Shown here in pieces: positions 1 through 64,000 of a DNA stretch of 64,000 nt. The stretch spans positions 1,426,001-1,490,000 of the forward strand of contig NZ_CP042997.1 in the NCBI RefSeq assembly GCF_008087625.1, given 5' to 3'. This DNA is from Aquisphaera giovannonii. GTDB taxonomy: Bacteria; Planctomycetota; Planctomycetia; Isosphaerales; Isosphaeraceae. Under the pieces are notes generated by a model. It was not told the DNA's origin. It ran no database searches and saw nothing but the letters and a program-made list of their open reading frames with translations. A program made the translations under genes and the position numbers. Positions within the stretch are counted from its first letter, which is position 1. Each line of letters opens with the position of its first letter.

Positions 1-6
1 AGCATC

Positions 7-1302
7 GTGCGGGTGGGGATGAACGGCCAGGGCGTGGTGAGCCGCCGGGGGTTCATCCGGACGATGAGCTGGGGGGCGGCCGGCCTGGGGGCGGCGGCGG
101 GCGCCGGGGTGATCCCGGCGACCTTCACGGACCTGATGGTCCTGAAGGCGGACGAGCTGCGGAAGCGGCAGATGGCCTGCATCCTGCTCTGGATGGCGGG
201 CGGCCCGAGCCAGCTCGAGACGTTCGACCCCAAGCCGGGCACGGAGCACGGCGGGACGACGAAGGCCATCGAGACCTCGGTCCCGGGCATCTCCATCGCC
301 GAGGGCTGGAACCAGACCGCGAAGGTGATGAAGGAGATCGCGCTCGTCCGCTCGATGACCAACAGGGAGGCCAACCATCAGCGGGCGTCGTACCAGCTCC
401 ACACCGGCTATGCCCCGAGCGCGACGATCAAGCACCCGCACCTCGGCTGCTCGGTCGCCGCCCAGCTCGGCGAGAGCAAGTTCGACCTGCCGCACATCGT
501 GAGCATCGGCGGCGCCACGGCCGGCGCCGGGTTCCTGGGCGCGTCGCTGGAGCCGTTCGTGATCCAGAACGCGGAGCGGCCGCCGGACAACACCCAGCCG
601 AGGGTCGCCGTCGACCGCTTCAAGCGGCGGCTCGGGCTGCTCAACAACCTGGAGGTCGCCGGATTCGGCACCAACGGCGGGGCCGACCGGGTGAAGGAGC
701 ACCGGGCCGTGTACACGCAGACGGCCCGGATGGTGCTGTCCCCGGAGATGAAGGCGTTCGACCTCGAGGGCGAGAGCCCCGCCCTGCGGGACGCCTACGG
801 CCGGACGGCGTTCGGCCAGGGGTGCCTGCTGGCCCGCCGGCTCGTCCAGGCCGGGGTGACGTTCGTGGAGGTCCGCTCGAACGGCTGGGACACGCACCAG
901 GAGGTCAACGACAGGGTCGGCAAGCTGGCCGGCCAGGTGGACCCGGCGTTCGCGACGTTGATCCGCGACCTGAAGGAGCACGGCATGCTCGGCCGGACGC
1001 TCGTCGTCTGGATGGGCGAGTTCGGCCGGACGCCGAAGATCAACGCCAACGCCGGCCGCGACCACTTCCCCCGGGTCTTCAACGTGGCCCTCGCCGGCGG
1101 CGGCGTCCGCGGCGGCCAGGTGATCGGGGCCTCCAACGCCGACGGCACCGACGTCAAGGACCGCCCGGTCTCGGTCCCCGACCTGATGGCCTCGCTCTGC
1201 CACGGCCTGGGCGTCAACGCCCAGAAGGAGGTCGACACGCCGATCGGCCGGCCGATCAAGGTCGTCGACGGCGGGAAGGCGGTCGCCGAGCTCTTCGGAT
1301 GA
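7..1302 (+). CDS. DUF1501 family exported protein (5' end uncertain)
   Basis: A 431-residue protein of the DUF1501 family, which is related to alkaline phosphatase/sulfatase-fold enzymes and is strongly expanded in Planctomycetes. An N-terminal twin-arginine motif (SRRGFIR, about residues 12-18) followed by an Ala/Gly-rich hydrophobic stretch predicts Tat export. The family hallmark GGPSQLETFDP lies near residue 65, and WMGEFGRTP followed by GRDHFP lies near residues 336-354. The frame is open to the window edge. GTG at 7 and ATG at 19 are both possible starts and the true start may lie upstream. In planctomycetes such genes usually follow a DUF1549/DUF1553 cytochrome-type partner, which would be outside this window. 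Substrate unknown. Confidence 0.9.
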   Translation: MRVGMNGQGVVSRRGFIRTMSWGAAGLGAAAGAGVIPATFTDLMVLKADELRKRQMACILLWMAGGPSQLETFDPKPGTEHGGTTKAIETSVPGISIAEGWNQTAKVMKEIALVRSMTNREANHQRASYQLHTGYAPSATIKHPHLGCSVAAQLGESKFDLPHIVSIGGATAGAGFLGASLEPFVIQNAERPPDNTQPRVAVDRFKRRLGLLNNLEVAGFGTNGGADRVKEHRAVYTQTARMVLSPEMKAFDLEGESPALRDAYGRTAFGQGCLLARRLVQAGVTFVEVRSNGWDTHQEVNDRVGKLAGQVDPAFATLIRDLKEHGMLGRTLVVWMGEFGRTPKINANAGRDHFPRVFNVALAGGGVRGGQVIGASNADGTDVKDRPVSVPDLMASLCHGLGVNAQKEVDTPIGRPIKVVDGGKAVAELFG

Positions 1303-1382
1303 GGTCGGCGATGGATGTCGCGTCCGGCTCCGGATAGGCTGGGGGTCCGCTCGTGATCCGCCGGGCTCGGGGAGGACCTCGC

Positions 1383-2978
1383 ATGCGACTCCGACACGTC
1401 GCGCGCCGCTGGCTGCCGGGAGTGGTCGCCCTCGCCGCGGTCCTCGGCGTCGCGTCGCGGATCTTCGACGACTGGTCGCGGGGCGGGCCCTGCCGGCCGC
1501 TCGTGGAAGCGCTGAGGGACGGGGATGCCGAGGCCCGGCAGGACGCCGTCGCGGACCTGTTCACGCTGACCCTCAACGGGGTGGACATGTCGCCGGCCAT
1601 CCCGGCGCTGGTCGAATGCCTCGATGACAGGGATGGGACGGTCGGCGAGGTCGCGGCCGATGCGCTGGCCCAGGTCGGGACCAAGGCGGCCCCGGCCGTG
1701 CCCGCGGCGGCTCGCCTCCTGCGCGGCGGCCGGGCCGACTTGCGGCCCCGCCTCCTGCGCATCCTCGCGGCCGTCCATGTCAGGGAGGCGGACGAAATCC
1801 TTGAAGGGGCCCTCGACGACCCCGACGCCCGGCGACGCGTCGAGGCCTTCGAGGCCCTGGACTTCGCGAGGAGGGCGGATCTCGTGCCGGCGGTCATCCG
1901 TCGGCTGGCCGCCGATCCCGCCCCCGCGGCGAGGCTGGCCGCGCTCCGCATGCTCGCTGCCACCGAACCGCATTCCGACCGCGTCGTGGAGGCGGAATGC
2001 CTCGCCCTGAGGGATACCGTTCCGGAGGTCCGGCTGGCGGGCGTGTCCCTGCTCGGAACGCAGGGGCGTGGCTCAACGGCCGCCACCGAGGCCTTGCTCG
2101 CGTCGATCCGCGACGCGGACCCCCGGGTCCGAGCGGCATCGCTCAATGCCCTGGGCCAGATTGGTTTCAACGATGAGCGGATCCTCCCCGAGCTCTTCGA
2201 CGCCATGAGAGATTCGAGAATCCGGGAGGAGGCGAGGGACGCGATCCAGAAGCTGGCCGGTCGTCCGTCGTCGGGCCTTGCCCCGCCGACCGGTTCCCTG
2301 AGGGCCGCCACCGCGACGTTGCGGAACGCCCTGGGGAGCACCGATCCGCGGACGCGCGGCGCCGCGGCGAGCATGATCCTCCTGAGAATGGACGACAGCC
2401 GACGGGTGTATGAGCCGGGCCTCGAGGCCCTCGCGGACATGCTGCCGCTCGTCGGCTCGAAAGTGAAGGCGCAAGACGCGGCGGTCCGCCGCCCCGCGCT
2501 ACTGTTCCTCCTCCGGGCGGTCCCATCGGAAGAGGTCCTCCGCTTCTTCCTGGACGCGATCGTCGACGCGGCCGCGGCCCCGGTGGCCGAACCCCCCTCT
2601 CCGGCCGCTCGCGAGGCCTGGCACTCGGCCCTGACGGCCCTGATCGGCAGGGCGAGGAGCGGGGACGAGCCGCTCCGCGGAGGGCCGCTGACATGGTTCC
2701 TCCCGGACGACCTGCTGCTCTGGTTCCTGCCGGAAATCGTCGCGGCGATGGAGGATGAGGCGGAGGAGGATCTGCGGTTCGAGGCGATCCTCGTGGTCGG
2801 CAGCCTGCTCGAGCCGCGCCGGGCCCTCTTCCCGCCGGGTGGCGACGCCTGGCGCTCGTTGCGAGACGGGCTCACGAAGCAGCTCCGCGAGGACCGGCGC
2901 GAAATCAAGGACATGGTCCTTCAGTGCCTCGAACAGCTCGACGGCAAGGCCGAGCCCCCCTCGCCGCTGCTCCCATGA
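1383..2978 (+). CDS. HEAT-repeat protein with N-terminal membrane anchor
   Basis: A 531-residue protein. I chose ATG 1383 because GGAGG at 1371-1375 sits 7 nt upstream; a GTG at 1353 would add ten Arg-rich residues. After a basic start there is one hydrophobic segment (about residues 9-26, WLPGVVALAAVLGVA). The rest is a long chain of paired amphipathic helices of HEAT/PBS-lyase type (for example LVECLDDRDGTVGEVAADAL and ASIRDADPRVRAASLNALGQIG), covering at least residues 40-300 and probably the C-terminal half too. Such repeats are protein-protein scaffolds. No catalytic motif is visible and the partner is unknown. The gene stands alone, 80 nt after the DUF1501 gene. Confidence 0.8.
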   Translation: MRLRHVARRWLPGVVALAAVLGVASRIFDDWSRGGPCRPLVEALRDGDAEARQDAVADLFTLTLNGVDMSPAIPALVECLDDRDGTVGEVAADALAQVGTKAAPAVPAAARLLRGGRADLRPRLLRILAAVHVREADEILEGALDDPDARRRVEAFEALDFARRADLVPAVIRRLAADPAPAARLAALRMLAATEPHSDRVVEAECLALRDTVPEVRLAGVSLLGTQGRGSTAATEALLASIRDADPRVRAASLNALGQIGFNDERILPELFDAMRDSRIREEARDAIQKLAGRPSSGLAPPTGSLRAATATLRNALGSTDPRTRGAAASMILLRMDDSRRVYEPGLEALADMLPLVGSKVKAQDAAVRRPALLFLLRAVPSEEVLRFFLDAIVDAAAAPVAEPPSPAAREAWHSALTALIGRARSGDEPLRGGPLTWFLPDDLLLWFLPEIVAAMEDEAEEDLRFEAILVVGSLLEPRRALFPPGGDAWRSLRDGLTKQLREDRREIKDMVLQCLEQLDGKAEPPSPLLP

Positions 2979-3305
2979 TGGCGGTGCGGCGAGGGTCCCG
3001 GCGAGCATCCCGCGTCCGGTCGGGGGGATTTTGACGCAAGAGCGCCCCGGGTGGTGCCGATGATACGGGATGTATCGGGTGGTCCGGTCCTCCCTGGCGG
3101 TCGCGTCGCGACGGCCGGACCGGTCTCGCCGGGGCTGTCGCGGAGGTGGCGGTGGGGAAGGATGCCCGGCCGGTTGCCGGCGGCGGCCGAGAGCGGGGCG
3201 AGGTCCCCCGGCCCGATGGATTCCGCATTGTCACTCCGGTTCGATCGCACCGCCCGTGGATGCCGGCGGCGCGCGAGGCGCGAGCCTGGGAAAGGAGTTC
3301 CCCGA
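2979..3305. other. Intergenic region, possible promoter
   Basis: This 327-nt stretch has no convincing gene. TTGACG at 3031-3036 is a possible -35 box, but no well-spaced -10 box follows. AAAGGAG at 3291-3297 is the ribosome binding site of the next gene. Confidence 0.4.
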
Positions 3306-4148
3306 ATGCGTACCCCTGCTCGGTTTGGCCTGGGCCTCTGCGGCCTGGCGTTGGTGGCGGCACCGATGGCGAAGGCGGCCGATGACCGGCTCCCCGCCGG
3401 GGCGACGGTCGTGGCGGCCGACCCGTCGGCCATGGCGCCGGCCCCGAAGCATCAGCACAAGGGCCTGTTCGGCTCCCGGCATTGCGTCGAGTGCCAGCGG
3501 GCCCGGGCGAAGCAGCGCGACGGCGTGGACGTCCCCCCTCCCCCGGCGACCCTGCCGGCCGGCGCGATCCCCGGCCGGGTGGTCCATTCCCACGGCCAGG
3601 CCGCGGCCCCCTGCGCCGCCTGCGAGGCCGCCGCGGCGGGCGGGACGGTCGTCATGGGGCCGACGACGGTCGTCTCCGGGCCGGTGACGGTCGTGGAGGG
3701 CCTCCCGGCCGGCCACGCGACGGTGGGCGGGCCGGCCGTGGCGGACGCCTCGGCGCCCGGCCATGCGGTGGTCGGCCCCGGCATGGACGCCGCCTCGATG
3801 GCGGCCGCCGGCCCCGCGCCGGTGGGCGTCTCCCGGGCCGCGATGGCCGCCGCCCCTCGGACCGCGGCCCTGGGCGGCCGCCCAGGCTCCAGCCCCTATG
3901 ACCCGGCCGTGCGGGCCACGAGCATCCCGCCGGCCCAGACCGGGATCGAGGGCGCCGAGCCCGGCCGCCCCCGCATCCTGGGCCATCTGTTCGGCGTCAG
4001 CGCCATGCGTCGCGACTTCCAGGACATGCGTGCCGCCCGCCAGAACCAGGGCCGAGACGCCCACGCGGCCATCTCCTACGACGACCCGAACAAGGCCGTC
4101 ACCGACCTCCCGGCGAGCATGGTGTACGGCAGGGGCCAGGGGCACTGA
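3306..4148 (+). CDS. Secreted Ala/Pro/Gly-rich protein with CxxC motifs, unknown function
   Basis: A 280-residue protein. ATG 3306 is preceded by AAAGGAG (3291-3297) at good spacing and opens a typical Sec signal peptide (hydrophobic core GLGLCGLALVAAPMAKA, cleavage after AKA). The mature part has two short cysteine pairs, HCVEC and CAAC, a middle section of low-complexity Ala/Gly/Val (many VVxGP and GHA units), and a more ordered C-terminal part (about residues 215-280) containing GHLFGVSAMRRDFQDMRAAR. The CxxC pairs could bind metal or form disulfides, but HCVEC is not a haem motif (which is CxxCH). It is the first of three adjacent genes for secreted proteins. Not recognised as a named family. 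Confidence 0.75.
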   Translation: MRTPARFGLGLCGLALVAAPMAKAADDRLPAGATVVAADPSAMAPAPKHQHKGLFGSRHCVECQRARAKQRDGVDVPPPPATLPAGAIPGRVVHSHGQAAAPCAACEAAAAGGTVVMGPTTVVSGPVTVVEGLPAGHATVGGPAVADASAPGHAVVGPGMDAASMAAAGPAPVGVSRAAMAAAPRTAALGGRPGSSPYDPAVRATSIPPAQTGIEGAEPGRPRILGHLFGVSAMRRDFQDMRAARQNQGRDAHAAISYDDPNKAVTDLPASMVYGRGQGH

Positions 4149-4604
4149 GCCGCTGACGCCCCGGGGACGGGGGCCGACGCCGTCGGCCCCGGCCCGAATC
4201 CGAATCCGCGGGATAGTCCGGTCCTCTCGCCTGGCGCGGGGGATCGGACTATCCGCGCGCGCCGGGGCTTGCTTTCCGTCGAGGGCGGGCCGCCCGCGGG
4301 TCGATGCAGAAGGTCGAGGCCGGATCAGGGACCGGAGGCCGCCCCCGCACCCCGCGTGGGCATCGCCGGAGGGCGCAAGGGACGGGATCCCCCGTGGAGA
4401 AGACGGGGATCGGGACCGTCCCGGGGCGTCGCCGGCGTCGACGGACGGACGCGACGGGCCGGGGCCCCAGGGGGGCCTTCGACCCGGATCCGCCCGCGCC
4501 TCCGGCCCTGGATACGGCCGGGGCAGATGGCGTCGCCCGGGCGCAGGACAGCACGGGCACACCCACCGCTTGCTCGCTCGATTCCGGACACTCCAGGAGG
4601 ATAC
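4149..4604. other. Intergenic region with two hairpins and a leader-ORF ribosome binding site
   Basis: No gene is supported here. Besides the hairpin at 4170-4190 there is a second inverted repeat, GGATAGTCCG (4211-4220) with CGGACTATCC (4245-4254). AGGAGG at 4595-4600 serves the short leader ORF that follows. Confidence 0.5.
4170..4190 (+). terminator. Hairpin downstream of the secreted-protein gene
   Basis: GGGGCCGAC (4170-4178) pairs perfectly with GTCGGCCCC (4182-4190) around a 3-nt loop, 22 nt after the stop codon. There is no T tract, so termination is only inferred; it may instead protect the 3' end of the message. Confidence 0.4.
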
Positions 4605-4628
4605 ATGGAAGCATACGTAAGGGATTGA
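4605..4628 (+). CDS. Seven-residue leader peptide MEAYVRD
   Basis: ATG 4605 follows AGGAGG (4595-4600) by 4 nt, the strongest Shine-Dalgarno in this neighbourhood, and reads seven codons to TGA at 4626-4628. The ATG of the Cys/Gly-rich protein follows only 2 nt later, at 4631. That second ATG has only AAGGGA (4619-4624), which lies inside the short ORF. The layout suggests translational coupling: ribosomes on the leader ORF open or feed the downstream start. It could also be a chance ORF in a strong ribosome-binding context. Confidence 0.5.
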   Translation: MEAYVRD

Positions 4629-4630
4629 CT

Positions 4631-5674
4631 ATGCGTTTCGGAAGATGGCGAGGCGTGGCCCTGGCGTTCTCCCTGGCGGCCCTCACCGGCGCGGCCGCCG
4701 TCCCGGCCCGGGCGGACGGATACCACCTGCACCCCACGCTGCCCCCCGAGGTGCCGGCGTACAACTACGCGACCGGCGGCGAATACTTCGCGCCCCCGGT
4801 CCCCTACGGCCATTACGCCAAGGATCCCCACGGCGAGATCGCCAAGGGCCTGGGCATGGTCCACGGCCTGCTCGGCAAGTTCGGCGGGCTCGGCCACGGC
4901 CAGGGCTGCGGCCTCGGCGGCTGCGGGCATGGCGACGGCTGCGGGCACGGCGGCGGCTGCGGGAACGGGCCGGGTTGCGGCCATGGCGGCGGGGGTGGCG
5001 GCTGCGGGTTCTGCTTCGGCAAGGGCCTTTTCCACCACGGCGACGGCGGCGGCTGCGGCCTGGGCGGCAAGGGCTGCGGGCTCTTCGGCCACGGCTCAGG
5101 CGCGGTGGCCTGCGGCGACCCGGTGGTCGTCTCCGGCACCGGCCACAAGAAGCACTTCGCCCCGTGCCACGCGTCCACGGTCGCGGCGACGAGCCAGGCG
5201 GCCCCCGCCCCGACGTCCCAGGCCCTGGTCGCGGCCACGGGCCAGTCGGCCTGCGGCGACCCCGGCTGCAAGATCGGCGGGATCCACTCGCACCTGGGCA
5301 ACCTGCTGAACAAGCTCCACTGCAAGTTCTGCGGCGGCAAGGGCTGCGGCGGCTGCGGCGGGCTGGGCATGGGCGACCCGTGCGGCTCCTGCCACGGCGG
5401 CGGCTGCAACGCGTGCGGCGGCTGCGGCCTGCTGCGGAAGCTCTGCTCGATGTGCGGCGGCCGCGGCTGCCCGAACTGCCTGAAGGGCCTCGGCTCGAAG
5501 GCCCACGGCCTGCTCGGCTCGGCGCTCGGGCTGCTGCACCACGACAAGTTCGACTACTTCGTCGGCCCCGGCGGCCCGGTGCCGCTCCGGCCCGGATACG
5601 TCCCCTACATCGTCACGACGCGATCCCCCCGCGATTACTTCGCGTTCCCGCCAATGAATCCGGACGTCCCCTGA
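4631..5674 (+). CDS. Secreted Cys/Gly/His-rich protein with DnaJ-like CxxCxGxG clusters
   Basis: A 347-residue protein with a Sec signal peptide (RGVALAFSLAALTGAAAVPARA, about residues 7-28; quoted here only to show the AxA cleavage site). Residues about 75-140 are a Gly-Cys-His array (GCGHGDGCGHGGGCG and similar). A second cysteine-rich block near residues 232-290 has the units CKFCGGKGCGGCGG, CGSCHGGGCNACGGCG and CSMCGGRGCPNC, which resemble the CxxCxGxG zinc-finger repeats of DnaJ. I count about 26 cysteines. The C-terminus (DYFVGPGGPVPLRPGYVPY) is ordered and aromatic. Metal binding or disulfide-cross-linked surface material are both plausible; neither is shown. An alternative reading from far upstream in the same frame has no signal peptide and is rejected. 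Confidence 0.75.
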   Translation: MRFGRWRGVALAFSLAALTGAAAVPARADGYHLHPTLPPEVPAYNYATGGEYFAPPVPYGHYAKDPHGEIAKGLGMVHGLLGKFGGLGHGQGCGLGGCGHGDGCGHGGGCGNGPGCGHGGGGGGCGFCFGKGLFHHGDGGGCGLGGKGCGLFGHGSGAVACGDPVVVSGTGHKKHFAPCHASTVAATSQAAPAPTSQALVAATGQSACGDPGCKIGGIHSHLGNLLNKLHCKFCGGKGCGGCGGLGMGDPCGSCHGGGCNACGGCGLLRKLCSMCGGRGCPNCLKGLGSKAHGLLGSALGLLHHDKFDYFVGPGGPVPLRPGYVPYIVTTRSPRDYFAFPPMNPDVP

Positions 5675-5706
5675 CGATCAATAGGACGGGGACGTTCGTC
5701 GCGCCC

Positions 5707-5746
5707 GAGGAGGCCCGGGATCCCCCGGGCCTCCTCGCGTCGTTTT
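5707..5746 (+). terminator. Rho-independent terminator
   Basis: GAGGAGGCCCGGG (5707-5719) pairs with CCCGGGCCTCCTC (5724-5736), a perfect 13-bp stem with a 4-nt loop, followed by GCGTCGTTTT. It lies 33 nt after the stop of the Cys/Gly-rich gene, so that gene and the next one are probably separate transcripts. Confidence 0.7.
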
Positions 5747-5797
5747 CGCGTCATTCCGGCCAGGACGGCCCGGGCCCAGGAGAGAGGAGCATCATCC

Positions 5798-6373
5798 ATG
5801 CGAAGTGAAGGGGGGCGGCCCGCCGTCGCGGGCCTCCCGGAACGAGTCGCCGGCCGGCCCGCGGGCCGGGCCCCGCGACGCGCGGCGATCCTCGCGGGGC
5901 TGCTGGTCGGGATGCTCCCGGCCGCGGCCCGAGCGCAGTATCCGCCGGCCAACGTCCCAGACCTCCAGGAGCGGAGCGGGCTCCTGATGCGGTTCACCGG
6001 CGTGCGGGGGCAATTGCCGCCCGACCCGCTGCGGGACAATTTCTACAACACCCGCTACGCCGATCGGGGCCTGGTGAAGCACCAGGACGGCATCAAGGAC
6101 CAGGGCCTCTACGGCCTGGGGTGGAAGGCCCGCCACACGGCGAGCGTCTACCCGTACTTCATGGGCAGCTCCGGGACCGGGACGGTGGACGCCTCGAGCC
6201 GCCCCTGGCCGCGGCCGTTCCGGTTCTTCCAGACGGTCGCCAACCCCTACCGGCCCGTGGGGATGTATTACTCGATGGGGTCGTACGTGCCGATCTACGA
6301 CTTCGACGCCATCGCCCCGGGGCCCGGTCCCTACCCCTTCCCGTTCTACTTCAACTGGTTCAAGGGGGGCTGA
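5798..6373 (+). CDS. Secreted protein of unknown function, third of the trio
   Basis: A 191-residue protein. ATG 5798 is preceded by GAGAGGAG (about 5780-5787). The N-terminus is long and Arg-rich (about 28 residues) before the hydrophobic core AAILAGLLVGMLPAAARA, with cleavage predicted after ARA near residue 46. The mature part is rich in Tyr, Phe, Pro and Gly, with FYNTRYADRG, GLYGLGWKARHTASVYPYF and PYPFPFYFNWF. No Cys clusters are present, unlike its two neighbours. The aromatic, evenly spaced mature chain suggests a structural or surface role. No family recognised. Confidence 0.75.
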   Translation: MRSEGGRPAVAGLPERVAGRPAGRAPRRAAILAGLLVGMLPAAARAQYPPANVPDLQERSGLLMRFTGVRGQLPPDPLRDNFYNTRYADRGLVKHQDGIKDQGLYGLGWKARHTASVYPYFMGSSGTGTVDASSRPWPRPFRFFQTVANPYRPVGMYYSMGSYVPIYDFDAIAPGPGPYPFPFYFNWFKGG

Positions 6374-6436
6374 GGCGGCCCGCGCCGCCCGGATCGGGGC
6401 GTGAGGGCCCGGATCGGCGGGCGGCCGCGATCGCGC

Positions 6437-6480
6437 GAAGGGGGCCGGGCGGCATCGTTCCGGACCCCCTTCCTATTTTC
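6437..6480 (+). terminator. Rho-independent terminator
   Basis: GAAGGGGG (6437-6444) pairs with CCCCCTTC (6465-6472), with an inner CCGG/CCGG extension, followed by CTATTTT. It lies 64 nt after the stop of the secreted protein gene and before the promoter of the Tex-like gene. Confidence 0.6.
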
Positions 6481-6556
6481 CCCAGAATCCCGCCCGCTCC
6501 GTCGCAAGCCACGATTTTCCAGGGGGTTGGGAGCATGCCCCGGGCGGGCCGGACGC

Positions 6557-6585
6557 TTGACAGGGGCCACGGGTTCCTTTACATT
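6557..6585 (+). promoter_or_regulatory. Near-consensus housekeeping promoter for the Tex-like gene
   Basis: TTGACA (6557-6562), a 17-nt spacer, and TACATT (6580-6585). This is the best sigma-70-type match in the window and would give a 5' leader of about 130 nt ahead of ATG 6724. Confidence 0.65.
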
Positions 6586-6723
6586 GTCCGGACTTATTCC
6601 AAGACCTAGGCGTCGCCGTGCGCTCTGGCCTTCCCGAGCGAGCCGCCTCCGCGGCGGGGACCAGCCGACCCGACCTGCCTTTGGGCGTCTCCGTCGTCAC
6701 TCCTGGTGCAGAGTTAAGTCTCG

Positions 6724-9700
6724 ATGGACAACCCGATTTCGGTTGACCTTGGCAGAGTCGCGCAGGATCTGCAAATCCGGCGGGTTCAGGTCGAAAGCGT
6801 CGTCCAGTTGCTGGACGAGGGGAACACCGTCCCGTTCATCACCCGCTACCGCAAGGAGCGGACGGGCAACCTGAACGAGGTCGTGATCCACGAGATCCAG
6901 GTCCGCGTCCAGCGCCTGCGGGAGCTGGCGGAGCGGAAGGCGACGATCCTCAAGGCGATCGAGGGCCAGGGCAAGCTCAACGACGAGCTCGCCGCGGCGA
7001 TCCGGGCGGCGGAGAACCCGAAGCGCCTGGAGGACCTGTACCTCCCGTTCAAGCCCAAGAAGCGGACGAAGGCGTCCGACGCCCGGGAGAAGGGCCTGGA
7101 GCCGCTGGCCGCCCGGGTCTGGAACCGCGACGAGACGCTCACCGACCTGCCCGCCGCGGCGGCGGAGTTCGTCAACCCGGAGAAGGGGCTGGAGACGCCG
7201 GAGAAGGTCCTCGAAGGGGTCGGCCACATCCTGGCGGAGGCGATCAGCGAGATGGCCGCCGTCCGCGACGCGGTCCGCAAGGTCGTCTGGAAGACCGGCA
7301 AGGTCGTCACCAGCAAGGGCGAGGTCGCCGAGGGCCAGGGCCTGGAATACCGCGACTACTTCGACTACTCCGAGCCCCTCTCCCAGGTGCCCCCGCACCG
7401 CGTCCTGGCGATCAACCGGGGCGACAAGGAGGGCCCGCTGAAGCTCCGCTTCGAGGTCTCCCGCCCCGACCTGGAGGCCGCCTTCTTCCACCAGCTCCCC
7501 CTGGAGGGCCACCCCCAGGCCGAGCTCTTCCGCGCCTCGGCCATCGACGCGCTCGACCGCCTGATCATGCCCAGCATGGAGCGCGAGGTCCGCCGCGACC
7601 TGACCGAGGCCGCCGAGCGCCACGCCGTGGACGTCTTCGCGCGCAACCTCCGCAGCCTGCTGCTCCAGCCGCCGATCCCCCGCCAGGCCGTGCTGGCGAT
7701 CGACCCCGGCCTCCGGACCGGCTGCAAGGTCGCGGTGCTCGACCCCCAGGGCAACCTGCTGGACCAGACCGTGATCTATCCGCACGCCCCGCAGAACCGC
7801 CGCTCCGAGGCCAAGGTCACGCTCAAGGACCTCGTCGGCAAGCACGGCGTCAGCGTCGTCGCCATCGGCAACGGCACCGCCTGCCGGGAGACCGAGGAGC
7901 TGATCGCCGAGATCATCGCCGAGGGGACCGAGTTCAGCCAGCAGGCCGAAGCCGGCGGGGCCGCCCCCGAGGCCGCCGCCGAGCACTCCCCCGCCCACGA
8001 AGCGGCCGCCGCCGAGCACTCCCCCGCCCACGAAGAGGCCGTCGCGGAGCACTCCCCCGCCACCGCCACTTCCGAGCACGCCGCCCCGGAGCCCGCCGCC
8101 GCCGAAGCCCACGCCGAGGCCCCGGCCGGGACCACCCCGGAGGAGCCGGCCCCGGCCGCCCCGGAGGCCGCCGTCGCCGAGCCGCCGTCCAACGGCGAGG
8201 CCCCGCACCCGGCGGAGCCGGGCGCCGACGGCGACGGCCACGCCCCCGATGCCTCGACCACCCTCGGCGACGAGTCGCTGCCGCCGATCCTCGGCGGTGC
8301 GCCCGACACCGAGCCGGCCGAGCAGGAGGCCACCGCGAAGGCCCACGACGAGCCGCATCACGGCGACCAGCCGCCCCAGCCCGAGCCGGCGGCGGAGGGG
8401 AGCCTGACGCCGCCCCACCTGCCGGAGCCGAACGAGCCCCAGCACGTCGAGGCGGTCTCCGAGATGGTCGCGGAGGGCAGCCCCGTCGCCACGCCGGCCC
8501 CGGTCGAGGCCGGGCCGGAGGCGGCCCGCGAGCCCGAGCCGGCCGCGGCCGAGGGCGGGGCCCACGCCCCGGAGGCCGCCGGCGAGCCGGCCTCCGACCC
8601 GTCCGGCGGCGAGCCGGCGCCCGCACCCGCGGCCGCCGAGGCCGCCGTCGAGTCGCCCGATCATGAGGCCCACTCCGAGCCCGCCGCGGCCGACGCGGGC
8701 ACGCCCGCCGAGGGGGCCGAGGCCCCGGCCGCGCAGCCCGCGTCGGCCGCGACTCGGGGCGAAGGCCGGCGAGGGGGCAAGGACCAGAACCGCTCCCGCG
8801 GCCAGCGCAACCGGGCGTCGTCGCCGCCGCCCCCGCAGACGCCCCCCGCGCCGCACCCGGCCGACAGGCAGCTCGCGCAGCTCGCCTACGTGATCGTCAA
8901 CGAGGCCGGCGCCAGCGTCTACTCCACCAGCCAGGTGGGCCGCGAGGAGCTGCCCGAGTTCGACGCCACCCTCCGCAGCGCCATCTCGATCGGCCGCCGG
9001 CTCCAGGACCCGCTCGCGGAGCTCGTGAAGATCGAGCCCCAGAACATCGGCGTCGGCCTCTACCAGCACGACGTGAACCCGAAGCAGCTCAAGGAGACGC
9101 TGGACTCCGTCATCTCGAGCTGCGTGAACTTCGTCGGCGTGGACCTGAACACCGCGAGCGTCCCGCTGCTCCGCCACGTCTCCGGGCTGAACTCGCTGAC
9201 CGCCCGGCGGATCGTCGATCGCCGCAAGGAGAAGGGCCGCTTCAACGGCCGCGAGGAGCTCCTCGAAGTCGAGGGCGTGGGGCCGGCGAGCTTCACCCAG
9301 GCCGCGGGGTTCCTGAAGGTCGCCGGCGGCACGCACCCGCTGGACCGGACCTGGGTCCACCCGGAGAGCTACGAGGCCGCCGCCAAGCTGCTGGAGAGGT
9401 TCGGATTCACCCCGGACGTCGTCGGCCAGAAGGAGCGCCTGCCGGAGCTGCACGAGAAGCTGGCGGAGGTCAACACCGCCGACCTCTCCCGGGAGCTGGG
9501 CCTGGGCGAGCCGACGCTCAAGGACATCATCGAGGCCCTGGGCCGCCCCGAGCGCGACCCCCGCGACGACCTCCCCAAGCCCATCTTCAAGAAGGGGATC
9601 CTCAAGATCGAGGACCTCACGCCGGGGATGGAGCTGAAGGGCACGGTCCTCAACGTGGTGGACTTCGGCGCGTTCGTGGACGTGGGGCTGAAGGACTCCG

Positions 9701-10458
9701 GGCTCGTCCACATCAGCCAGCTCGCCAACCGCTACATCAAGAGCCCGCACGACGTGGTGAGCGTCGGCGACGTGGTGACGGTCTGGGTGATGAGCGTGGA
9801 CCAGGAGCGGAAGCGCGTCAGCCTGACCATGGTCAAGCCCGGCACCGAACGCCAGCGGGGCGGCCAGGGGGGCCCGCGGCGAGGCGGCGGCGAGCCCCGC
9901 GAGGGCCAGGGGCAGGGCCAGGGGCGGCGCGACCGGGGTCGCGGGCCCAGGCCCAGCGGCTCGACCCTCACCGCGCCGCCGGTCGGCGCCGCGCCGATCA
10001 CCGCTCTGAATGAGGGGGCCCCGCGACGCGAGGGCCCGGGCGGATCGGATGCGGGCCATGGCGAGCGGCATGGGCACGGCCCGGGACCCGGCGGGCGGCC
10101 GCCCGGCCCCGGCCGGGGCGGGCAGGGTGCTCGCGGCGGGGCCTTCGGACGCAGCGGCGGCGGCCCCGGGCCGGGAAGGCCCGACACGAGGCCCCAGGCG
10201 CCCCGCCCCCCCGCGCGGCCGCCCCGGCCCAGCGCACCGCCGCCGCCGCTCTCCAAGGACGCGCTCGCCGGCAAGGCGCCGGTACGCTCGTTCGGCCAGC
10301 TCAAGCAGCTCTGGGAGGCCCGCGATTCGACGGATGGCGACCCGTCGGCCCCGCCGGGCACCAACCCGGCGGAGGCCCCGGAGGCCCCGCCGAGCTCCCA
10401 GGCCGAGACTCCGCCGCCCCCGCCGGGCGAAACTCCCCCGGACGCGCCCCAGGGCTGA
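6724..10458 (+). CDS. tex: Tex-family S1 RNA-binding protein with a large insertion in the YqgF domain
   Basis: A 1244-residue cytoplasmic protein; ordinary Tex is about 720-780. The Tex N-terminal helical region (about 1-190) is followed by a YqgF/RNase H-like domain starting near 325 (LAIDPGLRTGCKVAVLD). That domain is interrupted after ELIAEIIAEGTEF (about 404) by some 310 residues of Ala/Pro/Glu/His low complexity with EHSPAHEAA-type tandem units. It then resumes at LAYVIVNEAGASVYS (about 720) and RRLQDPLAELVKIEP. Helix-hairpin-helix motifs (LNSLTARRIVDRRKEKGRF) and a canonical S1 domain (about 959-1040, VVDFGAFVDVGLKDSGLVHIS) follow. About 200 residues of Arg/Gly- and Pro-rich tail end the protein. 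Tex proteins bind nucleic acid and contribute to transcription and RNA metabolism. Ribosome binding site is weak. Family assignment is secure. Confidence 0.92.
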   Translation: MDNPISVDLGRVAQDLQIRRVQVESVVQLLDEGNTVPFITRYRKERTGNLNEVVIHEIQVRVQRLRELAERKATILKAIEGQGKLNDELAAAIRAAENPKRLEDLYLPFKPKKRTKASDAREKGLEPLAARVWNRDETLTDLPAAAAEFVNPEKGLETPEKVLEGVGHILAEAISEMAAVRDAVRKVVWKTGKVVTSKGEVAEGQGLEYRDYFDYSEPLSQVPPHRVLAINRGDKEGPLKLRFEVSRPDLEAAFFHQLPLEGHPQAELFRASAIDALDRLIMPSMEREVRRDLTEAAERHAVDVFARNLRSLLLQPPIPRQAVLAIDPGLRTGCKVAVLDPQGNLLDQTVIYPHAPQNRRSEAKVTLKDLVGKHGVSVVAIGNGTACRETEELIAEIIAEGTEFSQQAEAGGAAPEAAAEHSPAHEAAAAEHSPAHEEAVAEHSPATATSEHAAPEPAAAEAHAEAPAGTTPEEPAPAAPEAAVAEPPSNGEAPHPAEPGADGDGHAPDASTTLGDESLPPILGGAPDTEPAEQEATAKAHDEPHHGDQPPQPEPAAEGSLTPPHLPEPNEPQHVEAVSEMVAEGSPVATPAPVEAGPEAAREPEPAAAEGGAHAPEAAGEPASDPSGGEPAPAPAAAEAAVESPDHEAHSEPAAADAGTPAEGAEAPAAQPASAATRGEGRRGGKDQNRSRGQRNRASSPPPPQTPPAPHPADRQLAQLAYVIVNEAGASVYSTSQVGREELPEFDATLRSAISIGRRLQDPLAELVKIEPQNIGVGLYQHDVNPKQLKETLDSVISSCVNFVGVDLNTASVPLLRHVSGLNSLTARRIVDRRKEKGRFNGREELLEVEGVGPASFTQAAGFLKVAGGTHPLDRTWVHPESYEAAAKLLERFGFTPDVVGQKERLPELHEKLAEVNTADLSRELGLGEPTLKDIIEALGRPERDPRDDLPKPIFKKGILKIEDLTPGMELKGTVLNVVDFGAFVDVGLKDSGLVHISQLANRYIKSPHDVVSVGDVVTVWVMSVDQERKRVSLTMVKPGTERQRGGQGGPRRGGGEPREGQGQGQGRRDRGRGPRPSGSTLTAPPVGAAPITALNEGAPRREGPGGSDAGHGERHGHGPGPGGRPPGPGRGGQGARGGAFGRSGGGPGPGRPDTRPQAPRPPARPPRPSAPPPPLSKDALAGKAPVRSFGQLKQLWEARDSTDGDPSAPPGTNPAEAPEAPPSSQAETPPPPPGETPPDAPQG

Positions 10459-10667
10459 TCGCCGCTCGCCCGCACCGGAGAACCAGGCCGGGGATGGCCC
10501 CACGGGACGAAGCCCGCCGCCGTCCCCTGCCCGGGTTGTCCCCGGCGGATAGAATAGCAAGACTCGCCCGCCCCAGGTGCCGGCGGTGGCCTGGCCTTCC
10601 TGGTGGATGATTCGATGTCCGCGATGGATGCGTGGACCTGCCCTCCCCTTGCCCGCATCGAGAGATC

Positions 10668-11879
10668 ATGGGACGTTTCGCCTGGCGCAACCTGCTGACC
10701 CGACCCCTGCGGACGATCCTCGCCCTCGTCGGCCTCTCCGTGCCGATCCTCGGCGTGATGGGCCTTTTCAGCGTCTCCGACGCCGTCCGCAACCTGGTGG
10801 GCGAGACCCTCAGCCGCATCGAGGGGTTGATGCTCACCCGCGAGAATGCGTTCAGCCCGGTCGTCAGCTCGCTCCCGGCCCGGCTGGCGGACGACCTGCG
10901 GAAGCTGCCGGGCGTCCGGGCCGTGGCCCCGGAGGTCTGGGGGATCGCGCCCCCCGTCGAGGGCCAGGGGCTGCTCGTCCGCGGCGTGCTCTCGAACAAG
11001 GGCATGGCGTCGCTCTTCGACCAGCCGGTGGTCTCCGGTCAGGACATCCCCTCCCATGAGAACCTCCGCAGCGCCGTCTTCCCGAGGGCCCTGAAGGAGA
11101 ACGGCGAGGGGCGGTTCCTCACCCAGGCCGACCGCGGCACGACCAACGTCGTGATCAGCCGGAAGCTCGCCCGCGACTTCCCCCGCGCCGACGGCAAGCC
11201 GCGTCAGCTCGGCGACACGCTCCGGATCGGCGACCGGACGTTCACGATCGTCGGCCTGTATGAGACGGGCTCCATGCTCCTGGACGTGGTCATCGTCATG
11301 GACATCGACACCGCGCGTCAGGTGGTCAACGTGGGCAAGGACACCGTCTCGAGCATCTACGTGGAGGGGACCGATACGGGGAACAACGACGCCCTCTCGG
11401 AGCGGATCGAGGAGGCGTTCCCGGGCGTGGACGCCCGCGGGATGAACGAGGTCCAGGCCAACTTCGGCAACCTCATGGGGCACGTCGACCGGCTCCTCAT
11501 GCTGGTCGTCAGCCTCGCGCTCGTGGTCGGCATCGTGGGCATCATCAACACGATGCTGATGAGCACGACCGAGCGGTTCACGGAGTTCGGCGTGCTGCGG
11601 ACCAACGGCTGGTCGGAGGGGAACATCCTGACGCTGGTGACGCTGGAGAGCGCCTTCCTCGGGCTGCTCTCCGGGCTGGTCGGGTGCGCCCTCGCCCTCG
11701 CCGGCACGGGGATCATCAACCGGTTCCTCAGCGGGGGCGTCCACCTGGGGGTCACGCCGGCGATGCTCGCCATGGGGATGGCCCTGTCGGTTGTCATGGG
11801 GACGCTCGGAGGCCTCTATCCCGCCTGGCGGGCGGCCCGGCTCGTGCCCATGGAGGCGATCCGGATCGGGTCACACTGA
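10668..11879 (+). CDS. MacB/FtsX-type ABC transporter permease
   Basis: A 403-residue inner-membrane permease. ATG 10668 places the first transmembrane helix directly after RNLLTRPLRT, as usual for the family; a GTG at 10632 would add 12 unlikely residues. One N-terminal helix (about 10-35) is followed by an extracytoplasmic MacB-like domain (about 40-270, with VVISRKLARDF and FTIVGLYETG). Three C-terminal helices carry MLVVSLALVVGIVGIINTML, LESAFLGLLSGLVGCALALA and MGMALSVVMGTLGGLYPAWRAARL. The last is the classic FtsX-domain ending. The ATPase gene follows 9 nt later, so the two form one transporter. Members of this class extract lipoproteins or lipids, or export macrolides and peptides; the substrate is not evident. 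Confidence 0.9.
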   Translation: MGRFAWRNLLTRPLRTILALVGLSVPILGVMGLFSVSDAVRNLVGETLSRIEGLMLTRENAFSPVVSSLPARLADDLRKLPGVRAVAPEVWGIAPPVEGQGLLVRGVLSNKGMASLFDQPVVSGQDIPSHENLRSAVFPRALKENGEGRFLTQADRGTTNVVISRKLARDFPRADGKPRQLGDTLRIGDRTFTIVGLYETGSMLLDVVIVMDIDTARQVVNVGKDTVSSIYVEGTDTGNNDALSERIEEAFPGVDARGMNEVQANFGNLMGHVDRLLMLVVSLALVVGIVGIINTMLMSTTERFTEFGVLRTNGWSEGNILTLVTLESAFLGLLSGLVGCALALAGTGIINRFLSGGVHLGVTPAMLAMGMALSVVMGTLGGLYPAWRAARLVPMEAIRIGSH

Positions 11880-11888
11880 GGTCTGACG

Positions 11889-12653
11889 ATGATCGACGTG
11901 GTCGGAGTCTGGAAGTCGTATCGCAGCGGCTCTCGCATGGTGGACGCCCTGCGCGGGGTCGATTGCCACGTCGATCGCGGCCGGTTCGCCTTCATCGTCG
12001 GCCCCAGCGGGTCCGGCAAGAGCACCCTGCTCTACATGCTGGGGGCCCTCGACCGCCCGACGTCCGGCAAGATCGTCGTGGACGGCCAGGACCTGACGAC
12101 GATGTCCGAGTCGTCGCAGAACGCCTACCGCCGCGAGCAGATCGGCTTCATCTTCCAGTCGTTCAACCTGATCAGCAACCTGTCGGCGCTCGAGAACGTG
12201 CTGGTCCCGTTCCTGCCCCGGGGCGTGACCCCGGAGCAGCGGGACCGCGCCGCCGACCTGCTGACCCGGACCGGCCTGGGGATGCGGCTGGACCATCGCC
12301 CCTACCAGCTCTCCGGCGGCGAGCAGCAGCGGGTCGCCATCGCGCGGGCCCTCGTGAAGGACCCGATCCTCGTCCTCGCCGACGAGCCGACCGGCGAGCT
12401 CGACTCCAAGGCCGGCGACGAGATCTACCGGATCCTGCGCTCGATGCAGGAGACGTCGAAGACGACGCTGGTGGTGGTGACCCACGACCGCCGCTTCATC
12501 ACCCCGGATGACCTCGTCCTGGAGATCCAGGACGGCCGGCTCGTCGGCCAGCCGGGCCCGGCCGAAGGGGGCGGCGACGGCGACGCGGGGGCCCGGGGCC
12601 ACGCCAACGGCGTCGCCGCGGGCGCCGAGCCGCGGGTCAGAACGCCAGAATGA
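11889..12653 (+). CDS. LolD/MacB-type ABC transporter ATP-binding protein
   Basis: A 254-residue nucleotide-binding subunit for the preceding permease. Walker A is GPSGSGKS (about 39-46), the Q-loop is IFQSFN, the signature is LSGGEQQ, Walker B is ILVLADEP, and the switch histidine is in VVVTHDRR. The C-terminus after EIQDGRLVG is a Gly/Ala-rich tail of about 30 residues. The last 17 nt overlap the 3' end of the oxidoreductase gene on the other strand. Energises the permease at the cytoplasmic face. Confidence 0.93.
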
Positions 12654-13620
12654 CCTTGCCGAACGAGCCGTCGGACGCCATCCGCTCGTGGGCCTCCCGG
12701 ACCCGCCCGGCCGGGAAGGCGGAGTCCACGACCGGGCGGACGAGCCCGCGCCCCAGCCACGGGACGACCTGATCCGCGAAGAGGCGGGTCGCCGCGATCT
12801 TCTCCTCGAGCGGCCGGCTGCGGAGCGTCGTGCCGACGATCGTCAGCCGCTTCGCGAGCATCGCCTGGAGGTCCAGCGGGGCCTCGCGGCCGGCGAGCAG
12901 GCCGACCAGCACGAGGTGCCCGCGCGTCCGCAGGGCCTTCAGGTTGTCCGCCAGCACCTTGCCGCCCAGGAGGTCGAGGACGACGTGGACCCCCTCGCCG
13001 CCGGTCTTCTCCCTGATGATCGCGGCGAAATCCTCGCGGGACGTGTCGATGCCGACGTCCAGGCCCAGCGGCCTCGCCCGCTCGAGCTTGGCCGCGGTCC
13101 GCGACGTGCCGAAGACGGTGCAGCCCATCGCGCGGGCGACCTGCACCGCGGCCGTGCCCACGCCGCTGCCCGCCGCGTGGACGAGCACCCGCTGGCCGGG
13201 CAGGAGCCGCCCCCGCGTGATCAGGGCGTCGTGCGCGGTGAGGAAGACCTCCGGGACCGCCGCGGCCTGCTCCATGTCCAGGTTCGACGGGATGGGCACC
13301 GCCATCCGCTCCTGGACGACCAGGTACTCCGCCTGCGCGCCGCCGCCGACGATGCCGAAGACGCGGTCGCCCTCCTTCAGCGGCCCCGTGACGTCGGGCC
13401 CGAGGGCATCCACCTCCCCGGCGAATTCCATCCCCGGGATGTCCGCCGGCACGCCCGCCGGCGCCGGGTAGTGCCCGCGCGTCTGGAGCAGGTCCGCCCG
13501 GTTCAGCCCGGCGGCCCGGACCCGGACGCGGACCTGGTCCCCGCGCGGCTCCGGGGTCGGCACCTCGCGGAGCTCCAGGACCTCCGGCCCCCCGACGCCC
13601 GCGATCACGATGGCCTTCAT
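12637..13620 (-). CDS. Zinc-independent NAD(P)H:quinone oxidoreductase (MDR superfamily, PIG3-like)
   Basis: A 327-residue cytosolic enzyme starting at ATG 13620 (MKAIVIAGVGGPEVLEL), the conserved start of the quinone reductase branch of medium-chain dehydrogenases; the seven upstream in-frame residues are not typical. GroES-like N-terminal half (AAGLNRADLLQTRGHYP, PGMEFAGEV), then a Rossmann fold with VHAAGSGVGTAAVQVARAMG. The zinc ligands of alcohol dehydrogenases are absent, as in PIG3/TP53I3 relatives. Expected reaction: NAD(P)H-dependent reduction of quinones or other electrophiles. It is convergent with the ABC genes and carries a shared upstream element (13664-13705). Confidence 0.9.
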   Translation of the reverse strand: MKAIVIAGVGGPEVLELREVPTPEPRGDQVRVRVRAAGLNRADLLQTRGHYPAPAGVPADIPGMEFAGEVDALGPDVTGPLKEGDRVFGIVGGGAQAEYLVVQERMAVPIPSNLDMEQAAAVPEVFLTAHDALITRGRLLPGQRVLVHAAGSGVGTAAVQVARAMGCTVFGTSRTAAKLERARPLGLDVGIDTSREDFAAIIREKTGGEGVHVVLDLLGGKVLADNLKALRTRGHLVLVGLLAGREAPLDLQAMLAKRLTIVGTTLRSRPLEEKIAATRLFADQVVPWLGRGLVRPVVDSAFPAGRVREAHERMASDGSFGKVILAF

Positions 13621-13663
13621 GACGAATCCGTCCCTCCGCAAGAGATCCGATACCGGGCCCGGC

Positions 13664-13705
13664 CCCCATCCTAAGGCGCCCGCCTTCCCCGCCGGAAGGG
13701 GGTGG
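13664..13705 (-). promoter_or_regulatory. Upstream element shared with the FG-GAP gene
   Basis: About 41 bp here and at 22706-22745 are nearly identical, including CCATCCTAAGGCG and CTTCCCCGCCGGAAGGGGG. Both lie 40-120 nt upstream of an unrelated minus-strand gene. On the minus strand the block reads CTTCCGGCGGGGAAG followed by GCCTTAGGATGG, so TAGGAT could be a -10 box and the CTTCC/GGAAG arms a small hairpin or operator. Shared promoter and dispersed repeat are both possible. Confidence 0.4.
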
Positions 13706-13943
13706 GCGGGCCGGGCGTGCGACGCCGACGTCCCATCCCGGGGCGGGCGGGGCTCCGGCCGCGGCCTTGGAGTGGTTTCCGGCCGCCGGGAGTGGTACGA
13801 TGGAGGGACCTTTCAGGCGCGACCGGAGTCGGAGTCCTCCGGCGGGCATCGAGCGAATCCGATCGGTGCGCCCCGGCGCGTTGGTTTGGGATGCCGGCGG
13901 CCGCGAGGGGCGGCACGCGGATCGGGATGGGCATCGGGACCAG

Positions 13944-16900
13944 ATGAAGAATAAGTCCAACGGCGGGCCCGCGGCGGCCCAGGGCCCCGGTACCCCGGGC
14001 GCCGCGACCGACCTCGACCAGATCCGCGCGGTCGCCGACTTCATCCCGCAGCTCGCGTGGTCCTGCCTCCCGGACGGGCGCTGCGACTACCTGAACTCCC
14101 GCTGGGTCGAGTACACGGGCGTCCCCGAGGAGCGGCACCACGGCCTCGGGTGGCTCGACGCCGTCCACCCGGAGGACAGGGACCGGAGCCGCCGCGTCTG
14201 GGAGGCCTACATCGCGGGCGAGGGCGAGTACGACGTCGATTATCGCCTCCGCCGGCACGACGGCGCCTACCGGTGGTTCAAGGCCCGCGGCCACCTCGTC
14301 CGCTCCCGCGAAGGGGAGCCGGTGCGGGTCCTCGGGACGACGACGGACGTCGACGACCATCGACGGGTCGAGGAGCGCCTGGAGGCCGCGCTCGCGGCGT
14401 CCGGCACCGGGACCTTCCGCTGGGACATACGGACCAACGCCCTCGACTGGGACGAGCAGCTCGACCGGCTCTTCGGCCTCGAGCCGGGGCGGACGGTCCG
14501 GTCGCTCGACGGGTTCATCGGGCTCGTGCACCCGGGCGACCGGGCGCAGGTCCTCGAGCGGTGCCGGCGTTGCAAGGAGGAGGGGGCCGATTTCGCGATG
14601 GAATTCCGGGTCGTCTGGCCGGACGGCTCCGTCCGCTGGCTCGACGACCGCGGGCGGACGTTCCGGGACCAGGACGGGCGCCCGGAGTACGTGACCGGCG
14701 CCTGCGTCGACGTCACGGAGCGGAGGCGTTCCGACGAGCGGTCCGAGTTCATCCGCCAGGCCAGCGGGGTCGGTTTCTGGTATTGCGACCTCCCGTTCGA
14801 CGAGCTCGAGTGGGACGAGCGGGTCAGGGAGCACTTCTACATCCCGCCCGACGCCCGGGTCACGATGGACACGTTCTACGGGCGCCTCCACCCGGACGAC
14901 CGGGCGCCGACCCGGGAGGCCATCGAGCGGTCCATCGCCGGCCGCACCCAGTACGACGTCCACTACCGCACGGTGGACCCCGCGACCCACGCCGAGCGAT
15001 GGGTGCGCGCGATCGGCCGGACCTACTACGGGCCGGACGGGATGCCGCGGAGGTTCGACGGGTTGACCCTCGACGTGACGGACCGCATGCGGGCCAACGA
15101 GGAGCTGCGGGCGAGCGAGGAGCGGTTCCGGGCGTTCATGGACCACAGCCCGGCGGCCGGCTGGGTGACCGACGCGGACGGCCGAATCCAGTACGTGAGC
15201 GCCAGCTACGCCAGGCTCTTCAAGATGCCCGACCGGGCTCCGATCGGGGCCCTGCCCGCGGACCTCTATCCGGCGGAGTTCGCGGACGAGGCCGTGCGGA
15301 ACACCCGGGCCGTCGCGGATTCCGGGCGGCCGCGGGAGAGCCTCGAGCGGTGCCCCCGGCCGGACGGGTCGGTCGGCGAATTCCTCGTCTACAAGTTCCC
15401 GCTCCCGGGCGGCCGGATCGGCGGCGTCGCCGTGGACATCACCGAACGGCTCCGCGCCGAGGAGGCGCTCCGCGAGGCCGAGGCCACGCTCAGGGCGTTC
15501 TTCGACGCGTCCCCGGTCATGATGGGCCTCGTCGAGCTCCCGGAGGACGGCGACATCCTCCACCTCTACGACGACGCGGCGGCGTGCCAGTTCTTCGGGG
15601 TGGGGCCGGGCGGGACGGCCGGCCGCCGGGCGAGCGAGCTCGGGGCCCCCCCCTCGACGATCGCCGAATGGCGGGCCCGCTATCTCCAGAGCGATTCGGC
15701 CCGCCAGCCCGTCCGGTTCGACTACGAGCACGACTCCCCGGGCGGCCGCCGCTGGCTCTCCTGCGTCGTGGCCCCGCTCGGGGCCGGGGCGGCGGGGCGG
15801 CCGCGGTTCAGCTACGTGGCGGAGGACGTGACCGAGCGGAAGCGCGCCGAGGAGGCGCTCCGCGAGGCCGACCGCCGCAAGGACGAATTCCTGGCGCTGC
15901 TCGCCCACGAGCTCAGGAACCCGCTCGCCCCGCTCCGCAACGGCCTCCAGGTGCTCCGGCTCGCCGGCGAGAACGCCGAGGCGTCGCGGAAGGCCCGGGA
16001 GATGATGGAGCGGCAGCTCGGCCACATGGTGCGGCTGATCGACGACCTGATGGACGTCTCCCGGATCAGCCGGAACAAGATGGAGCTGAGGCGGGGCAAG
16101 GTCCCGCTCGCCGACGTGGTGAGCGCGGCGGTGGAGACCGCCCGCCCGGCGCTCGACCAGGCGGGGCACGAGTTCCGCGTCGCCCTCCCGCCGGAGCCCG
16201 TGTACCTCGACGCCGACCTCACCCGGCTGGCCCAGGTCTTCGCGAACCTGCTCACGAACGCGGCGAAGTATACGGAGCCGGGCGGGCGCGTGACCTTGGC
16301 GGCGGAGGTCCGGGATGGGGACGTCTCGGTGGAGGTGAGCGACAGCGGGATCGGCATCCCCGCGGAGTCCCTCCCGCGGATCTTCGACATGTTCAGCCAG
16401 GTCGACCGCTCGATCGAGCGCAAGGCGGGCGGGCTCGGCATCGGCCTCGCCCTCGTGAAGGGCCTCGTCGAGATGCACGGCGGGGGCGTGACCGCGCGGA
16501 GCGGCGGGCCGGGCCGGGGGAGCGCCTTCACGGTGACGCTCCCCGTCATCGGCGGGCCGCGGGAGCGGGCCGCGGCCGAGGGGCAGGCGACGCCGGGCCG
16601 CATGGGGCCCGGGCGCCGGATCCTGGTGGTCGACGACAACCGGGACTCGGCGGGCTCGATGGCCGAGATGCTGAGCCTGCTCGGGCACGAGGTGCGGCAG
16701 GCGCACGACGGGCTGGAGGCCGTGGAGGCGGCGCGGGCGTTCCGCCCGGATCTCGTCCTGATGGACGTCGGCATGCCGCGGATCAACGGCTACGAGGCGA
16801 CGCGGCGCATCCGGGCGATCCCGTCGGAGAAGTCCCCGACGATCGTCGCGCTCACCGGCTGGGGACAGGAGGGGGACCGGGCCCGGTCCCAGGCCGCGGG

Positions 16901-16976
16901 GTGCGACGGCCACCTCGTGAAGCCGGTCGACTGGAAGGACCTCTCCCCCTACGTCGACCGGCCGACCGACGGCTAG
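13944..16976 (+). CDS. Hybrid sensor histidine kinase with five PAS domains and a receiver
   Basis: About 1010 residues from ATG 13944, the first Met near the start of domain homology. Five PAS/PAC modules occupy roughly residues 20-140, 145-260, 267-385, 390-505 and 510-630, the last two in diverged form. HisKA follows with the phosphoacceptor His655 in LLAHELRNPLAP. The ATPase domain (about 755-870) has NLLTNAAKYT and VSDSGIGIP. A C-terminal receiver (about 890-1005) has ILVVDDN, phosphoacceptor Asp941 in VLMDVGMP, and the conserved Lys in GHLVKPVD. No transmembrane segment was seen, so it is probably a cytoplasmic sensor of redox, light or small ligands. No response regulator gene is adjacent, which makes it an orphan hybrid kinase. 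Confidence 0.92.
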   Translation: MKNKSNGGPAAAQGPGTPGAATDLDQIRAVADFIPQLAWSCLPDGRCDYLNSRWVEYTGVPEERHHGLGWLDAVHPEDRDRSRRVWEAYIAGEGEYDVDYRLRRHDGAYRWFKARGHLVRSREGEPVRVLGTTTDVDDHRRVEERLEAALAASGTGTFRWDIRTNALDWDEQLDRLFGLEPGRTVRSLDGFIGLVHPGDRAQVLERCRRCKEEGADFAMEFRVVWPDGSVRWLDDRGRTFRDQDGRPEYVTGACVDVTERRRSDERSEFIRQASGVGFWYCDLPFDELEWDERVREHFYIPPDARVTMDTFYGRLHPDDRAPTREAIERSIAGRTQYDVHYRTVDPATHAERWVRAIGRTYYGPDGMPRRFDGLTLDVTDRMRANEELRASEERFRAFMDHSPAAGWVTDADGRIQYVSASYARLFKMPDRAPIGALPADLYPAEFADEAVRNTRAVADSGRPRESLERCPRPDGSVGEFLVYKFPLPGGRIGGVAVDITERLRAEEALREAEATLRAFFDASPVMMGLVELPEDGDILHLYDDAAACQFFGVGPGGTAGRRASELGAPPSTIAEWRARYLQSDSARQPVRFDYEHDSPGGRRWLSCVVAPLGAGAAGRPRFSYVAEDVTERKRAEEALREADRRKDEFLALLAHELRNPLAPLRNGLQVLRLAGENAEASRKAREMMERQLGHMVRLIDDLMDVSRISRNKMELRRGKVPLADVVSAAVETARPALDQAGHEFRVALPPEPVYLDADLTRLAQVFANLLTNAAKYTEPGGRVTLAAEVRDGDVSVEVSDSGIGIPAESLPRIFDMFSQVDRSIERKAGGLGIGLALVKGLVEMHGGGVTARSGGPGRGSAFTVTLPVIGGPRERAAAEGQATPGRMGPGRRILVVDDNRDSAGSMAEMLSLLGHEVRQAHDGLEAVEAARAFRPDLVLMDVGMPRINGYEATRRIRAIPSEKSPTIVALTGWGQEGDRARSQAAGCDGHLVKPVDWKDLSPYVDRPTDG

Positions 16977-17281
16977 CGGCCCGGCCCCCCGGGGCGACGG
17001 CGGCATCCGGATGGACATCGGGCCCTCTCCGGGGCGTGCGCCGTCCCTCGCCGGTCCCCGCCCCGGGACGTCGCCGCGGCCCTCGCGCCCGCACGCGACC
17101 ATCGCCGCCCCGGGTGCCGGACGGAGGTTTATTGCTTGAAAAGGCTGTATTTCCGTCCTGGCCGGATCTGAACAAAATTAGAAAGGCGTGAGTCCGCTGA
17201 GCCGGTGCGTTTCCGGCTTTAAAATGCGGTTTGTGCACGACGGATTCGGCCCGATGTCCGGCCTCGCTTCGCGATCCGGCG
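16977..17281. other. Intergenic region with a weak terminator-like hairpin
   Basis: Between the convergent kinase and glycosyltransferase genes. AGCCGG (17200-17205) pairs with CCGGCT (17213-17218) followed by TTTAAAA, a weak intrinsic terminator for the plus strand 224 nt past the kinase stop. The stretch 17130-17230 is clearly richer in A/T than its surroundings. No gene seen. Confidence 0.35.
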
Positions 17282-18253
17282 TCAGGCCGGGCTGCCGATG
17301 ATCCGGCCGATCCCGACCCGGGCGGCCAGGCGACGGGTGAGCTGCTTGCGGTCGAACTGCTCGCGGCGGTACTCCTCGAACGGGATTTCGCGGGCGGGCA
17401 GGTCGGGCGGCGGCCCGGCGTCGAAGAGGCCGGCCGCGACCATCTGGGGGATCCAGTGCTTGGCCCTGCCGCCGCCGTGGAAGCACTTCAGCCCGCGCAG
17501 GTCCTCGCGGGCGACGATGGCCAGGCCGTTGGCCCGCAGGAGCTGCATCCGCAACCGCTTCCACGGGGTGTTCTGCCAGCAGAACCAGAGTCGGGGGTCC
17601 AGGTAGGAGCCGCCGACGCGCATGGCGAGCGCCGCCCAGACGATCGATTCGACGTGCGGGCAACGGGCGGGGAGGTCCGCCCCGCCGAGCCGGCCGATCA
17701 GGTCGTCGATCCAGCGCCAGTCGAGGCTGTTGGTCGCCTGGCAGATCCCGATGTCGGTGTGGTCTGCCATCCGGACGCCCCGGTCGAAGGCGCGGCGGAC
17801 CACCTCCGGGGGGTACAGGCAGTTGGGCCGCTGCCACATCAATCGCAGGCCGGCGCGGGGCGTGGGCTCGAACCGGAACGGGGCCGGGAAGTAGACGTCG
17901 GGGTCGAGGATGATCATCTCCCGGCCCTCCTCGACGAACAGCGGAGGGTCGGTCACCTTCCGCCAGCAGGGATGGCCCCGGCGGAACTCGCGGACGTGCT
18001 CCAGGCCGCGGAAGCGGTCGTCGGCCCGGGCGTCGGCATCCGCCTGGTCGTAGACGGCCCAGCGATGGCGGGAGCCCTCGGCGATCGGCCCCATCACGTC
18101 GGCCAGGCGCGACTTGTCCCCCGGGCGGTCGGTGATCAGCGCCAGGTCCATCGGCTCCGTCGCGTGGCGGACCAGGCTCTCCAGGCACGTGCCGGCATAC
18201 GGCAACGAGCTCGGGCTGAGCACCATGAGAACCGGACGGAAGTCGATGGCCAT
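17282..18253 (-). CDS. Glycosyltransferase-like protein (GT-A fold, DxD motif)
   Basis: A 323-residue protein starting at ATG 18253 with GGGAGG upstream on the minus strand. The N-terminal half reads like a nucleotide-sugar-binding fold (FRPVLMVLSPSSLPYAGTCL, LALITDRPG), and MIILDPDVYFPAP (about residues 115-127) contains a DxD-type metal/nucleotide-sugar motif. WQRPNCLYPPEV, HTDIGICQATNSLDW and KCFHGGGRAKHW follow, similar to planctomycete sugar transferases. No signal peptide or membrane segment. It probably transfers a sugar to a cell-envelope acceptor, but donor and acceptor are unknown. Not part of an operon. Confidence 0.6.
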   Translation of the reverse strand: MAIDFRPVLMVLSPSSLPYAGTCLESLVRHATEPMDLALITDRPGDKSRLADVMGPIAEGSRHRWAVYDQADADARADDRFRGLEHVREFRRGHPCWRKVTDPPLFVEEGREMIILDPDVYFPAPFRFEPTPRAGLRLMWQRPNCLYPPEVVRRAFDRGVRMADHTDIGICQATNSLDWRWIDDLIGRLGGADLPARCPHVESIVWAALAMRVGGSYLDPRLWFCWQNTPWKRLRMQLLRANGLAIVAREDLRGLKCFHGGGRAKHWIPQMVAAGLFDAGPPPDLPAREIPFEEYRREQFDRKQLTRRLAARVGIGRIIGSPA

Positions 18254-18413
18254 CGGCCCTCCCTATCGCCCTTGGACTGACCGGCCCGGGACGACCGCCC
18301 CGTCGGCCGGCCCTGCGAGCCACGCCCGTCGCCTCGCGCTTCATCGGGAGACGGAGCGGATGTTGACCAACCCGCACGGCGTCGCAGAAGTGAGATTTCG
18401 TTAATGATTATGC

Positions 18414-18444
18414 TTGACCACGCAGCGGCCCGTCTAGATATAAT
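18414..18444 (+). promoter_or_regulatory. Promoter-like sequence in an AT-rich patch
   Basis: TTGACC (18414-18419) and a perfect TATAAT (18439-18444), with a 19-nt spacer, 1-2 nt longer than ideal. It lies in one of the few AT-rich patches of the window. The nearest downstream ORF starts 329 nt later at 18773 (or at a GTG at 18551), so the transcript may carry a long leader or be non-coding. Confidence 0.5.
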
Positions 18445-18772
18445 CCGGTTGAATCGAAGCAAGCCGGGCCACCGACATATTTCATCGTAACCGGGCCTAT
18501 GTGACCCTGCGTTTGAAAAAGTCCTCAAAACCGGGTAGGTTGAACGGAATGTGACGGGGCCGGGCGTCGTCGCACCGGCCCGACGCGAGAGCTCGCCATC
18601 CCGGCTGCACGACCCACGCCCGCGTGACCATGCGGGGGACCGTCCCGAAGCTCCGGCGCCGTCCCGGAGGCCGCAATCGCAGGCCGCCGGCCGTGGCGAA
18701 TGCCGCGGGGGCCCGCCACCCGACCCCGCCGGGCTCCCCCGATGCGAGTCCCTGCCGGCCCCCGATGACGCG

Positions 18773-18919
18773 ATGCTCGAGCTCCGCGACAAGCTCCGCC
18801 GCTACCGCGTCCTGTTCATCGGCCGATGCACCGCCCGGGACACGCCGCGGATCAGCGCCTCGTGGAAGAAGGCCTACGAGGCGTACCGGATGGAGAGCAA
18901 GGCGCTCTCCAGGTACTGA
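18773..18919 (+). CDS. Small hypothetical protein, 48 residues
   Basis: ATG 18773 opens a 48-residue basic, helical protein (LRDKLRRYRVLFIGRCTARD ... SWKKAYEAYRMESKALSRY). The frame stays open upstream to a GTG at 18551, but that part is Pro/Arg-rich low complexity with no sign of selection. There is no strong ribosome binding site. The 48-residue part has a protein-like composition and could be real or the remnant of a longer gene. It sits between the promoter-like sequence at 18414 and the repeat island. Confidence 0.35.
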   Translation: MLELRDKLRRYRVLFIGRCTARDTPRISASWKKAYEAYRMESKALSRY

Positions 18920-18921
18920 GG

Positions 18922-19026
18922 GTCTGTCCCATAAGCAACGCTTCCTGCAATCCCCCTCAAGAAGGCGAGCCGATCCCGGTTCTCCCCCTTACGAAGGGGG
19001 AGTCAGAGGGGGTGTGTTGATCCAGG
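18922..19026. repeat. Dispersed repeat family A, partial copy 1
   Basis: Begins with GGTCTGTCCCATAAG (18922 onwards) and continues to TTCTCCCCCTTACGAAGGGGG and AGAGGGGGTGTG. The same blocks recur at 19151-19252, 33514-33690 and 53083-53235. This copy lacks the right arm found in the other three. It contains the local palindrome CCCCCTTACGAAGGGGG. Confidence 0.8.
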
Positions 19027-19029
19027 AGT

Positions 19030-19109
19030 AGGGTGGGTCAGCCGACGGAGTCGGCGCAACCCACCGAAATGCGGTGGGTTGCGCCTCGCAAGCTCGGCTG
19101 ACCCACCCT
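19030..19109. repeat. Nested 80-nt palindrome
   Basis: The outer arms AGGGTGGGTCAGCCGA (19030-19045) and TCGGCTGACCCACCCT (19094-19109) are perfect complements of 16 bp. Inside them GGCGCAACCCACCG (19053-19066) pairs with CGGTGGGTTGCGCC (19072-19085), 14 bp with a 5-nt loop. It would fold into one long hairpin in RNA or cruciform DNA. Palindromes of this kind occur in many copies in bacterial genomes; only one copy is in this window. Confidence 0.75.
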
Positions 19110-19150
19110 GCCCGGGCGCCCGCATGTTCGACTTGGGAGTAAAGCATAGT

Positions 19151-19252
19151 TTACGAAGGGGGAGCCAGAGGGGGTGTATGGATCCAGGCCGAGGCGATCG
19201 GACTCACCCCCCTGTATCCCCCCTTCGAAAGGGGGGAAGCGGATCCGGACCT
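19151..19252. repeat. Dispersed repeat family A, copy 2
   Basis: TTACGAAGGGGGAG, then AGAGGGGGTGTATGGATCCAGG, the invariant CAGGCCGAGGCGATCG core, then ACCCCCCTGTATCCCCCCTT and CGAAAGGGGGGAA. Left and right arms are inverted copies of each other of roughly 34 bp, so the unit is a long imperfect palindrome centred on the core. Starts without the family's left flank. Confidence 0.8.
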
Positions 19253-19393
19253 TCCTCTTGCCGGAGACTGGTCGCGACGAGACGCCGCTTGGGGTACAGG
19301 ACTTGTGGGACCGTCACTGACACACCGACGGGTTGTCCCCGGTTCGGGCGGATTCTCGTGTTTCGTCACGCCTCGGATTTCGGGTTCCATGAC

Positions 19394-19452
19394 CGGGAGG
19401 GCGAGGCTCCCGCCGAGCCCCCACACGGCTCGGCGGGAGCCTCGCCCTCCCG
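19394..19452. repeat. Perfect 26-bp palindrome with 7-nt loop
   Basis: Positions 19394-19419 and 19427-19452 are exact reverse complements (starting CGGGAGGGCGAGGCTCCC), with loop CCCACAC. In frame it would read GEAPAEP and GSAGASPS, strings I recall from spurious ORFs in many planctomycete genomes, which suggests a high-copy mobile palindrome. No T tract, and no gene directly upstream, so a terminator role is unlikely. Confidence 0.8.
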
Positions 19453-19713
19453 AAAATGAAGCCGTGCTAGCGCACGAGTCTTTTCAATGACGAGGAGGCT
19501 CCCGGGGCCGTCGCCCCTCCTCCCTCGGCGATGCTCGTGCCGCTCGCCCGGGCGACGACCGGCCAACATTCTCCGGAGCCGACGGCGCTTGCCGCAATAT
19601 TTTCACGAGGCCGTGAAACCGAGGGGCCCGGGCGGGGGATCGTCTGGGTAAATCATGCGAGAGAGCGCGCTCGTCTCGCGGAGATGCCCACCCCCGATGC
19701 GGAGGCCCCGACG

Positions 19714-20977
19714 ATGACGACCGAGGCCCAGGTCCTCGCGAACAGGCGGAACGCGAAGCTCTCCACCGGACCCAGGACGAAGCGGGGCAAGGCCCGCTCG
19801 CGTCGCAACGGCTACGGGCCGGGGGGCAAGCGGCGCGAGGCGGACGGGCCGAGGGTCCGCGAGGCCGACCCGCGGGGCATCGAGGAGCGGGTGGCGAGCT
19901 TCCTGGGGGCCGCGATCTCGGCCGGCGACGAGGAGGAGGCGAGGCTGCTGAGGAAGGCCGCGGAGCTGTCCGCGAAGATCGAGGAGGCCGAGCGGGCCGA
20001 GGCGGCGTACCTGGAGCGGGCCGTCCGCCGCGCGGAGGAGAGGCGGGAGGCGGCCCGGGCGGGGTCGGCCGCCCGGGCGGCGGAGCTGTCCGGCCGGCTG
20101 CTGGCGTGGGAGGAGTCCACCGACGACGACGACCCATCCGACGGCGCGAGGCGGATCGTCGCCGAGCTGGAGGACTCGCGCGAGGGCCGGGCCTGGCTGC
20201 TGCGGACCTGGATGCGGCTGCGGGGGGCCTTCGAGGGCGGCCGTCGCTTCGACGCGCTCGACCGGTACCGGATCGGCCGGATGCTCGGCTTCGACCCGAT
20301 CGACGCGACGATGATCCCGCCGGCCAACGAGGCCTTCCGGGCCCTCAATGCCCTGCACGAGGGCGGCGAGGCGGCCTGCGAGGCGTTCTTCGCCCGGGCC
20401 CGGGAGCTGGCCTCGGGATGCCACCCGATGATCCGCCGCTCGCTCGTGTGGCGCGCGGAGGGCGAGCCGTTCGGGTCGGCGGAGGAGGCGAGGGCGTTCC
20501 TGCTGGCCCTCGCGGACGGGCGGATCCGCCGGCTGGAGATGCTCCAGTCCGAGACCGACGCCGATCGGGCCGATCGCGAGGCCCTCGCCGCGAGCGCGGC
20601 GGTCGAGCGCCTGCGCCGCGAGGCGGCGCGGATGAGCAAGGAGTTCTTCCGGGTCCTGGAAGACCTCCGCCGGGTCCGGAAGCGATCGTCGGAGGCGGGA
20701 GCGGGCGGGCCCGCGATCCCGGGCGAGCCCCGGGGGATGGCCGAGCCTTCCCCGGCTCCTCCGAGGCAATCGCCCGCCCGCCTCGACCTTCCCCGTCGTG
20801 AGGGCGAGGCGACCGGGAATGACAGGCTGGCCGGTCCCACGAGGCTCGACGAGCCGGCGGCCCAGGGCCTGCCGGCGCCGGGGCCCGCCAATCGTGGCGG
20901 CGCGGACCCGGCGAAGCGGGATCGTCCCGAATGCTCGAGCCTCAACCTGACACTTCGCCGTGGAATCCATGGACGCG
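19714..20977 (+). CDS. Hypothetical protein of the STGPRT-K-GKARS-RN family, stop codon missing
   Basis: From ATG 19714 the protein begins MTTEAQVLANRRNAKLSTGP and continues RTKRGKARSRRN. This opening is shared by a large family of poorly characterised proteins in Planctomycetes and Acidobacteria. A long helical, Glu/Arg-rich body follows, ending near FFRVLEDLRRVRKR (about residue 325). Beyond that the frame is Pro/Arg-rich and runs into a repeat at 20978. No in-frame stop occurs until 25206, far into genes on other frames, so the natural stop has evidently been lost. I end the feature where the repeat begins. An ATG at 19684 is an alternative start. Function unknown. Confidence 0.55.
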
Positions 20978-21180
20978 TGACCACCCGCATGAGCGGGTGG
21001 TTCGGACGGGCGAAGCCTCCAGCCTCCGGCGTCAGCCGGATCGGCGGGGCCGGCCTCGGCCCGCGGGAGGAGCCTCGTCCTGGTCTCGATGCCCCGGCGT
21101 CCCGGGTCGCACCGACGTGCGAGGCTGGAGGCTTCGCCCGTCCGGACCACGATCCGACGATCGTGGCCACCCGTGCATGC
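20978..21180. repeat. Dispersed repeat family D, copy 1
   Basis: ACCACCCGCATGAGCGGGTGGT (20980-21001, a hairpin in itself) leads into CGGACGGGCGAAGCCTCCAG (from 21003). The latter has a perfect 24-bp inverted copy at 21121-21144 (GAGGCTGGAGGCTTCGCCCG...). The pair encloses about 94 nt of unrelated sequence. A diverged second copy of the same architecture is at 33770-33935. Confidence 0.75.
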
Positions 21181-21399
21181 GGGGCGGTGCCAACCGTCAA
21201 CCTCCCCGTGATGGCTCCCCAGTCATTCGGGACGGTGCCGGCGAAGCCGTTCGAAAACCGAGGTCAAGATGCGTCGCGGCAGGGGGTTGCGGCGAGATTT
21301 TCGAAGCAGGCCGCACGACGAGCGGAGCCACGCCGCGGGGCTCCGTCTCGGGTCGGCGCGGGATGCGACGAGGGGAATCGGCCGGCGTGGCGATCCGGG

Positions 21400-22626
21400 T
21401 CAGGGCTTCCGGTTCCAGTAGACCTTCACGTTGTGGGTGGCGCGGCCGCCGGCGATGAGGTCGGGGCGGCCGTCGCCGTCGAGGTCGGCGGCGAGGGCGT
21501 CCTCGCAGGCCATGCCGCCGTCGTCCACCGTGTGCCGGGTGAAGGCGATCGGGGAGGAGCCGGGGGTGATGTCGAAGACGTACAGGCCGGGGCCCCTGGG
21601 GCCGGGGGAGCCGGCCGGGTTGGGGTCGCGCTGGCCGATGATCAGCTCGTCGTCCGGGTCGTCGTCCAGGTTGGCGCACCAGACCGCGTGGCCCCAGGCC
21701 AGGGGCTCGGCGAGGACCTTCCGGTCCCAGGGCTGGCCGCCCTGCGCGGGCGGGGTGTAGGCGACGACCTGGAAGCCGTGCCAGGGCTCGATGGTGGCGA
21801 TGTAGGGCGTCCCGGCGGCGGTCCGGCCGACCTTGATCTCGCTCGCCCCCTTGTTCGGGGAGGCCTGCTGGTTGCCGTCGCCGAGCTTCGTGCGGGTCCA
21901 CCGGCCGTCGCCCCCGCGGTCGAGTCGGAAGACGCCCTCCCAGGCGGCGAGGACGACCTCGTTGCGGCGGTCCCCGTCCAGGTCCAGGATCTGGAGGTTG
22001 TGGACCGTGTGCAGCGCGTCGTCGGCGACCTCGGCGGGCCAGTCCTTGCTCGTCGGGTCGGCCGGGATGTCCAGGACGAGGACGCGGGAGCCCCGCCCCT
22101 GCCCCCAGTCCGGGCCCTTCGTGCCGCGCCCCTGGAGGGGGGCGACCACGAGCTGGGGCTTTCCGCTCCCCTTGACGTCGCCCCAGCGGAGGCGGTGCAG
22201 CGACGGCTCGTCGTAGGCGATCGGGTGGACCTTCCAGGCGCCGGAGGCGTCGCGGCCGAGCCACTGGAGGGTGCCGGCCCGCTTCGTGTCCGGCGGCCGC
22301 CAGCCCGCGCCGAGGGCGAAGTCGATCCGGCCGTCGCCGTCGATGTCGAGGGGCTGGATGCAGACGTTGTCGCGCTCGGTGAGGCCGCGGACGATGTCGC
22401 GTCGGGTCCAGGAGGGGTTCTCGTACCAGACGACCGCATCCTCGGACGCGGCCACGACGTCGGGCTTGCCGTCGCCGTTGACGTCCGCCACGGCGAGCGC
22501 GTAGCAGACGTTGCCGACGTGCGGGTCGATCTCCTGGGCCTGGAACCGGGGCCCCTCGGCCCGGGCGGTCGCGAGGAGCAGTCCGGGGATCGCCGCGGTG
22601 AGGCACGAGAAGACGAGGGCTCGCAT
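21400..22626 (-). CDS. Secreted FG-GAP/VCBS-repeat protein
   Basis: A 408-residue exported protein. ATG 22626 has GGAGGACGCG directly upstream on the minus strand and opens a signal peptide (ALVFSCLTAAIPGLLLATARA). Repeated calcium-binding loops of the DxDGDGxxD type are seen: VNGDGKPDVV, IDGDGRIDFALG, LDGDRRNEVVLA, LDDDPDDELIIG and LDGDGRPDLIAGG. These match FG-GAP/VCBS repeats, so a seven-bladed beta-propeller is likely. Many planctomycete homologues are found with carbohydrate-related or sulfatase genes, but no such partner lies here. A 41-bp element shared with the oxidoreductase gene lies upstream. Confidence 0.85.
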   Translation of the reverse strand: MRALVFSCLTAAIPGLLLATARAEGPRFQAQEIDPHVGNVCYALAVADVNGDGKPDVVAASEDAVVWYENPSWTRRDIVRGLTERDNVCIQPLDIDGDGRIDFALGAGWRPPDTKRAGTLQWLGRDASGAWKVHPIAYDEPSLHRLRWGDVKGSGKPQLVVAPLQGRGTKGPDWGQGRGSRVLVLDIPADPTSKDWPAEVADDALHTVHNLQILDLDGDRRNEVVLAAWEGVFRLDRGGDGRWTRTKLGDGNQQASPNKGASEIKVGRTAAGTPYIATIEPWHGFQVVAYTPPAQGGQPWDRKVLAEPLAWGHAVWCANLDDDPDDELIIGQRDPNPAGSPGPRGPGLYVFDITPGSSPIAFTRHTVDDGGMACEDALAADLDGDGRPDLIAGGRATHNVKVYWNRKP

Positions 22627-22703
22627 CGCGTCCTCCGGGGGGAGAGGCGGGGTCGCCGGGGGGCGCGGCCATCGGGCCGCGCGGATCGCCCGGCGGGCGA
22701 AAG

Positions 22704-22745
22704 GGCCCATCCTAAGGCGTCCGGCTTCCCCGCCGGAAGGGGGAT
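22704..22745 (-). promoter_or_regulatory. Upstream element shared with the oxidoreductase gene
   Basis: Second copy of the block at 13664-13705, with about five differences in 41 bp. It lies 78-119 nt upstream of the FG-GAP start on the minus strand, and about 100 nt upstream of the zinc-ribbon gene on the plus strand. TTACGAT at 22746-22752 next to it is a possible plus-strand -10 box. Confidence 0.4.
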
Positions 22746-22847
22746 GTTACGATGCCAGTCGCGAACAACGGGCGGAGGCCGACTCCCGCGGGGGGCGGCC
22801 CTTGCGCCGGGGCGGCGGCGGCGAGGATCGCGGACGGGAGGTGAATC

Positions 22848-23351
22848 GTGGCGGCCGAGGTCATCGTCCATCCCCCCTATACCTGCCCGGCCTGCGGCGA
22901 GCGGCTGGAGGCCGCCGCCCCGGGCTGGTCCGGGTGGCTGCTCTGCCCTCGCTGCGGCAGCCCGGGCCTGCCGCCGGCGGGCGTCCGCATCGCCGCCCCC
23001 TCCGGCCCGCCGGCGCCGGCCCCCGGGGGCACGAACGGCCCCGCCCCGGCGGAGGACGCGGGGGCACCCGCGTCGCCCCTGCCCTTGCCCCTGCCGAGGG
23101 ATGGTGCGTCGTCGCGGCCGGCCCGGCCGAGGCCCCGCCGGCCGGCGAGGGCGATCGGCACGGCCCGCTGGATCGGCTCGTCGGGACTGGCCGTCTCGGC
23201 GTTCCTGCTGCTCGTCTCCTACCTCGACCGGAAGACGCTCTCCATGGCGGTCTTCGGCGGCCTGGCGGCGGCCTTCGCCCTGTTCCTGGCCGTGCTCGGC
23301 TGGATGTCGCGCCGGGCCGCGGCGCGCGAGTCGTCCGGGGGCGAGGCCTGA
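22848..23351 (+). CDS. Zinc-ribbon membrane protein, unknown function
   Basis: A 167-residue protein. GTG 22848 is chosen because GGGAGGTGA (22836-22844) is a strong ribosome binding site. The N-terminus has a CxxC...CxxC zinc ribbon (CPACGE and CPRCGS, about residues 13-46), a Pro/Ala linker, then two transmembrane helices (about 110-130 and 133-155, SGLAVSAFLLLVSYL and SMAVFGGLAAAFALFLAVLG). A common architecture of unknown role in planctomycetes. It is convergent with the protease gene, with a 16-nt gap. Confidence 0.75.
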   Translation: MAAEVIVHPPYTCPACGERLEAAAPGWSGWLLCPRCGSPGLPPAGVRIAAPSGPPAPAPGGTNGPAPAEDAGAPASPLPLPLPRDGASSRPARPRPRRPARAIGTARWIGSSGLAVSAFLLLVSYLDRKTLSMAVFGGLAAAFALFLAVLGWMSRRAAARESSGGEA

Positions 23352-23367
23352 GCGGGACGCCCCGGGC

Positions 23368-24333
23368 TCAGGGGTCGGTGGGCGGGGGCGGGTCCGGGGA
23401 GGTGGGCGCCTGGGTGGCGATGACCGGGGCGTGCGACGAACGGCGGTAGCGGCGGGCGGCGGACTCCGACCGCCGGGCGATGCGGGCCTGCCGGGCCTCG
23501 GAGAGGCTCATGGCGGCGCTCAGCTCGGGGCGTTGCAGCAGCTCGCGGAGGTTCTCGGCCGAGGAGAAGATGCCCATGCGCCGGCCCTGGATGACCTCGG
23601 CATGGCCGATGCAGACGCCGACGAGCCGGCCCTCGCGGTCGAACAGGCCGCCGCCGGACCGGCCGTGCTCCGGGATCCGGGCGGTCACCAGGAAGGGGCG
23701 CTCGGCGTGGCTCTCGTTGAGCTCGAACCAGAGGACGTCCACCAGGCGGCTGTCCCAGCTGCCGAGCTTCGTGCCCAGGTCGATGCCCAGCGACGTGACC
23801 GGCACGTCGGCCGCCGGCTCCTCGTCGTGCTGGGCGAGGCGGGCGACGAACGGGAGGGCGACGCGGTCGCGGATCCGGAGGATGGCCACGTCCGCGGCCG
23901 GGTCCACGGCCGCCTGCTCGGCGGGCACGCGTTGGGGCCATTTCCCGGGCGGGGCCGGCGACTTCTCGAGGCCGAGGTTGTACCGGTGCAGCTCCACCTG
24001 GATCGGCCCCTCGCCGCGGATCACGTGGGAGGCCGTGGCGACGAGGGTCTCGCCCTCCAGCGAGGCGATGATCGTGCCGCTCCCCTGCGAGGTCCCCCGG
24101 CGCACCAGGACGGTGGGGCGGAACGTCCGGTCGTCCCTCCTCGATTCCGCCGCGCGGTCGAACGAGGTGACGGCGACGGGGCCGGCGGACGCCGGCGTGC
24201 TGGGCCGGGGCTCTTCCGCGGCGGCCCCCACCGCGCAAGGGCCGAGGACCGCCGCCAGCCCCAATACCCAGCCCGCGATCGCCGCCCGTCGCGGCGTCGC
24301 CCGATCATCTGCCTGGCGGATCGGAGGACTCAT
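23368..24333 (-). CDS. Secreted trypsin-like serine protease
   Basis: A 321-residue exported protein with N-terminal hydrophobic segment AAIAGWVLGLAAVLGPCAVGA (about residues 18-38). The S1-type catalytic triad is complete: His in LVATASHVIRG, Asp in PAADVAILRIRD, Ser in GRSGGGLFDREG. Spacing is typical for a compact trypsin-like domain of about 200 residues without a PDZ domain, unlike HtrA/DegP. The C-terminal 50 residues (LSEARQARIARRSESAARR then Pro-rich) look disordered. Probably a periplasmic peptidase; substrates unknown. Confidence 0.85.
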   Translation of the reverse strand: MSPPIRQADDRATPRRAAIAGWVLGLAAVLGPCAVGAAAEEPRPSTPASAGPVAVTSFDRAAESRRDDRTFRPTVLVRRGTSQGSGTIIASLEGETLVATASHVIRGEGPIQVELHRYNLGLEKSPAPPGKWPQRVPAEQAAVDPAADVAILRIRDRVALPFVARLAQHDEEPAADVPVTSLGIDLGTKLGSWDSRLVDVLWFELNESHAERPFLVTARIPEHGRSGGGLFDREGRLVGVCIGHAEVIQGRRMGIFSSAENLRELLQRPELSAAMSLSEARQARIARRSESAARRYRRSSHAPVIATQAPTSPDPPPPTDP

Positions 24334-24589
24334 GAGGGATCACGATCCTTCCTGCCATCGGGTCGCCGACCCTTCGCCCACGAGGCCTCCCGGACGCGGC
24401 CCACGCCCTCCGCGGGACGACCACGAATTCTATCGAGGCGGGGCCGCCGTGCGGAAGAGGACCTTGAAGGCCGTCGCCCGAGATGCTCCAATCCTGCGCC
24501 GGGCCTTCGCGGCCAGCCGGCGAGGTCGAAGGGCCCCGATGCCCTTATCCCCTGGCCAGCCCGGCGCATTCTCCGAGGAACTCAGTCCG

Positions 24590-25051
24590 ATGACGTCGAA
24601 CGTCCTTCGCTCCCGAGGATCGGTCATCGCGGCGGTCGTGCTCGCCGCCTGCGCCAGCACCGCGGCGGCCGCCAGGGCCGCGGACGAGGCCGCGCCCGCG
24701 GCCGCCATCAAGGCCCTGGAGGGCACCTGGGCCACCGCCCCCACCGACGCCCTGGACGCGAAGTGGGTCATCAAGGGCGAGACCGTCGAGGTCACCGTCA
24801 ACGGCATGGAATACAAGGGCAAGCTCAAGGTCGACGAGAAGGCCAAGCCCAACTCGACCCTGGACATCGACCTGACCGAGGCCCCGCACGACGCCAAGGG
24901 GAAGACCGCCAAGGCCATCTACAAGCTCGAGGGCGAGAAGCTGACCGTCGCCGTCGCCGTGCCGGGCGGCGACCGCCCCAAGGAGTTCGAGACCTCGCCC
25001 GACGAGGTGTACCTGTTCGAGCTGAAGAAGGACAACGAGAAGAAGGGCTGA
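24590..25051 (+). CDS. TIGR03067-domain exported protein
   Basis: A 153-residue protein. ATG 24590 follows GAGGAA (about 24574-24579). Signal sequence SVIAAVVLAACASTAAAARA; LAAC could also be a lipobox, so it may be a lipoprotein. The mature domain (about residues 38-150) begins IKALEGTWATAPTDALDAKW and ends EVYLFELKKDNEK, matching the TIGR03067 domain, a planctomycete/Verrucomicrobia family of beta-rich extracytoplasmic proteins of unknown function. Convergent with the next gene. No partner gene. Confidence 0.8.
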   Translation: MTSNVLRSRGSVIAAVVLAACASTAAAARAADEAAPAAAIKALEGTWATAPTDALDAKWVIKGETVEVTVNGMEYKGKLKVDEKAKPNSTLDIDLTEAPHDAKGKTAKAIYKLEGEKLTVAVAVPGGDRPKEFETSPDEVYLFELKKDNEKKG

Positions 25052-25120
25052 TCGCCCGCGAGGCCGCGCCGGGCCGCCGGCCGCATGCCGACGGCCCGTG
25101 CCCCCTTCCCCGCCTTCCGC

Positions 25121-26848
25121 TCAACGGCCGCCCGCCCCTGCCCCCTTCTTCGCGAAGACCCGCACGTTGCCGCGTTCCCGGACCGGCTCGAACCAGCGCC
25201 CGGTGATCGCGTCGAGCGCCGGATCCCGCCCCCACACGACGACCTCGTCGATGACCGCGTTGTGGCCGGCAAGGATGGACTCCCATCGCGCCGCCGCCTC
25301 GGGGGTGGCCTCCGGATCGGTCCCGAGGGCGACGAGCTCGAACTCGCGGGGGGCCGGGTGGTCCAGCCCGGGGCGGAACTGGACGGGGAAGTAGTAGAAC
25401 TGGGCCTCGTAGTTGCTCCAGACGATGTTGCCGTTGCCCACGCCCAGCCAGCCGTCCGCGTGCAGGAGGGGATTGCAGCGGAACCGCGACCGGATGTCCG
25501 CCAGCAGGGTGGCGATCCGGCGTCCGTCCCCCACGAGGTCCCTCGCGGCCGCCACCCGGCCGGCCGTCCGCTGGCTGTGCAGGGCGTAGTCCCAGACGAT
25601 CGCGGATTGCAGCGCCAGTGCGGCGAGCACGCACGCCGCGGCCGCGAGGCCGAAGCTCCTGCCCATCCGGAAGTCTAGCCCAGGCACGAGCGCGGCAAGC
25701 CCCAGGAGCATCACGCGCTGCGGGAGATAAGCGCCGTGGCCCTCGCCCATCGAGTCCGGGCTCAGGAGGCTGGCGAGCATCAGCACGGCGGCGAGGGACG
25801 TCCAGACGCCCCCGGCTCCGGGCGCCACGACGGCGGGTTGGCCTCCGGCCGGGCGGCCCCGGATCGCCGAGGGGAGGCCGCCGGAGACCCAGGCGATGGC
25901 CGCGGCGAGGAGCCAGATCACGGGGGCGAACGCCAGGTACATCGGCCTCTGGGCCTCGCCGAAGGGGATCATGTCCCGGACCGCCAGGCTCAGCGGGTCG
26001 GCCCACTTGATCCGGATCAGCCATCCGGAGAGCGCGAACGGATCTCCCATGTTCTCCCAGGCCGGCTGCATCGGGCCCCCCTGCCGGGACAGGTGGAGGT
26101 AGGCCGGGACGAGGGCCAGCAGCGGCAGGCCGCAGAGGGCCGTCGTCGCGAGGCGGCGGGCCCGCCGCCGCCAGGGCCGAGGGCCGTCGACCTCCGGGGG
26201 GGCGAAGAGGGCCAGGTAGCCGAGGGCCAGGACCGTCAGCCCGAGGCTCACGAGGTGGCAGAAGTAGCCGAGGGCCAGCAGCACGCCCACGAGGGCGATC
26301 CGCCCGGCCCCCGGCCGGTCCCGGCCCGGCCACCAGGCCGCCAGCGTGACGGCGAAGAAGATGGAGCCGAGCAGGAAGCTGGTGAACCCGGCGAGCCACG
26401 GCATGTTCGGGGCGAGGACCGCCGCGACGAGCCCCGCGCCGAGGAGGCCGCGATCGCCGCGGACGACCCACCGCAGCGCGACGAGGGCCATGGCGAAGCC
26501 CAGGAGCGTGAGCGTCAGCACGGCCCGGTCGGCGACCCACGGCGAGGCGACCTTCATGAGCGTCGCCAGCAGGAGGTGGCCCGACCAGTTCGGCACCGGC
26601 TGCCATCGCACCGCGAAGTAGGGCTCGAACGGCGAGCCCGGCGAGAACGACCGGGCCAGGATCCACGCGTTGTAGAGGTGCGCCGGGCCGTCCTGGGTCA
26701 CGAAGTAGGGCACCGCCCAGATGGCGACCACGACGGGGCCGAGGAGGAGGGCCGTGGCGGCCAGGGCGAGGACCAGGCGCCCTGGCGTCGCGGTCGCGCA
26801 CGCGGGGCGATCGTCGCTCGGCGCCGAGCGTTCGGCGGGCTCGGCCAA
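25121..26848 (-). CDS. Polytopic membrane protein, possible GT-C-type glycosyltransferase
   Basis: A 575-residue integral membrane protein with about ten to eleven hydrophobic segments, from residue 24 (LVLALAATALLLGPVVVAIWAVPYF) to about residue 410. The first periplasmic loop has YFVTQDGPAHLYNAWIL, with Asp near the end of helix 1, the position of the catalytic acid in many GT-C lipid-linked sugar transferases. A soluble C-terminal domain of about 140 residues follows (RFRCNPLLHADGWLGVGNGN...). I did not recognise the exact family. The neighbouring genes give no pathway context. Confidence 0.6.
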   Translation of the reverse strand: MAEPAERSAPSDDRPACATATPGRLVLALAATALLLGPVVVAIWAVPYFVTQDGPAHLYNAWILARSFSPGSPFEPYFAVRWQPVPNWSGHLLLATLMKVASPWVADRAVLTLTLLGFAMALVALRWVVRGDRGLLGAGLVAAVLAPNMPWLAGFTSFLLGSIFFAVTLAAWWPGRDRPGAGRIALVGVLLALGYFCHLVSLGLTVLALGYLALFAPPEVDGPRPWRRRARRLATTALCGLPLLALVPAYLHLSRQGGPMQPAWENMGDPFALSGWLIRIKWADPLSLAVRDMIPFGEAQRPMYLAFAPVIWLLAAAIAWVSGGLPSAIRGRPAGGQPAVVAPGAGGVWTSLAAVLMLASLLSPDSMGEGHGAYLPQRVMLLGLAALVPGLDFRMGRSFGLAAAACVLAALALQSAIVWDYALHSQRTAGRVAAARDLVGDGRRIATLLADIRSRFRCNPLLHADGWLGVGNGNIVWSNYEAQFYYFPVQFRPGLDHPAPREFELVALGTDPEATPEAAARWESILAGHNAVIDEVVVWGRDPALDAITGRWFEPVRERGNVRVFAKKGAGAGGR

Positions 26849-27193
26849 GGGGCGGGGCTCCGGGTAGAAACGCCAGCCCGGGCCTACCCGACCGGCGCGA
26901 GCCGTCCCCGAGGGGCCGAGTCACGCCGGGCTGGTCGGCCCGGGATCGGGTGCATGACAACAGGACTGACGATCGTCGAGGTTCCCCCGCCGATTCACAA
27001 CCGCCGGCAGTCGTAAAGGGCCAGGAGGTGCGATCGCAGCCGCTGATGCGCGGCAAGGTCCAAAATCAGGTTGACCCGCCCCCCGCCTGCATGCCGGGGG
27101 TCCGACGGCAGCCGGCCGGGTGGTCCCGGCCGACTCGTTAGTAGGACTATAACGCACGAATCCCTGGCCGGCAAAAAGAATTCAAGTGCCGGC
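26849..27193. other. Intergenic region upstream of the insertion sequence
   Basis: It holds the promoter region of the minus-strand membrane protein gene. TATAAC at about 27146 is the only AT-rich motif. No gene or repeat seen. Confidence 0.4.
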
Positions 27194-27202
27194 CCGGCGG
27201 CC
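27194..27202. repeat. Target-site duplication of the insertion sequence, left copy
   Basis: CCGGCGGCC directly abuts the left terminal inverted repeat and is repeated exactly at 28733-28741 beyond the right end. Confidence 0.75.
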
Positions 27203-27302
27203 GGGTAAGCGTCTCGAAAGTGGGTGGGAAATTCCGTAGAACAGAGGTCTTCGATGCGTCGCCTCGGAATCAGTAGCCTTCTGTTCACGGAGGGTCCCCG
27301 TC

Positions 27303-27533
27303 ATGTCCTTCGAGCATCTGCCCGAGCGGCAGGCCCGCCTCGCCCAGGATCTCTACGAGGAGCTCCGGGCGGCCTCGGACGCGGACATCCGGGCCATGGC
27401 CGAGCTGCTGGCCACCAAGCCCGACGACGAGCTCTTCGGCGAGGCCGAGTTCCAGCTCCGCGACATGGTCCATCGGGTCGGCGCCAAGGCCCTCCAGGCC
27501 GCTGCCATGCAGCGGAAAAAAGGGGGTATGTAG
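27303..27533 (+). CDS. ISKra4-family transposase, N-terminal frame (ORF A)
   Basis: A 76-residue frame with GGAGGG upstream (about 27289-27294). The helical Glu/Arg-rich sequence FEHLPERQARLAQDLYEELR is the usual N-terminus of ISKra4 transposases. It ends at TAG 27531-27533, just after the run AAAAAAGGGGG (27516-27526), where a -1 shift joins it to ORF B. Alone it lacks all catalytic residues. Confidence 0.75.
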   Translation: MSFEHLPERQARLAQDLYEELRAASDADIRAMAELLATKPDDELFGEAEFQLRDMVHRVGAKALQAAAMQRKKGGM

Positions 27534-28705
27534 GGTCCAGCACGAGCTGCCCCCGCTGCTCCGAGGCCGCCCGCTTCAAGGGCTATCGGCCCAAGGGGCT
27601 GGTCTCGGCCCTGGGCCCGCTGCGCATCGAGCGCGGCTACTACCACTGCCCGCGATGCCGCGAGGGCCACTGCCCCGCCGACGCCGCCTTCGGCCTCGAC
27701 GGCGGCGACCTGACCTCCGGCGCCGCCGAGCTGGCCTGCCTGGCGGCGGCCCGGGAGAGCTTCGCCAAGGCCGCCGATGTCGCCCTGCCGCGGATGTGCG
27801 GCCTGGACCTCGCCGAGTCCACCGTGGAGCGGGTCGCCGAGGCCGTCGGCGCCGAGGTGGGCCGGGCCATCGAGTCCAAGGTCCCCTTCGACGAGGCGGG
27901 CCCCTGGGCCTGGCACGTGGACGCCGAGGGGATGACCTGCGCCTACGTGTCGATCGACCTGACGGGCGTCCGCAGGCAGGGGCCCGAGGGGGCCGCGGCC
28001 GAGGGGGAGATGATCGCCGTGGGCATGGTCTACAACCCCATCCCCGAGGGCCGCGAGCGATGGGCGACCCAGGGCCGGCGCCGGCCCCCCCGGCAGGCGA
28101 GGTACGTCGCCAGCGCCGAGGGCCAGGAGGCGGTGGCCGAGCCGCTGCGACACATGGCCGCCCGGGCGGGCATGGGCGAGGCCCGGCGCTGGATCGCGGT
28201 GTGCGACGGCGGGTCGGGGCTGGAGGACCTGCTGAGGCGGCACTTCGGGCGGATCGACGCGGTGATCCTGGACTTCTACCACGCCAGCGAGCACCTGGGG
28301 GACCTGGCCAAGGCCTGGCACGCCGACGAGGCCCAGGCGGAGGCGGCGCACGCGGCGTGGTCGCATCGGCTGAAGCACGAGGGGGGCGCCGCGATGCTGG
28401 CCTGGCTGGAGGGCCTGGACGTCGCGGCCGCCCCGCGGGCGCGGGCGACGTGGGAGGCGACGGTGAACTACTTCCGCAACCAGCACCACCGGATGGACTA
28501 CCCGGCCTACCTGGCCAAGGGGTGGCAGATCGGCTCGGGCCCGATGGAGGCCGGCTGCAAGCTGGTGATCAACGAGCGGCTCAACGGCACCGGGATGCGC
28601 TGGGGCCATCAGGGGGCCGACGCCATGGCCCACCTCCGGGCCCTCTACCTCAGCGAGTCCGCCCTCTGGACCGGCTTCTGGGCCAACCGCCGGAAGGCAG
28701 CTTGA
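27518..28705 (+). CDS. ISKra4-family transposase, catalytic frame (ORF B, read after a -1 frameshift)
   Basis: This frame has no start codon of its own near its beginning. Homology continues directly from ORF A through the A6G5 run, giving a fused product of about 465 residues. A zinc-ribbon pair (CPRCSEAARF..., CPRCREGHCP) is followed by the RNase H-like catalytic domain: Asp in AWHVDAEGM, Asp in AVILDFYHASEHL, and Glu in GSGPMEAGCK. These are the DDE residues of the family. It performs cut-and-paste transposition of its own element. Confidence 0.8.
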   Translation, partial: KRGYVGSSTSCPRCSEAARFKGYRPKGLVSALGPLRIERGYYHCPRCREGHCPADAAFGLDGGDLTSGAAELACLAAARESFAKAADVALPRMCGLDLAESTVERVAEAVGAEVGRAIESKVPFDEAGPWAWHVDAEGMTCAYVSIDLTGVRRQGPEGAAAEGEMIAVGMVYNPIPEGRERWATQGRRRPPRQARYVASAEGQEAVAEPLRHMAARAGMGEARRWIAVCDGGSGLEDLLRRHFGRIDAVILDFYHASEHLGDLAKAWHADEAQAEAAHAAWSHRLKHEGGAAMLAWLEGLDVAAAPRARATWEATVNYFRNQHHRMDYPAYLAKGWQIGSGPMEAGCKLVINERLNGTGMRWGHQGADAMAHLRALYLSESALWTGFWANRRKAA

Positions 28706-28732
28706 CCTTTACCACTTACAAGACGCTCACCC

Positions 28733-28741
28733 CCGGCGGCC
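28733..28741. repeat. Target-site duplication of the insertion sequence, right copy
   Basis: CCGGCGGCC directly follows the right terminal inverted repeat, identical to 27194-27202. Confidence 0.75.
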
Positions 28742-28766
28742 CCCCGCGGGACCGCGCGGAGGCCTT

Positions 28767-29567
28767 CTACGCCCCCTCCTGCCGCGTCGACCCGCGGGCG
28801 CCGGCGTAGAAGCCGAACCTCCCGCGGATGGCCTCGTGGCCGGGCTTCGGCTCGGGGTAGACCCAGGCGACGTCGCGGACCGTGCGGCCGTCGGCGGCCT
28901 GGTAGTCCACCCAGTTGCAGGTCCCCTTGTAGGGGCACGTGTAGGTGCGCTCGGTCACCCGCAGCGCGCCCTGCTGGACCGCCGCGGGGTCGAAATAGAG
29001 GTTGCCCTCGTACGGGATCACGCCGGTCCCGGACTCCCCGCGGGCGAGCTCGGCGCCCGAGCTCGATTCGCGAATCACGATCGCCATCGACGGTCCCTCC
29101 CTTGCACCCTCGCTCCCCGGGCGGAGGAAGCTCAGGTGGTGTGCGCTGTGTATGCAGTGGAGCCGCTCCCACTCCTCGCGGGTGAGCGGCCCGAAGAACG
29201 GGTGCTCGGGGAGCGGCCCGGCGATCCCCTGGAAGTACCGGATCGTCGCCCGGAGCGCCTCGGCCTCGGCGCGGTCGTCGGCCCTGGCCTGGGGGACGAG
29301 CCCGGCGCCCCGGGGCGCCGGGATGCCCTCGGGCATCCGGCCGGTCGCGAGCACGCGGCCGCAGATGGCCCTGCCGACGGTGCGGCGGAGGAGCCACGGG
29401 AGGCGTCGCGACGAGCCCTCGACCCCGAACCGGATGGTCCGCGCCAGGTGCTGGCAGACCTGGCCGAGCGACCATCGCCCCCGGGCCTCGTACCCGAGCA
29501 GGAGGCGATCGACCTCGGGCATGACCTCCGACAGGCTCCCGAACGACAGCGGCCGGCGATTCGACAT
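28767..29567 (-). CDS. DUF1569 (DinB-like) - DUF427 fusion protein
   Basis: A 266-residue protein starting at ATG 29567, with GAGGAGGG upstream on the minus strand. Residues about 1-150 match DUF1569 of the DinB superfamily (RRPLSFGSLSEVMPEVDRLL, HPFFGPLTREEWERLHCIHS, HHLSF). Residues about 161-266 are a DUF427 domain (AIVIRESSSGAELARGE, ERTYTCPYKGTCNWVDY, VAWVYPEPKPGHEAIRGRFGF). No stop separates the two. ATG 29087, with GGGAGGG upstream, could also start the DUF427 half separately. DinB-like domains are often metal-dependent thiol enzymes; DUF427 is of unknown function. Confidence 0.75.
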   Translation of the reverse strand: MSNRRPLSFGSLSEVMPEVDRLLLGYEARGRWSLGQVCQHLARTIRFGVEGSSRRLPWLLRRTVGRAICGRVLATGRMPEGIPAPRGAGLVPQARADDRAEAEALRATIRYFQGIAGPLPEHPFFGPLTREEWERLHCIHSAHHLSFLRPGSEGAREGPSMAIVIRESSSGAELARGESGTGVIPYEGNLYFDPAAVQQGALRVTERTYTCPYKGTCNWVDYQAADGRTVRDVAWVYPEPKPGHEAIRGRFGFYAGARGSTRQEGA

Positions 29568-29577
29568 AGGGCCCTCC

Positions 29578-30015
29578 TCAGCTCGACCCCGGTCCGCCCG
29601 CCGCCCGCCGCAGCAGGGCGATCTCCTTCTCCCTGCGGAGCCGCCGCTTGGTCGCCTCGTCCCATTCGATCTCCTCGCCCTCCAGGCAGGCGATGGCCCG
29701 ATCGCGGAGGGGCGGGGGGATCGGCACGCCGAACTCCGCGTGGCGGACGACCACGCCGGCCATCGCCAGGCGGGCCTCGGGGTCCCACCGCCCGGGCTCG
29801 GCGTCGAACGGCCCGCCGACCATCTCCTCCAGGGCGCGGACCGCCGCCTCCAGGGTCTTCCCGCTGGCCAGCTTCCCCTGGACCTGGTCGAAGGGGAGCG
29901 GGTTGCGGTCGTCCATGAGCGCCTCGTACTCCTCGCCGCAGGCCTCCTCGAAGCCGGCGTCGAGGGCGTCGTCGGCGTCGTCATTCTCGTAGCTGCGGAC
30001 GCCCCAGTGCCCCAT
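29578..30015 (-). CDS. Hypothetical acidic protein, DUF4259-like
   Basis: A 145-residue acidic cytoplasmic protein starting at ATG 30015. The opening MGHWGVRSYENDDADDALD resembles the N-terminus of DUF4259 proteins; the match is tentative. The C-terminal third is charged and helical (IEWDEATKRRLRREKEIALLRR). It starts 2 nt after the stop of the inositol monophosphatase gene and ends 10 nt before the DUF1569-DUF427 gene, so the three minus-strand genes probably form one operon. Confidence 0.6.
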   Translation of the reverse strand: MGHWGVRSYENDDADDALDAGFEEACGEEYEALMDDRNPLPFDQVQGKLASGKTLEAAVRALEEMVGGPFDAEPGRWDPEARLAMAGVVVRHAEFGVPIPPPLRDRAIACLEGEEIEWDEATKRRLRREKEIALLRRAAGGPGSS

Positions 30016-30017
30016 CG

Positions 30018-30821
30018 TCAGGCGTCCCCCCGGGGCGGCAGGAGCCGGGCGTCGCGGACGAGGGCCTCCAGTCGAAGGGGCGGGGCGATGAAGGTGGGCG
30101 CGGGGACGGGCGTGCGGCCGACCATCTCCGACGGGGTGAGCACCTCGCCCCCGAGCCTCGCGAACCGGCAGCCGGCCTCGCCGACGATGACCGACCCGGC
30201 GGCGACGTCGTGGGCCGCCTCGCCCAGGAAGACGCAGGCCTTGAGGCGGTTGGCCGCGACGAAGACCTGCTCGCAGCAGGCGCTGCCCAGGTCGCGGAGC
30301 CGGCCGGGGATCGTCCGCACGTCGAGGGTCCGCATGGCGTTGGTGCCCACGCAGATGTTGTCCTGGGGGTGGATGGACCCGGAGTCCTCGGCGACCAGCC
30401 GCTCGCCGTCGAGCCAGGCCCCCCGCCCCTTCACGGCCCAGTACAGCTCGCCCAGCGGCGGCACGGCGATCACGCCGAGCACCGGCTCGCCCTCGTCCAG
30501 CAGGCCGATGCTGATCGCCCAGAGGGGCAGGCCGTGGACCATGTTCCCCGTGCCGTCGATCGGGTCGATCGACCACCTCCGGGGCCCGGTGCCCCCCTCC
30601 GCCGCGTACTCCTCGCCGGTGATCCGGTCGCCGGGGTACTTCGCCTTCAGCCGGCCCCGGATGAGCTGCTCGAGGTCGCGGTCCAGGTCGGTCACGAAGC
30701 TCCGATTCGCCTTCTCGACGGGCGTCACGTTCCCGGCCCGTTCGAGCGCCAGCGTCGCCGCCTCGATGGCCAGGGCCTTGACGAACTCGAGCTCCTCCTC
30801 AAGCATCCGTGTCTCGGCCAT
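30018..30821 (-). CDS. Inositol monophosphatase family protein
   Basis: A 267-residue enzyme starting at ATG 30821; the 43 additional residues available upstream are Arg/Pro-rich and not family-like. Metal-binding motifs are GEEYAAEGG (catalytic Glu), WSIDPIDGTGNMVHGLP, and AAHDVAAGSVIVGEAG with the last metal Asp. Expected reaction: Mg-dependent hydrolysis of inositol-1-phosphate or a related phosphate (FBPase, histidinol-phosphate or PAP phosphatase activities are possible in this superfamily). First gene of the probable operon with the two genes downstream. Confidence 0.9.
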   Translation of the reverse strand: MAETRMLEEELEFVKALAIEAATLALERAGNVTPVEKANRSFVTDLDRDLEQLIRGRLKAKYPGDRITGEEYAAEGGTGPRRWSIDPIDGTGNMVHGLPLWAISIGLLDEGEPVLGVIAVPPLGELYWAVKGRGAWLDGERLVAEDSGSIHPQDNICVGTNAMRTLDVRTIPGRLRDLGSACCEQVFVAANRLKACVFLGEAAHDVAAGSVIVGEAGCRFARLGGEVLTPSEMVGRTPVPAPTFIAPPLRLEALVRDARLLPPRGDA

Positions 30822-30990
30822 GTTGCGGCGTTGCCTCGCGGCGGGTCGTGCGGTCGCTCTCGGGCGGGATCGGGGGATTTCGGGCCCGCCCCGCCCCTCC
30901 AAGCCTATGCCAAGCGGGTCCGCCCGGGCAAGCCCGCCGCCCGGCCGCATCGCCGGGATCGATGGCCGGGCCGCCGCGTCGGCGACGCGT

Positions 30991-31527
30991 TCAAGGGCCC
31001 TCGGGGGACCACGTCGGCGGTATGCCCGCCGCCTCGATCTGCGCCCGCCGCTGGGCCCCGAGCGAGATCCGGGCCATCCGCTTCAGCTTGTCGGACGGCA
31101 CGTCGCGGGCCGGCTCCCCGATGCCGAGGAGCCCGCCGGCGTTCCGGAGGACCTGGATCGGGGTCATGATCAGGCCGAACGGGAAGCCCCACCAGCCCAG
31201 GACCAGGGAGAAGGCCCCGTGCTTGAGGAACTTCTTCCGAGCGCACGAGGGGCAGCACATCTCCGGATGGCTGCTCCAGGACGTGAACGCGAGCGCGGAG
31301 TAGACCCGGTGCGAGGTGTGGAGGTCCACCGGCCCCGGCCCGCCGCACTTCGGGCACTGCCCCCGGTGGATCTCGCCGGCCAGGCGATCCACCGCGTCCT
31401 CGGGGATCGCCCGCGAGGCCCGCAGCAGGGGGACGTTCGCGGCGCACTTCTGGCTGCAGAAGCGGAGGTCCCCGCTCCTCGTGCCGCCGAAGAGGATGCT
31501 CGTGCCGCAATAGTCGCACGACGCCAT
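30991..31527 (-). CDS. Zinc-ribbon protein with a membrane segment, unknown function
   Basis: A 178-residue protein; ATG 31527 has GGAGGAGGGG upstream on the minus strand. Three cysteine pairs: CDYCGTSILFGG with CSQKC (about residues 4-30), CPKCGG (about 58), and CCPSCARKK (about 92). A hydrophobic segment follows (FSLVLGWWGFPFGLIMTPIQVL, about 106-127), then a soluble tail. It resembles small planctomycete membrane zinc-ribbon proteins. No enzymatic motif. Confidence 0.7.
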   Translation of the reverse strand: MASCDYCGTSILFGGTRSGDLRFCSQKCAANVPLLRASRAIPEDAVDRLAGEIHRGQCPKCGGPGPVDLHTSHRVYSALAFTSWSSHPEMCCPSCARKKFLKHGAFSLVLGWWGFPFGLIMTPIQVLRNAGGLLGIGEPARDVPSDKLKRMARISLGAQRRAQIEAAGIPPTWSPEGP

Positions 31528-31800
31528 CGACGCCCCTCCTCCGTCCGCGTCCGCCGCCCTGCAAGGCCCTGCCCGAGCCGATCCGGCCTCGAGAACCAGG
31601 CGCAGGCGGGACACATTCGCCGAACGTATCGAGGGGCATTCGCGGTGTCAATGAGCGGCCCGGGCCGCCGTCGCGAGGGCGTCGAAGCCGGCGGCACGTC
31701 CTTGAAGCGAGTGGGACCCACCCGTACCGCGGGGCGGGGCGGCGTGCGAAAATCGCCCCCCGACGCGATGCGCCTGGGCTCGCCGATACGGAGGCTGAGT

Positions 31801-33480
31801 ATGAGCGAAGGTCCATCGAGATGGCTGAGGGAAGCCCGGGCGGCCCGGGAGGCCGGCCGCCTCCCCGAGGCCTCGGGCCTGTATCGCCGGATCCTCGAGG
31901 AGGAGCCGGCGCACGCCGAGGCGAATGCCGAGCTGGCGGACGCCCTGCATGCCCTCGGGGACCTCGCCTCGGCGATCGGGCACTACCGGGCCGCGGTCGC
32001 GGCCGATCCGTCCGGGGCGGGCCCCTGGTGGGGGCTCGGCTGCGCGCTCGCGGCCCTGGACGATCACGCGGGGGCCGTCGAGGCCTTCCGGAAGCTCGCC
32101 GCCCTGGCGCCCGGGCACGGGCAGACGCTCCACAACCTGGGGAGGTCGCTCTACGAGCTCGGCCGGGTGGACGAGGCGCTGGGCTGCTTCGAGCGGGCCG
32201 CCGCGCTGCTGCCGGCCGACGCCGCCTGCCTGCCGCTCACCAACCAGGCCATGATCGTCCCGGGCGCGCCGGGGGCGGGCACGGCGGCGATCCTCGACTG
32301 CCGCCGGCGATGGGCGGCCCGCTGCCTGCCGGCGGCGACGCCCCCCGCCGCCCGCCGCCCCGCGACGGTGCCCGTCGCGACGGGCCGCCGCGTCCGCATC
32401 GGCTACGTCTCCGCCAGCTTCGACAAGCGGAACTGGATGAAGCCCGTCCACGGCATGCTCGCCCATCACGACCGCGGGCGGTTCGAGGTCCACCTCTTCT
32501 CGGACGGGCCCGCGCCGCCGCCGGGCACGGGCCATCGCCCCCATCCGGATGACCGCTGGCACGCGACCGGCGAGCTTTCGAACGCGGACCTGGCGGGCCG
32601 GATCGCGTCGGACGGGATCGACGTCCTCGTCGACCTGAACGGCTTCGGCCGGCCGTCCCGGCTCGGCGTCTTCGCCGCGAGGCCGGCGCCGGTGCAGGTG
32701 ACCTGGTTCAACTCCTACGCGACGTCCGGGACGGACGCCTTCGACGCCCTGATCGGCGATCGCCACGTCCTGCCCCCCGGGCATCCCGAGGAGGCCGCCT
32801 GCTCCGAGCGGGTGCTCCGCGTCCCGGGGAGCTACCTCGCGTTCGACGTCGCCTACGAGGTGCCGGACGTGGCCCCCCCGCCCTGCCTCGCGAGCGGCTT
32901 CCTCACGTTCGGCTGCCTGGCGCCGCAGTACAAGGTCACCGGCGAGGTCCTCGAGGCCTGGTCGCGGATCCTCGCCCGGAGCCCGCGGAGTCGACTCCTG
33001 CTCAAGAGCGTGGTCCTGGGCAAGCCCGCCGCGCGGGATCTCGTCGCCGGGGAGTTCGCCCGCCGGGGCATCGCGGCCGACCGCCTCATCCTGGAGGGGC
33101 CCGACGAGCACTTCGCCTTCCTGGGGCGGTACGCGGCCGTCGACGTGGCCCTGGATACGTTCCCCTACAACGGCGGCACGACGACGATGGAGGCCCTCTG
33201 GCAGGGCGTCCCGGTCCTCTGCTTCGAGGGGGACCGCTGGGCCTCGCGGATCAGCGCCTCCCTCGTCCGCGAGGCGGGCCTGGGCGAGTTCGTCGCCCGC
33301 GATCTCGAGGGCCACGTCGACCAGGCCGTGGGGATGGCCCTCGACCCGGGGACGCCCTCGCGGCTCGACACCCTGCGCCGTTCCCTTCGCGACCGCCTCC
33401 GCGCGTCTTCGGCGTGCGACGTCGCCGGCCTGGCGAGGGGCCTGGAGCGGATCTACCTGGACCTGCTGGCCGTCCGCTGA
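31801..33480 (+). CDS. TPR-containing glycosyltransferase, GT41 (SPINDLY/OGT-like)
   Basis: A 559-residue protein; ATG 31801 follows GGAGG (31792-31796). Residues about 1-150 are TPR repeats (AEANAELADALHALGDLASA, QTLHNLGRSLYELGRVDEAL). Residues about 195-559 are the GT41 catalytic region: RIGYVSASF, LVDLNGFGRPSRLGVFAARP, FGCLAPQYKVTGEVLEAWSR, and the diagnostic DTFPYNGGTTTMEALWQGVP. GT41 enzymes transfer GlcNAc or other sugars to Ser/Thr of proteins. The usual GHT motif after DLNG/DLAG is replaced by GFGRPSR, so donor or acceptor use may differ. Single gene. Confidence 0.88.
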   Translation: MSEGPSRWLREARAAREAGRLPEASGLYRRILEEEPAHAEANAELADALHALGDLASAIGHYRAAVAADPSGAGPWWGLGCALAALDDHAGAVEAFRKLAALAPGHGQTLHNLGRSLYELGRVDEALGCFERAAALLPADAACLPLTNQAMIVPGAPGAGTAAILDCRRRWAARCLPAATPPAARRPATVPVATGRRVRIGYVSASFDKRNWMKPVHGMLAHHDRGRFEVHLFSDGPAPPPGTGHRPHPDDRWHATGELSNADLAGRIASDGIDVLVDLNGFGRPSRLGVFAARPAPVQVTWFNSYATSGTDAFDALIGDRHVLPPGHPEEAACSERVLRVPGSYLAFDVAYEVPDVAPPPCLASGFLTFGCLAPQYKVTGEVLEAWSRILARSPRSRLLLKSVVLGKPAARDLVAGEFARRGIAADRLILEGPDEHFAFLGRYAAVDVALDTFPYNGGTTTMEALWQGVPVLCFEGDRWASRISASLVREAGLGEFVARDLEGHVDQAVGMALDPGTPSRLDTLRRSLRDRLRASSACDVAGLARGLERIYLDLLAVR

Positions 33481-33513
33481 GGCGCGGGCGGCTGCGGGGC
33501 GGCCGCCGGGAGG

Positions 33514-33690
33514 ATCAAGCGTCTGACCCATAAGAGCCTCGGAATCCTCCTCCGCGAGGGGGAACGAAGGTTCGGTTCTCCCCCTTGCGAAGGGGGAGTT
33601 AGAGGGGGTGGATCGGGCAGGCCGAGGCGATCGAAGCACCCCCCCCTGTATCCCCCCTTCGTAAGGGGGGAATCGGATCCGGCGCTCCCC
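33514..33690. repeat. Dispersed repeat family A, copy 3
   Basis: Fullest copy: left flank TCTGACCCATAAG, then TTCTCCCCCTTGCGAAGGGG, AGTTAGAGGGGGTGGATCGG, the CAGGCCGAGGCGATCG core, and the right arm CCTGTATCCCCCCTTCGTAA followed by GGGGGGAATCGGATCCGG. Confidence 0.8.
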
Positions 33691-33769
33691 ATCGCCGGGG
33701 AAGCCGGATGGTTTCCAGGCTCGGCCACGTCGTGCTCATTCGACAGACACCAAGGCCACTCGGCCGTCA

Positions 33770-33935
33770 GATCGTGGTCCGGACGGGGCGGAGCCCTCCA
33801 GCCTCGTACGTCCGTGCGATCCGCGCTCGCATGACGGTGATCGTCGACCGTCGGGCCGAGCCTCATGCCTGTCGGGCTCACGCCCGAGGCTGGGGGCTCC
33901 GCCCGTCCGAGCCACCCGCCCACGCGGGTGGTCAC
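33770..33935. repeat. Dispersed repeat family D, copy 2
   Basis: GGACGGGGCGGAGCCCTCCA (from 33781) has its inverted partner near 33885-33910 (CGAGGCTGGGGGCTCCGCCC), enclosing about 80 nt. CACCCGCCCACGCGGGTGGT (33913-33932) corresponds to the small hairpin beside copy 1 at 20980-21001. Diverged from copy 1 in the stem (GGGGCGGAGCC instead of GGGCGAAGCC), but the mismatches are matched on the other arm, so pairing is kept. Confidence 0.7.
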
Positions 33936-33982
33936 GCTCACGCCGCCGATCGCGACGAATATCCCGGACAATCGGGAAGCCC

Positions 33983-34020
33983 TTGACCGTGCCTCTGTCT
34001 GTATTAAGATGCTTAGTACA
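33983..34020 (+). promoter_or_regulatory. Promoter with overlapping palindromic operator for the GntR-ABC operon
   Basis: TTGACC (33983-33988), 16 nt, TAAGAT (34005-34010). TGTATTAAG (34000-34008), ATG, CTTAGTACA (34012-34020) form a 9+9 inverted repeat with one mismatch, covering the -10 box and the likely transcription start. The first gene downstream encodes a YtrA-type GntR repressor, so autoregulation is the simplest reading. Confidence 0.65.
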
Positions 34021-34037
34021 GTGAATCGAGGTGTGCC

Positions 34038-34475
34038 ATGCAGTTCCGGATCGAGGGCTCGAGCCTGCCGATCTACCAGCAGTTGGTGCGGCAGGTGAGG
34101 GAGGGGGTCGCGCGGGGGGACCTGAAGGCCGGCGGGCAGCTCCCGTCGGTGCGGCAGATGGCGCGCGACCTGGTGGTGAATCCGAACACGGTCGCCCGGG
34201 CCTACGCCGAGCTCGAGCGCGAGGGGCTCGTCACCAACCGCCCCGGGCGCGGGGTGTTCGTCGCCGAGTCGAGGGACGAGCGGACCAAGGACGCGAGGCG
34301 GCGGCAGCTCGTCGAGAGCCTCGACCGGTTCCTGACCGAGGCGGTGCACCTCGGGTTCTCGGAGGAGGAGGTCGCGAAACTCGTGGCGAGCCGGTCGCGG
34401 CAGTTCCAGTGGAACCCCGCGCGGCCTGCGTCGGCGTCGAAGGGCAACGAATCGGGGGGGAGGGTGTCGCCGTGA
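34038..34475 (+). CDS. GntR-family transcriptional regulator, YtrA subfamily
   Basis: A 145-residue regulator; ATG 34038 follows GAGGTG (34028-34033). The winged helix-turn-helix is complete (IYQQLVRQVREGVARGDLKA, LPSVRQMARDLVVNPNTVAR, AYAELEREGLVTNRPGRGVF). The short helical C-terminus without a large ligand domain is the YtrA architecture, whose members repress adjacent ABC transporter operons. Its last 4 nt overlap the ATPase start (GTGA). The palindrome at 34000-34020 is the probable binding site. Confidence 0.9.
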   Translation: MQFRIEGSSLPIYQQLVRQVREGVARGDLKAGGQLPSVRQMARDLVVNPNTVARAYAELEREGLVTNRPGRGVFVAESRDERTKDARRRQLVESLDRFLTEAVHLGFSEEEVAKLVASRSRQFQWNPARPASASKGNESGGRVSP

Positions 34476-35437
34476 CGGACGCGATCGTGACGGAGCGGCT
34501 GACGAAGTTCTACGGCCGGCGGTGCGTGGTCAACCACCTCGACCTGCGGGTGCCGGCGGGGACCGTCTACGGCTTCCTCGGCCGCAACGGGGCCGGCAAG
34601 TCCACGACCATCAAGATGCTCATGGGCATGGTCCGGCCCGATCGCGGCCGGGTGGAGCTTCTCGGGCACGACCTCGCGGCGCTGCCCGGCGAGGCGCGGG
34701 CCCGCGTGGCCTACCTGGCGGAGGGGCACCCGCTCTACGGCTGGATGACCGTCGGCGAGGCCTCGCGGTTCGCCCGCGCCTTCTGCCCCGGACGGTGGGA
34801 TCAGGGCCTCCTTGATCGGGTCCTCGACCACTTCGACATCCCGGCGCGGGCGAAGGTCCGCCGCCTCTCGAACGGACAGCGAGCCAGCCTGTCGCTGGCC
34901 CTTGCGATCGCGCCGGACCCGGACCTCCTGGTGCTGGACGACCCGACGCTCGGGCTCGACACTGTGGCCCGGCGCGACTTCCTGGCGTCGATGATCCACC
35001 TGGTCCAACGGAAGGGCCGGACGATCCTCTTCAGCTCGCACATCCTGGCCGACGTCGAGCGCGTGGCCGACCGCATCGGCATCCTCGTCGAGGGGGTGCT
35101 CCGGGTGGACTGCCCGACCGACCGCTTCAAGGAGGGCGTGAGCCGGGTCGTCCTCGAGTTTCCGGCCCGGCCGCCCGCGTTCCCCGGCTGCGCGGGGCTC
35201 GTCCAGGCCTGGGAGGTGGGCCACCGGCTGGAGCTCGTGGTCGTCGATTTCGGGGCGGAACAGCAGAAGGTCGTGGAGTCGCTCTCGCCGATGTCGTGGG
35301 ACGTCGCGAGCATGAACCTGGAGGACGCCTTCGTGGACTACACCCGCGGGCCGCGGCGGTCGCTGCCCGTCCTCGGCGACGGCGACGACCTCGCGGATGC
35401 GCCGGCCGGTGCCGTCGGCAAGGGAGGTGACGCATGA
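34472..35437 (+). CDS. ABC transporter ATP-binding protein
   Basis: A 321-residue ATPase starting at GTG 34472, overlapping the regulator stop, with GGGAGGG (about 34457-34463) upstream. Walker A GRNGAGKST, Walker B LLVLDDP, switch His in ILFSSHILADV. The signature is LSNGQRASL in place of LSGGQ, a variant seen in some CcmA/YtrB-type ATPases. A C-terminal domain of about 100 residues (VVLEFPARPPAF...) is typical of drug or YtrB-like transporters. Stop overlaps the next start (ATGA). Confidence 0.9.
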   Translation: MTDAIVTERLTKFYGRRCVVNHLDLRVPAGTVYGFLGRNGAGKSTTIKMLMGMVRPDRGRVELLGHDLAALPGEARARVAYLAEGHPLYGWMTVGEASRFARAFCPGRWDQGLLDRVLDHFDIPARAKVRRLSNGQRASLSLALAIAPDPDLLVLDDPTLGLDTVARRDFLASMIHLVQRKGRTILFSSHILADVERVADRIGILVEGVLRVDCPTDRFKEGVSRVVLEFPARPPAFPGCAGLVQAWEVGHRLELVVVDFGAEQQKVVESLSPMSWDVASMNLEDAFVDYTRGPRRSLPVLGDGDDLADAPAGAVGKGGDA

Positions 35438-36945
35438 TCGCGGGAACGAGAGGACCATCGCTCACGCGTTCCCTCCTGCGGGCGGTGACGCTCGCGCTCG
35501 GGGCGGGCACGCTCTGGGGCTTCCTGTCGGCGTGGGTGGGCACGAAGGCGATGGATGCGAGGTCCGGCGGCCGCGCCTCCACGTACGAGGTGTTGGCGGT
35601 CGGGACAGACGGCACGCCGCTCGTCCAGTCGTACTCGACGGACGACCGGGGCGTGACGGAGGTGACATTCCACGAGCCCGGCGGCCGGGTGCGCGACGTC
35701 CCGGGCCGAAGTGGCCTGGTCGGGGCGATCTCCCTGCCCGGCGAGCCCGCGGAGCGCGGAGCGGCCGGGATGCCGGGCGCGTGGTGGGCCCGGATCCGGC
35801 CTTTCGTGGACGACACGAAGCCGGATCACGTCTGGTACTTCGTGCACGACGGCCGGGCGGACGGGTCGGGCGAGTTCGTCGGCTACGACCGCCCGAGCAA
35901 TCGCGAGATCGGCCGCCTCGGCCTCGCCGGCTTCCGCGAGGGGCCGGTGTCGCCGGCCGAGCGGATCCCCGTCCGCGGCGAGGTGGCCCTCAACTTCAAC
36001 TCATGGAGCTCGGCGCCGTTCTCGGTCCGCACGACGGGCCCCTGGTCGATTCACCCGGGCACGAGGGACATCCCGCCGCACCTGGCGTTCGTACCCTCGG
36101 GGAACGACCTTCGGGTTGCCGATCTCGCCGCTCGCACGATGGCCTCCCCCTTCAAGGCGCCCGAGCCGATCGTCTCCGTGGGCGTCCCGACCGTCTGGTC
36201 CTACTACGGATTCGGGAAGGAGCCGCCTGCGACGCCTCCGGTGCTCGTCCGCACGGGCTCGGCCGTCTACAGGCTCGACCGCGACTTCAAGGTGACCGGG
36301 ACCTTCACCATCCCGGCGGGGATCGAGCCGCGGTCGCAGATAAGCTGGTACGAGCTCGAGGACGGCCGGGCGCTCGTCGAGTGTGTCCACGGGCCGGACC
36401 TCGGCGTCGGCCTCCCGGTGGACGGTCGTCCCGTCACCATCTACCGCGTGGCGGCCGACGGCACCGTCGCCGGCAGTTCGGAGATCACGCTCCGCAACGG
36501 GGCGAGCCTTCCGCGGACCGGGCGGGCGGAACTTGCTCTCGGCGCGTTGACGATCCCGTCCCCCGCCGTGCTACTGGGCATCGGGGCGTTCCTGGTGGCG
36601 ACCTTCGAGCCGCGGCGGAGTCTTGGGCCGGCCCTGTCCACGCTGCTCTCGACGGGTTGGCCCGTGATCGCGGCGATCCCCGCGGTCGCGGCGCTGCTGG
36701 CCGCGGGCGCCTGGTGGTGGGCACGGAGGTTCGGGCTCTCGCCACGCGAGCGGGCCGCCTGGGCGCTCCTCGTGCTGCTCCTGGGTGTCCCCGGCCTCGT
36801 CGGCTTCCTGCTCCACCGACGCTGGCCGTCCCGAGTCTCGTGCCCGGCCTGCGGCGAGCGGACGGCCTGCGACCACGACTCCTGCACGCGATGCGGCGCG
36901 GCCTTCCCGGCCCCGGCCCTGAATGGGACCGAGATCTTCGCCTGA
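35434..36945 (+). CDS. Membrane protein with large extracytoplasmic domain and C-terminal zinc ribbon
   Basis: A 503-residue protein starting at ATG 35434 by ATGA overlap. One N-terminal helix (about 12-35), an extracytoplasmic domain of about 330 residues (VWYFVHDGRADGSGEFVGYD and RVADLAARTMASPFKAPEP suggest a beta-propeller-like fold, not identified), then three helices near 365-390, 405-425 and 435-460. The cytoplasmic tail carries CPACGE and CTRCGA, a zinc ribbon. Its place between ATPase and permease suggests a sensor, accessory or export-coupling subunit. I do not recognise the family. Confidence 0.7.
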   Translation: MIAGTRGPSLTRSLLRAVTLALGAGTLWGFLSAWVGTKAMDARSGGRASTYEVLAVGTDGTPLVQSYSTDDRGVTEVTFHEPGGRVRDVPGRSGLVGAISLPGEPAERGAAGMPGAWWARIRPFVDDTKPDHVWYFVHDGRADGSGEFVGYDRPSNREIGRLGLAGFREGPVSPAERIPVRGEVALNFNSWSSAPFSVRTTGPWSIHPGTRDIPPHLAFVPSGNDLRVADLAARTMASPFKAPEPIVSVGVPTVWSYYGFGKEPPATPPVLVRTGSAVYRLDRDFKVTGTFTIPAGIEPRSQISWYELEDGRALVECVHGPDLGVGLPVDGRPVTIYRVAADGTVAGSSEITLRNGASLPRTGRAELALGALTIPSPAVLLGIGAFLVATFEPRRSLGPALSTLLSTGWPVIAAIPAVAALLAAGAWWWARRFGLSPRERAAWALLVLLLGVPGLVGFLLHRRWPSRVSCPACGERTACDHDSCTRCGAAFPAPALNGTEIFA

Positions 36946-36993
36946 ACCGCCGCGGAACAGAACCTCGAAATCCGCTTCGGAGGGAGGGTTATC

Positions 36994-37674
36994 ATGGTCC
37001 TGGCCCTGGTACGCAAGGAACTGCGGGAGACGTGGGCGTTCGCCGCGCTCGCGATGATCCTCTACCTGGCCCACGTCACCAAGTTGATGGGGACGGGCGG
37101 CCGGATCTTCAGCGACCTCTTGACCTATGTGCCGGGTATGAATGTGACGCCCGTCGACATCCCGTTCGTCCAGGGCAGCTTCGCGCCCCCCGTGATCTTC
37201 ATCGGGGTCGTGCTCGCGGTCGCGCTGGGCTTCCGACAGTCGGCCTGGGAGCCCAGCCAGGGCACCTCGCTGTACCTGCTCCAACTGCCGATGAGCCGGC
37301 GGGGGGTGTTCCTGACGAAGCTCCTCACGGGGGCCGCGCTGGTGATGGCCTGCGCGCTCGTGCCGATCCTCATCTACGCGGCGTGGGCGGCGACGCCGGG
37401 GACGCACGCGGGGCCCTTCGCCTGGTCGATGACCGTCCCCGTCTTCCGCGCCTGGCTGACCCTGCCGCTGGTGTACCTCGCCGCGTTCGCCAGCGGGATC
37501 CGGCCGTCTCGCTGGTTCGGTTCGCGGCTGCTGCCGCTGTCGGCGGTCGCTCTCCCGGCCATCCTTGCCGCCGTCGTCCCCTACTGGTGGCTGGTCGGTC
37601 TCCCGCTGCTCGTGATCACGGCGGCCGTGCTCGTGAGCGACATCCTCGGGGAGGCCGCGAGCCGGGACTACTGA
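36994..37674 (+). CDS. ABC-2-type transporter permease
   Basis: A 226-residue permease; GGAGGGAGGG (36978-36987) precedes ATG 36994. About six hydrophobic segments, including VIFIGVVLAVALGFRQSAWE, KLLTGAALVMACALVPILIY and LLPLSAVALPAILAAVVPYW. The N-terminal LVRKELRETWAFAALAMIL is the amphipathic start usual in ABC-2 permeases. Last gene of the GntR operon; with the ATPase it forms the transporter. Substrate unknown, but YtrA-type operons often respond to cell-envelope stress or antibiotics. Confidence 0.8.
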   Translation: MVLALVRKELRETWAFAALAMILYLAHVTKLMGTGGRIFSDLLTYVPGMNVTPVDIPFVQGSFAPPVIFIGVVLAVALGFRQSAWEPSQGTSLYLLQLPMSRRGVFLTKLLTGAALVMACALVPILIYAAWAATPGTHAGPFAWSMTVPVFRAWLTLPLVYLAAFASGIRPSRWFGSRLLPLSAVALPAILAAVVPYWWLVGLPLLVITAAVLVSDILGEAASRDY

Positions 37675-37737
37675 GAGCCCGTGCGAGACCGCCGGGGCCG
37701 CCGGGGCGGGGCGAGAACGAGCGGGAAACGCCACCCC

Positions 37738-37809
37738 GCGGGAGCCGGCTCCGCCCGGCGACCGCGCCGGCCGTCGCCCACCCGGTCGCCGGGCGGCGCC
37801 GGCTCCCGC
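37738..37809. repeat. Long palindrome (27-nt arms, one mismatch)
   Basis: 37738-37764 (GCGGGAGCCGGCTCCGCCCG...) is the reverse complement of 37783-37809 apart from one T/G position, with an 18-nt loop. It lies 64 nt after the last gene of the ABC operon. There is no T tract. Either a strong 3'-end hairpin or another intergenic palindromic repeat. Confidence 0.7.
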
Positions 37810-37980
37810 AGAGCTCGCCCCTCCGACGGGCCTCGCCACACGCGCGCCGCGAATGAGGATTCGCCCCATCGGGCGGCCGCGACCCTCGCCCCGGCCGGTC
37901 CCGCCGAGTATGCTGATTGGCGTTCCCGTCCGCCCGGCGCCCGTTCACGCTCGTCCGCGGCCCGTCCCGGGGATTGCACC

Positions 37981-39504
37981 ATGAGCGCCCTCCGTCGCGA
38001 AGAACCGCTCGCTCTCGATCGGCCGGACCTGACGAAGCGGGTCCGCGAGGTCCTCTCTCGCGTCGGCTACGACGAGAAGCACATCTACGACCGGCTCGGC
38101 GTGGACGACCAGGGGAAGCTGTCGTTCGGGCCGCTCGACCGGCCGAGGCTGCTCTGGCGGACGAAGGACGCGGAACCGCTCGACGTCCTGATGCGCCTCT
38201 TCCTGATCGAGGTGCCCGTCGCGGCGGAGGACTTCCGGCGGGCCGTCGCGCCGATGGATCCCGCGGACTGGTCGGCGCTGGGACTCGTCGCCTCGGACGG
38301 GGCGGAGGTCCGGCCGCTGGTGTCGATGCGGGCGTCGCGGCAGCTCATCCTGGCGCACGACCGCTCGTGGCCCGAGGGGGGGAAGCAGCACGACTACGTG
38401 CTCGGCGTGACGGGCTCGACCCTCAGCCTCGCCGAGATCACCGTGCGGAAGCCGGTCGGCCGGATGCTCGACCTGGGGGCCGGGAGCGGCTTCCAGGCCC
38501 TCTCGGCGGCCTCGCACGCCGGGCACGCGGTCGGCACGGACCGCAACGCCCGCGCGGTGGGGTTCGCCCGCTTCAACGCCCTGATCAACGGGCTCGAGAA
38601 CGTCGAGTTCCGCGCGGGGGACCTTTTCGAGCCGGTCGCCGGGGAGCGCTTCGACCTGATCGTCACGAACCCGCCGTTCGTCATCTCGCCGGAGGACCAG
38701 TACCAGTACCGCGACAGCGGGATGCGGGGCGACGCGATCTGCGAGCGGATCGTCCGCGAGGCGCCCGGCCACCTGAATGAGGGGGGCATCTTCCAGCTCA
38801 TCGGCAACTGGGTGCGCGAGCGCGGCGACGGTTGGCGCGACCGGCTGGCGGGCTGGGTCGAGGGCTCGGGGTGCGACGCGATCGTCTTCCACAACACCAC
38901 CCACCCGATCGACGTGTATGCGAGCCACTGGCTGCGCCAGGGGGACGTCGGCGACGAGGAGACGATGTCCGACGCCTTCGGGCGGTGGATGGCGCATTAC
39001 CGCAAGATCGGCATCGAGGCGATCGACACGGGCCTGATCGTGCTCCGGCGGCGGGCCGCGGGGCCGAACTGGATCCGCTTCGAGGCCGAGAAGAAGAAGA
39101 ACCAGCCCAACGGCCCGGGGATCCTGGCGGCGTTCGCGGCCCGCGACTGGCTGGACCGGATCGGGGGCACGCCCGATGACCTGCTGAGGCTGCGCCTGCG
39201 GTCGCGGCCCGAGCTGAGGGTCGTCCAGAGGCTGGAGCCGGGCCCGGCGGGCTGGGTGGTGGAGGACGCCCGCTGCGTCATCGGCAAGGACCTGGAATTC
39301 GAGGGGAGGATGGACCAGTCGGTCTTCCTCCTCCTGACTCTCTGCCGCGGCGAGATGCCCCTGTCCCAGGTCCTCCCGCAGGTCGCCGCGCGGAGCGGCC
39401 GGGATCTGGAGGCGCTCGCCCCGGAGATGCTGGAGACGATCCACCGCCTGATCGCCCAGGGGTTCCTCCTGCCCGCCGACGAGGCGGCCCCGGCGTCGGC
39501 GTGA
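37981..39504 (+). CDS. Class I SAM-dependent methyltransferase (NPPF motif)
   Basis: A 507-residue cytoplasmic enzyme from ATG 37981; the frame upstream lacks protein-like composition. An N-terminal domain (about 1-155) is followed by the Rossmann methyltransferase core: SAM-binding MLDLGAGSGFQALSAASHAG (about 159-178), then VTNPPFVISPED (about 225-236), the NPPF motif of N-methyltransferases acting on adenine, guanine or glutamine amide nitrogen (HemK/PrmC, RsmC types). About 220 more C-terminal residues have no clear match. The stop overlaps a possible GTG of the cysteine-cluster gene (GTGA). Substrate not deducible. Confidence 0.82.
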   Translation: MSALRREEPLALDRPDLTKRVREVLSRVGYDEKHIYDRLGVDDQGKLSFGPLDRPRLLWRTKDAEPLDVLMRLFLIEVPVAAEDFRRAVAPMDPADWSALGLVASDGAEVRPLVSMRASRQLILAHDRSWPEGGKQHDYVLGVTGSTLSLAEITVRKPVGRMLDLGAGSGFQALSAASHAGHAVGTDRNARAVGFARFNALINGLENVEFRAGDLFEPVAGERFDLIVTNPPFVISPEDQYQYRDSGMRGDAICERIVREAPGHLNEGGIFQLIGNWVRERGDGWRDRLAGWVEGSGCDAIVFHNTTHPIDVYASHWLRQGDVGDEETMSDAFGRWMAHYRKIGIEAIDTGLIVLRRRAAGPNWIRFEAEKKKNQPNGPGILAAFAARDWLDRIGGTPDDLLRLRLRSRPELRVVQRLEPGPAGWVVEDARCVIGKDLEFEGRMDQSVFLLLTLCRGEMPLSQVLPQVAARSGRDLEALAPEMLETIHRLIAQGFLLPADEAAPASA

Positions 39505-39536
39505 GGCACCTCGGCGCGGGGGAAGCGGAGGCGAGC

Positions 39537-40343
39537 ATGGCCGGGAGCACGGGCGAGGGCGGCGGGGAGACCGTCTCGGCGAAGGTCGCGTTCCGGATCG
39601 CGGACAGCGACGTCCAGGCCGAGCTGACCGTGCCGTCGGGCCGCGTGCCGCCGGGCGCGGTGCTGCCGGTGCTGCACATGCTGGAGGCGATCGTCATCGA
39701 GGCCGCGGAGGCCCGGCTGGAGGGCGAGGGCCGGCGGATCGCGTGCCGGGCGGGGTGCGGGGCGTGCTGCCGCCAGCTCGTCCCGGTGTCCGAGGTCGAG
39801 GCGAGGCACCTGGCGGGCCTCGTCGCGGCGATGCCCGAGCCCGGGCGCTCGGCGGTGCGGGCCCGGTTCGACGCCGCGCTGGCGAGGCTCGCCGAGTCCG
39901 GCCTGATCGACGCCCTGCGTGGGCTGGACTCGGTCCCCCGCGAGGAGCGGGAGGCGGTGGGCCTGGCCTACTTCTCGCTGGGGATACCCTGCCCGTTCCT
40001 CGAGGACGAGTCGTGCTCGATCCACGAGCAGCGGCCCCTGGTTTGCAGGGAATTCCTCGTCACGTCGGACCCGGTCCATTGCTCCGACCCGGCCGCCGCG
40101 CGCGTGCGGGGGGTGCAATTGCCGGTCCACCTGTCGAACCTGCTGGCCAGGCTGCCGGATCCCTCGGGCCGGGGGCCGTCCCCGCGGGTCGCCCTGCCGC
40201 TGATCATGGAGTTCGTCGAGACGCACCCCGACGAGCTGCCCCGACGGCCCGGGCCGGAGTGGGTGGACGCCGTCTTCCGGCTCGTCTCCGGGGGGGGCTT
40301 ACCCGCACCCGGGGGGGAGCTGCCCGGCGACAGGGCCCCGTAG
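39537..40343 (+). CDS. YkgJ-family cysteine-cluster protein
   Basis: A 268-residue protein. ATG 39537 is chosen for GGAGG at 39527-39531; a GTG at 39501 overlapping the upstream stop is an alternative that would couple translation. The family cysteines are CRAGCGACCRQLVPVSEVEA (about residues 69-88) and IPCPFLEDESCSIHEQRPLV (about 150-169) followed by CREF. YkgJ-type clusters bind zinc or iron-sulfur; function is unknown. The tail is Pro/Gly-rich. With the overlapping methyltransferase gene it may form a functional pair. Confidence 0.8.
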   Translation: MAGSTGEGGGETVSAKVAFRIADSDVQAELTVPSGRVPPGAVLPVLHMLEAIVIEAAEARLEGEGRRIACRAGCGACCRQLVPVSEVEARHLAGLVAAMPEPGRSAVRARFDAALARLAESGLIDALRGLDSVPREEREAVGLAYFSLGIPCPFLEDESCSIHEQRPLVCREFLVTSDPVHCSDPAAARVRGVQLPVHLSNLLARLPDPSGRGPSPRVALPLIMEFVETHPDELPRRPGPEWVDAVFRLVSGGGLPAPGGELPGDRAP

Positions 40344-40359
40344 CCGGAGGAGCGCTGCC

Positions 40360-40881
40360 ATGGAATCCTCGGAATTCGTCCGGCTCCTCGCCGAGGGCCG
40401 CACCCTCTTCGACGGGATCGACCTCGCCGGAGCGGTGCTGCACTCGCTCTGCCTCCGGCGCCTCCGCCTGCGGGGGGCCCGCCTGTCCGGCCTGGACCTC
40501 CGCGGGGCCGACCTGACGGACGCCGACCTCGAGGGGGCCGCGCTCACGAACGTCAACCTGCGCGGGACGCACCTCTTCGGGGCGAAGCTGGGCCTCGCCC
40601 GGCTCTCCGGCGTGAACCTCAACGGCGCCAACCTGCACGGCGCGAGGCTCCCGCGGGCCTCGCTCGCGGGCACCCAACTGCGTGCCGCGCTGCTCGTCCA
40701 GGCCGACCTCCGCGACGCCGACCTCCGCAAGGCCGACCTGCAAGGGGCCGACCTCACGATGGCCGACCTCCGCGGGGCCGACCTCCGCGGCGCCAACTTC
40801 GCCGAGGCCACCCTCCGCGGCGCCAACTTCCAGGGCGCCCGAGTCGGCGAGGGCCCGGCTCCGCCGCGTCCGGCCGGCTGA
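40360..40881 (+). CDS. Pentapeptide-repeat protein
   Basis: A 173-residue protein; GGAGGAG (40346-40352) precedes ATG 40360. From about residue 30 the chain is a run of A(D/N)LxG-type pentapeptides (LDLRGADLTDADLEGAALTN, VNLRGTHLFGAKLGLARLSG, ADLRDADLRKADLQGADLTM), predicting a right-handed quadrilateral beta-helix. Some such proteins mimic DNA (gyrase protection), others are of unknown role. Directly follows the cysteine-cluster gene, so probably co-transcribed. Confidence 0.85.
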   Translation: MESSEFVRLLAEGRTLFDGIDLAGAVLHSLCLRRLRLRGARLSGLDLRGADLTDADLEGAALTNVNLRGTHLFGAKLGLARLSGVNLNGANLHGARLPRASLAGTQLRAALLVQADLRDADLRKADLQGADLTMADLRGADLRGANFAEATLRGANFQGARVGEGPAPPRPAG

Positions 40882-40978
40882 ATCCCGCTTCGCCATGGCA
40901 GGATCGATGGTGACCCGGGACGGCGGGATCGCGGATGGTCGGCCATCGCGCTCCGGCCATCACCCCATCGAGGGCGCC

Positions 40979-42133
40979 ATGCAGCTGAGTCTCCAGGAGC
41001 TCGAACTGTTCTACCGGCTGCACCGATCGCTGCTCTTCTTCGTGGATGGGCGGCTGGGCATCCTCGACCCTCCTCCCGAGGATCCCGACGCGTTCTGCCG
41101 CCGGCCCCCCGAGGAGCGCGTCAAGGTCCGCGACGCACTGGCCACGCACCTGGACCTGATCGACGCCTACCTCGCGGAGAATCCCGAGGGATTCGCGGCC
41201 GAGGAGCTGGACGTCGTCGCGTCCTGGAAGCACCAGGTGGCCGGCACCTTCTTCGTGTTCCGGTACCTCAAGCAGTACACGGTGTTCCTCGACGATCGGG
41301 AGCCCCCGCTCGCCTACGGGGTCCTGTCGCTGGCGGACGCCTTCGAGGACCTGCTCGGCCCCGACGTGCCGCTCCTCGCGAAGACGGTGCTGCTCCCCTT
41401 CCTGGGGCGGATCGTCTACGACGGGCTCCTGAGCGGGTACAACGTCACGTTCGGGCCGGGCGTCCGCGGCCGGCTCAAGGTCGCCTACGACGCCGCGAAG
41501 AAATTCCCCGGGATCATCACCACCCTGCCCCGCGGCGCCGAGCCGCCGCAACTCGCCGGGCCGAAATCCAGCCGGACGAAGTCCTCCTCGCGTCCGCGGG
41601 CGAAGCAGGACGAAACGACGCAGCCCGGCGACCCATCGATCCCGGCCGCGAGCCGCGCGGCCTACGAGGAGGTCGTCAAGAAGATCGATGCCTTCTGCGA
41701 CGAGCATCTCGACGAGGAATTCAAGGCGCTCTGCCGCAAGGCGGCCGGCCTCCTCGCCCGCAAGCGGCCCTCCCCGCTGACCCGCGGTCGGCCGGCCGGG
41801 TGGGCCAGCGGCATCGTCCGTTCGATCGGCTGGGTCAACTTCCTCGGCGACCCCAGCCAGCCCCATCACATGAAGATGTCGGACATCGACAGGGGGATCG
41901 GCGTCTCCGAGGCGACCGGGTCGGCGAAGTCGATGGAGGTCCGCAGGCTCCTCGGGCTACGCCCGTTCGACCCGGAGTGGACCGTGCCCAGCAAGACGAA
42001 GGACAATCCGCTCGCCTGGCTCGTGGAGGTCGACGGCCTCCCCATGGATCTCCGCCGCGCTCCCCGGGAGATCCAGGAGGAGGCCCTCCGCCTCGGCCTG
42101 ATCCCACCTGCCGGCCGGATCGTCGGACGATGA
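40979..42133 (+). CDS. DUF6398-domain protein
   Basis: A 384-residue soluble protein. ATG 40979 begins MQLSLQELELFYRLHRSLLF; an ATG at 40895 would add 28 low-complexity residues. The N-terminal half (about 1-200) is helical and unrecognised. After a Ser/Arg/Lys linker, the C-terminal half (about 220-384) is a DUF6398 domain: KIDAFCDEHLDEEFKALCRK, LLARKRPSPLTRGRPAGWAS, SIGWVNFLGDPSQPHHM, then EVRRLLGLRPFDPEW and EIQEEALRLGLIP. DUF6398 is often found next to SEC-C or mobile-element genes; function unknown. Confidence 0.8.
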   Translation: MQLSLQELELFYRLHRSLLFFVDGRLGILDPPPEDPDAFCRRPPEERVKVRDALATHLDLIDAYLAENPEGFAAEELDVVASWKHQVAGTFFVFRYLKQYTVFLDDREPPLAYGVLSLADAFEDLLGPDVPLLAKTVLLPFLGRIVYDGLLSGYNVTFGPGVRGRLKVAYDAAKKFPGIITTLPRGAEPPQLAGPKSSRTKSSSRPRAKQDETTQPGDPSIPAASRAAYEEVVKKIDAFCDEHLDEEFKALCRKAAGLLARKRPSPLTRGRPAGWASGIVRSIGWVNFLGDPSQPHHMKMSDIDRGIGVSEATGSAKSMEVRRLLGLRPFDPEWTVPSKTKDNPLAWLVEVDGLPMDLRRAPREIQEEALRLGLIPPAGRIVGR

Positions 42134-42207
42134 GGAGTGACGAACCGACCTTGCCGGAGAGCCGCCGCAGGCGATGCTGGCCTTCACGGAATCGGGGCAT
42201 CCCCGGC

Positions 42208-42257
42208 CCGGCGGGCGCGAGGAATCGAACCTCTTTCTTGACACTCCTACCCGCCGG
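42208..42257 (-). other. tRNA-like remnant (T-arm inside a GC-closed stem)
   Basis: On the minus strand GAGGTTCGATTCCTC (42233-42219) is a perfect tRNA T-arm sequence with the canonical TTCGATT loop. It is enclosed by CCGGCGGG/CCCGCCGG arms (42257-42250 with 42215-42208) acting like an acceptor stem. No D-arm or anticodon arm fits, so this is not a functional tRNA. It may be a tRNA fragment left by an integrated element. Confidence 0.35.
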
Positions 42258-42485
42258 TGACAGATTATGGCGACGACATTTGATGCGACCTATGACTTGC
42301 GATCGCCACGCTCCCGCCCGGCGCTTCCTAGGGTCGATCGGGATGACGAGGATGATGAAGCTCCGCTTCCAGCTTCGCAGATGAGGGACCAACAAGCAGA
42401 AGCATGTTACACTGATGTGCTAATGCTTTACGGAGTGTATTGTGATTCGTCATGCTTGATGATTTGACGGGCGTGGGGCGAGGTC
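42258..42485. other. AT-richer upstream region of the DUF1559 gene
   Basis: The stretch 42390-42475 is much richer in A/T than its surroundings (for example GTTACACTGATGTGCTAATG) and probably holds the promoter of the DUF1559 gene. I could not choose one -35/-10 pair. No gene seen. Confidence 0.4.
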
Positions 42486-43481
42486 ATGCGTCAATGCGGC
42501 TCCCGGGGATCCACGCTGGTTGAAACGCTCGTCGTGGCGGGACTGGTGGGGCTGCTCGCGGCTCTCATGTTGCCGGCCGTGCAGGCCGCGAGGGAATCTG
42601 CCCGCAGGGCGGTGTGCGCGAACAACCTTCATCAGCTGGGGATCGCGATCCACGCCTATGATGTCACCTGGGGATGCTTCCCGCCGGCGAGCATGGTCAA
42701 CGTCCACTCGAGGGCCGGCAACACGGTTCGAGGCTCCCGCTATTCCCCGCTCACGCTCCTCCTCGTACACCTCGAACAGGTCCCGCTCTACGATTCCCTC
42801 AACTTCGCGGTGCTCACGGATGACGTCCCGATCTTCAGCCTGGCCGCGGAGAACATCACGGCGGCGGGAAAGAGCGTCGCCACCTTCGTCTGCCCTTCCG
42901 ATCCGGCCAGCGTCCCGGATCCATACGGGACGACCAACTACCGATGCAACTTCGGGGTCTGCGGCGAGTGCCGTTCCGGCCGCGAGGATGGGGCCTTCAC
43001 GTACAGGGGGACAAGGGCCAGCGACTTCGGGGATGGCCTCGGCTTCACCATCGCCTTCTCGGAGAAGCTCGTCGGCGGATATCCTCGCGGTGTGTACCGA
43101 CCGAATCGGGATTGGATCCTCCCCTCGGACTTCCATGGCAACAGCCGCACGGTCGAAGAGATCCGGTCGATCTGCTCGTCTCTCTCCTGGGCCGCCAGCC
43201 AGGAGCGGGTCGATTTCCACGCGGGTCGGACGTGGATGACGCCGTCCGCGAAGTTCACCTCGTTCCTGGTGTCCGTCACGCCGAATTCGCCGATCCCGGA
43301 TTGCGGGCACGCGCAGACGGCGGGCGGGATCGGCGTATTCGGAGCGAGGAGCCTGCACCCCCATGGGGTGAACGTCGTCCTCGCCGACGGGTCGGTGCGA
43401 TTCATCCATAACGAGATCCGGCAGGAGGTCTGGCAGGCGCTGGGAACACGAGCGAAGAACGAAGCCGTCGATCCATTTTGA
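42486..43481 (+). CDS. DUF1559 prepilin-like protein
   Basis: A 331-residue protein. It opens with a type IV prepilin-like leader, GSTLVETLVVAGLVGLLAAL (about 7-26); the usual GFTLVELLVVI is diverged at the cleavage site (Ser in place of Phe at +1). The hallmark DUF1559 elements follow: MLPAVQAARESARRAVCANN, LHQLGIAIHAYD, and at the C-terminus HPHGVNVVLADGSVRFI. DUF1559 proteins are expanded by the dozen in planctomycetes and are assumed to form pilin-like surface structures. Base composition is lower in G+C than most of the window. Confidence 0.9.
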   Translation: MRQCGSRGSTLVETLVVAGLVGLLAALMLPAVQAARESARRAVCANNLHQLGIAIHAYDVTWGCFPPASMVNVHSRAGNTVRGSRYSPLTLLLVHLEQVPLYDSLNFAVLTDDVPIFSLAAENITAAGKSVATFVCPSDPASVPDPYGTTNYRCNFGVCGECRSGREDGAFTYRGTRASDFGDGLGFTIAFSEKLVGGYPRGVYRPNRDWILPSDFHGNSRTVEEIRSICSSLSWAASQERVDFHAGRTWMTPSAKFTSFLVSVTPNSPIPDCGHAQTAGGIGVFGARSLHPHGVNVVLADGSVRFIHNEIRQEVWQALGTRAKNEAVDPF

Positions 43482-43719
43482 CGCCTTTGCGAGTGGCAGC
43501 CAGTGAGCCGTGCATCGTCGTCAGCCTGCAAACTCGTCGGGCCAGGCTTCGCCGTCGGAGCTGGAGCGAGGGACGCCCCGTCTCACGATTCCTCGACCCA
43601 CGGAAAGATCGACTTCCGGTAGCCGCCACGGTGCCGCCCGGTCAACCGGGAGTCGTTCCAGGGCGTCCCACATCCTGGACAGGCTGATCCTTTGAATGTC
43701 CTGAACCGGAGGCGTGTCG

Positions 43720-44715
43720 ATGGACGACATGGGGCGGGTACTGCAACAGTTGACCCACGAGATGCGGCCCCCTTCGATTCGCATGGTCATCCATGTCGAG
43801 CAATCGAAATTTGAAGCCAGCATGGCCAATACGTCCCGACCGCTGACGATGGATCGGACTTACATCGAGACGGGCAAGGGGCAGCGGTATTTCGACGACA
43901 TCGCACGGATTGCCGGAGGGGGCACGAGCCGAAAAACGGCCTACAGCGATGGCCGCAGGTCCGCGAACATCATGTACTCGCCCAAGGACGACTCGACGGT
44001 CCAGGCCGTCAACATCGGCCACGAGTTCATGGGCGAAACGGGCATCGGCTATTACAGCGCACCGGAGCCGTTTCGGTACACACGCGTGGGCCTCATCCCG
44101 CTGCTTGAGGCCTTGCCACGGGCGGAGAAGCTGGGTCCGGCCACCGTGGCCGGTCGCGTCTGTGACCGCTACCTCTTCCGCGAGGTCAAGGGGGGAGGGT
44201 TGCCTCAGTCCCTCGTCTACGCCCTTGACCGTGCGACTTCCGTGCCCCTTATGGTCGCGGCCTACAAGGACGTTGAGCATGTGCACTCCGACTTGCCGTC
44301 CTGGGTTTGGGAAGCCGTGACTCTCGACGAGATATCCAGCTATCATTTCCCCTTGAGGTCCAAACAGACTGTCTACTTCCTATCATCCGACGGTGGACGA
44401 GAGGTCTCGCGGCCCGACATGACGCAGACCATCGAGGTGAAGTCGCTGGAATACGACGTGGTGTATCCGACGTCCACGTTCTGGCCGAACCCCGGCGCCG
44501 GCGTGGACGTGTTTGACTCCATCACCCGGAAGCACTCCGTCACGCCTGGCGCGGTCACGCCGAAGGCAACCGCGGTGGGGGTCGCCGACCCCATCCGGGC
44601 CGACCCCTCCGATACCGGCGCATGGCCCGTATGGCCCGTCGTCGCGTTGAGCTGCGTCACGTTTGCTGCCGCATTGGTTTTCAAGGTCCGCGACCGATGG
44701 CAGGCTCGACCTTGA
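43720..44715 (+). CDS. Orphan protein with C-terminal membrane anchor
   Basis: A 331-residue protein. ATG 43720 has GGAGG (43708-43712) 7 nt upstream; a GTG at 43714 is too close. No N-terminal signal is seen. The body reads like an extracytoplasmic beta-rich domain (RSANIMYSPKDDSTVQAVNI, GYYSAPEPFRYTRVGLIPLL, VAGRVCDRYLF), loosely recalling LolA/outer-membrane lipoprotein-sorting folds. One helix at the end (WPVWPVVALSCVTFAAALVF) is followed by a basic tail. The missing signal sequence may mean a lost 5' end. No family recognised. Confidence 0.6.
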   Translation: MDDMGRVLQQLTHEMRPPSIRMVIHVEQSKFEASMANTSRPLTMDRTYIETGKGQRYFDDIARIAGGGTSRKTAYSDGRRSANIMYSPKDDSTVQAVNIGHEFMGETGIGYYSAPEPFRYTRVGLIPLLEALPRAEKLGPATVAGRVCDRYLFREVKGGGLPQSLVYALDRATSVPLMVAAYKDVEHVHSDLPSWVWEAVTLDEISSYHFPLRSKQTVYFLSSDGGREVSRPDMTQTIEVKSLEYDVVYPTSTFWPNPGAGVDVFDSITRKHSVTPGAVTPKATAVGVADPIRADPSDTGAWPVWPVVALSCVTFAAALVFKVRDRWQARP

Positions 44716-45259
44716 CTCGCCTCGGATAGTCCGCTCGCCTGATCGCCCTCGTTGCAGCACCGCGGGGTTCGGGAGACAAGGACCGGAGCGGGCCTCAGCG
44801 AGCCTTCCCGGATCTTCTTCCTCGGTCCGAGGCGGTCGCCCCCTCTCCCCAACCCTCCCCCGCGGCCGGGGCACGGGATCGGGATGTGGCATCCCTGCTT
44901 GTGGGTCGTGAAAGGCCGCGGCACGGGGGAATTGGCCCCGGTCCCGTCCGACGGCCGGGAGTTCTCCGAGGAACCCGGGCTCAAGCGGCGTCGAGCTTTC
45001 GGGCCAGGCGTTCAGGATGCACGCGCGGCGGTTCCTGTGCAACTAGGGGCCGAGCGGTCGTTCGCATTGTTCTCGCAACTCCCCGGATTCCGCGGCCGCG
45101 ACCTCACGCCCTCGCGGCCGTCATGGCGCTTGTTTTGCGTGGTAGAATCCTGTACAAGGAGTATGAAGAAAGCCCGCCACCGGCGACCACCCGCCCGCCG
45201 ATCCTCCATCGCCGTCTCGCCGCCACGCGGCGGTCTTCGCAGACAGGGTTGATCTCGCC
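44716..45259. other. Intergenic region with a possible extended -10 promoter
   Basis: TGGTAGAAT (45140-45148) is an extended -10-type sequence about 112 nt ahead of the next gene; TTGTTT at 45130 is too close to be its -35 box. CCCTCTCCCCAACCCTCCCC (44839 onwards) resembles a dispersed repeat common in many genomes. No gene is supported in these 544 nt. Confidence 0.4.
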
Positions 45260-47620
45260 ATGACGACGAATCGACACCGCCGGACCGTTCGTCTGCCCAT
45301 GATCTTGGCCGCGGCCCTGGCCTCGTGCGTCGCGTCGCCGGCGGCGCTCGCCGGCGACTCGGGCCGCTCCGGCGAGGCGATCTATCAGCAGAAGTGCCTC
45401 TCCTGCCACGGCAAGCAGGGGGAGGGATCCAAGGAGTACGGGCAGCCGCTCGAGGGCGACCGGTCCGTCGGGCAGCTCGCGAAGTATATCGCCAAGACGA
45501 TGCCCGAGGACGACCCGGGCACCTGCACGGGCGAGGACGCGGAGAAGGTCGCCGCCTACATCCACGATGCCTTCTACTCGAAGGCCGCCCAGATGAGGAA
45601 CCGGCCGCCGCGGATCGAGCTCTCCCGGCTCACCGTCCGCCAGTACCAGAACACCGTCGCCGACGTCATCGGCAGCTTCCGCCCGCCGATGGACTGGGAG
45701 GGGCAGAAGGGCCTGCATGGGCAGTACTTCAAGTCCCACCAGATGTGGAAGAAGGACGACCGGATCATCGACCGCGTGGACCCGTCGGTCGAGTTCGACT
45801 TCGGCGTCAACCTGCCCGGCGACCCGAAGACGATCGGCCACCGGTTCGCCGCCCGCTGGGAGGGCGCCGTCATGGCGCCGGAGACGGGCGACTACGAGTT
45901 CATCGTCCGGACCGAGCACGCGGCGCGGCTGTGGGTGAACGACCCGAAGAAGCCGCTCATCGACCGCTGGGTGAAGTCCGGCAACGACATGGAGTTCCGC
46001 GAGACGATCCGCCTGCTGGGCGGCCGCGTCTACCCGATCCGGCTGGAGTTCTCCAAGGGCAAGCAGGGGGAGAAGGACGGCAAGAAGGACCCCGACCCGC
46101 CGCCGACCAAGGCGAGCGTCGCCCTGCTGTGGAGGCCGCCCCAGCAGGCCGCCTCGGTCATCCCCTCCATGTACCTGAGGCCCAGCAAGACCCCCGAGGT
46201 GTTCGTCCTCCAGACCGCGTTCCCGCCGGATGACCGGAGCGTCGGCTACGAGCGCGGCTCGACGATCTCCAAGGCCTGGGACCAGGCGACCACCGACGCG
46301 GCCTTCGAGGTCGCCGACTACGCGACGGCCCACATGGGCGATCTCGCCGGCGCGAAGGAGGACGACAAGGACCGCGCGGAGAAGGCCAGGGCTTTCTGCG
46401 TCAAGTTCGCCGAGCGGGCCTTCCGCCGCCCGCTGTCGGAGGACCAGAGGGCGTCGATCGACCGGGCCTTCAAGGCCGCCAAGGGGACCGACGCGGCGGT
46501 GAAGCGGGTCGTGCTGGCCACCCTGAAATCGCCCCGGTTCCTCTACCACGAGGTGTCCGGCAAGGGCGATGCGTTCGACGTCGCCTGCCGGCTGTCCTAC
46601 GCGCTCTGGGACTCGGCCCCCGACCAGGTCCTGGACGAGGCCGCGCGGAAAGGGGAGCTGAAGACCCGCGAGCAGGTGGCCCTCCAGGCCGAACGGATGG
46701 CCGGCAACCTCCGGGCCCAGTCCAAGGTCCGGGAGTTCCTCCTCCAGTGGCTCCGCGTCAGCCCGGGGCCGGACCTCTCCAAGGACCCGAAGCTCTTCCC
46801 CGGCTTCACGCCGGAGGTGGCCTCCGACCTGAGGGTCTCCCTGGAGCTCTTCCTCGATGACGTCGTGTGGGGGGACGGGTCGAGCTTCCGCCGCCTCCTC
46901 CAGTCCGACGAGGTCTTCCTCAACGGCCGGCTCGCCGCCTTCTACGGGGCGAAGCTCCCCGCCGACGCCCCCTTCCAGAAGGTGAAGCTCGACGAGAAGG
47001 AGCGGGCGGGGCTGCTCACCCACCCGTACCTGATGGCGGCCTTCGCCTACACGGCCACGACGTCGCCGATCCATCGGGGCGTGCTCATGTACCGCGGCAT
47101 CCTCGGGCGGACCCTGAGGCCGCCGCCGGCGGCCGTCGCGCCGCTGGCGCCGGACCTGCACGCGAGCCTGACCACGCGGGAGCGGGTGGCCCTGCAGACG
47201 AGCCCCAAGGACTGCCAGATGTGCCACGGGGCGATCAACCCGCTGGGCTACACGCTGGAGAACTTCGACGCCGTCGGCCGGTTCCGCAAGGACGAGCGCG
47301 GGAAGCCGATCGACGCCACGGGCACCTATCAGAGCCGCATGGGCGAGGCCGCGAGCTTCCGCGGGGCCCGCGAGCTGTCCAACTTCCTGGTCCGCAGCGA
47401 CGAGGCCCACGCGGCGTTCGTCCGCCAGCTCTTCCACTATCTGGTCAAGCAGCCGATCCGCGCATTCTCCCCGAGCGAGGAGGACTCGCTCCGCGACTTC
47501 TTCGTCCGCCATGACGACAGCATCCGCGCCCTGATGGTCGAGATCGCGACGAGGGCCGCGCTGGCCCCCCGGGACCCCGGGGGCAAGCCGGCGTCCGTGC
47601 CGGTGGCCGCGAGCCACTGA
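45260..47620 (+). CDS. Planctomycete cytochrome-like protein with PA14 and DUF1592/1588/1585 domains
   Basis: A 786-residue exported protein with signal peptide PMILAAALASCVASPAALA. A cytochrome c-type haem site QQKCLSCHGKQGEG (about residues 43-56, CxxCH) is followed by a PA14-like domain (about 145-290, HGQYFKSHQMW, WEGAVMAPETGDYEFIVRTE), the DUF1592 region (about 370-500), then DUF1588 with CQMCHGAINPLGYTLENFDA and VGRFR (a second CxxCH), then DUF1585. In planctomycetes this architecture is always paired with a DUF1552 gene, as here. Probable roles are redox or extracellular polysaccharide handling; not established. Confidence 0.9.
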   Translation: MTTNRHRRTVRLPMILAAALASCVASPAALAGDSGRSGEAIYQQKCLSCHGKQGEGSKEYGQPLEGDRSVGQLAKYIAKTMPEDDPGTCTGEDAEKVAAYIHDAFYSKAAQMRNRPPRIELSRLTVRQYQNTVADVIGSFRPPMDWEGQKGLHGQYFKSHQMWKKDDRIIDRVDPSVEFDFGVNLPGDPKTIGHRFAARWEGAVMAPETGDYEFIVRTEHAARLWVNDPKKPLIDRWVKSGNDMEFRETIRLLGGRVYPIRLEFSKGKQGEKDGKKDPDPPPTKASVALLWRPPQQAASVIPSMYLRPSKTPEVFVLQTAFPPDDRSVGYERGSTISKAWDQATTDAAFEVADYATAHMGDLAGAKEDDKDRAEKARAFCVKFAERAFRRPLSEDQRASIDRAFKAAKGTDAAVKRVVLATLKSPRFLYHEVSGKGDAFDVACRLSYALWDSAPDQVLDEAARKGELKTREQVALQAERMAGNLRAQSKVREFLLQWLRVSPGPDLSKDPKLFPGFTPEVASDLRVSLELFLDDVVWGDGSSFRRLLQSDEVFLNGRLAAFYGAKLPADAPFQKVKLDEKERAGLLTHPYLMAAFAYTATTSPIHRGVLMYRGILGRTLRPPPAAVAPLAPDLHASLTTRERVALQTSPKDCQMCHGAINPLGYTLENFDAVGRFRKDERGKPIDATGTYQSRMGEAASFRGARELSNFLVRSDEAHAAFVRQLFHYLVKQPIRAFSPSEEDSLRDFFVRHDDSIRALMVEIATRAALAPRDPGGKPASVPVAASH

Positions 47621-47704
47621 GGCGGACACGACCCCTCGTCGAGACGCAAGACGGCCATCGCCGCGTTCACCATAACCGGATCGAGATCCCCCCGGAGGCC
47701 TCCC

Positions 47705-49024
47705 GTGGCAAAGACCACCCACCGACGCGAATTCCTCCGCGAACTGGGCATCGGCGCGGGCGCGATCCCGTTCCTGCTCAACCTGCCGAGCCTGGGCTTC
47801 GCCAACCAGGTGAAGCGGAAGAAGCGACTCGTGCTCATGTTCAGCCCCAACGGCGTGTTCCCGGGTGCCTTCTGGCCGGACGCGGAGGGGAAGGACTTCG
47901 CCCTCAAGGAGAGCCTCAAGCCGCTCGAGCCGTTCAAGAGCAAGACCCTGATCCTGCACGGCGTCTGCGACAAGGTCCGCGGCGACGGCGACAACCACAT
48001 GCGGGGCATGGGCTGCCTGCTGACCGGCTCGGAGCTCTTCCCCGGGAACATCCAGGGGGGCTCGGACACGCCGGCCGGCTGGTCGAGCGGGCTGTCGATC
48101 GACCAGGAGATCAAGGGCTTCCTCCAGAAGGACCCGGCCACGAGGACCCGGTTCGGCTCGCTGGAGCTGGGCGTGATGGTCCCCGAGCGTGCCGACACCT
48201 GGACCCGATGGGTCTACGCCGGCCCGAACAAGCCGATCGCGCCGATCGACAACCCGTACCGGGCGTTCTCGAAGCTCTACGGCCGGGTGAAGGACCAGGA
48301 GAACCTCCGGAGCGTCCTCGACGACATCCAGGCGGACCTCGGCAAGATCCGCTCGGCCGTCTCCGCGGAGGACCGCCAGATCCTGGAGGAGCACGCCACC
48401 TTCGTCCGAGAGATGGAGCAGGAGCTCCAGGCCTCCTCGAAGGACCCGATCGCCCACGCCGTCCCCGAGCTCGAGCCGGGGGTGCGCGAGGACAACGACA
48501 ATATGCCCAAGATCAGCAAGATGCAGATCGAGCTGATGGTGCAGTCCTTCGCCGCCGACTTCACCCGGGTCGCATCGCTCCAGTACACCAACTCCGTCGG
48601 CATGGCGCGGATGCGGTGGCTGGGAATCAACGAGGGGCACCACGAGCTCTCGCACAACCCGGACTCGGACAAGGCGTCCGTCGAGAAGCTGATCAAGATC
48701 AACACGTGGTTCTGCGATCAGCTCGCCTACCTCGCGAAGCGCCTCTCGGAGACCCCCGAGCCGGGCGGCGGCGGCTCCCTGCTGGACAACACGACGATCC
48801 TGTGGACGAACGAGCTGGGCAAGGGGAACTCGCACACGCTGGACAACATCCCCTTCGTCCTCGTCGGCGAGGGCCTCGGCTTCCAGATGGGCCGCTCCTT
48901 GAAGTACAAGAAGGTCCCGCATAACCGTCTCTTGCTGTCCCTGGCCCACGCCTTCGGCCACGACATCAAGAAGTTCGGCAACCCCGACTTCTGCGGCGAG
49001 GGGCCGCTGTCGGGGCTGACCTGA
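47705..49024 (+). CDS. DUF1552 family Tat-exported protein
   Basis: A 439-residue protein from GTG 47705; GGAGG at 47694-47698 gives good spacing. Twin-arginine-like start [20 protein letters not shown]. The DUF1552 body has [57 protein letters not shown], and FVLVGEGLG. It belongs to the same fold group as DUF1501. Follows the DUF1592 gene by 84 nt and is its standard partner. Exported to the periplasm; substrate unknown. Confidence 0.92.
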
Positions 49025-49042
49025 GCCGATGGAGCCTGTCGG

Positions 49043-49070
49043 GGCACGTCGCCGGGCATGGCGACGTGCC
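49043..49070. terminator. Bidirectional hairpin between convergent genes
   Basis: GGCACGTCGCC (49043-49053) pairs perfectly with GGCGACGTGCC (49060-49070), 11 bp around a 6-nt loop. It lies 19 nt after the DUF1552 stop and 18 nt before the end of the VapC remnant. Only two Ts follow. Confidence 0.55.
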
Positions 49071-49087
49071 TTGGACTCTGGTCCGTC

Positions 49088-49243
49088 CTAAGGCGCGAGC
49101 CAGTCGGCGAGCCGCAGCCCCGGGATCTGCTCGTAGTCGATCGTATTGTGCGTCACGAGCGTCATGTCATGAGTCAGGGCGACGGACGCGATCATCAAGT
49201 CCGCGATGGGGACGAGGATGTTCGTATCGAGGAGGTGGGTCAT
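49088..49243 (-). pseudogene. VapC-type PIN toxin with a large internal deletion
   Basis: Reads 51 codons from ATG 49243: [11 protein letters not shown], the exact start of a VapC PIN domain with its first catalytic Asp, joined directly to [20 protein letters not shown] and [17 protein letters not shown], its normal C-terminus. Some 80 residues in the middle, including the conserved Glu, are missing, while the frame is kept. The ATG overlaps the antitoxin stop (ATGA, 49240-49243), the standard arrangement of these operons. The product is unlikely to be a ribonuclease but could still bind the antitoxin. Confidence 0.8.
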
Positions 49244-49485
49244 CCCTCCTCCATCTGAGGGCGTCGCTCGAGTTTCCTCGCCCGGTGGATCTCCTCCATG
49301 ATGCCGTCGAAGTCCGGGTCATCGGCCATCGCGCCGGCGGATCGGAGGATGCCATCACCCCATGGCCTGGTTGGCGGCACGGCCTCGACGCGGACCTCGA
49401 CCTCCTGCCCCTCGGCCATGCCGAGGTCCTCCTTCAACTCGATCGTCTTCCCGCGAATGACGCCGCGTGCAAGAGTTACACCCAT
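49240..49485 (-). CDS. VapB/AF2212-like antitoxin
   Basis: An 81-residue protein from ATG 49485; a longer upstream extension in frame is basic and unlikely. [20 protein letters not shown] then [14 protein letters not shown] is the short beta-rich DNA-binding N-terminus typical of this antitoxin class. The acidic/helical C-terminus ([20 protein letters not shown]) would wrap the PIN toxin. Together with the overlapping VapC remnant it forms a decayed type II toxin-antitoxin operon. Confidence 0.75.
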
Positions 49486-49580
49486 GGCTCGCCTCCCGAG
49501 ACGCAGGACTGACCGCGTCACCGTACATCTTCGCATCGAGGTACGGTCATTCGCCAGGCGAGCATCGTACCTACTCGAGC

Positions 49581-51329
49581 TCAAGACACCGGCTTGATCG
49601 TTGCCTCGCCCTGTTCCGCCAGGAATCGCTCCAGCGGCGGGTGGACCCGGTGGTGGCCGGTGGCCTGCTGGTAGGCGTGGGCGACGGCCAGCAGGGTGGA
49701 CTCGTCGTGGAGGCGGCCGGTGAGGGTGACGGAGCGCGGGCCGGGGCGGCCGTTGATGTCGCGCAGCGGGCCGGGGAAGACGGCCGTGGGATGGCCGGTG
49801 AGGTTAGTGATCACGAGGTCGTCCCCGGCGCCGACGTAGACGTCCACGGCCTCCATCAGCCGGGCCATCGACCGCATGAGCAGGGTCCGCGCCCGCGAGG
49901 CGCGGAGGTACTCAACCGCCGGGATGAACTGGCCCTCCAGGAACGTGGCGGGCCACTCATTCAGGCCCTCGGTGACGTGGTTCCGCGTCAGCTCGTCGAA
50001 CGCCGCGGCGCACTCGGCGGTCAGCATGATGAGGATGTCGCGCGCGGGCACGTCCCTGGGCAGCTCGATCGGACGCGGGTCGAGGCCCAGCGACTTCAGG
50101 ACGTGCAGCTCCTCGCGGCGGTCGGCCGGCCGCTGGGGATCCTCGACGTAGCCGATCCTGAGGCCCGACAAGTCTGCTTTCGGCGGCCAGGCGAACGGCT
50201 GATCGACGGCCGTCGCGTCGAGGCCGTCGTGGCCGTGGATCGCGTCGAAGACGAGCGCGCAGTCCTCGATGGATCGGGCGATCGGGCCGATCTTGTCCAT
50301 CGACCACGAGAGCGCCATGCAGCCGTGGCGGCTGACGCGCCCGAAGGTCGGCCGCAGGCCGGAGGTGCCGCAGGCCCGGCTGGGGGAGACGATGCTGCCG
50401 AGCGTCTCGCTGCCGATGGCGAAGCCGACGAGCCCCGCCGCGACCGCCGAGGCCGAGCCGGCCGACGAGCCGCTCGAGCCCCGGCGCGGATCCCAGGGGC
50501 TCCGGGTCTGGCCGCCGTACCATCTATCCCCCATCGCCAGGGCGCCCAGGCTGAGCTTGGCCACGAGCACCGCACCGGCCTCTTCCAGCCGGGCGGCGAC
50601 GGTCGCCTTCTCGTCGATCACCCGCCCCTTGAACTGCGGCGCGCCCCAGCCGGTGGGATAGCCGGGGTAGGCGATCAGGTCCTTCGCCCCCCACGGGATG
50701 CCGTGCAGCGGGCCGCGGTACTTGCCGGCGGCGATCTCCGCGTCCGCGGCCGCCGCCTGCTTCATCGCCAGGTCCTCGGTGAGCGTCACCACGCACTTGA
50801 GGACCGGGTCGAACCGCCGAAGCCGGGCGAGGTAGAGCTTCGTCAGCTCGGTCGAGGTCACCTCCCGGGTGCGGACGAGCCCCGCCAGCTCGGAGACCGG
50901 GAGGAAGGCCAGCTCCTCGTCGCCGGCCGGCCGCGACGCGACGGTGGCGGTGATCGGCGTCGCCCCGCCTCGCGACACGCCCGACGCGGGCCGGAGCCCG
51001 GGCGCGGGGACGAACGAGAGCGCCGGCGGGACGTCGTAAGGGATCGCGACCTCGCGGAGCGCCCGGAAGGAGGCGGTCGTCCCCTTCAGCTCCGCGACCG
51101 CCTGCTCGCGCTCCCCGTCCGTGAGCGAGAGCCCGGCGATCCACTCGGCCTGGCGGACCATCTCCGCCGTGACCGCGCCGGCCTGGGCCGCCTGCGCCGC
51201 GAGGGCCCGGCGGAAGGTCGCCGTCCCGACGCCCAGGGCCCCGATCGCCGCGCGGCGGCCCATCGGGGACCCGCCATGCCGGGCGGCCGGCCCGGCCCCA
51301 TCCCCTCGATCATCCGTTCGGTTGTTCAT
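49581..51329 (-). CDS. Amidase signature family protein, probably exported
   Basis: A 582-residue protein from ATG 51329. The Arg-rich N-terminus before IGALGVGTATFRRALAAQ (MGRRAAIGAL, about residues 23-40) is compatible with a Tat signal, though without the strict SRRxFLK motif. After a linker, the amidase signature region has the catalytic Lys in GIPWGAKDLIAYPG, then GSSGSSAGSASAVAAGL and GSETLGSIVSPSRACG for the Ser-cisSer-Lys triad. Such enzymes hydrolyse amides (amino-acid amides, nitrile-derived amides, or the Gln-tRNA amidotransferase reaction). Not the GatA subunit: the N-terminal extension and lack of gatB/gatC argue against it. Substrate unknown. Confidence 0.85.
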   Translation of the reverse strand: MNNRTDDRGDGAGPAARHGGSPMGRRAAIGALGVGTATFRRALAAQAAQAGAVTAEMVRQAEWIAGLSLTDGEREQAVAELKGTTASFRALREVAIPYDVPPALSFVPAPGLRPASGVSRGGATPITATVASRPAGDEELAFLPVSELAGLVRTREVTSTELTKLYLARLRRFDPVLKCVVTLTEDLAMKQAAAADAEIAAGKYRGPLHGIPWGAKDLIAYPGYPTGWGAPQFKGRVIDEKATVAARLEEAGAVLVAKLSLGALAMGDRWYGGQTRSPWDPRRGSSGSSAGSASAVAAGLVGFAIGSETLGSIVSPSRACGTSGLRPTFGRVSRHGCMALSWSMDKIGPIARSIEDCALVFDAIHGHDGLDATAVDQPFAWPPKADLSGLRIGYVEDPQRPADRREELHVLKSLGLDPRPIELPRDVPARDILIMLTAECAAAFDELTRNHVTEGLNEWPATFLEGQFIPAVEYLRASRARTLLMRSMARLMEAVDVYVGAGDDLVITNLTGHPTAVFPGPLRDINGRPGPRSVTLTGRLHDESTLLAVAHAYQQATGHHRVHPPLERFLAEQGEATIKPVS

Positions 51330-51631
51330 GCGAAATGCCCGTAATTTGATAGCCTCGTTCGGCAGGATCCGGGGGAGAGGTCCCACGATGATCGGGCATG
51401 GGCGGCGGGTTCTCAAGGGATCCTCGGGCGGCGTCACGGCAGGGGCGTTGCGACCGGGCGGCCGGGGCCCCGCGTCGGAGGGGCTCCTCCTTGACACGGC
51501 CCGGCCGTCCTCATACGTTCCAATCATCCGAGATCGTCGTGCCGAGCGATCCTACCTCGTTCTCACCTACCACCCTGGGGTCCTGCGGGCCCGACCGCAG
51601 CGCCCGGCCCCTGCCCGATCGGAGCCCGACC

Positions 51632-53029
51632 ATGAAGGACGCGAACCGTCCGGTTTCCACCCGCCGCGAATTGCTCCAGAACACCGGCCGCCTGGCGGCC
51701 GCCTCCGCCCTGGCCGGCGTCGCCGTCCCCTCGGTCCACGCGGCGGGGACCGACCTGATCCAGGTGGCCCTGATCGGCTGCGGCGGCCGCGGCACCGGCG
51801 CGGCGAACAACGCGCTGTCCACCAAGAGCGGGCCCATCAAGCTCGTCGCCATGGCCGACGTCTTCGAGGAGAAGCTCTGGAAGAGCTACAAGAACCTGTA
51901 CGAGGACAAGGAGCACGCCGGCAAGGTCGACGTGCCGATCGACCGCCAGTTCATCGGCTTCGACGCCTACAAGAAGGCGATGGACGTCCTGAAGCCGGGC
52001 GACGTGGCCATCTTCACGACGCCCCCGGCCTTCCGCTGGGTGCACTTCACCTACGCGATCGAGAAGGGCCTGAACGTCTTCATGGAGAAGCCGCTCACGG
52101 TGGACGGCCCGACGTCCAAGCGGATGCTCGCGCTGGCCGAGGCCGCCAGCAAGAAGAACCTGAAGGTGGGCGTCGGCCTGATGTCCCGCCACAGCCGGGC
52201 GATGCAGGAGCTGGCCAAGCGGGTGCACGACGGCCAGATCGGCGAGATCGTCCTCCAGCGCGGGTACCGGATGCACGGGCCCGACGGCTACTTCCACTCG
52301 CTGCCGGTGCCCAACGGGACGGGCGAGCTCTTCTACCAGATCAAGCGGTTCCACAGCTTCCTCTGGGCCAGCGGCGGCAACTACAGCGACTTCTACATCC
52401 ACGGGATTGACCACCTCTGCTGGATGAAGAACGCCTGGCCGGTGAAGGCCGAGGCCGTGGGCGGCCGGCACTACCGCAACAGCCCCGAGGGGCTCCCCTA
52501 CATCGACCAGAACTTCGACGTGTACTCGGTGGAGTACACCTACGCCGACGGCACGAAGTTCGTCTACGACGGCCGCTGCATGGACGGCTGCGAGAACCGG
52601 TACGCGAGCTTCCTGCACGGCACCAAGGGCTCGGCCGTCGTCTCCAAGGCCGGCGACATCGGCCAGCCCTCCAGCATCTACAAGACGCAGAGCATGAAGC
52701 GCCCGGACCTCGTCTGGGAGTCCAAGGTGAAGCCCGAGGAGCGGGACCCGTACCAGAACGAGTGGAACGAGCTGATCGAGGCCATCCGCAAGGACACGCC
52801 CTACAACGAGGTGAAGCGGGGCGTCGAGGCGAGCCTCGTGACCTCGATGGGCCGGATGGCCGCCCACACCGGCCAGGAGATCACGTTCGAGGATATGCTC
52901 AACTGCAAGCACGAGTTCGCGCCGGGCGTGGACAAGCTGACCATGGACTCCCCGGCCCCGCTCCAGGCCGGCAAGGACGGCAAGTACCCCGTCCCCATGC
53001 CGGGCATCACCACGACCACGGAGTATTGA
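51632..53029 (+). CDS. Tat-exported Gfo/Idh/MocA-type oxidoreductase
   Basis: A 465-residue protein. ATG 51632 opens a Tat-type signal (STRRELLQNTGRLAAASALA). A Rossmann fold follows (VALIGCGGRGTGAANNAL, about 46-63), then the conserved Lys in VFMEKPLTVDG (about 149-159) and the C-terminal alpha/beta domain with HGIDHLCWMKNAWPVKAEAV. Exported Gfo/Idh/MocA proteins are a planctomycete hallmark. They are NAD(P)-dependent in the family, often acting on sugars or inositols; here the cofactor would have to be exported with the folded protein by Tat. Confidence 0.9.
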   Translation: MKDANRPVSTRRELLQNTGRLAAASALAGVAVPSVHAAGTDLIQVALIGCGGRGTGAANNALSTKSGPIKLVAMADVFEEKLWKSYKNLYEDKEHAGKVDVPIDRQFIGFDAYKKAMDVLKPGDVAIFTTPPAFRWVHFTYAIEKGLNVFMEKPLTVDGPTSKRMLALAEAASKKNLKVGVGLMSRHSRAMQELAKRVHDGQIGEIVLQRGYRMHGPDGYFHSLPVPNGTGELFYQIKRFHSFLWASGGNYSDFYIHGIDHLCWMKNAWPVKAEAVGGRHYRNSPEGLPYIDQNFDVYSVEYTYADGTKFVYDGRCMDGCENRYASFLHGTKGSAVVSKAGDIGQPSSIYKTQSMKRPDLVWESKVKPEERDPYQNEWNELIEAIRKDTPYNEVKRGVEASLVTSMGRMAAHTGQEITFEDMLNCKHEFAPGVDKLTMDSPAPLQAGKDGKYPVPMPGITTTTEY

Positions 53030-53038
53030 TCGCCTCCG

Positions 53039-53074
53039 CCGCCGTCCCCGGGCACTCGCGCCCGGGGACGGCGG
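53039..53074 (+). terminator. Strong hairpin after the oxidoreductase gene
   Basis: CCGCCGTCCCCGGG (53039-53052) pairs with CCCGGGGACGGCGG (53061-53074), 14 bp, 8-nt loop, 10 nt after the stop. No T tract. Confidence 0.5.
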
Positions 53075-53082
53075 GGAGGGTC

Positions 53083-53235
53083 TGTGGCTCCCTCTTGGCG
53101 AGGGGAAGCCAGCCCGGCTCTCCCGCTTACGAAGGGGGAGTTGGAGGGGGTGTATTGCCCAGGCCGAGGCGATCGAATACACCCCGCCTGTATCCCCCCC
53201 CTCGTAAGGGGGGAAGTCAATCCGGTGCTATTCCC
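53083..53235. repeat. Dispersed repeat family A, copy 4
   Basis: GGTCTGTGGCTCCCTCTTGG (53084 onwards), then CTTACGAAGGGGGAG, GTTGGAGGGGGTGTATTGCC, the CAGGCCGAGGCGATCG core, CGCCTGTATCCCCCCCTCGT and AAGGGGGGAAGTCAATCCGG. Lies between a stop codon and the 3' end of the convergent sigma-factor gene, as expected for an intergenic element. Confidence 0.8.
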
Positions 53236-53295
53236 TGCCAAGACGAGACTCGGGGCGTTCGTGACTCCGGGCCACCGGGCTCCCGCGACTTGTCC

Positions 53296-55719
53296 TCAAT
53301 CCACCTGGATCTTCGCCCCCTCCTTCCGCGCCGCGTCGAGGAACTTCTGGCCGTCGAAGATGTCCGGAGGGAATCTCTCCGGGTCCATCGGCGTGATGAC
53401 GACGCGGCGGGTCCTGGTGGAGTCCGCCTGCTGCTCGGCCTCGGGCTTGCCCGAGGCATCGAACCGGTCCAGGTGGTGGAGCTGCGTCCATTCCGAGGCG
53501 TACCAGATTCCCCCGGGGAGCTGGGCCCAGCGGACGGCCTTCGAATCGGTCCGGAACCTCATCCGGGCGCCATCGAGGCCCGACCACTCGACCTTCCGAG
53601 CGACGGCGTAGCCGTGCTCCGGATCCGCCTCATAGAGCCTGCGGATCTGGGGATATTCCACCTTGATCGTCACCCGCCCCTGCGGCGTGCCGGGCTCGGC
53701 CGGGACGACCTCGATGTTCCGGCGGTTGTCGAACGCATATCCCCAGGTCTCCTGGATCGGCTTCGGGAGGGAGTCGAATGAATCGCCCCGGAGGACGTGG
53801 ACCCGGACCTGATTCCGCTTGCCCGTCCCGTCCACCAGCCGCGTCAGGTCGTACTGCGTCTTGCCGTCGTTGAGATGGACGTTCACCGACTTGTCGATCG
53901 GCAGCCATGCGGCCAGCGCGTCGGCCGGGAGGTCCCTGCCCGGGCGGGTCCGCAGGGCTCGCGGGATTTCGACCTTGGACGAAGCCTGATGGTCCGCGAA
54001 GAAGGACCGAGGGGGCCCGACGTCGTAGATCCTCGGGCTGTCGTGGCCGCGGGCGTTCGCGGCACTCGCCTCGAGGTAGCCCTCCGGGGCCGACCAGTAC
54101 GTCAGTTGCAGGCCGTAATTCCCGTCATCGACGATGCGGAGCGATCGGGGGAGGCGTTCGATGCACTCCGCGGCGCCCTCGAAGGCCTGCTGAAGCGTCG
54201 GCGGAAGCTTGACCTTGTTGAGCGTCTCCTCATCCACGATCGGCGTCCCCGCCGGCACGCCCACGGCGTAGATATCGGCCGGGCCGGTCCCGCCGTAGGC
54301 GATGGTCGTCGTCCGGTACTCGCGCTTGTATCGACTCTGCTCGCCGAGCTGGAGGATCTCCCGCCGCCGGACCGGCCGGCCCGTCTCGAGGTCGTACCAC
54401 GTCTGCTCGGCCAGCCTCAATTTGCCGAGCGAGTCGGGCCGGGACATGTCGATGCGGAGGCAGCGGCGCCCGTCGAGGTCCGCGACCTCGGCGTCGGACG
54501 CGAAGTTCCCGCCCACGATCCGACGCCCCTCGGGGGCCGTCCGCCGGCGGATCTCGGCCGGATCGAGGGGCCTGACGCCGGCGCGGTCGAGGGCGTAGCC
54601 GACGTCGCGGCTCCCGTCGGGATTGACCCCGACTGGTTCCGGCCGCCGCACGATCGGCTCGCCGCGCTGGTAGAACAGCTCGGTCCCCGATGCCGGGTCG
54701 TGGACGCCGGCATACTCGTCGGACTTCCAGAGGTTCCGCCCGTCTTCCAGCCGTACCCACGACTCGAAACCGGTGTCGGACGTCATGTGCGCCCACTTCG
54801 GAGGGGCGGGCGCTGTGGCCTTCGCGGGCGGCGGCTGGGCCGGCCTGGGGGCCTGGGCCTGCGGCCCCGCTCCCGCGATCCCATTCCAGATGAGCCCGGC
54901 GCCGGCGAGGGCCAGCAGCACCGGCACGGCGATCTTCAGTCTGGACAGCACCATCATCCGCAGGACCTCCCCCGCCAGGTTCAGGACTCCGGCCGGCACC
55001 GTCCCCGCGGCGCCGCCCGCCGCGAACAGACTCGCCGCCCAGGCCGTCGCGCCGATCAGACCGGCCGGCAGGCTAGCCGACTCGGCCTCCCGGACCAGGG
55101 ACGCCGCCAGCGAGGCCGCCGAGAGCGTGACGCCGCGCCGGGTGAGGCGGCTCGCCAGCATCGCCCGGCCCCTCGACAGCCGACTCGAGACCGTGCCGGG
55201 CGGGCATCCGAGCTGGCTCGCCGCGTCCTTCTGCGTCCTGCCCTCCAGGTCGCAGAGGACGACGGGCATCCGGAATCGCTCGGGCAGGCGGCCTAGCTCC
55301 TCGTCCAGGATCGCCAGCAGGTCGTCCCGGTCCCGGTCCCTCGCGGCCTCGGGCTCGGGCATCTCCGCCACCGGCCGCTCCCTCGCCCGCCGCCTGGAAG
55401 CCATCGCCCTGGCCCTCACGGCCGTCTTGTGCGCCACGGCGTAGAGCCAGCCGGCCAGCCTCTCGCGACGGGCGATCGAGCCGGCCTTCCGGGCGAGCAC
55501 GAGGAACGTGGCCTGGAACGCGTCCTCCGCATCATGGGGATCTCGCAGGATCCGCCGGCAGACGCCCCAGACCATCGGCCCGTGGCGCACGACGATCGCC
55601 CCGAACGCCGACTCGTCGCGGGTCGCGGCGAACTGCGCGAGGAGATGGCGGTCTGGAAGTCCGCCGGACGCCCCCGTCGCGAACAGAGCCTCGAGATCCC
55701 GACCGGGAGCCTTCATCAT
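53296..55719 (-). CDS. ECF sigma factor fused to a transmembrane segment and extracytoplasmic domain
   Basis: An 807-residue protein from ATG 55719. Residues about 24-100 are sigma region 2 (HLLAQFAATRDESAFGAIVV, DPHDAEDAFQATFLVLARKA), and about 130-192 sigma region 4 (LPERFRMPVVLCDLEGRTQK, GCPPGTVSSRLSRGRAMLAS). A linker (about 193-260) leads to one transmembrane helix at 262-281 (LKIAVPVLLALAGAGLIWNG). Some 525 residues follow, predicted outside the cytoplasm, with no recognised domain (WYDLETGRPVRRREILQLGE, VHVLRGDSFDSLPKPIQETW). Planctomycete ECF sigma factors with C-terminal extensions are known. No separate anti-sigma gene lies beside it, so sensing may be intramolecular. Confidence 0.85.
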   Translation of the reverse strand: MMKAPGRDLEALFATGASGGLPDRHLLAQFAATRDESAFGAIVVRHGPMVWGVCRRILRDPHDAEDAFQATFLVLARKAGSIARRERLAGWLYAVAHKTAVRARAMASRRRARERPVAEMPEPEAARDRDRDDLLAILDEELGRLPERFRMPVVLCDLEGRTQKDAASQLGCPPGTVSSRLSRGRAMLASRLTRRGVTLSAASLAASLVREAESASLPAGLIGATAWAASLFAAGGAAGTVPAGVLNLAGEVLRMMVLSRLKIAVPVLLALAGAGLIWNGIAGAGPQAQAPRPAQPPPAKATAPAPPKWAHMTSDTGFESWVRLEDGRNLWKSDEYAGVHDPASGTELFYQRGEPIVRRPEPVGVNPDGSRDVGYALDRAGVRPLDPAEIRRRTAPEGRRIVGGNFASDAEVADLDGRRCLRIDMSRPDSLGKLRLAEQTWYDLETGRPVRRREILQLGEQSRYKREYRTTTIAYGGTGPADIYAVGVPAGTPIVDEETLNKVKLPPTLQQAFEGAAECIERLPRSLRIVDDGNYGLQLTYWSAPEGYLEASAANARGHDSPRIYDVGPPRSFFADHQASSKVEIPRALRTRPGRDLPADALAAWLPIDKSVNVHLNDGKTQYDLTRLVDGTGKRNQVRVHVLRGDSFDSLPKPIQETWGYAFDNRRNIEVVPAEPGTPQGRVTIKVEYPQIRRLYEADPEHGYAVARKVEWSGLDGARMRFRTDSKAVRWAQLPGGIWYASEWTQLHHLDRFDASGKPEAEQQADSTRTRRVVITPMDPERFPPDIFDGQKFLDAARKEGAKIQVD

Positions 55720-56106
55720 CTCGGTTCCCCCGCCACCGCCCTGAGCCGTCGCCGCCTGACCGTGAACTACCGCCCGGCGCCGGATTCATCCAGGTATTTC
55801 CAAAAAGGCGGACGGGCGATTGGAGGAATTCGCGCCAAGATCGTATTCCCGATGACGAACACCCCGGGGGCCTCCGTCGTCTAAGCTGTCGGATGCGGCC
55901 GTCGGCCCGTCCGCTTGCGGGCCGGCGGGGCGGGCGGTAAGTTTGACGACCTTAGGACTCGGAACGGGGCGGCCGCGAGGCGCCCGGGGCGGGCTCTGAC
56001 TTTTGTCCGAAAATCTCTGGCCAGCGTTCGGCCGATAGCCGACAATGGCCCGCTCGGGGCGGGCCCGCGGCGCCTGGATTCCGCGGGGCGAACACGGGGG
56101 CGAGAC
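55720..56106. other. Divergent promoter region
   Basis: Lies between the sigma-factor gene (minus) and moxR (plus). TTTTTGGAAAT on the minus strand near 55795-55806 and TTTGACG (55942-55948) on the plus strand are possible promoter elements, neither with a well-placed partner. No gene seen. Confidence 0.35.
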
Positions 56107-57135
<1,029 letters not shown>

Positions 57136-57224
57136 CCCCGTCGCCGCGGCCGGATCGCGGGCGGCGTGACCTCCCCACGCCTCGCGCCTCAACCCCCCCC
57201 CGTCCCCCGAGGCCAGCACCGGAC

Positions 57225-58136
57225 ATGTTCCCCGAACGCCGCCAGCGGAGCTTCCTGGACACGCGGGTGCTCTCGCGCCTCTCGGGCTTCCCGCTGTTCG
57301 CCCGGACTCCCATGCTGGGCTCGGTCTCCGGGCGGCACCCGAGCCCCCACCGCGGCTCGAGCGTCGAGTTCGCGGAGTACCGCAAGTACGTCCCCGGGGA
57401 CGACCTCCGGCGCCTCGACTGGCGGGCCTACGGGCGGTCCGACCGGTTCTACGTCAAGGAGTTCGAGGCCGACACCAACCTCCGCTGCTGCCTCGTCCTG
57501 GACACGAGCGGCTCCATGGGCTACGGCTCGAAGGAGGTCACCAAGATCGAGTACGCCCGCCGCCTCGCCGGGGGCATCGCCCACCTGGCCATCCAGCAGG
57601 GGGACGCCGCGGGCGTCGCGTGCGTGGCCGGCGGGATCGTCCGCAACCTGCCGCCCAGGCGCAATCCGGCCCACCTGTCCTCGCTCTACGACGTCCTCGA
57701 GCAGGCCCAGCCGAAGGGGGAGACGCGGATCGACGAGGTGCTCCACGAGCTGGCGGAGACCGTCCGCCAGCGGGCGTTCGTCGTGATCCTGTCCGACCTG
57801 TTCATCGAGCCCCGCCGGCTGGCCGGGGGCTTCCAGCACCTGAGGTTCCGCCGGCACGACGTCGCGGTCTTCCACCTGCTGGACCCGAAGGAGCTGAGCT
57901 TCGACTTCCGCCGGCCCACCCGGTTCCTCGACATGGAAGGCGGCCCCGCCCTCTTCGCCGACCCCAGCGAGATCGCCGAGCGGTACCGGAAGGCCATCGG
58001 CGGGTACCTCGACGACCTCAAGCAGGTCATGCTGGAGTCGGCCGTGGACTACCACCGCGTCGGCATCGACGAGGACTACGAGCAGACCCTGATGCGATTC
58101 CTGATCGGCCGGGCCCGGGGGAAGGGCGCCCGATGA
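57225..58136 (+). CDS. DUF58 protein with VWA-like fold
   Basis: A 303-residue protein from ATG 57225. The DUF58 hallmark GSSVEFAEYRKYVPGDDLRR and LDWRAYGRSDRFYVKEFE is followed by a MIDAS-type metal site VLDTSGSMGYG (about 95-105). No membrane segment, unlike many DUF58 proteins. Works with the adjacent MoxR, probably as a client or adaptor. Its stop overlaps the next start (ATGA). Confidence 0.92.
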   Translation: MFPERRQRSFLDTRVLSRLSGFPLFARTPMLGSVSGRHPSPHRGSSVEFAEYRKYVPGDDLRRLDWRAYGRSDRFYVKEFEADTNLRCCLVLDTSGSMGYGSKEVTKIEYARRLAGGIAHLAIQQGDAAGVACVAGGIVRNLPPRRNPAHLSSLYDVLEQAQPKGETRIDEVLHELAETVRQRAFVVILSDLFIEPRRLAGGFQHLRFRRHDVAVFHLLDPKELSFDFRRPTRFLDMEGGPALFADPSEIAERYRKAIGGYLDDLKQVMLESAVDYHRVGIDEDYEQTLMRFLIGRARGKGAR

Positions 58137-60169
58137 GCTTCCTCCAGCCGATGTTCCTGGCCGCGATGCCCCTGGTCGCCCTGCCGATCATCATCCACCT
58201 GATCAACCAGCGGCGGTACCAGACCGTGCGCTGGGGGGCGATGATGTTCCTCCTGGCGGCGAACCGCATGTCGCGCGGGTTCGCCCGGATCCGCCAGTGG
58301 CTGATCATGGCCTTCCGGATGGCGGCGATCGCCGGCCTGGTCGTCGCGATCAGCCGGCCGCTCGCCGGGGGCTGGCTGGGCATGGCCGCCGGCACCAGGC
58401 CGGACACGACGATCGTCCTGCTGGACCGCTCGCCCAGCATGCAGCAGACCGAGGAGGGGGGCGGCGGCTCCAAGCTGGAGACCGGCCGCCGGCAGCTCGT
58501 CCGGACGATGGAGACCCTGGGCTCCGGCCACTGGATGCTCGTCGAGAGCGCGACCAACGCGCCCCGCGAGCTGGAGACGCCGGAGGCCCTGGTCGCCACC
58601 CCGAGCGCCGGGCCGGTCAGCGCCTCGTCGGACGTGCCGGCCATGCTCCTGGCCGCGCGGGACTACATCCGGGCGAACAAGGTGGGCCGGACCGAGGTCT
58701 GGATCTGCTCCGACCTGCGGGCCAACGACTGGGACCCGGAGGGCGGCCGCTGGTCGTCGCTCCGCGAGGCGTTCCTGGAGATGTCGCAGTCCGTCCGCTT
58801 CCACGTCCTGGCCTATCCCCGGCCGGCCGCCGAGAACCTCGCCGTGCGGGTCACGGGCGTCCGCCGCCAGCCGTCCGGCGCCGGGGCGGAGCTGCTCGTC
58901 TCCCTGAGCATCCGCCGCGAGGGGGCCGACGCGAAGGCCGACGAGGCGGCCACCTCCTCGGGCGACTCGGGGAGGCGGTCGATCCCCGTGCAGGTCGAGA
59001 TCGACGGCGCGCGGTCGGAGCTCACGGTCGAGATGACGGGCCCGACGTTCGAGCTGAAGGACCACAAGATCCCGCTCGAGCGGACGCACGTGAAGGGCTG
59101 GGGCCGGGTCTCGATCCCCGCCGACGCGAACCCGGCGGACAACGACGACTGGTTCGTCTTCGACGAGCCGGCGCCGCGGCACGCGGTGGTCGTGGCGGAG
59201 GACCCGCAGGCGGCCCGCCCGCTCCAGCTCGCCGCGTCGATCCCGCCGGCCCCGCAGGTGAAGTGCTCGGCCGAGGTCGTCGCCCCGGACAAGCTGGCGG
59301 GCGTGGAGTGGGAGAAGGTCTCGGTCCTGCTCTGGCAGGCCCCGCTGCCTACCGCGGACGCGGCCAAGGCGGTGCAGGCGTACGTGGACCGCGGCGGCCA
59401 GGTCCTGTTCTTCCCGCCCCGCAACCCCGGCCCCGAGGAGTTCCGCGGCGTCCGCTGGACGGCCTGGGAGCAGCCCGGCAAGGAGGCGTCGGTCGCCACC
59501 TGGCGGGGCGACCAGGACGTGCTCTCGCAGACCCAGAGCGGCGGCCCGCTGCCGGTCGGCCAGCTCCAGGTCCGCCGGCACTGCGGCCTGGCGGGCGAGT
59601 CCACCGCGCTGGCGAGCCTGGCCGGCGGGGCCCCCCTGCTCTCCCGCGTCTCGACGGACTCCGGCGGCGTCTACCTCTGCGGCACGACGCCGGCCCCGGG
59701 CGACTCCTCGATGGCCACCAACGGCGTGGTCCTCTACGTCATGGTCCAGCGGCTCTCCGAGGCCGGGGCGAAGGTCCTGGGCTCGACCCGCGAGCTCGTC
59801 GCCGGCCCCGCATCGGGCGAGGACCCCTCGACCTGGAAACGCCTCGCGGGCGCCGACGAGGGCCTCTCCACGGACGCGGCGCTCCACCGGGGCATCTACC
59901 GGGCGGGCGACCGGCTGATCGCCGTGACGCGATCCCCCGCGGAGGACCTCGCCCCGGTCGTCGCCGACGACCGCCTCGCCGGCCTCTTCCGGGGCCTGGA
60001 TTACTCCCGGGTCGACGACCGCGCCGGCAACGTCGGCTCCCTCATCCAGGAGACCTGGCGGCTCTTCCTCGTCGGCATGATGGTGGCCATGGTGGTCGAG
60101 GCCGCGCTCTGCATGCCCCGCCCGCGGCCCTCGCCGGCCGTCGCGATGGTTGGAGGTGCCGCGTCATGA
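58133..60169 (+). CDS. BatA-type membrane protein with VWA domain
   Basis: A 678-residue protein from ATG 58133. N-terminal BatA/aerotolerance region with two helices: FLAAMPLVALPIIIHLINQR, the motif RRYQTVRWGAMMFL, and a second helix near MAFRMAAIAGLVVAISRPLA. A VWA domain (about 85-250) has MIDAS residues in LLDRSPSMQQT. A large region with CARDB-like linkers and a glutamine amidotransferase-like part follows. One final helix (about 630-655, LFLVGMMVAMVVEAALCM). Third gene of the MoxR operon; overlaps both neighbours by 4 nt. Confidence 0.88.
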   Translation: MSFLQPMFLAAMPLVALPIIIHLINQRRYQTVRWGAMMFLLAANRMSRGFARIRQWLIMAFRMAAIAGLVVAISRPLAGGWLGMAAGTRPDTTIVLLDRSPSMQQTEEGGGGSKLETGRRQLVRTMETLGSGHWMLVESATNAPRELETPEALVATPSAGPVSASSDVPAMLLAARDYIRANKVGRTEVWICSDLRANDWDPEGGRWSSLREAFLEMSQSVRFHVLAYPRPAAENLAVRVTGVRRQPSGAGAELLVSLSIRREGADAKADEAATSSGDSGRRSIPVQVEIDGARSELTVEMTGPTFELKDHKIPLERTHVKGWGRVSIPADANPADNDDWFVFDEPAPRHAVVVAEDPQAARPLQLAASIPPAPQVKCSAEVVAPDKLAGVEWEKVSVLLWQAPLPTADAAKAVQAYVDRGGQVLFFPPRNPGPEEFRGVRWTAWEQPGKEASVATWRGDQDVLSQTQSGGPLPVGQLQVRRHCGLAGESTALASLAGGAPLLSRVSTDSGGVYLCGTTPAPGDSSMATNGVVLYVMVQRLSEAGAKVLGSTRELVAGPASGEDPSTWKRLAGADEGLSTDAALHRGIYRAGDRLIAVTRSPAEDLAPVVADDRLAGLFRGLDYSRVDDRAGNVGSLIQETWRLFLVGMMVAMVVEAALCMPRPRPSPAVAMVGGAAS

Positions 60170-62370
60170 AGATGGACGTGGTCCGCTCGCTGACGTTCCT
60201 GTGGACCCCCTGGTCGCTCGGGATCTCGATCGCCCTGGTGCTGATCACGGCCGGGTTCTGCCTCGTCGCCTGGCGACGATCCGGCTACCACCGCGGCATG
60301 GGCCTGCTCGAGCTGCTCCGCCTGGCGCTGGTGACGCTCGCGGCGATCATGCTCAACCAGCCGGAATGGGTGGAGGAGTACCGCCCCGAGGAGCGGCCGA
60401 CGGTGGCCGTCCTCTGGGACGACTCGCCGAGCATGGACACCCGCGACGTCATAACCAGGGGCAAGCCGCCGGGCTCCGCGGAGACCCGCCGCGAGGCGAT
60501 CGCCCCCTTCACCAAGGACCCGGCGTGGGCGAAGGTCCGCGGGCGGATGAACGTGGTGATCCAGCCGTTCTCCACCGCGAGGGCCGGGCACGGCACCGAC
60601 CTGCACGAGGCCCTGGCCGGGGCGCTAGAGAAGGTCCAGAACCTCCGCGGCATCGTCCTGGCGAGCGACGGCGACTGGAACGAGGGGCCGCCCCCGGTGC
60701 AGGCCGCGGCGCGGCTCCGCGTGAAGGACGTCCCGGTCTTCGCCGTCCCCGCCGGCAGCCCGACGCGGCTCCCGGACGTGGAGCTGCTCAGCCTGGACGC
60801 CCCCACCTTCGGCGTCGCCGGCAAGTCCGTCCGGATCCCGTTCACGATCGAGAGCTCCCTGCCGCGCGAGTACGTCGCCACGGTCACGCTCCGCACCTCC
60901 GAGGGCGAGACGCTCACCAAGGAGGTCGCGATCGCCCCGATGACCCGGACGGCCGACTGGATCCTCTGGAGGCCGAAGGCCACCGGCAACGTCACGCTCA
61001 CCGTGGAGATCCCGCGCCACGGCGAGGAGATCCTGGCCGACAACAACACGATGACCGCCCCGATCGCCATCCGCGAGGAGAAGCTGCGGGTGCTCGTGGT
61101 GGAGTCGGTCCCGCGGTGGGAGTATCGCTACCTCCGCAACGCCCTCTCGCGCGATCCCGGCGTGGAGGTGTCGTGCCTGCTCTTCCACCCGGGCCTCAGC
61201 AAGGTGGGCGGCGGCAACAAGGACTACATCAAGCAGTTCCCCGCGGGGCTCGACGAGCTGTCGAAGTACGACGTCGTCTTCCTGGGCGACGTGGGCGTGG
61301 GCGACGGCCAGCTCACCGCGGAGCAGTGCCGCCTGCTCAAGGGGCTGGTGGAATACCAGGCGAGCGGCCTGGTCTTCATGCCCGGCATCCTGGGCCGCGA
61401 GTTCTCGCTCATGGACACCGAGCTGGCGGACCTCTGCCCGGTGACGATGGACGCGGCGCAGCCGTCGGGCTGGGGCTCGCGCACGCCCAACCACTTCGAG
61501 CTGACGGAGACCGGCCGCGCCAGCCTGCTGACGAAGCTGGCCGACACGACCGACGACAACGCCGAGGTCTGGGAGGCCCTGCCCGGCTTCCAGTGGTACG
61601 CCCCGGTGCTCAAGGCGAAGGCCGGCAGCGAGGTCCTCGCCGTCCACAAGGACGCCTCCAACGAGTTCGGCCGCCTGCCCCTGCTGGCCACGCGGACCTT
61701 CGGCGCCGGCAAGGTCCTGTTCATGGGGACCGACGGGGCCTGGCGGTGGCGGAAGGGGGTGGAGGACAAGTACCACTACCGCTTCTGGGGCCAGGTCGTC
61801 CGCTGGATGGCCTACCAGCGGAACATGGCCAAGGGCGAGACCATGCGGCTGTACTACGCCCCCGACCAGCCGAAGATGCACCAGACCCTGGCGCTGCACG
61901 CCAACGTCATGGACCGCGGCGGCGAGCCGCTCCACGGCGGCGACGTCTCGGCGCTGATCACCGCGCCCTCGGGCAAGTCGGAGCGGGTGCGGTTCACGTC
62001 GGCCGGGGACGAGTGGGGCGTCTTCGCCGGCCGGTTCACGGCCGCGGAGCCCGGCAAGCACGAGGTCGTCCTGACCTGCAAGGAGACCGGATCCAGGCTG
62101 GAGACGTCCTTCTTCGTCCAGGGCGTCGCGGCCGAGCGCCTGGGCCGCCCGGCCCGGCCGGAGGTCCTCGACGAGATCGCGCGGGTGACCCGCGGCAAGG
62201 TGATCGAGCCGGGCAACCTCGACGAGGCCGTCCGGTCGATCGCGGAGCTGCCGGAGCCGCCCCCGTCGGTCCGCCGGATCCAGCTGTGGAGCCACCCGGT
62301 CTTGGCCGCCGCCATCGTCCTCCTGCTCGGCGTATTCTGGGTGGGACGGAAGGTCATCGGTCTTGTATGA
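60166..62370 (+). CDS. Membrane protein with VWA and glutamine amidotransferase-like domains
   Basis: A 734-residue protein from ATG 60166, with TGGAGGTG (60150-60157) upstream. Two N-terminal helices (about 15-35 and 45-63), then a VWA-like domain with MIDAS-type VLWDDSPSMDTRD and VLASDGDWNEGPPP. A class I glutamine amidotransferase-like Rossmann region (about 300-500, VLVVESVPRWEYRYLRNALS, VVFLGDVGVGDGQL) follows. A C-terminal helix (about 708-728, PVLAAAIVLLLGVFWVGRKV) anchors the end. It pairs with the previous BatA-like protein in many planctomycete genomes. Confidence 0.88.
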   Translation: MKMDVVRSLTFLWTPWSLGISIALVLITAGFCLVAWRRSGYHRGMGLLELLRLALVTLAAIMLNQPEWVEEYRPEERPTVAVLWDDSPSMDTRDVITRGKPPGSAETRREAIAPFTKDPAWAKVRGRMNVVIQPFSTARAGHGTDLHEALAGALEKVQNLRGIVLASDGDWNEGPPPVQAAARLRVKDVPVFAVPAGSPTRLPDVELLSLDAPTFGVAGKSVRIPFTIESSLPREYVATVTLRTSEGETLTKEVAIAPMTRTADWILWRPKATGNVTLTVEIPRHGEEILADNNTMTAPIAIREEKLRVLVVESVPRWEYRYLRNALSRDPGVEVSCLLFHPGLSKVGGGNKDYIKQFPAGLDELSKYDVVFLGDVGVGDGQLTAEQCRLLKGLVEYQASGLVFMPGILGREFSLMDTELADLCPVTMDAAQPSGWGSRTPNHFELTETGRASLLTKLADTTDDNAEVWEALPGFQWYAPVLKAKAGSEVLAVHKDASNEFGRLPLLATRTFGAGKVLFMGTDGAWRWRKGVEDKYHYRFWGQVVRWMAYQRNMAKGETMRLYYAPDQPKMHQTLALHANVMDRGGEPLHGGDVSALITAPSGKSERVRFTSAGDEWGVFAGRFTAAEPGKHEVVLTCKETGSRLETSFFVQGVAAERLGRPARPEVLDEIARVTRGKVIEPGNLDEAVRSIAELPEPPPSVRRIQLWSHPVLAAAIVLLLGVFWVGRKVIGLV

Positions 62371-62423
62371 TAGCGTCGTAAAGGGCCCTTACCCGTCCTC
62401 CCATCGATTCGCGAGGGGTCGCC

Positions 62424-64000
62424 ATGAGCACCGTCCCCGTCCACGATCGACTGCAACTGCCGGACAGCCTGAGGGCCCAGCTCCTCGACTTCCGGCGCCG
62501 CGTGTGGTCGATCAAGATGATCGAGGCCGTGGCCGCCGCCGCCTTCGGCCTGGTCGCGGCGCTCCTGGTGATGTTCGCCGTGGATCGCCTCGTGGAGACG
62601 CCGGGCTGGGCACGGGGCGTCCTCTTCGTCGCGGCCTGGGTCGGCACGGCCCTCGTCCCGCTGGCCATCTACAAGTGGATCTGGCGGAACCACCGGCTCG
62701 ACGAGCTGGCCCGGCTCCTGACGCACAAGCACCCGCACATCGGCGACCAGCTCCTGGGCATCATCGAGCTCGTCCGCGACGACTCGGAGCAGGCCAGGTC
62801 GCGTGCCCTCTGCGAGGCGGCCATCGCCCAGGTGGCGGAGGACGCCCGCCGCCGCGACTTCCGCGACGGCGTGCCCAACCCCCGCCACAAGGCCTGGGCC
62901 TGGACGTTCGCGGTCCCGGCGGCGGCCTGCCTGGGCCTGCTGGCCCTCTGCCCCCAGGCCATCACGAACTCGTGGGCCCGGCTCATGGCCCCGTGGAAGG
63001 CGACCCCGCGGTACACGTTCGCGGCCGTCGAGCCGCTGCCGCCGACCCTCGTCGTCGCCCACGGCGAGCCCTTCCCCGTCGTCGCCCGGCTCCGCGACGA
63101 CACCGCCTGGAAGCCCGCCGAGGGGACCGCCCAGCTCGGCGAGCAGCACCCGGTCTCGGCGACCTACAAGGATGGCGCGTACACGTTCGAGCTCCCCTCC
63201 CAGATCGACGCGGGGACCCTGGACCTCCGGATCGGCGACTACCGCCAGAAGGTCCGGATCGAGCCCACGCTCCGGCCCGAGCTGACCTCGGTGAGCGCGG
63301 AGGTCACCCTGCCGGAATACCTCGGCCGCCCCGGCACCCAGCAGAAGGACGTCCGCGGCGGCGTGGCGACGATCGTCAAGGGCTCGCAGGCCAGCTTCAC
63401 CGCGGTCGCCAGCCGCGACCTGTCCGCCGCCCAGGTGGACGGCCAGAGCCGCGACCCGCACGGCCCGAGCGTCTCCAGCCCGGCCGGCAAGGTGGACGGG
63501 AACCGCTCGATCGAGTTCCGCTGGAAGGACGCCCTGGGGCTGGAGGGCCGGGCGCCCTTCGTCCTGTCGGTCAACGGCCGCGAGGACGAGGCCCCGTCGC
63601 TCTCCTGCGAGAACCTGCCGCGGCAGAAGGTCGTGCTCGACACGGAGGCCCTGAACTTCCGCGTGAAGGCCCAGGACGACTTCGGCGTCAAGGCCGTCGG
63701 CATGGAGTGGCAGGGCCCGGACGACCCCATGATCAAGAACCCGGCCAAGGGCGAGCGGATCCTCGCGGCCGGAGGGTCGGACAAGGAGGCCATGGACGTC
63801 GCCGGCACCTTCACCGCCAAGAACCTGGGCATCGAGCCGCAGCCGGTCTCGGTCCGGGTCTTCGTGGAGGACTACCTGCCGGGCCGCCCCCGCGTCTACT
63901 CGGCGCCCTACGTCCTCTACGTCCTGAACGCGGAGCAGCACGCGATCTGGGTGACGGAGCAGCTCAGCAAGTGGCACCGGCAGTCGCTCGAGGTGCGCGA
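62424..64000 (+). CDS. DUF4175-like membrane protein (3' end outside the window)
   Basis: Open from ATG 62424 to the window end, at least 525 codons. Three helices: about 33-52 (VAAAAFGLVAALLVMFAVD), 64-84 (GVLFVAAWVGTALVPLAIY) and 146-165 (WTFAVPAAACLGLLALCP). Extracytoplasmic beta-rich modules follow (TFAAVEPLPPTLVVAHGEPF, VTLPEYLGRP, KAQDDFGVKAVGMEW), matching the repeats of DUF4175-type proteins that accompany MoxR/VWA operons. 53 nt separate it from the previous gene, with GAGGGG upstream. Likely assembled by the MoxR system. Confidence 0.85.
   Translation, partial: MSTVPVHDRLQLPDSLRAQLLDFRRRVWSIKMIEAVAAAAFGLVAALLVMFAVDRLVETPGWARGVLFVAAWVGTALVPLAIYKWIWRNHRLDELARLLTHKHPHIGDQLLGIIELVRDDSEQARSRALCEAAIAQVAEDARRRDFRDGVPNPRHKAWAWTFAVPAAACLGLLALCPQAITNSWARLMAPWKATPRYTFAAVEPLPPTLVVAHGEPFPVVARLRDDTAWKPAEGTAQLGEQHPVSATYKDGAYTFELPSQIDAGTLDLRIGDYRQKVRIEPTLRPELTSVSAEVTLPEYLGRPGTQQKDVRGGVATIVKGSQASFTAVASRDLSAAQVDGQSRDPHGPSVSSPAGKVDGNRSIEFRWKDALGLEGRAPFVLSVNGREDEAPSLSCENLPRQKVVLDTEALNFRVKAQDDFGVKAVGMEWQGPDDPMIKNPAKGERILAAGGSDKEAMDVAGTFTAKNLGIEPQPVSVRVFVEDYLPGRPRVYSAPYVLYVLNAEQHAIWVTEQLSKWHRQSLEVR

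Follow-up and report, generated by a model that had tools for sequence, protein, structure and literature searches.

The closest described relatives of the locus analysed here are the tRNA(fMet)-specific VapBC modules (models NF047863 and NF010285; structures 3tnd and 6sd6), with which it shares both the antitoxin-toxin gene order and a 4-base overlap between the two genes. The pairing of a small antitoxin with a PIN toxin is likewise found among the AbrB-like DUF104/COG2880 antitoxins of PMC2701414, where the authors' reply to a reviewer on dead toxin-antitoxin (TA) systems adds that truncations are difficult to recognize and that antitoxins often occur alone. Orphan antitoxins have been counted in Klebsiella, 2253 in all, and the explanations offered for them in PMC7192599 are that they represent remnants or that they act in anti-addiction. 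A limited literature search returned no paper on an in-frame deletion in, or a truncated toxin of, VapC. Here we describe a locus in the window (the whole 64,000-nucleotide stretch of DNA analysed; G000:C1:1426001-1490000, from a 10.5 Mb host genome assembled in three contigs and 99.94% complete) that is very probably a decayed type II VapBC module, in which a toxin remnant lies beside an apparently intact antitoxin. The features of the locus are as follows.

49240..49485, minus strand: VapB-like antitoxin gene, 81 aa, apparently intact, with no Pfam, NCBIfam or PADLOC match (reading frame, relatives, invariant columns)
49088..49243, minus strand: 51-aa remnant of a VapC toxin, with an uninterrupted frame between the native start and stop codons (reading frame, model and relative matches, alignment)
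49240..49243, minus strand: ATGA, in which the antitoxin stop overlaps the toxin start (sequence; the same -4 overlap in 18 of 18 whole modules surveyed)
49210..49219, minus strand: approximate deletion junction between DTNI and VPIADLM, exact breakpoint ambiguous (alignment, codon comparison)
49025..49580, unstranded: 556-base interval from the DUF1552 gene to the amidase gene, containing the module (reading frames; the counterpart in genome G002 is 48 bases)
49043..49070, unstranded: inverted repeat with perfect 11-bp arms around a 6-base loop, in the stretch where the toxin remnant and the DUF1552 gene converge (repeat search)

Both minus-strand reading frames lie where a preliminary description had placed them (49088-49485; sequence and ORF list), the antitoxin starting with an ATG at 49485 and terminating at 49240-49242, and the toxin, whose N-terminal residues read MTHLLDTNI, starting at 49243-49241 (ATG) and terminating at 49090-49088. 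The 556 bases that hold them separate the end of the DUF1552 gene at 49024 (plus strand) from that of the amidase gene at 49581 (minus strand), and a domain search of the neighbouring genes identifies PSD/PSCyt, DUF1552, amidase and GFO/IDH domains, a set that we take to be planctomycete-type. The inverted repeat at 49043-49070 is possibly a terminator, with no T run detected; a consensus search found no terminator-like site at the locus.

That description had read the locus as a VapBC-type operon with an intact antitoxin and a toxin that keeps its native ends around an in-frame central deletion, and had proposed comparison with intact homologues as a check; the comparison bears out the reading on each point. 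The antitoxin lies upstream and overlaps the toxin exactly as in every whole module surveyed, and nine intact toxin relatives (alignment A4), 132 residues long in six cases and 133 in three, define the missing part. Against these, the window toxin lacks 81-82 central residues with the frame kept, a deletion of about 243 bases that spares the initial eight to eleven residues and about forty at the C-terminal end. The best-scoring split points fall after residue 10 or 11, with 9 and 8 close behind, and the breakpoint cannot be placed because there is no orthologous whole copy. Direct repeats or microhomology at the deletion ends are not claimed, as a codon comparison with 11 relatives yields several equally good junctions.

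What is left of the toxin is nevertheless readily recognized. One relative aligns with residues 3-51 at E=5.4e-17, and the NCBIfam tRNA(fMet) VapC model with residues 14-48 at E=7.2e-9 (36 bits against a cut-off of 140); judged by sequence similarity, the resemblance of the 51-residue ORF to VapC relatives is far beyond chance. A complete PIN domain of ~130 residues is not found, the Pfam PIN match extending over 24 residues at 18.1 bits (cut-off 23.6). All nine intact relatives match two NCBIfam tRNA(fMet) VapC models, including one (L007) that at 85.9 bits itself falls below the cut-off of 140, and an intact relative aligns end to end with 3tnd, a tRNA(fMet)-type VapC of solved structure (E=1.5e-14). 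The nine intact toxins share 41 invariant columns. The deletion has removed 20 of these, among them E40 (residue 42 of 3tnd in the alignment). Of the 21 that remain, the window agrees at 20 and has Met in place of Leu at the other; as a control each intact relative was left out in turn, with 0 to 3 misses. Residues 7, 42 and 98 of tRNA(fMet) VapC (D7, E42, D98) are presumably the catalytic acids; this set is incomplete in the remnant, which retains D6 and the C-terminal Asp and has lost E40.

The antitoxin, by comparison, retains all 15 columns invariant in six relatives. Its best match outside its own genome has E=1.5e-27, and relatives turned up in two separate searches, one giving 15 of 59 genomes and the other, confined to the family, 20 of 45. 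A scan of genome contigs with exact peptide patterns, whose reach is close relatives, returned one relative beyond the host genome, on an uncultured Schlesneria contig (L043) that is also the closest named relative of the module; a search of viral contigs with the A4 profile gave 36 pattern matches and no confirmed relative. The antitoxin has no match to known antitoxin families (AbrB, RHH, Phd/YefM and others) in Pfam, NCBIfam or PADLOC, the last of which has no match for the intact toxin either; a profile search of the PDB gave a best match of only E=0.53, and structure modelling of the antitoxin and one relative reached a pLDDT of 59.2, too low to be of use. Its N-terminal part may resemble DUF104, a Pfam family matched by none of seven members of the antitoxin family. 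As a separate observation, this family, absent from Pfam, NCBIfam, PADLOC and (by profile) the PDB, pairs with a whole tRNA(fMet)-type VapC in 18 places.

To place the locus among its relatives, a profile built from seven antitoxins was searched against 45 family genomes with a cut-off of E 1e-8, and the DNA flanking each antitoxin was compared with the nine intact toxins. The survey yielded 36 antitoxin places in 20 genomes: a whole toxin frame adjoins 18, a broken one 11 (the window included) and none 6, and one lies at a contig end. 'Whole' here denotes the lack of an internal stop and does not require a start codon, which in G002:C241 reads CTG. Of the 35 antitoxin relatives that could be assessed, 17 accordingly stand next to a broken toxin or none at all, a figure that starts from antitoxins and therefore does not allow the loss rates of toxins and antitoxins to be compared. 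The places lacking a whole toxin, and the one at a contig end, are these.

Window: broken toxin, in-frame central deletion
G000:5328958: broken toxin, last 39 residues or so remain, with stop
G028: broken toxin, start missing, frame shift
G035:C233: broken toxin, stop
G027:7780990: broken toxin, stop and shift
G066: broken toxin, start missing; contig end nearby
G061: broken toxin, shift
G035:C5: broken toxin, residues 1-30 only
G008: broken toxin, stop
G059:C252: broken toxin, shift
G026: broken toxin, last ten residues, E=0.009, weak
G006:30539: no adjacent toxin; another whole module follows
G059:8520: no adjacent toxin; another whole module follows
G000:854642: no adjacent toxin
G064:C78: no adjacent toxin
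G016:C72: no adjacent toxin
G006:C209: no adjacent toxin; next ORF PIN-like by eye
G001: not assessable, contig end

Several of the survey genomes are drafts, in which single-base stops or shifts may be errors; the G000 and G027 cases come from assemblies of three and four contigs. Of all 11 broken copies, the window toxin alone can be read through from its native start codon to its native stop. In two genomes (L006, G006:C475; L057, G059:C892) a toxin-less antitoxin of the family stands directly upstream of a whole antitoxin-toxin module. Matches weaker than E=1e-8 were excluded from the count, among them one at E=0.0056 in the host genome (G000:C1:4764864). At that place (L004, 4764864-4765510) a VapC-like frame downstream of a distant antitoxin can be aligned with residues 1-115 of 132 before it breaks off, perhaps another shortened toxin.

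All three antitoxins that the survey found in the host genome (E 1e-8 or better) are without a whole toxin. One of them, G000:C1:5328958 (L053, 5325000-5334000), is collinear at ~81-84% identity with a module of the same-genus genome G002 (G002:C212:34906, L055) whose toxin is whole; 306 bases are missing from the host copy, which has thereby lost the end of the antitoxin and most of the toxin, and at the breakpoint just three consecutive bases match both G002 flanks. The third, at 854642, has no toxin adjoining.

The window site itself can be followed into G002, where the same four neighbours (GFO/IDH, amidase, DUF1552 and cytochrome/PSD protein) occur in the same order at 78-92% identity and the 48 bases between the amidase and DUF1552 genes contain no module. 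By this one comparison, the cassette was either gained in G000 or lost in G002. It has a G+C content of 0.649, lower than the 0.721 of the window but near the 0.664 of the DUF1552 gene, so that composition is not decisive on gain or loss. Six further genomes were fetched at the amidase locus with 1.5 kb flanks (L046-L051); the other three neighbours are not found in the fetched stretch, which is therefore uninformative on the window site.

Taken as it stands, the locus is a degraded TA locus with an orphan antitoxin: the antitoxin is whole, the adjoining toxin is broken and whole relatives occur elsewhere. The toxin frame is most likely an ordinary gene remnant, of a kind with related copies that break often. 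In the course of events that we propose, a small VapBC cassette, presumably gained at the window site rather than lost from G002, sits between the amidase and DUF1552 genes; an in-frame deletion of ~243 bases would then have taken out the centre of the toxin, and with it the essential acidic residue and most of the PIN fold, rendering the product probably inactive as an RNase. This would leave an orphan antitoxin, which may continue to be produced and to bind related VapC toxins. The break is probably recent, in keeping with a kept part that agrees at 20 of 21 invariant columns. Against decay, nothing interrupts the frame between the native start and stop codons, as would also be seen in a retained small protein, although a third of random deletions are expected to preserve the frame. 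Over the kept part (the last 39 codons) the non-synonymous difference (pN) averages 0.197 for the remnant (11 pairs) versus 0.169 among intact toxins (55 pairs), and one intact relative (L020) stands at 0.230, above the remnant mean; with the remnant only slightly higher and an intact toxin higher still, relaxed selection is not demonstrated. A recent event explains both the open frame and the pN values.

The antitoxin could instead have been kept as an anti-addiction gene, the toxin being disposable and the antitoxin selected for neutralizing related VapC toxins, whether incoming or resident. The conservation of its invariant columns, the near half of assessable antitoxins that stand without a whole toxin, the 19 further PIN-domain places in the host genome, and the orphan antitoxins and such a role discussed for Klebsiella in PMC7192599 are all consistent with it. 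However, a survey seeded with antitoxins cannot weigh how often each partner is lost, and since loss of the toxin necessarily comes first in decay, intact antitoxins are to be expected for a while even without selection. We regard selection for anti-addiction as rather unlikely.

The preliminary description had further suggested that the short protein may still be made and could bind the antitoxin or its promoter. As a retained regulator, the 51-residue protein would correspond to the C-terminal third of VapC, would bind the antitoxin and would tune promoter repression or stabilize the antitoxin, and the open frame with native ends, the preserved columns of the kept part and the preserved translational coupling at the ATGA all speak in its favour. 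Yet the deletion has cost 20 of the 41 invariant columns, toxins are broken or absent at 17 of 35 places, and the 11 broken toxins include no second clean in-frame miniature, so that retention of the short protein for a function is not supported. Upstream of the module, an inverted repeat at 49520-49547 is marginal (~0.07 of 60 mononucleotide shuffles), no counterpart ranks as the best repeat in any of 14 other upstream stretches (one only 55 bases long), and a consensus search of the locus found no promoter-like site. A single-sequence structure model, mainly one long helix of low confidence without a PIN fold (pLDDT 68.8, pTM 0.38), is uninformative rather than negative. Retention as a regulator is very unlikely. 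A shade less likely again is that the deletion created a small VapC derivative which, by binding the antitoxin, serves as a non-toxic co-repressor or sponge, so that what was a killing module would now be purely regulatory. The ORF alone changes little unless its product and a partner are shown.

An assembly artefact, with a whole toxin in the organism and 243 bases dropped by the assembler, is highly improbable given the three-contig, near-complete assembly, the lack of any repeat long enough to mislead an assembler (the longest direct repeats are 15 bases) and the frequency of toxin breakage in the family.

As a decayed module, the locus would offer a clear snapshot of how a TA module dies, with the toxin going first and the antitoxin staying. 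More useful than any single locus is the survey, which covers one planctomycete family and yields a collection of orphan antitoxins that could be assayed for neutralization of related toxins. Compared with the tRNA(fMet)-specific VapBC systems, whose NF047863 and NF010285 models are matched by the ends of the window toxin and by its nine intact relatives, the locus is distinguished by a toxin without ~81 central residues and by an antitoxin without a Pfam, NCBIfam, PADLOC or PDB match. Degraded TA loci and orphan antitoxins are already known, and the window is one more case: as in those described in Klebsiella and elsewhere, the antitoxin is kept and the toxin lost or broken. What sets it apart from those in PMC7192599 and PMC2701414 is that the remnant holds both native ends in one open frame.

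Follow-up and report, generated by a model that had tools for sequence, protein, structure and literature searches.

In the sigmaE-RseA-RseB and AlgU-MucA-MucB systems, an ECF sigma factor, a single-pass membrane anchor and an outside sensor of the LolA fold are distributed over three proteins. RseB and MucB, which have a LolA-like fold, are separate soluble periplasmic proteins that bind the RseA-like anti-sigma factor; they also bind lipids and control protease access to RseA/MucA, whose cleavage responds to lipid or lipoprotein signals via RseB/MucB (PMC7400510, PMC10202637). Other ECF sigma factors are continuous with a membrane segment. IutY (ECF243) of Pseudomonas putida is a sigma factor fused to a membrane anti-sigma domain with a helix and a periplasmic part; it functions in siderophore signalling and is activated by Prc and RseP (PMC8999054). 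Members of ECF48/52/53 from Actinobacteria, such as SCO4117, carry a C-terminal transmembrane extension with a zinc-finger anti-sigma segment and outside domains other than the one described below. In planctomycetes, ECF57, described by Jogler et al. 2012 and Casas-Pastor et al. 2021 (as reviewed in PMC8999054) and with a named example from Singulisphaera, combines C-terminal extensions with conserved Cys residues that link sigma2 and sigma4, and a conformational mechanism has been proposed for it (PMC8999054). Repeats of the WD40 kind are prevalent in this group. ECF sigma factors of Tuwongella, a planctomycete in which forms with WD40 are frequent, have been found in detergent-soluble fractions (PMC8567305).

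Here we describe a fused ECF sigma factor encoded in a window of 64,000 nucleotides from the 10.5-Mb genome of Aquisphaera giovannonii. The gene is a single uninterrupted open reading frame of 807 aa with no internal stops (Table 1), for which alignment with the protein of A. insulae makes the second ATG (Met2) a more likely translation start than the first. The matches to Sigma70_r2 and Sigma70_r4_2 both exceed the curated Pfam cut-offs, and the sigma part of the structural model superimposes on region 2 of Escherichia coli sigmaE with a Z score of 14.2 and an rmsd of 1.7 over 91 residues. Pfam gave no significant match beyond residue 192, and no anti-sigma family of Pfam matched the protein at E values up to 10. 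The extension after region 4 spans about 615 residues. Its helix, although modelled like the linker with low AlphaFold confidence, is the most hydrophobic 19-residue window of the protein (Kyte-Doolittle 1.95; the best window past residue 310 reaches 0.76) and leaves about 520 residues on the extracytoplasmic side. The original prediction that a sigma factor, a helix and an outside domain are united in one protein is therefore upheld.

Table 1. Features of the fused sigma factor gene, in window coordinates
Feature	Coordinates	Strand	Basis or remark
Whole gene	53296..55719	-	807 codons + stop
Sigma-70 region 2, residues 43-109, including Cys54	55393..55593	-	Pfam PF04542, E 3.3e-11
Sigma-70 region 4, residues 137-188, including Cys156	55156..55311	-	Pfam PF08281, E 1.9e-13; model
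Linker, residues 193-261	54937..55143	-	Common to ~50 genome paralogues
Putative transmembrane helix, residues 263-281, N-terminus inside	54877..54933	-	Hydropathy and flanking charges
Pro/Ala-rich spacer, residues 282-305	54805..54876	-	From translation
First predicted LolA-fold domain, residues 306-498	54226..54804	-	AlphaFold; EPDR1/LolA/RseB, Z 7-8.7
Second predicted LolA-fold domain, residues 506-807	53299..54204	-	AlphaFold; DUF1329, LolB, LolA3, Z 11-12

By translation, the neighbours in the window are what we take to be a MoxR-like gene and a Gfo/Idh/MocA-like gene, and the neighbour in A. insulae is presumably an anhydromuramic-acid kinase-like gene. Because the flanking genes differ between the Aquisphaera species, the gene appears to stand alone. 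The region divergent from it (55915-62381) presumably encodes, as judged by eye, a MoxR ATPase, a DUF58 protein and large VWA-type membrane proteins. None of the neighbouring genes was recognised as encoding an anti-sigma factor, in line with the proposal that the protein acts without a separate one, and no conserved promoter or terminator was recognised.

With the outside part as the query against 59 related genomes, six fused homologues were identified in Isosphaeraceae. Their frames are 793-849 aa long and start with the ECF sigma factor, followed in 6/6 by the hydrophobic segment and the outside domain, so that the helix, whose presence in homologues the original prediction had proposed to check, is retained. 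The orthologue of A. insulae JC669 is 69% identical and equal in its full architecture, and the other five are 33-35% identical to the query across the whole length. Positive charges predominate on the cytoplasmic side of the helix in most of the homologues, and Cys54 and Cys156 are invariant in the query and all six. A sequencing artefact is excluded because all six homologues keep both the fusion and the helix; a frameshift or stop at the junction, which the original prediction had named as a possible flaw, is likewise ruled out, the fusion being kept in a second species and three further genomes. In a search of contigs, a single protein as the query retrieved nothing and an alignment retrieved five loci. 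One Isosphaeraceae genome harbors two fused sigma-sensor genes in tandem (L032, 4657-7104 and 7194-9575).

The outside part had no match among Pfam, NCBIfam and PDB sequence profiles, and the PDB profile search, extended to E values of 10, matched neither RseB nor any other solved structure in sequence. An AlphaFold model based on seven sequences (mean pLDDT 77, pTM 0.59) predicts two consecutive beta-rich domains, the first with a motif, Y..TGPAD.YA.GVP, close to its end. The first domain matches EPDR1 (Z 8.7, 147 aligned), LolA (7.3) and RseB (2p4b, 7.2, rmsd 5.1, 130 aligned), and the second matches a DUF1329 protein (Z 12.1), LolB (9tpm, 11.5, 211 aligned), LolA3 (9tp6, 11.2, 192 aligned) and RseB (3m4w, 6.6). 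Matches found with Foldseek include RseB and MucB. The outside part is thus predicted to belong to the LolA/LolB/RseB fold superfamily, its curved beta sheet with helices being matched over most of the domain; as both RseB Z values, obtained with a predicted model, are below 8, our assignment extends only to this wider fold. The two halves gave no direct sequence match to each other (hhalign probability 0.3%), and their likeness, as modelled, is structural only.

A profile search revealed the same outside domain as separate membrane-anchored proteins in other planctomycete families. With a combined profile it was detected in at least 41 of the 397 genomes of the class, a lower bound from three scored candidates per genome. 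The best counterpart is a 515-aa membrane protein (L097/L098), whose gene at L097 overlaps the end of a 164-aa ECF sigma gene by four bases. The outside domain of the fused family is homologous along its entire length to the L097/L098 proteins, with an hhalign probability of 99.4% (E 6.5e-22, 422 columns), and a second set of separate proteins reaches 98.7%; the C-termini of 48 other paralogues, used as a control, score no higher than 1.5%. An ECF sigma open reading frame lies directly upstream on the same strand at 37 of the 39 separate sensor loci, the exceptions being a locus truncated at the end of its contig (L036) and an apparently secreted form that lacks a sigma gene (L157). When overlaps were filtered more strictly, an upstream ECF sigma gene was retained for 31/39 sensors versus 2/111 other open reading frames at the same loci. 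The genome of the window also harbors one such separate pair (L035).

Because the domain is encoded elsewhere by a separate gene directly behind a sigma gene, it is likely to be the signal-receiving half of the switch, and that one lineage encodes the two halves side by side and another as a fusion argues for one pathway. As judged by these alignments, the fusion is the one-polypeptide version of an ECF/membrane-sensor pair. The pairs of Planctomycetia share with it the homologous outside domain and the single helix, and they differ in consisting of two genes and in a short cytosolic segment before the helix (mostly 52-90 aa) that was not detected in the fused protein. This segment may be a small anti-sigma domain, as yet a candidate new one; of this family of separate sensors (L097, L098, L131-L163), those scanned gave no Pfam match. 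The idea that the linker of the fused protein is a relic of the segment found no support (hhalign probability 0.04%). At several loci the first LolA-like domain is joined to other modules behind ECF sigma genes, namely to PSCyt2/PSD1 domains (L149, L150, L151 and L154) and to ankyrin repeats (L100). Whether homologues carry the two halves as separate genes, a point raised by the original prediction, therefore has a divided answer: the six closest homologues are all fused, and for the outside half the more distant homologues are encoded separately, by a neighbouring gene.

The sigma half belongs to a large family. About 50 open reading frames of the same genome match residues 6-310 of the query, comprising the sigma factor, linker and helix, mostly with 40-57% identity; a match along the entire sequence is seen for the query alone. 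In 46/49 paralogues (query included), the window with the highest hydrophobicity anywhere in the protein lies at 225-305, and the C-termini beyond it are highly diverse, including carboxypeptidase-regulatory-like, WD40/PD40, DUF1559, redoxin and other sequences. In the paralogue with the highest identity to the query (L037, G000:C1:4850318-4851244; 57% across the part in common), an in-frame TAG separates region 2 from region 4; it is probably a broken copy, or else the TAG reflects a sequence error. As judged by the conserved Cys pair (46/49) and the C-terminal extensions, these sigma-linker-helix proteins probably match the described planctomycete group ECF57, and their general architecture is already known. 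The query displays the long C-terminal extension and the conserved sigma2 and sigma4 Cys of that group; it lacks the WD40/PD40 repeats of some sister paralogues, and its extension is instead a predicted tandem LolA fold, which the literature searched does not describe for ECF57. With some 50 paralogues that share sigma factor, linker and helix, and with ECF57, ECF48/52/53 and IutY described, the fusion is not an isolated case.

A tree of the sigma domains places both fusions from Aquisphaera in a group with a single paralogue (94/88); the remaining five fusions form a group (100/100) that joins three other paralogues (99/94). A single origin of the seven fused sigma parts was recovered in 0/200 bootstrap trees (AU p 0.044). 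This suggests that the sensor cassette has been exchanged between sigma genes; the evidence is moderate, as the paralogues come from one genome and the grouping was defined only once the tree had been inspected. In-place merging of an adjacent pair is not favoured because the sigma parts of the seven fusions fall on two branches and, moreover, within the paralogue family, apart from the sigma factors of the separate pairs, which lie on long branches of the tree.

Taken together, we consider it on balance probable that the protein is a transmembrane switch in one polypeptide. An ECF57-type sigma factor would be held at the cytoplasmic face of the membrane by one helix and, so anchored, would be withheld from productive use by RNA polymerase. 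The two predicted LolA/RseB-fold domains outside would take up the signal, which, by analogy with proteins of this fold, is likely to be a hydrophobic molecule of the envelope such as a mislocalised lipoprotein or a lipid. The signal would lead to cleavage at or beside the helix, in which an RseP-like M50 protease would follow a first protease, and the sigma domain would be freed. IutY, for which release by Prc and RseP has been shown, and RseA provide analogies that make such proteolytic release plausible. Several M50 proteases are encoded in the genome of the window, but they say little, since such proteases occur in 14/14 control genomes.

The main rival is a conformational mechanism without cleavage, which we regard as rather unlikely. 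The sigma factor would be active while anchored, the ligand changing the state of the helix or oligomer such that regions 2 and 4 are freed for polymerase at membrane-near DNA, perhaps with the help of Cys54 and Cys156. The retention of both Cys residues in 46/49 paralogues is consistent with this, as is the conformational mechanism proposed for ECF57 with its Cys pair (PMC8999054), and no cleavage site or site-2-protease site was identified in the fused protein. Against it, paralogues whose C-termini are quite unlike one another share the Cys pair, and cleavage is what activates IutY, the membrane-linked sigma fusion that has been characterised experimentally (PMC8999054).

LolA-fold proteins also act as carriers, which counts against a sensor and raises the improbable alternative that the outside domains are cargo: LolA/LolB-like carriers of lipids or lipoproteins added by shuffling to a sigma factor regulated otherwise, for example by its expression level. 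The varied C-termini of the paralogues, some of them enzyme-like as in the redoxins, and the presence of the sensor on two sigma branches fit cargo, whereas the membrane anchoring of the separate versions and their position behind ECF sigma genes (37/39) fit a sigma regulator and not a free carrier. A decayed or non-functional sigma factor, of which the in-frame TAG of a close paralogue might be taken as a sign, is very improbable given that regions 2 and 4 are intact and conserved and that the orthologue in A. insulae is full-length.

Returning to the proteolytic switch, we put forward tentatively the possibility that a whole envelope-stress pathway of the sigmaE-RseA-RseB type has been condensed into a single protein without an anti-sigma domain. 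Tethering alone would hold the sigma factor, a tandem LolA-fold sensor of lipids or lipoproteins would trigger its release, and the sensor would be an exchangeable cassette, used by planctomycetes as a separate partner of an ECF sigma factor or as a fusion. The fused protein shares with the three-protein systems an ECF sigma factor, a single-pass anchor and an outside sensor predicted to have the LolA fold, the resemblance of the last being one of fold and not of sequence. It differs from them in that the sensor is covalently joined to the sigma factor and helix and no RseA-like anti-sigma segment is recognised. It likewise differs from IutY, with its anti-sigma domain, and from ECF48/52/53.

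Rather than standing apart from known modules, the outside domain thus has a predicted LolA/LolB/RseB-like fold and homology to separate ECF-linked membrane proteins. What is new is the tandem LolA-fold sensor, as predicted, the existence of a counterpart encoded by a gene of its own, and the occurrence of the sensor on two branches of the sigma tree; in the literature searched, no paper combined LolA, anti-sigma factors and Planctomycetes, and a description elsewhere is possible. In planctomycetes, ECF sigma factors whose large extensions are unexplained number in the dozens, and this genome has about 50. For one such extension there is now a predicted fold, a likely signal class and a counterpart encoded separately, which opens to direct testing the general idea that these extensions serve as outside sensors for sigma factors tethered to the membrane. 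The results also point to a family of ECF-linked membrane proteins for whose sensor domain no Pfam model was found.
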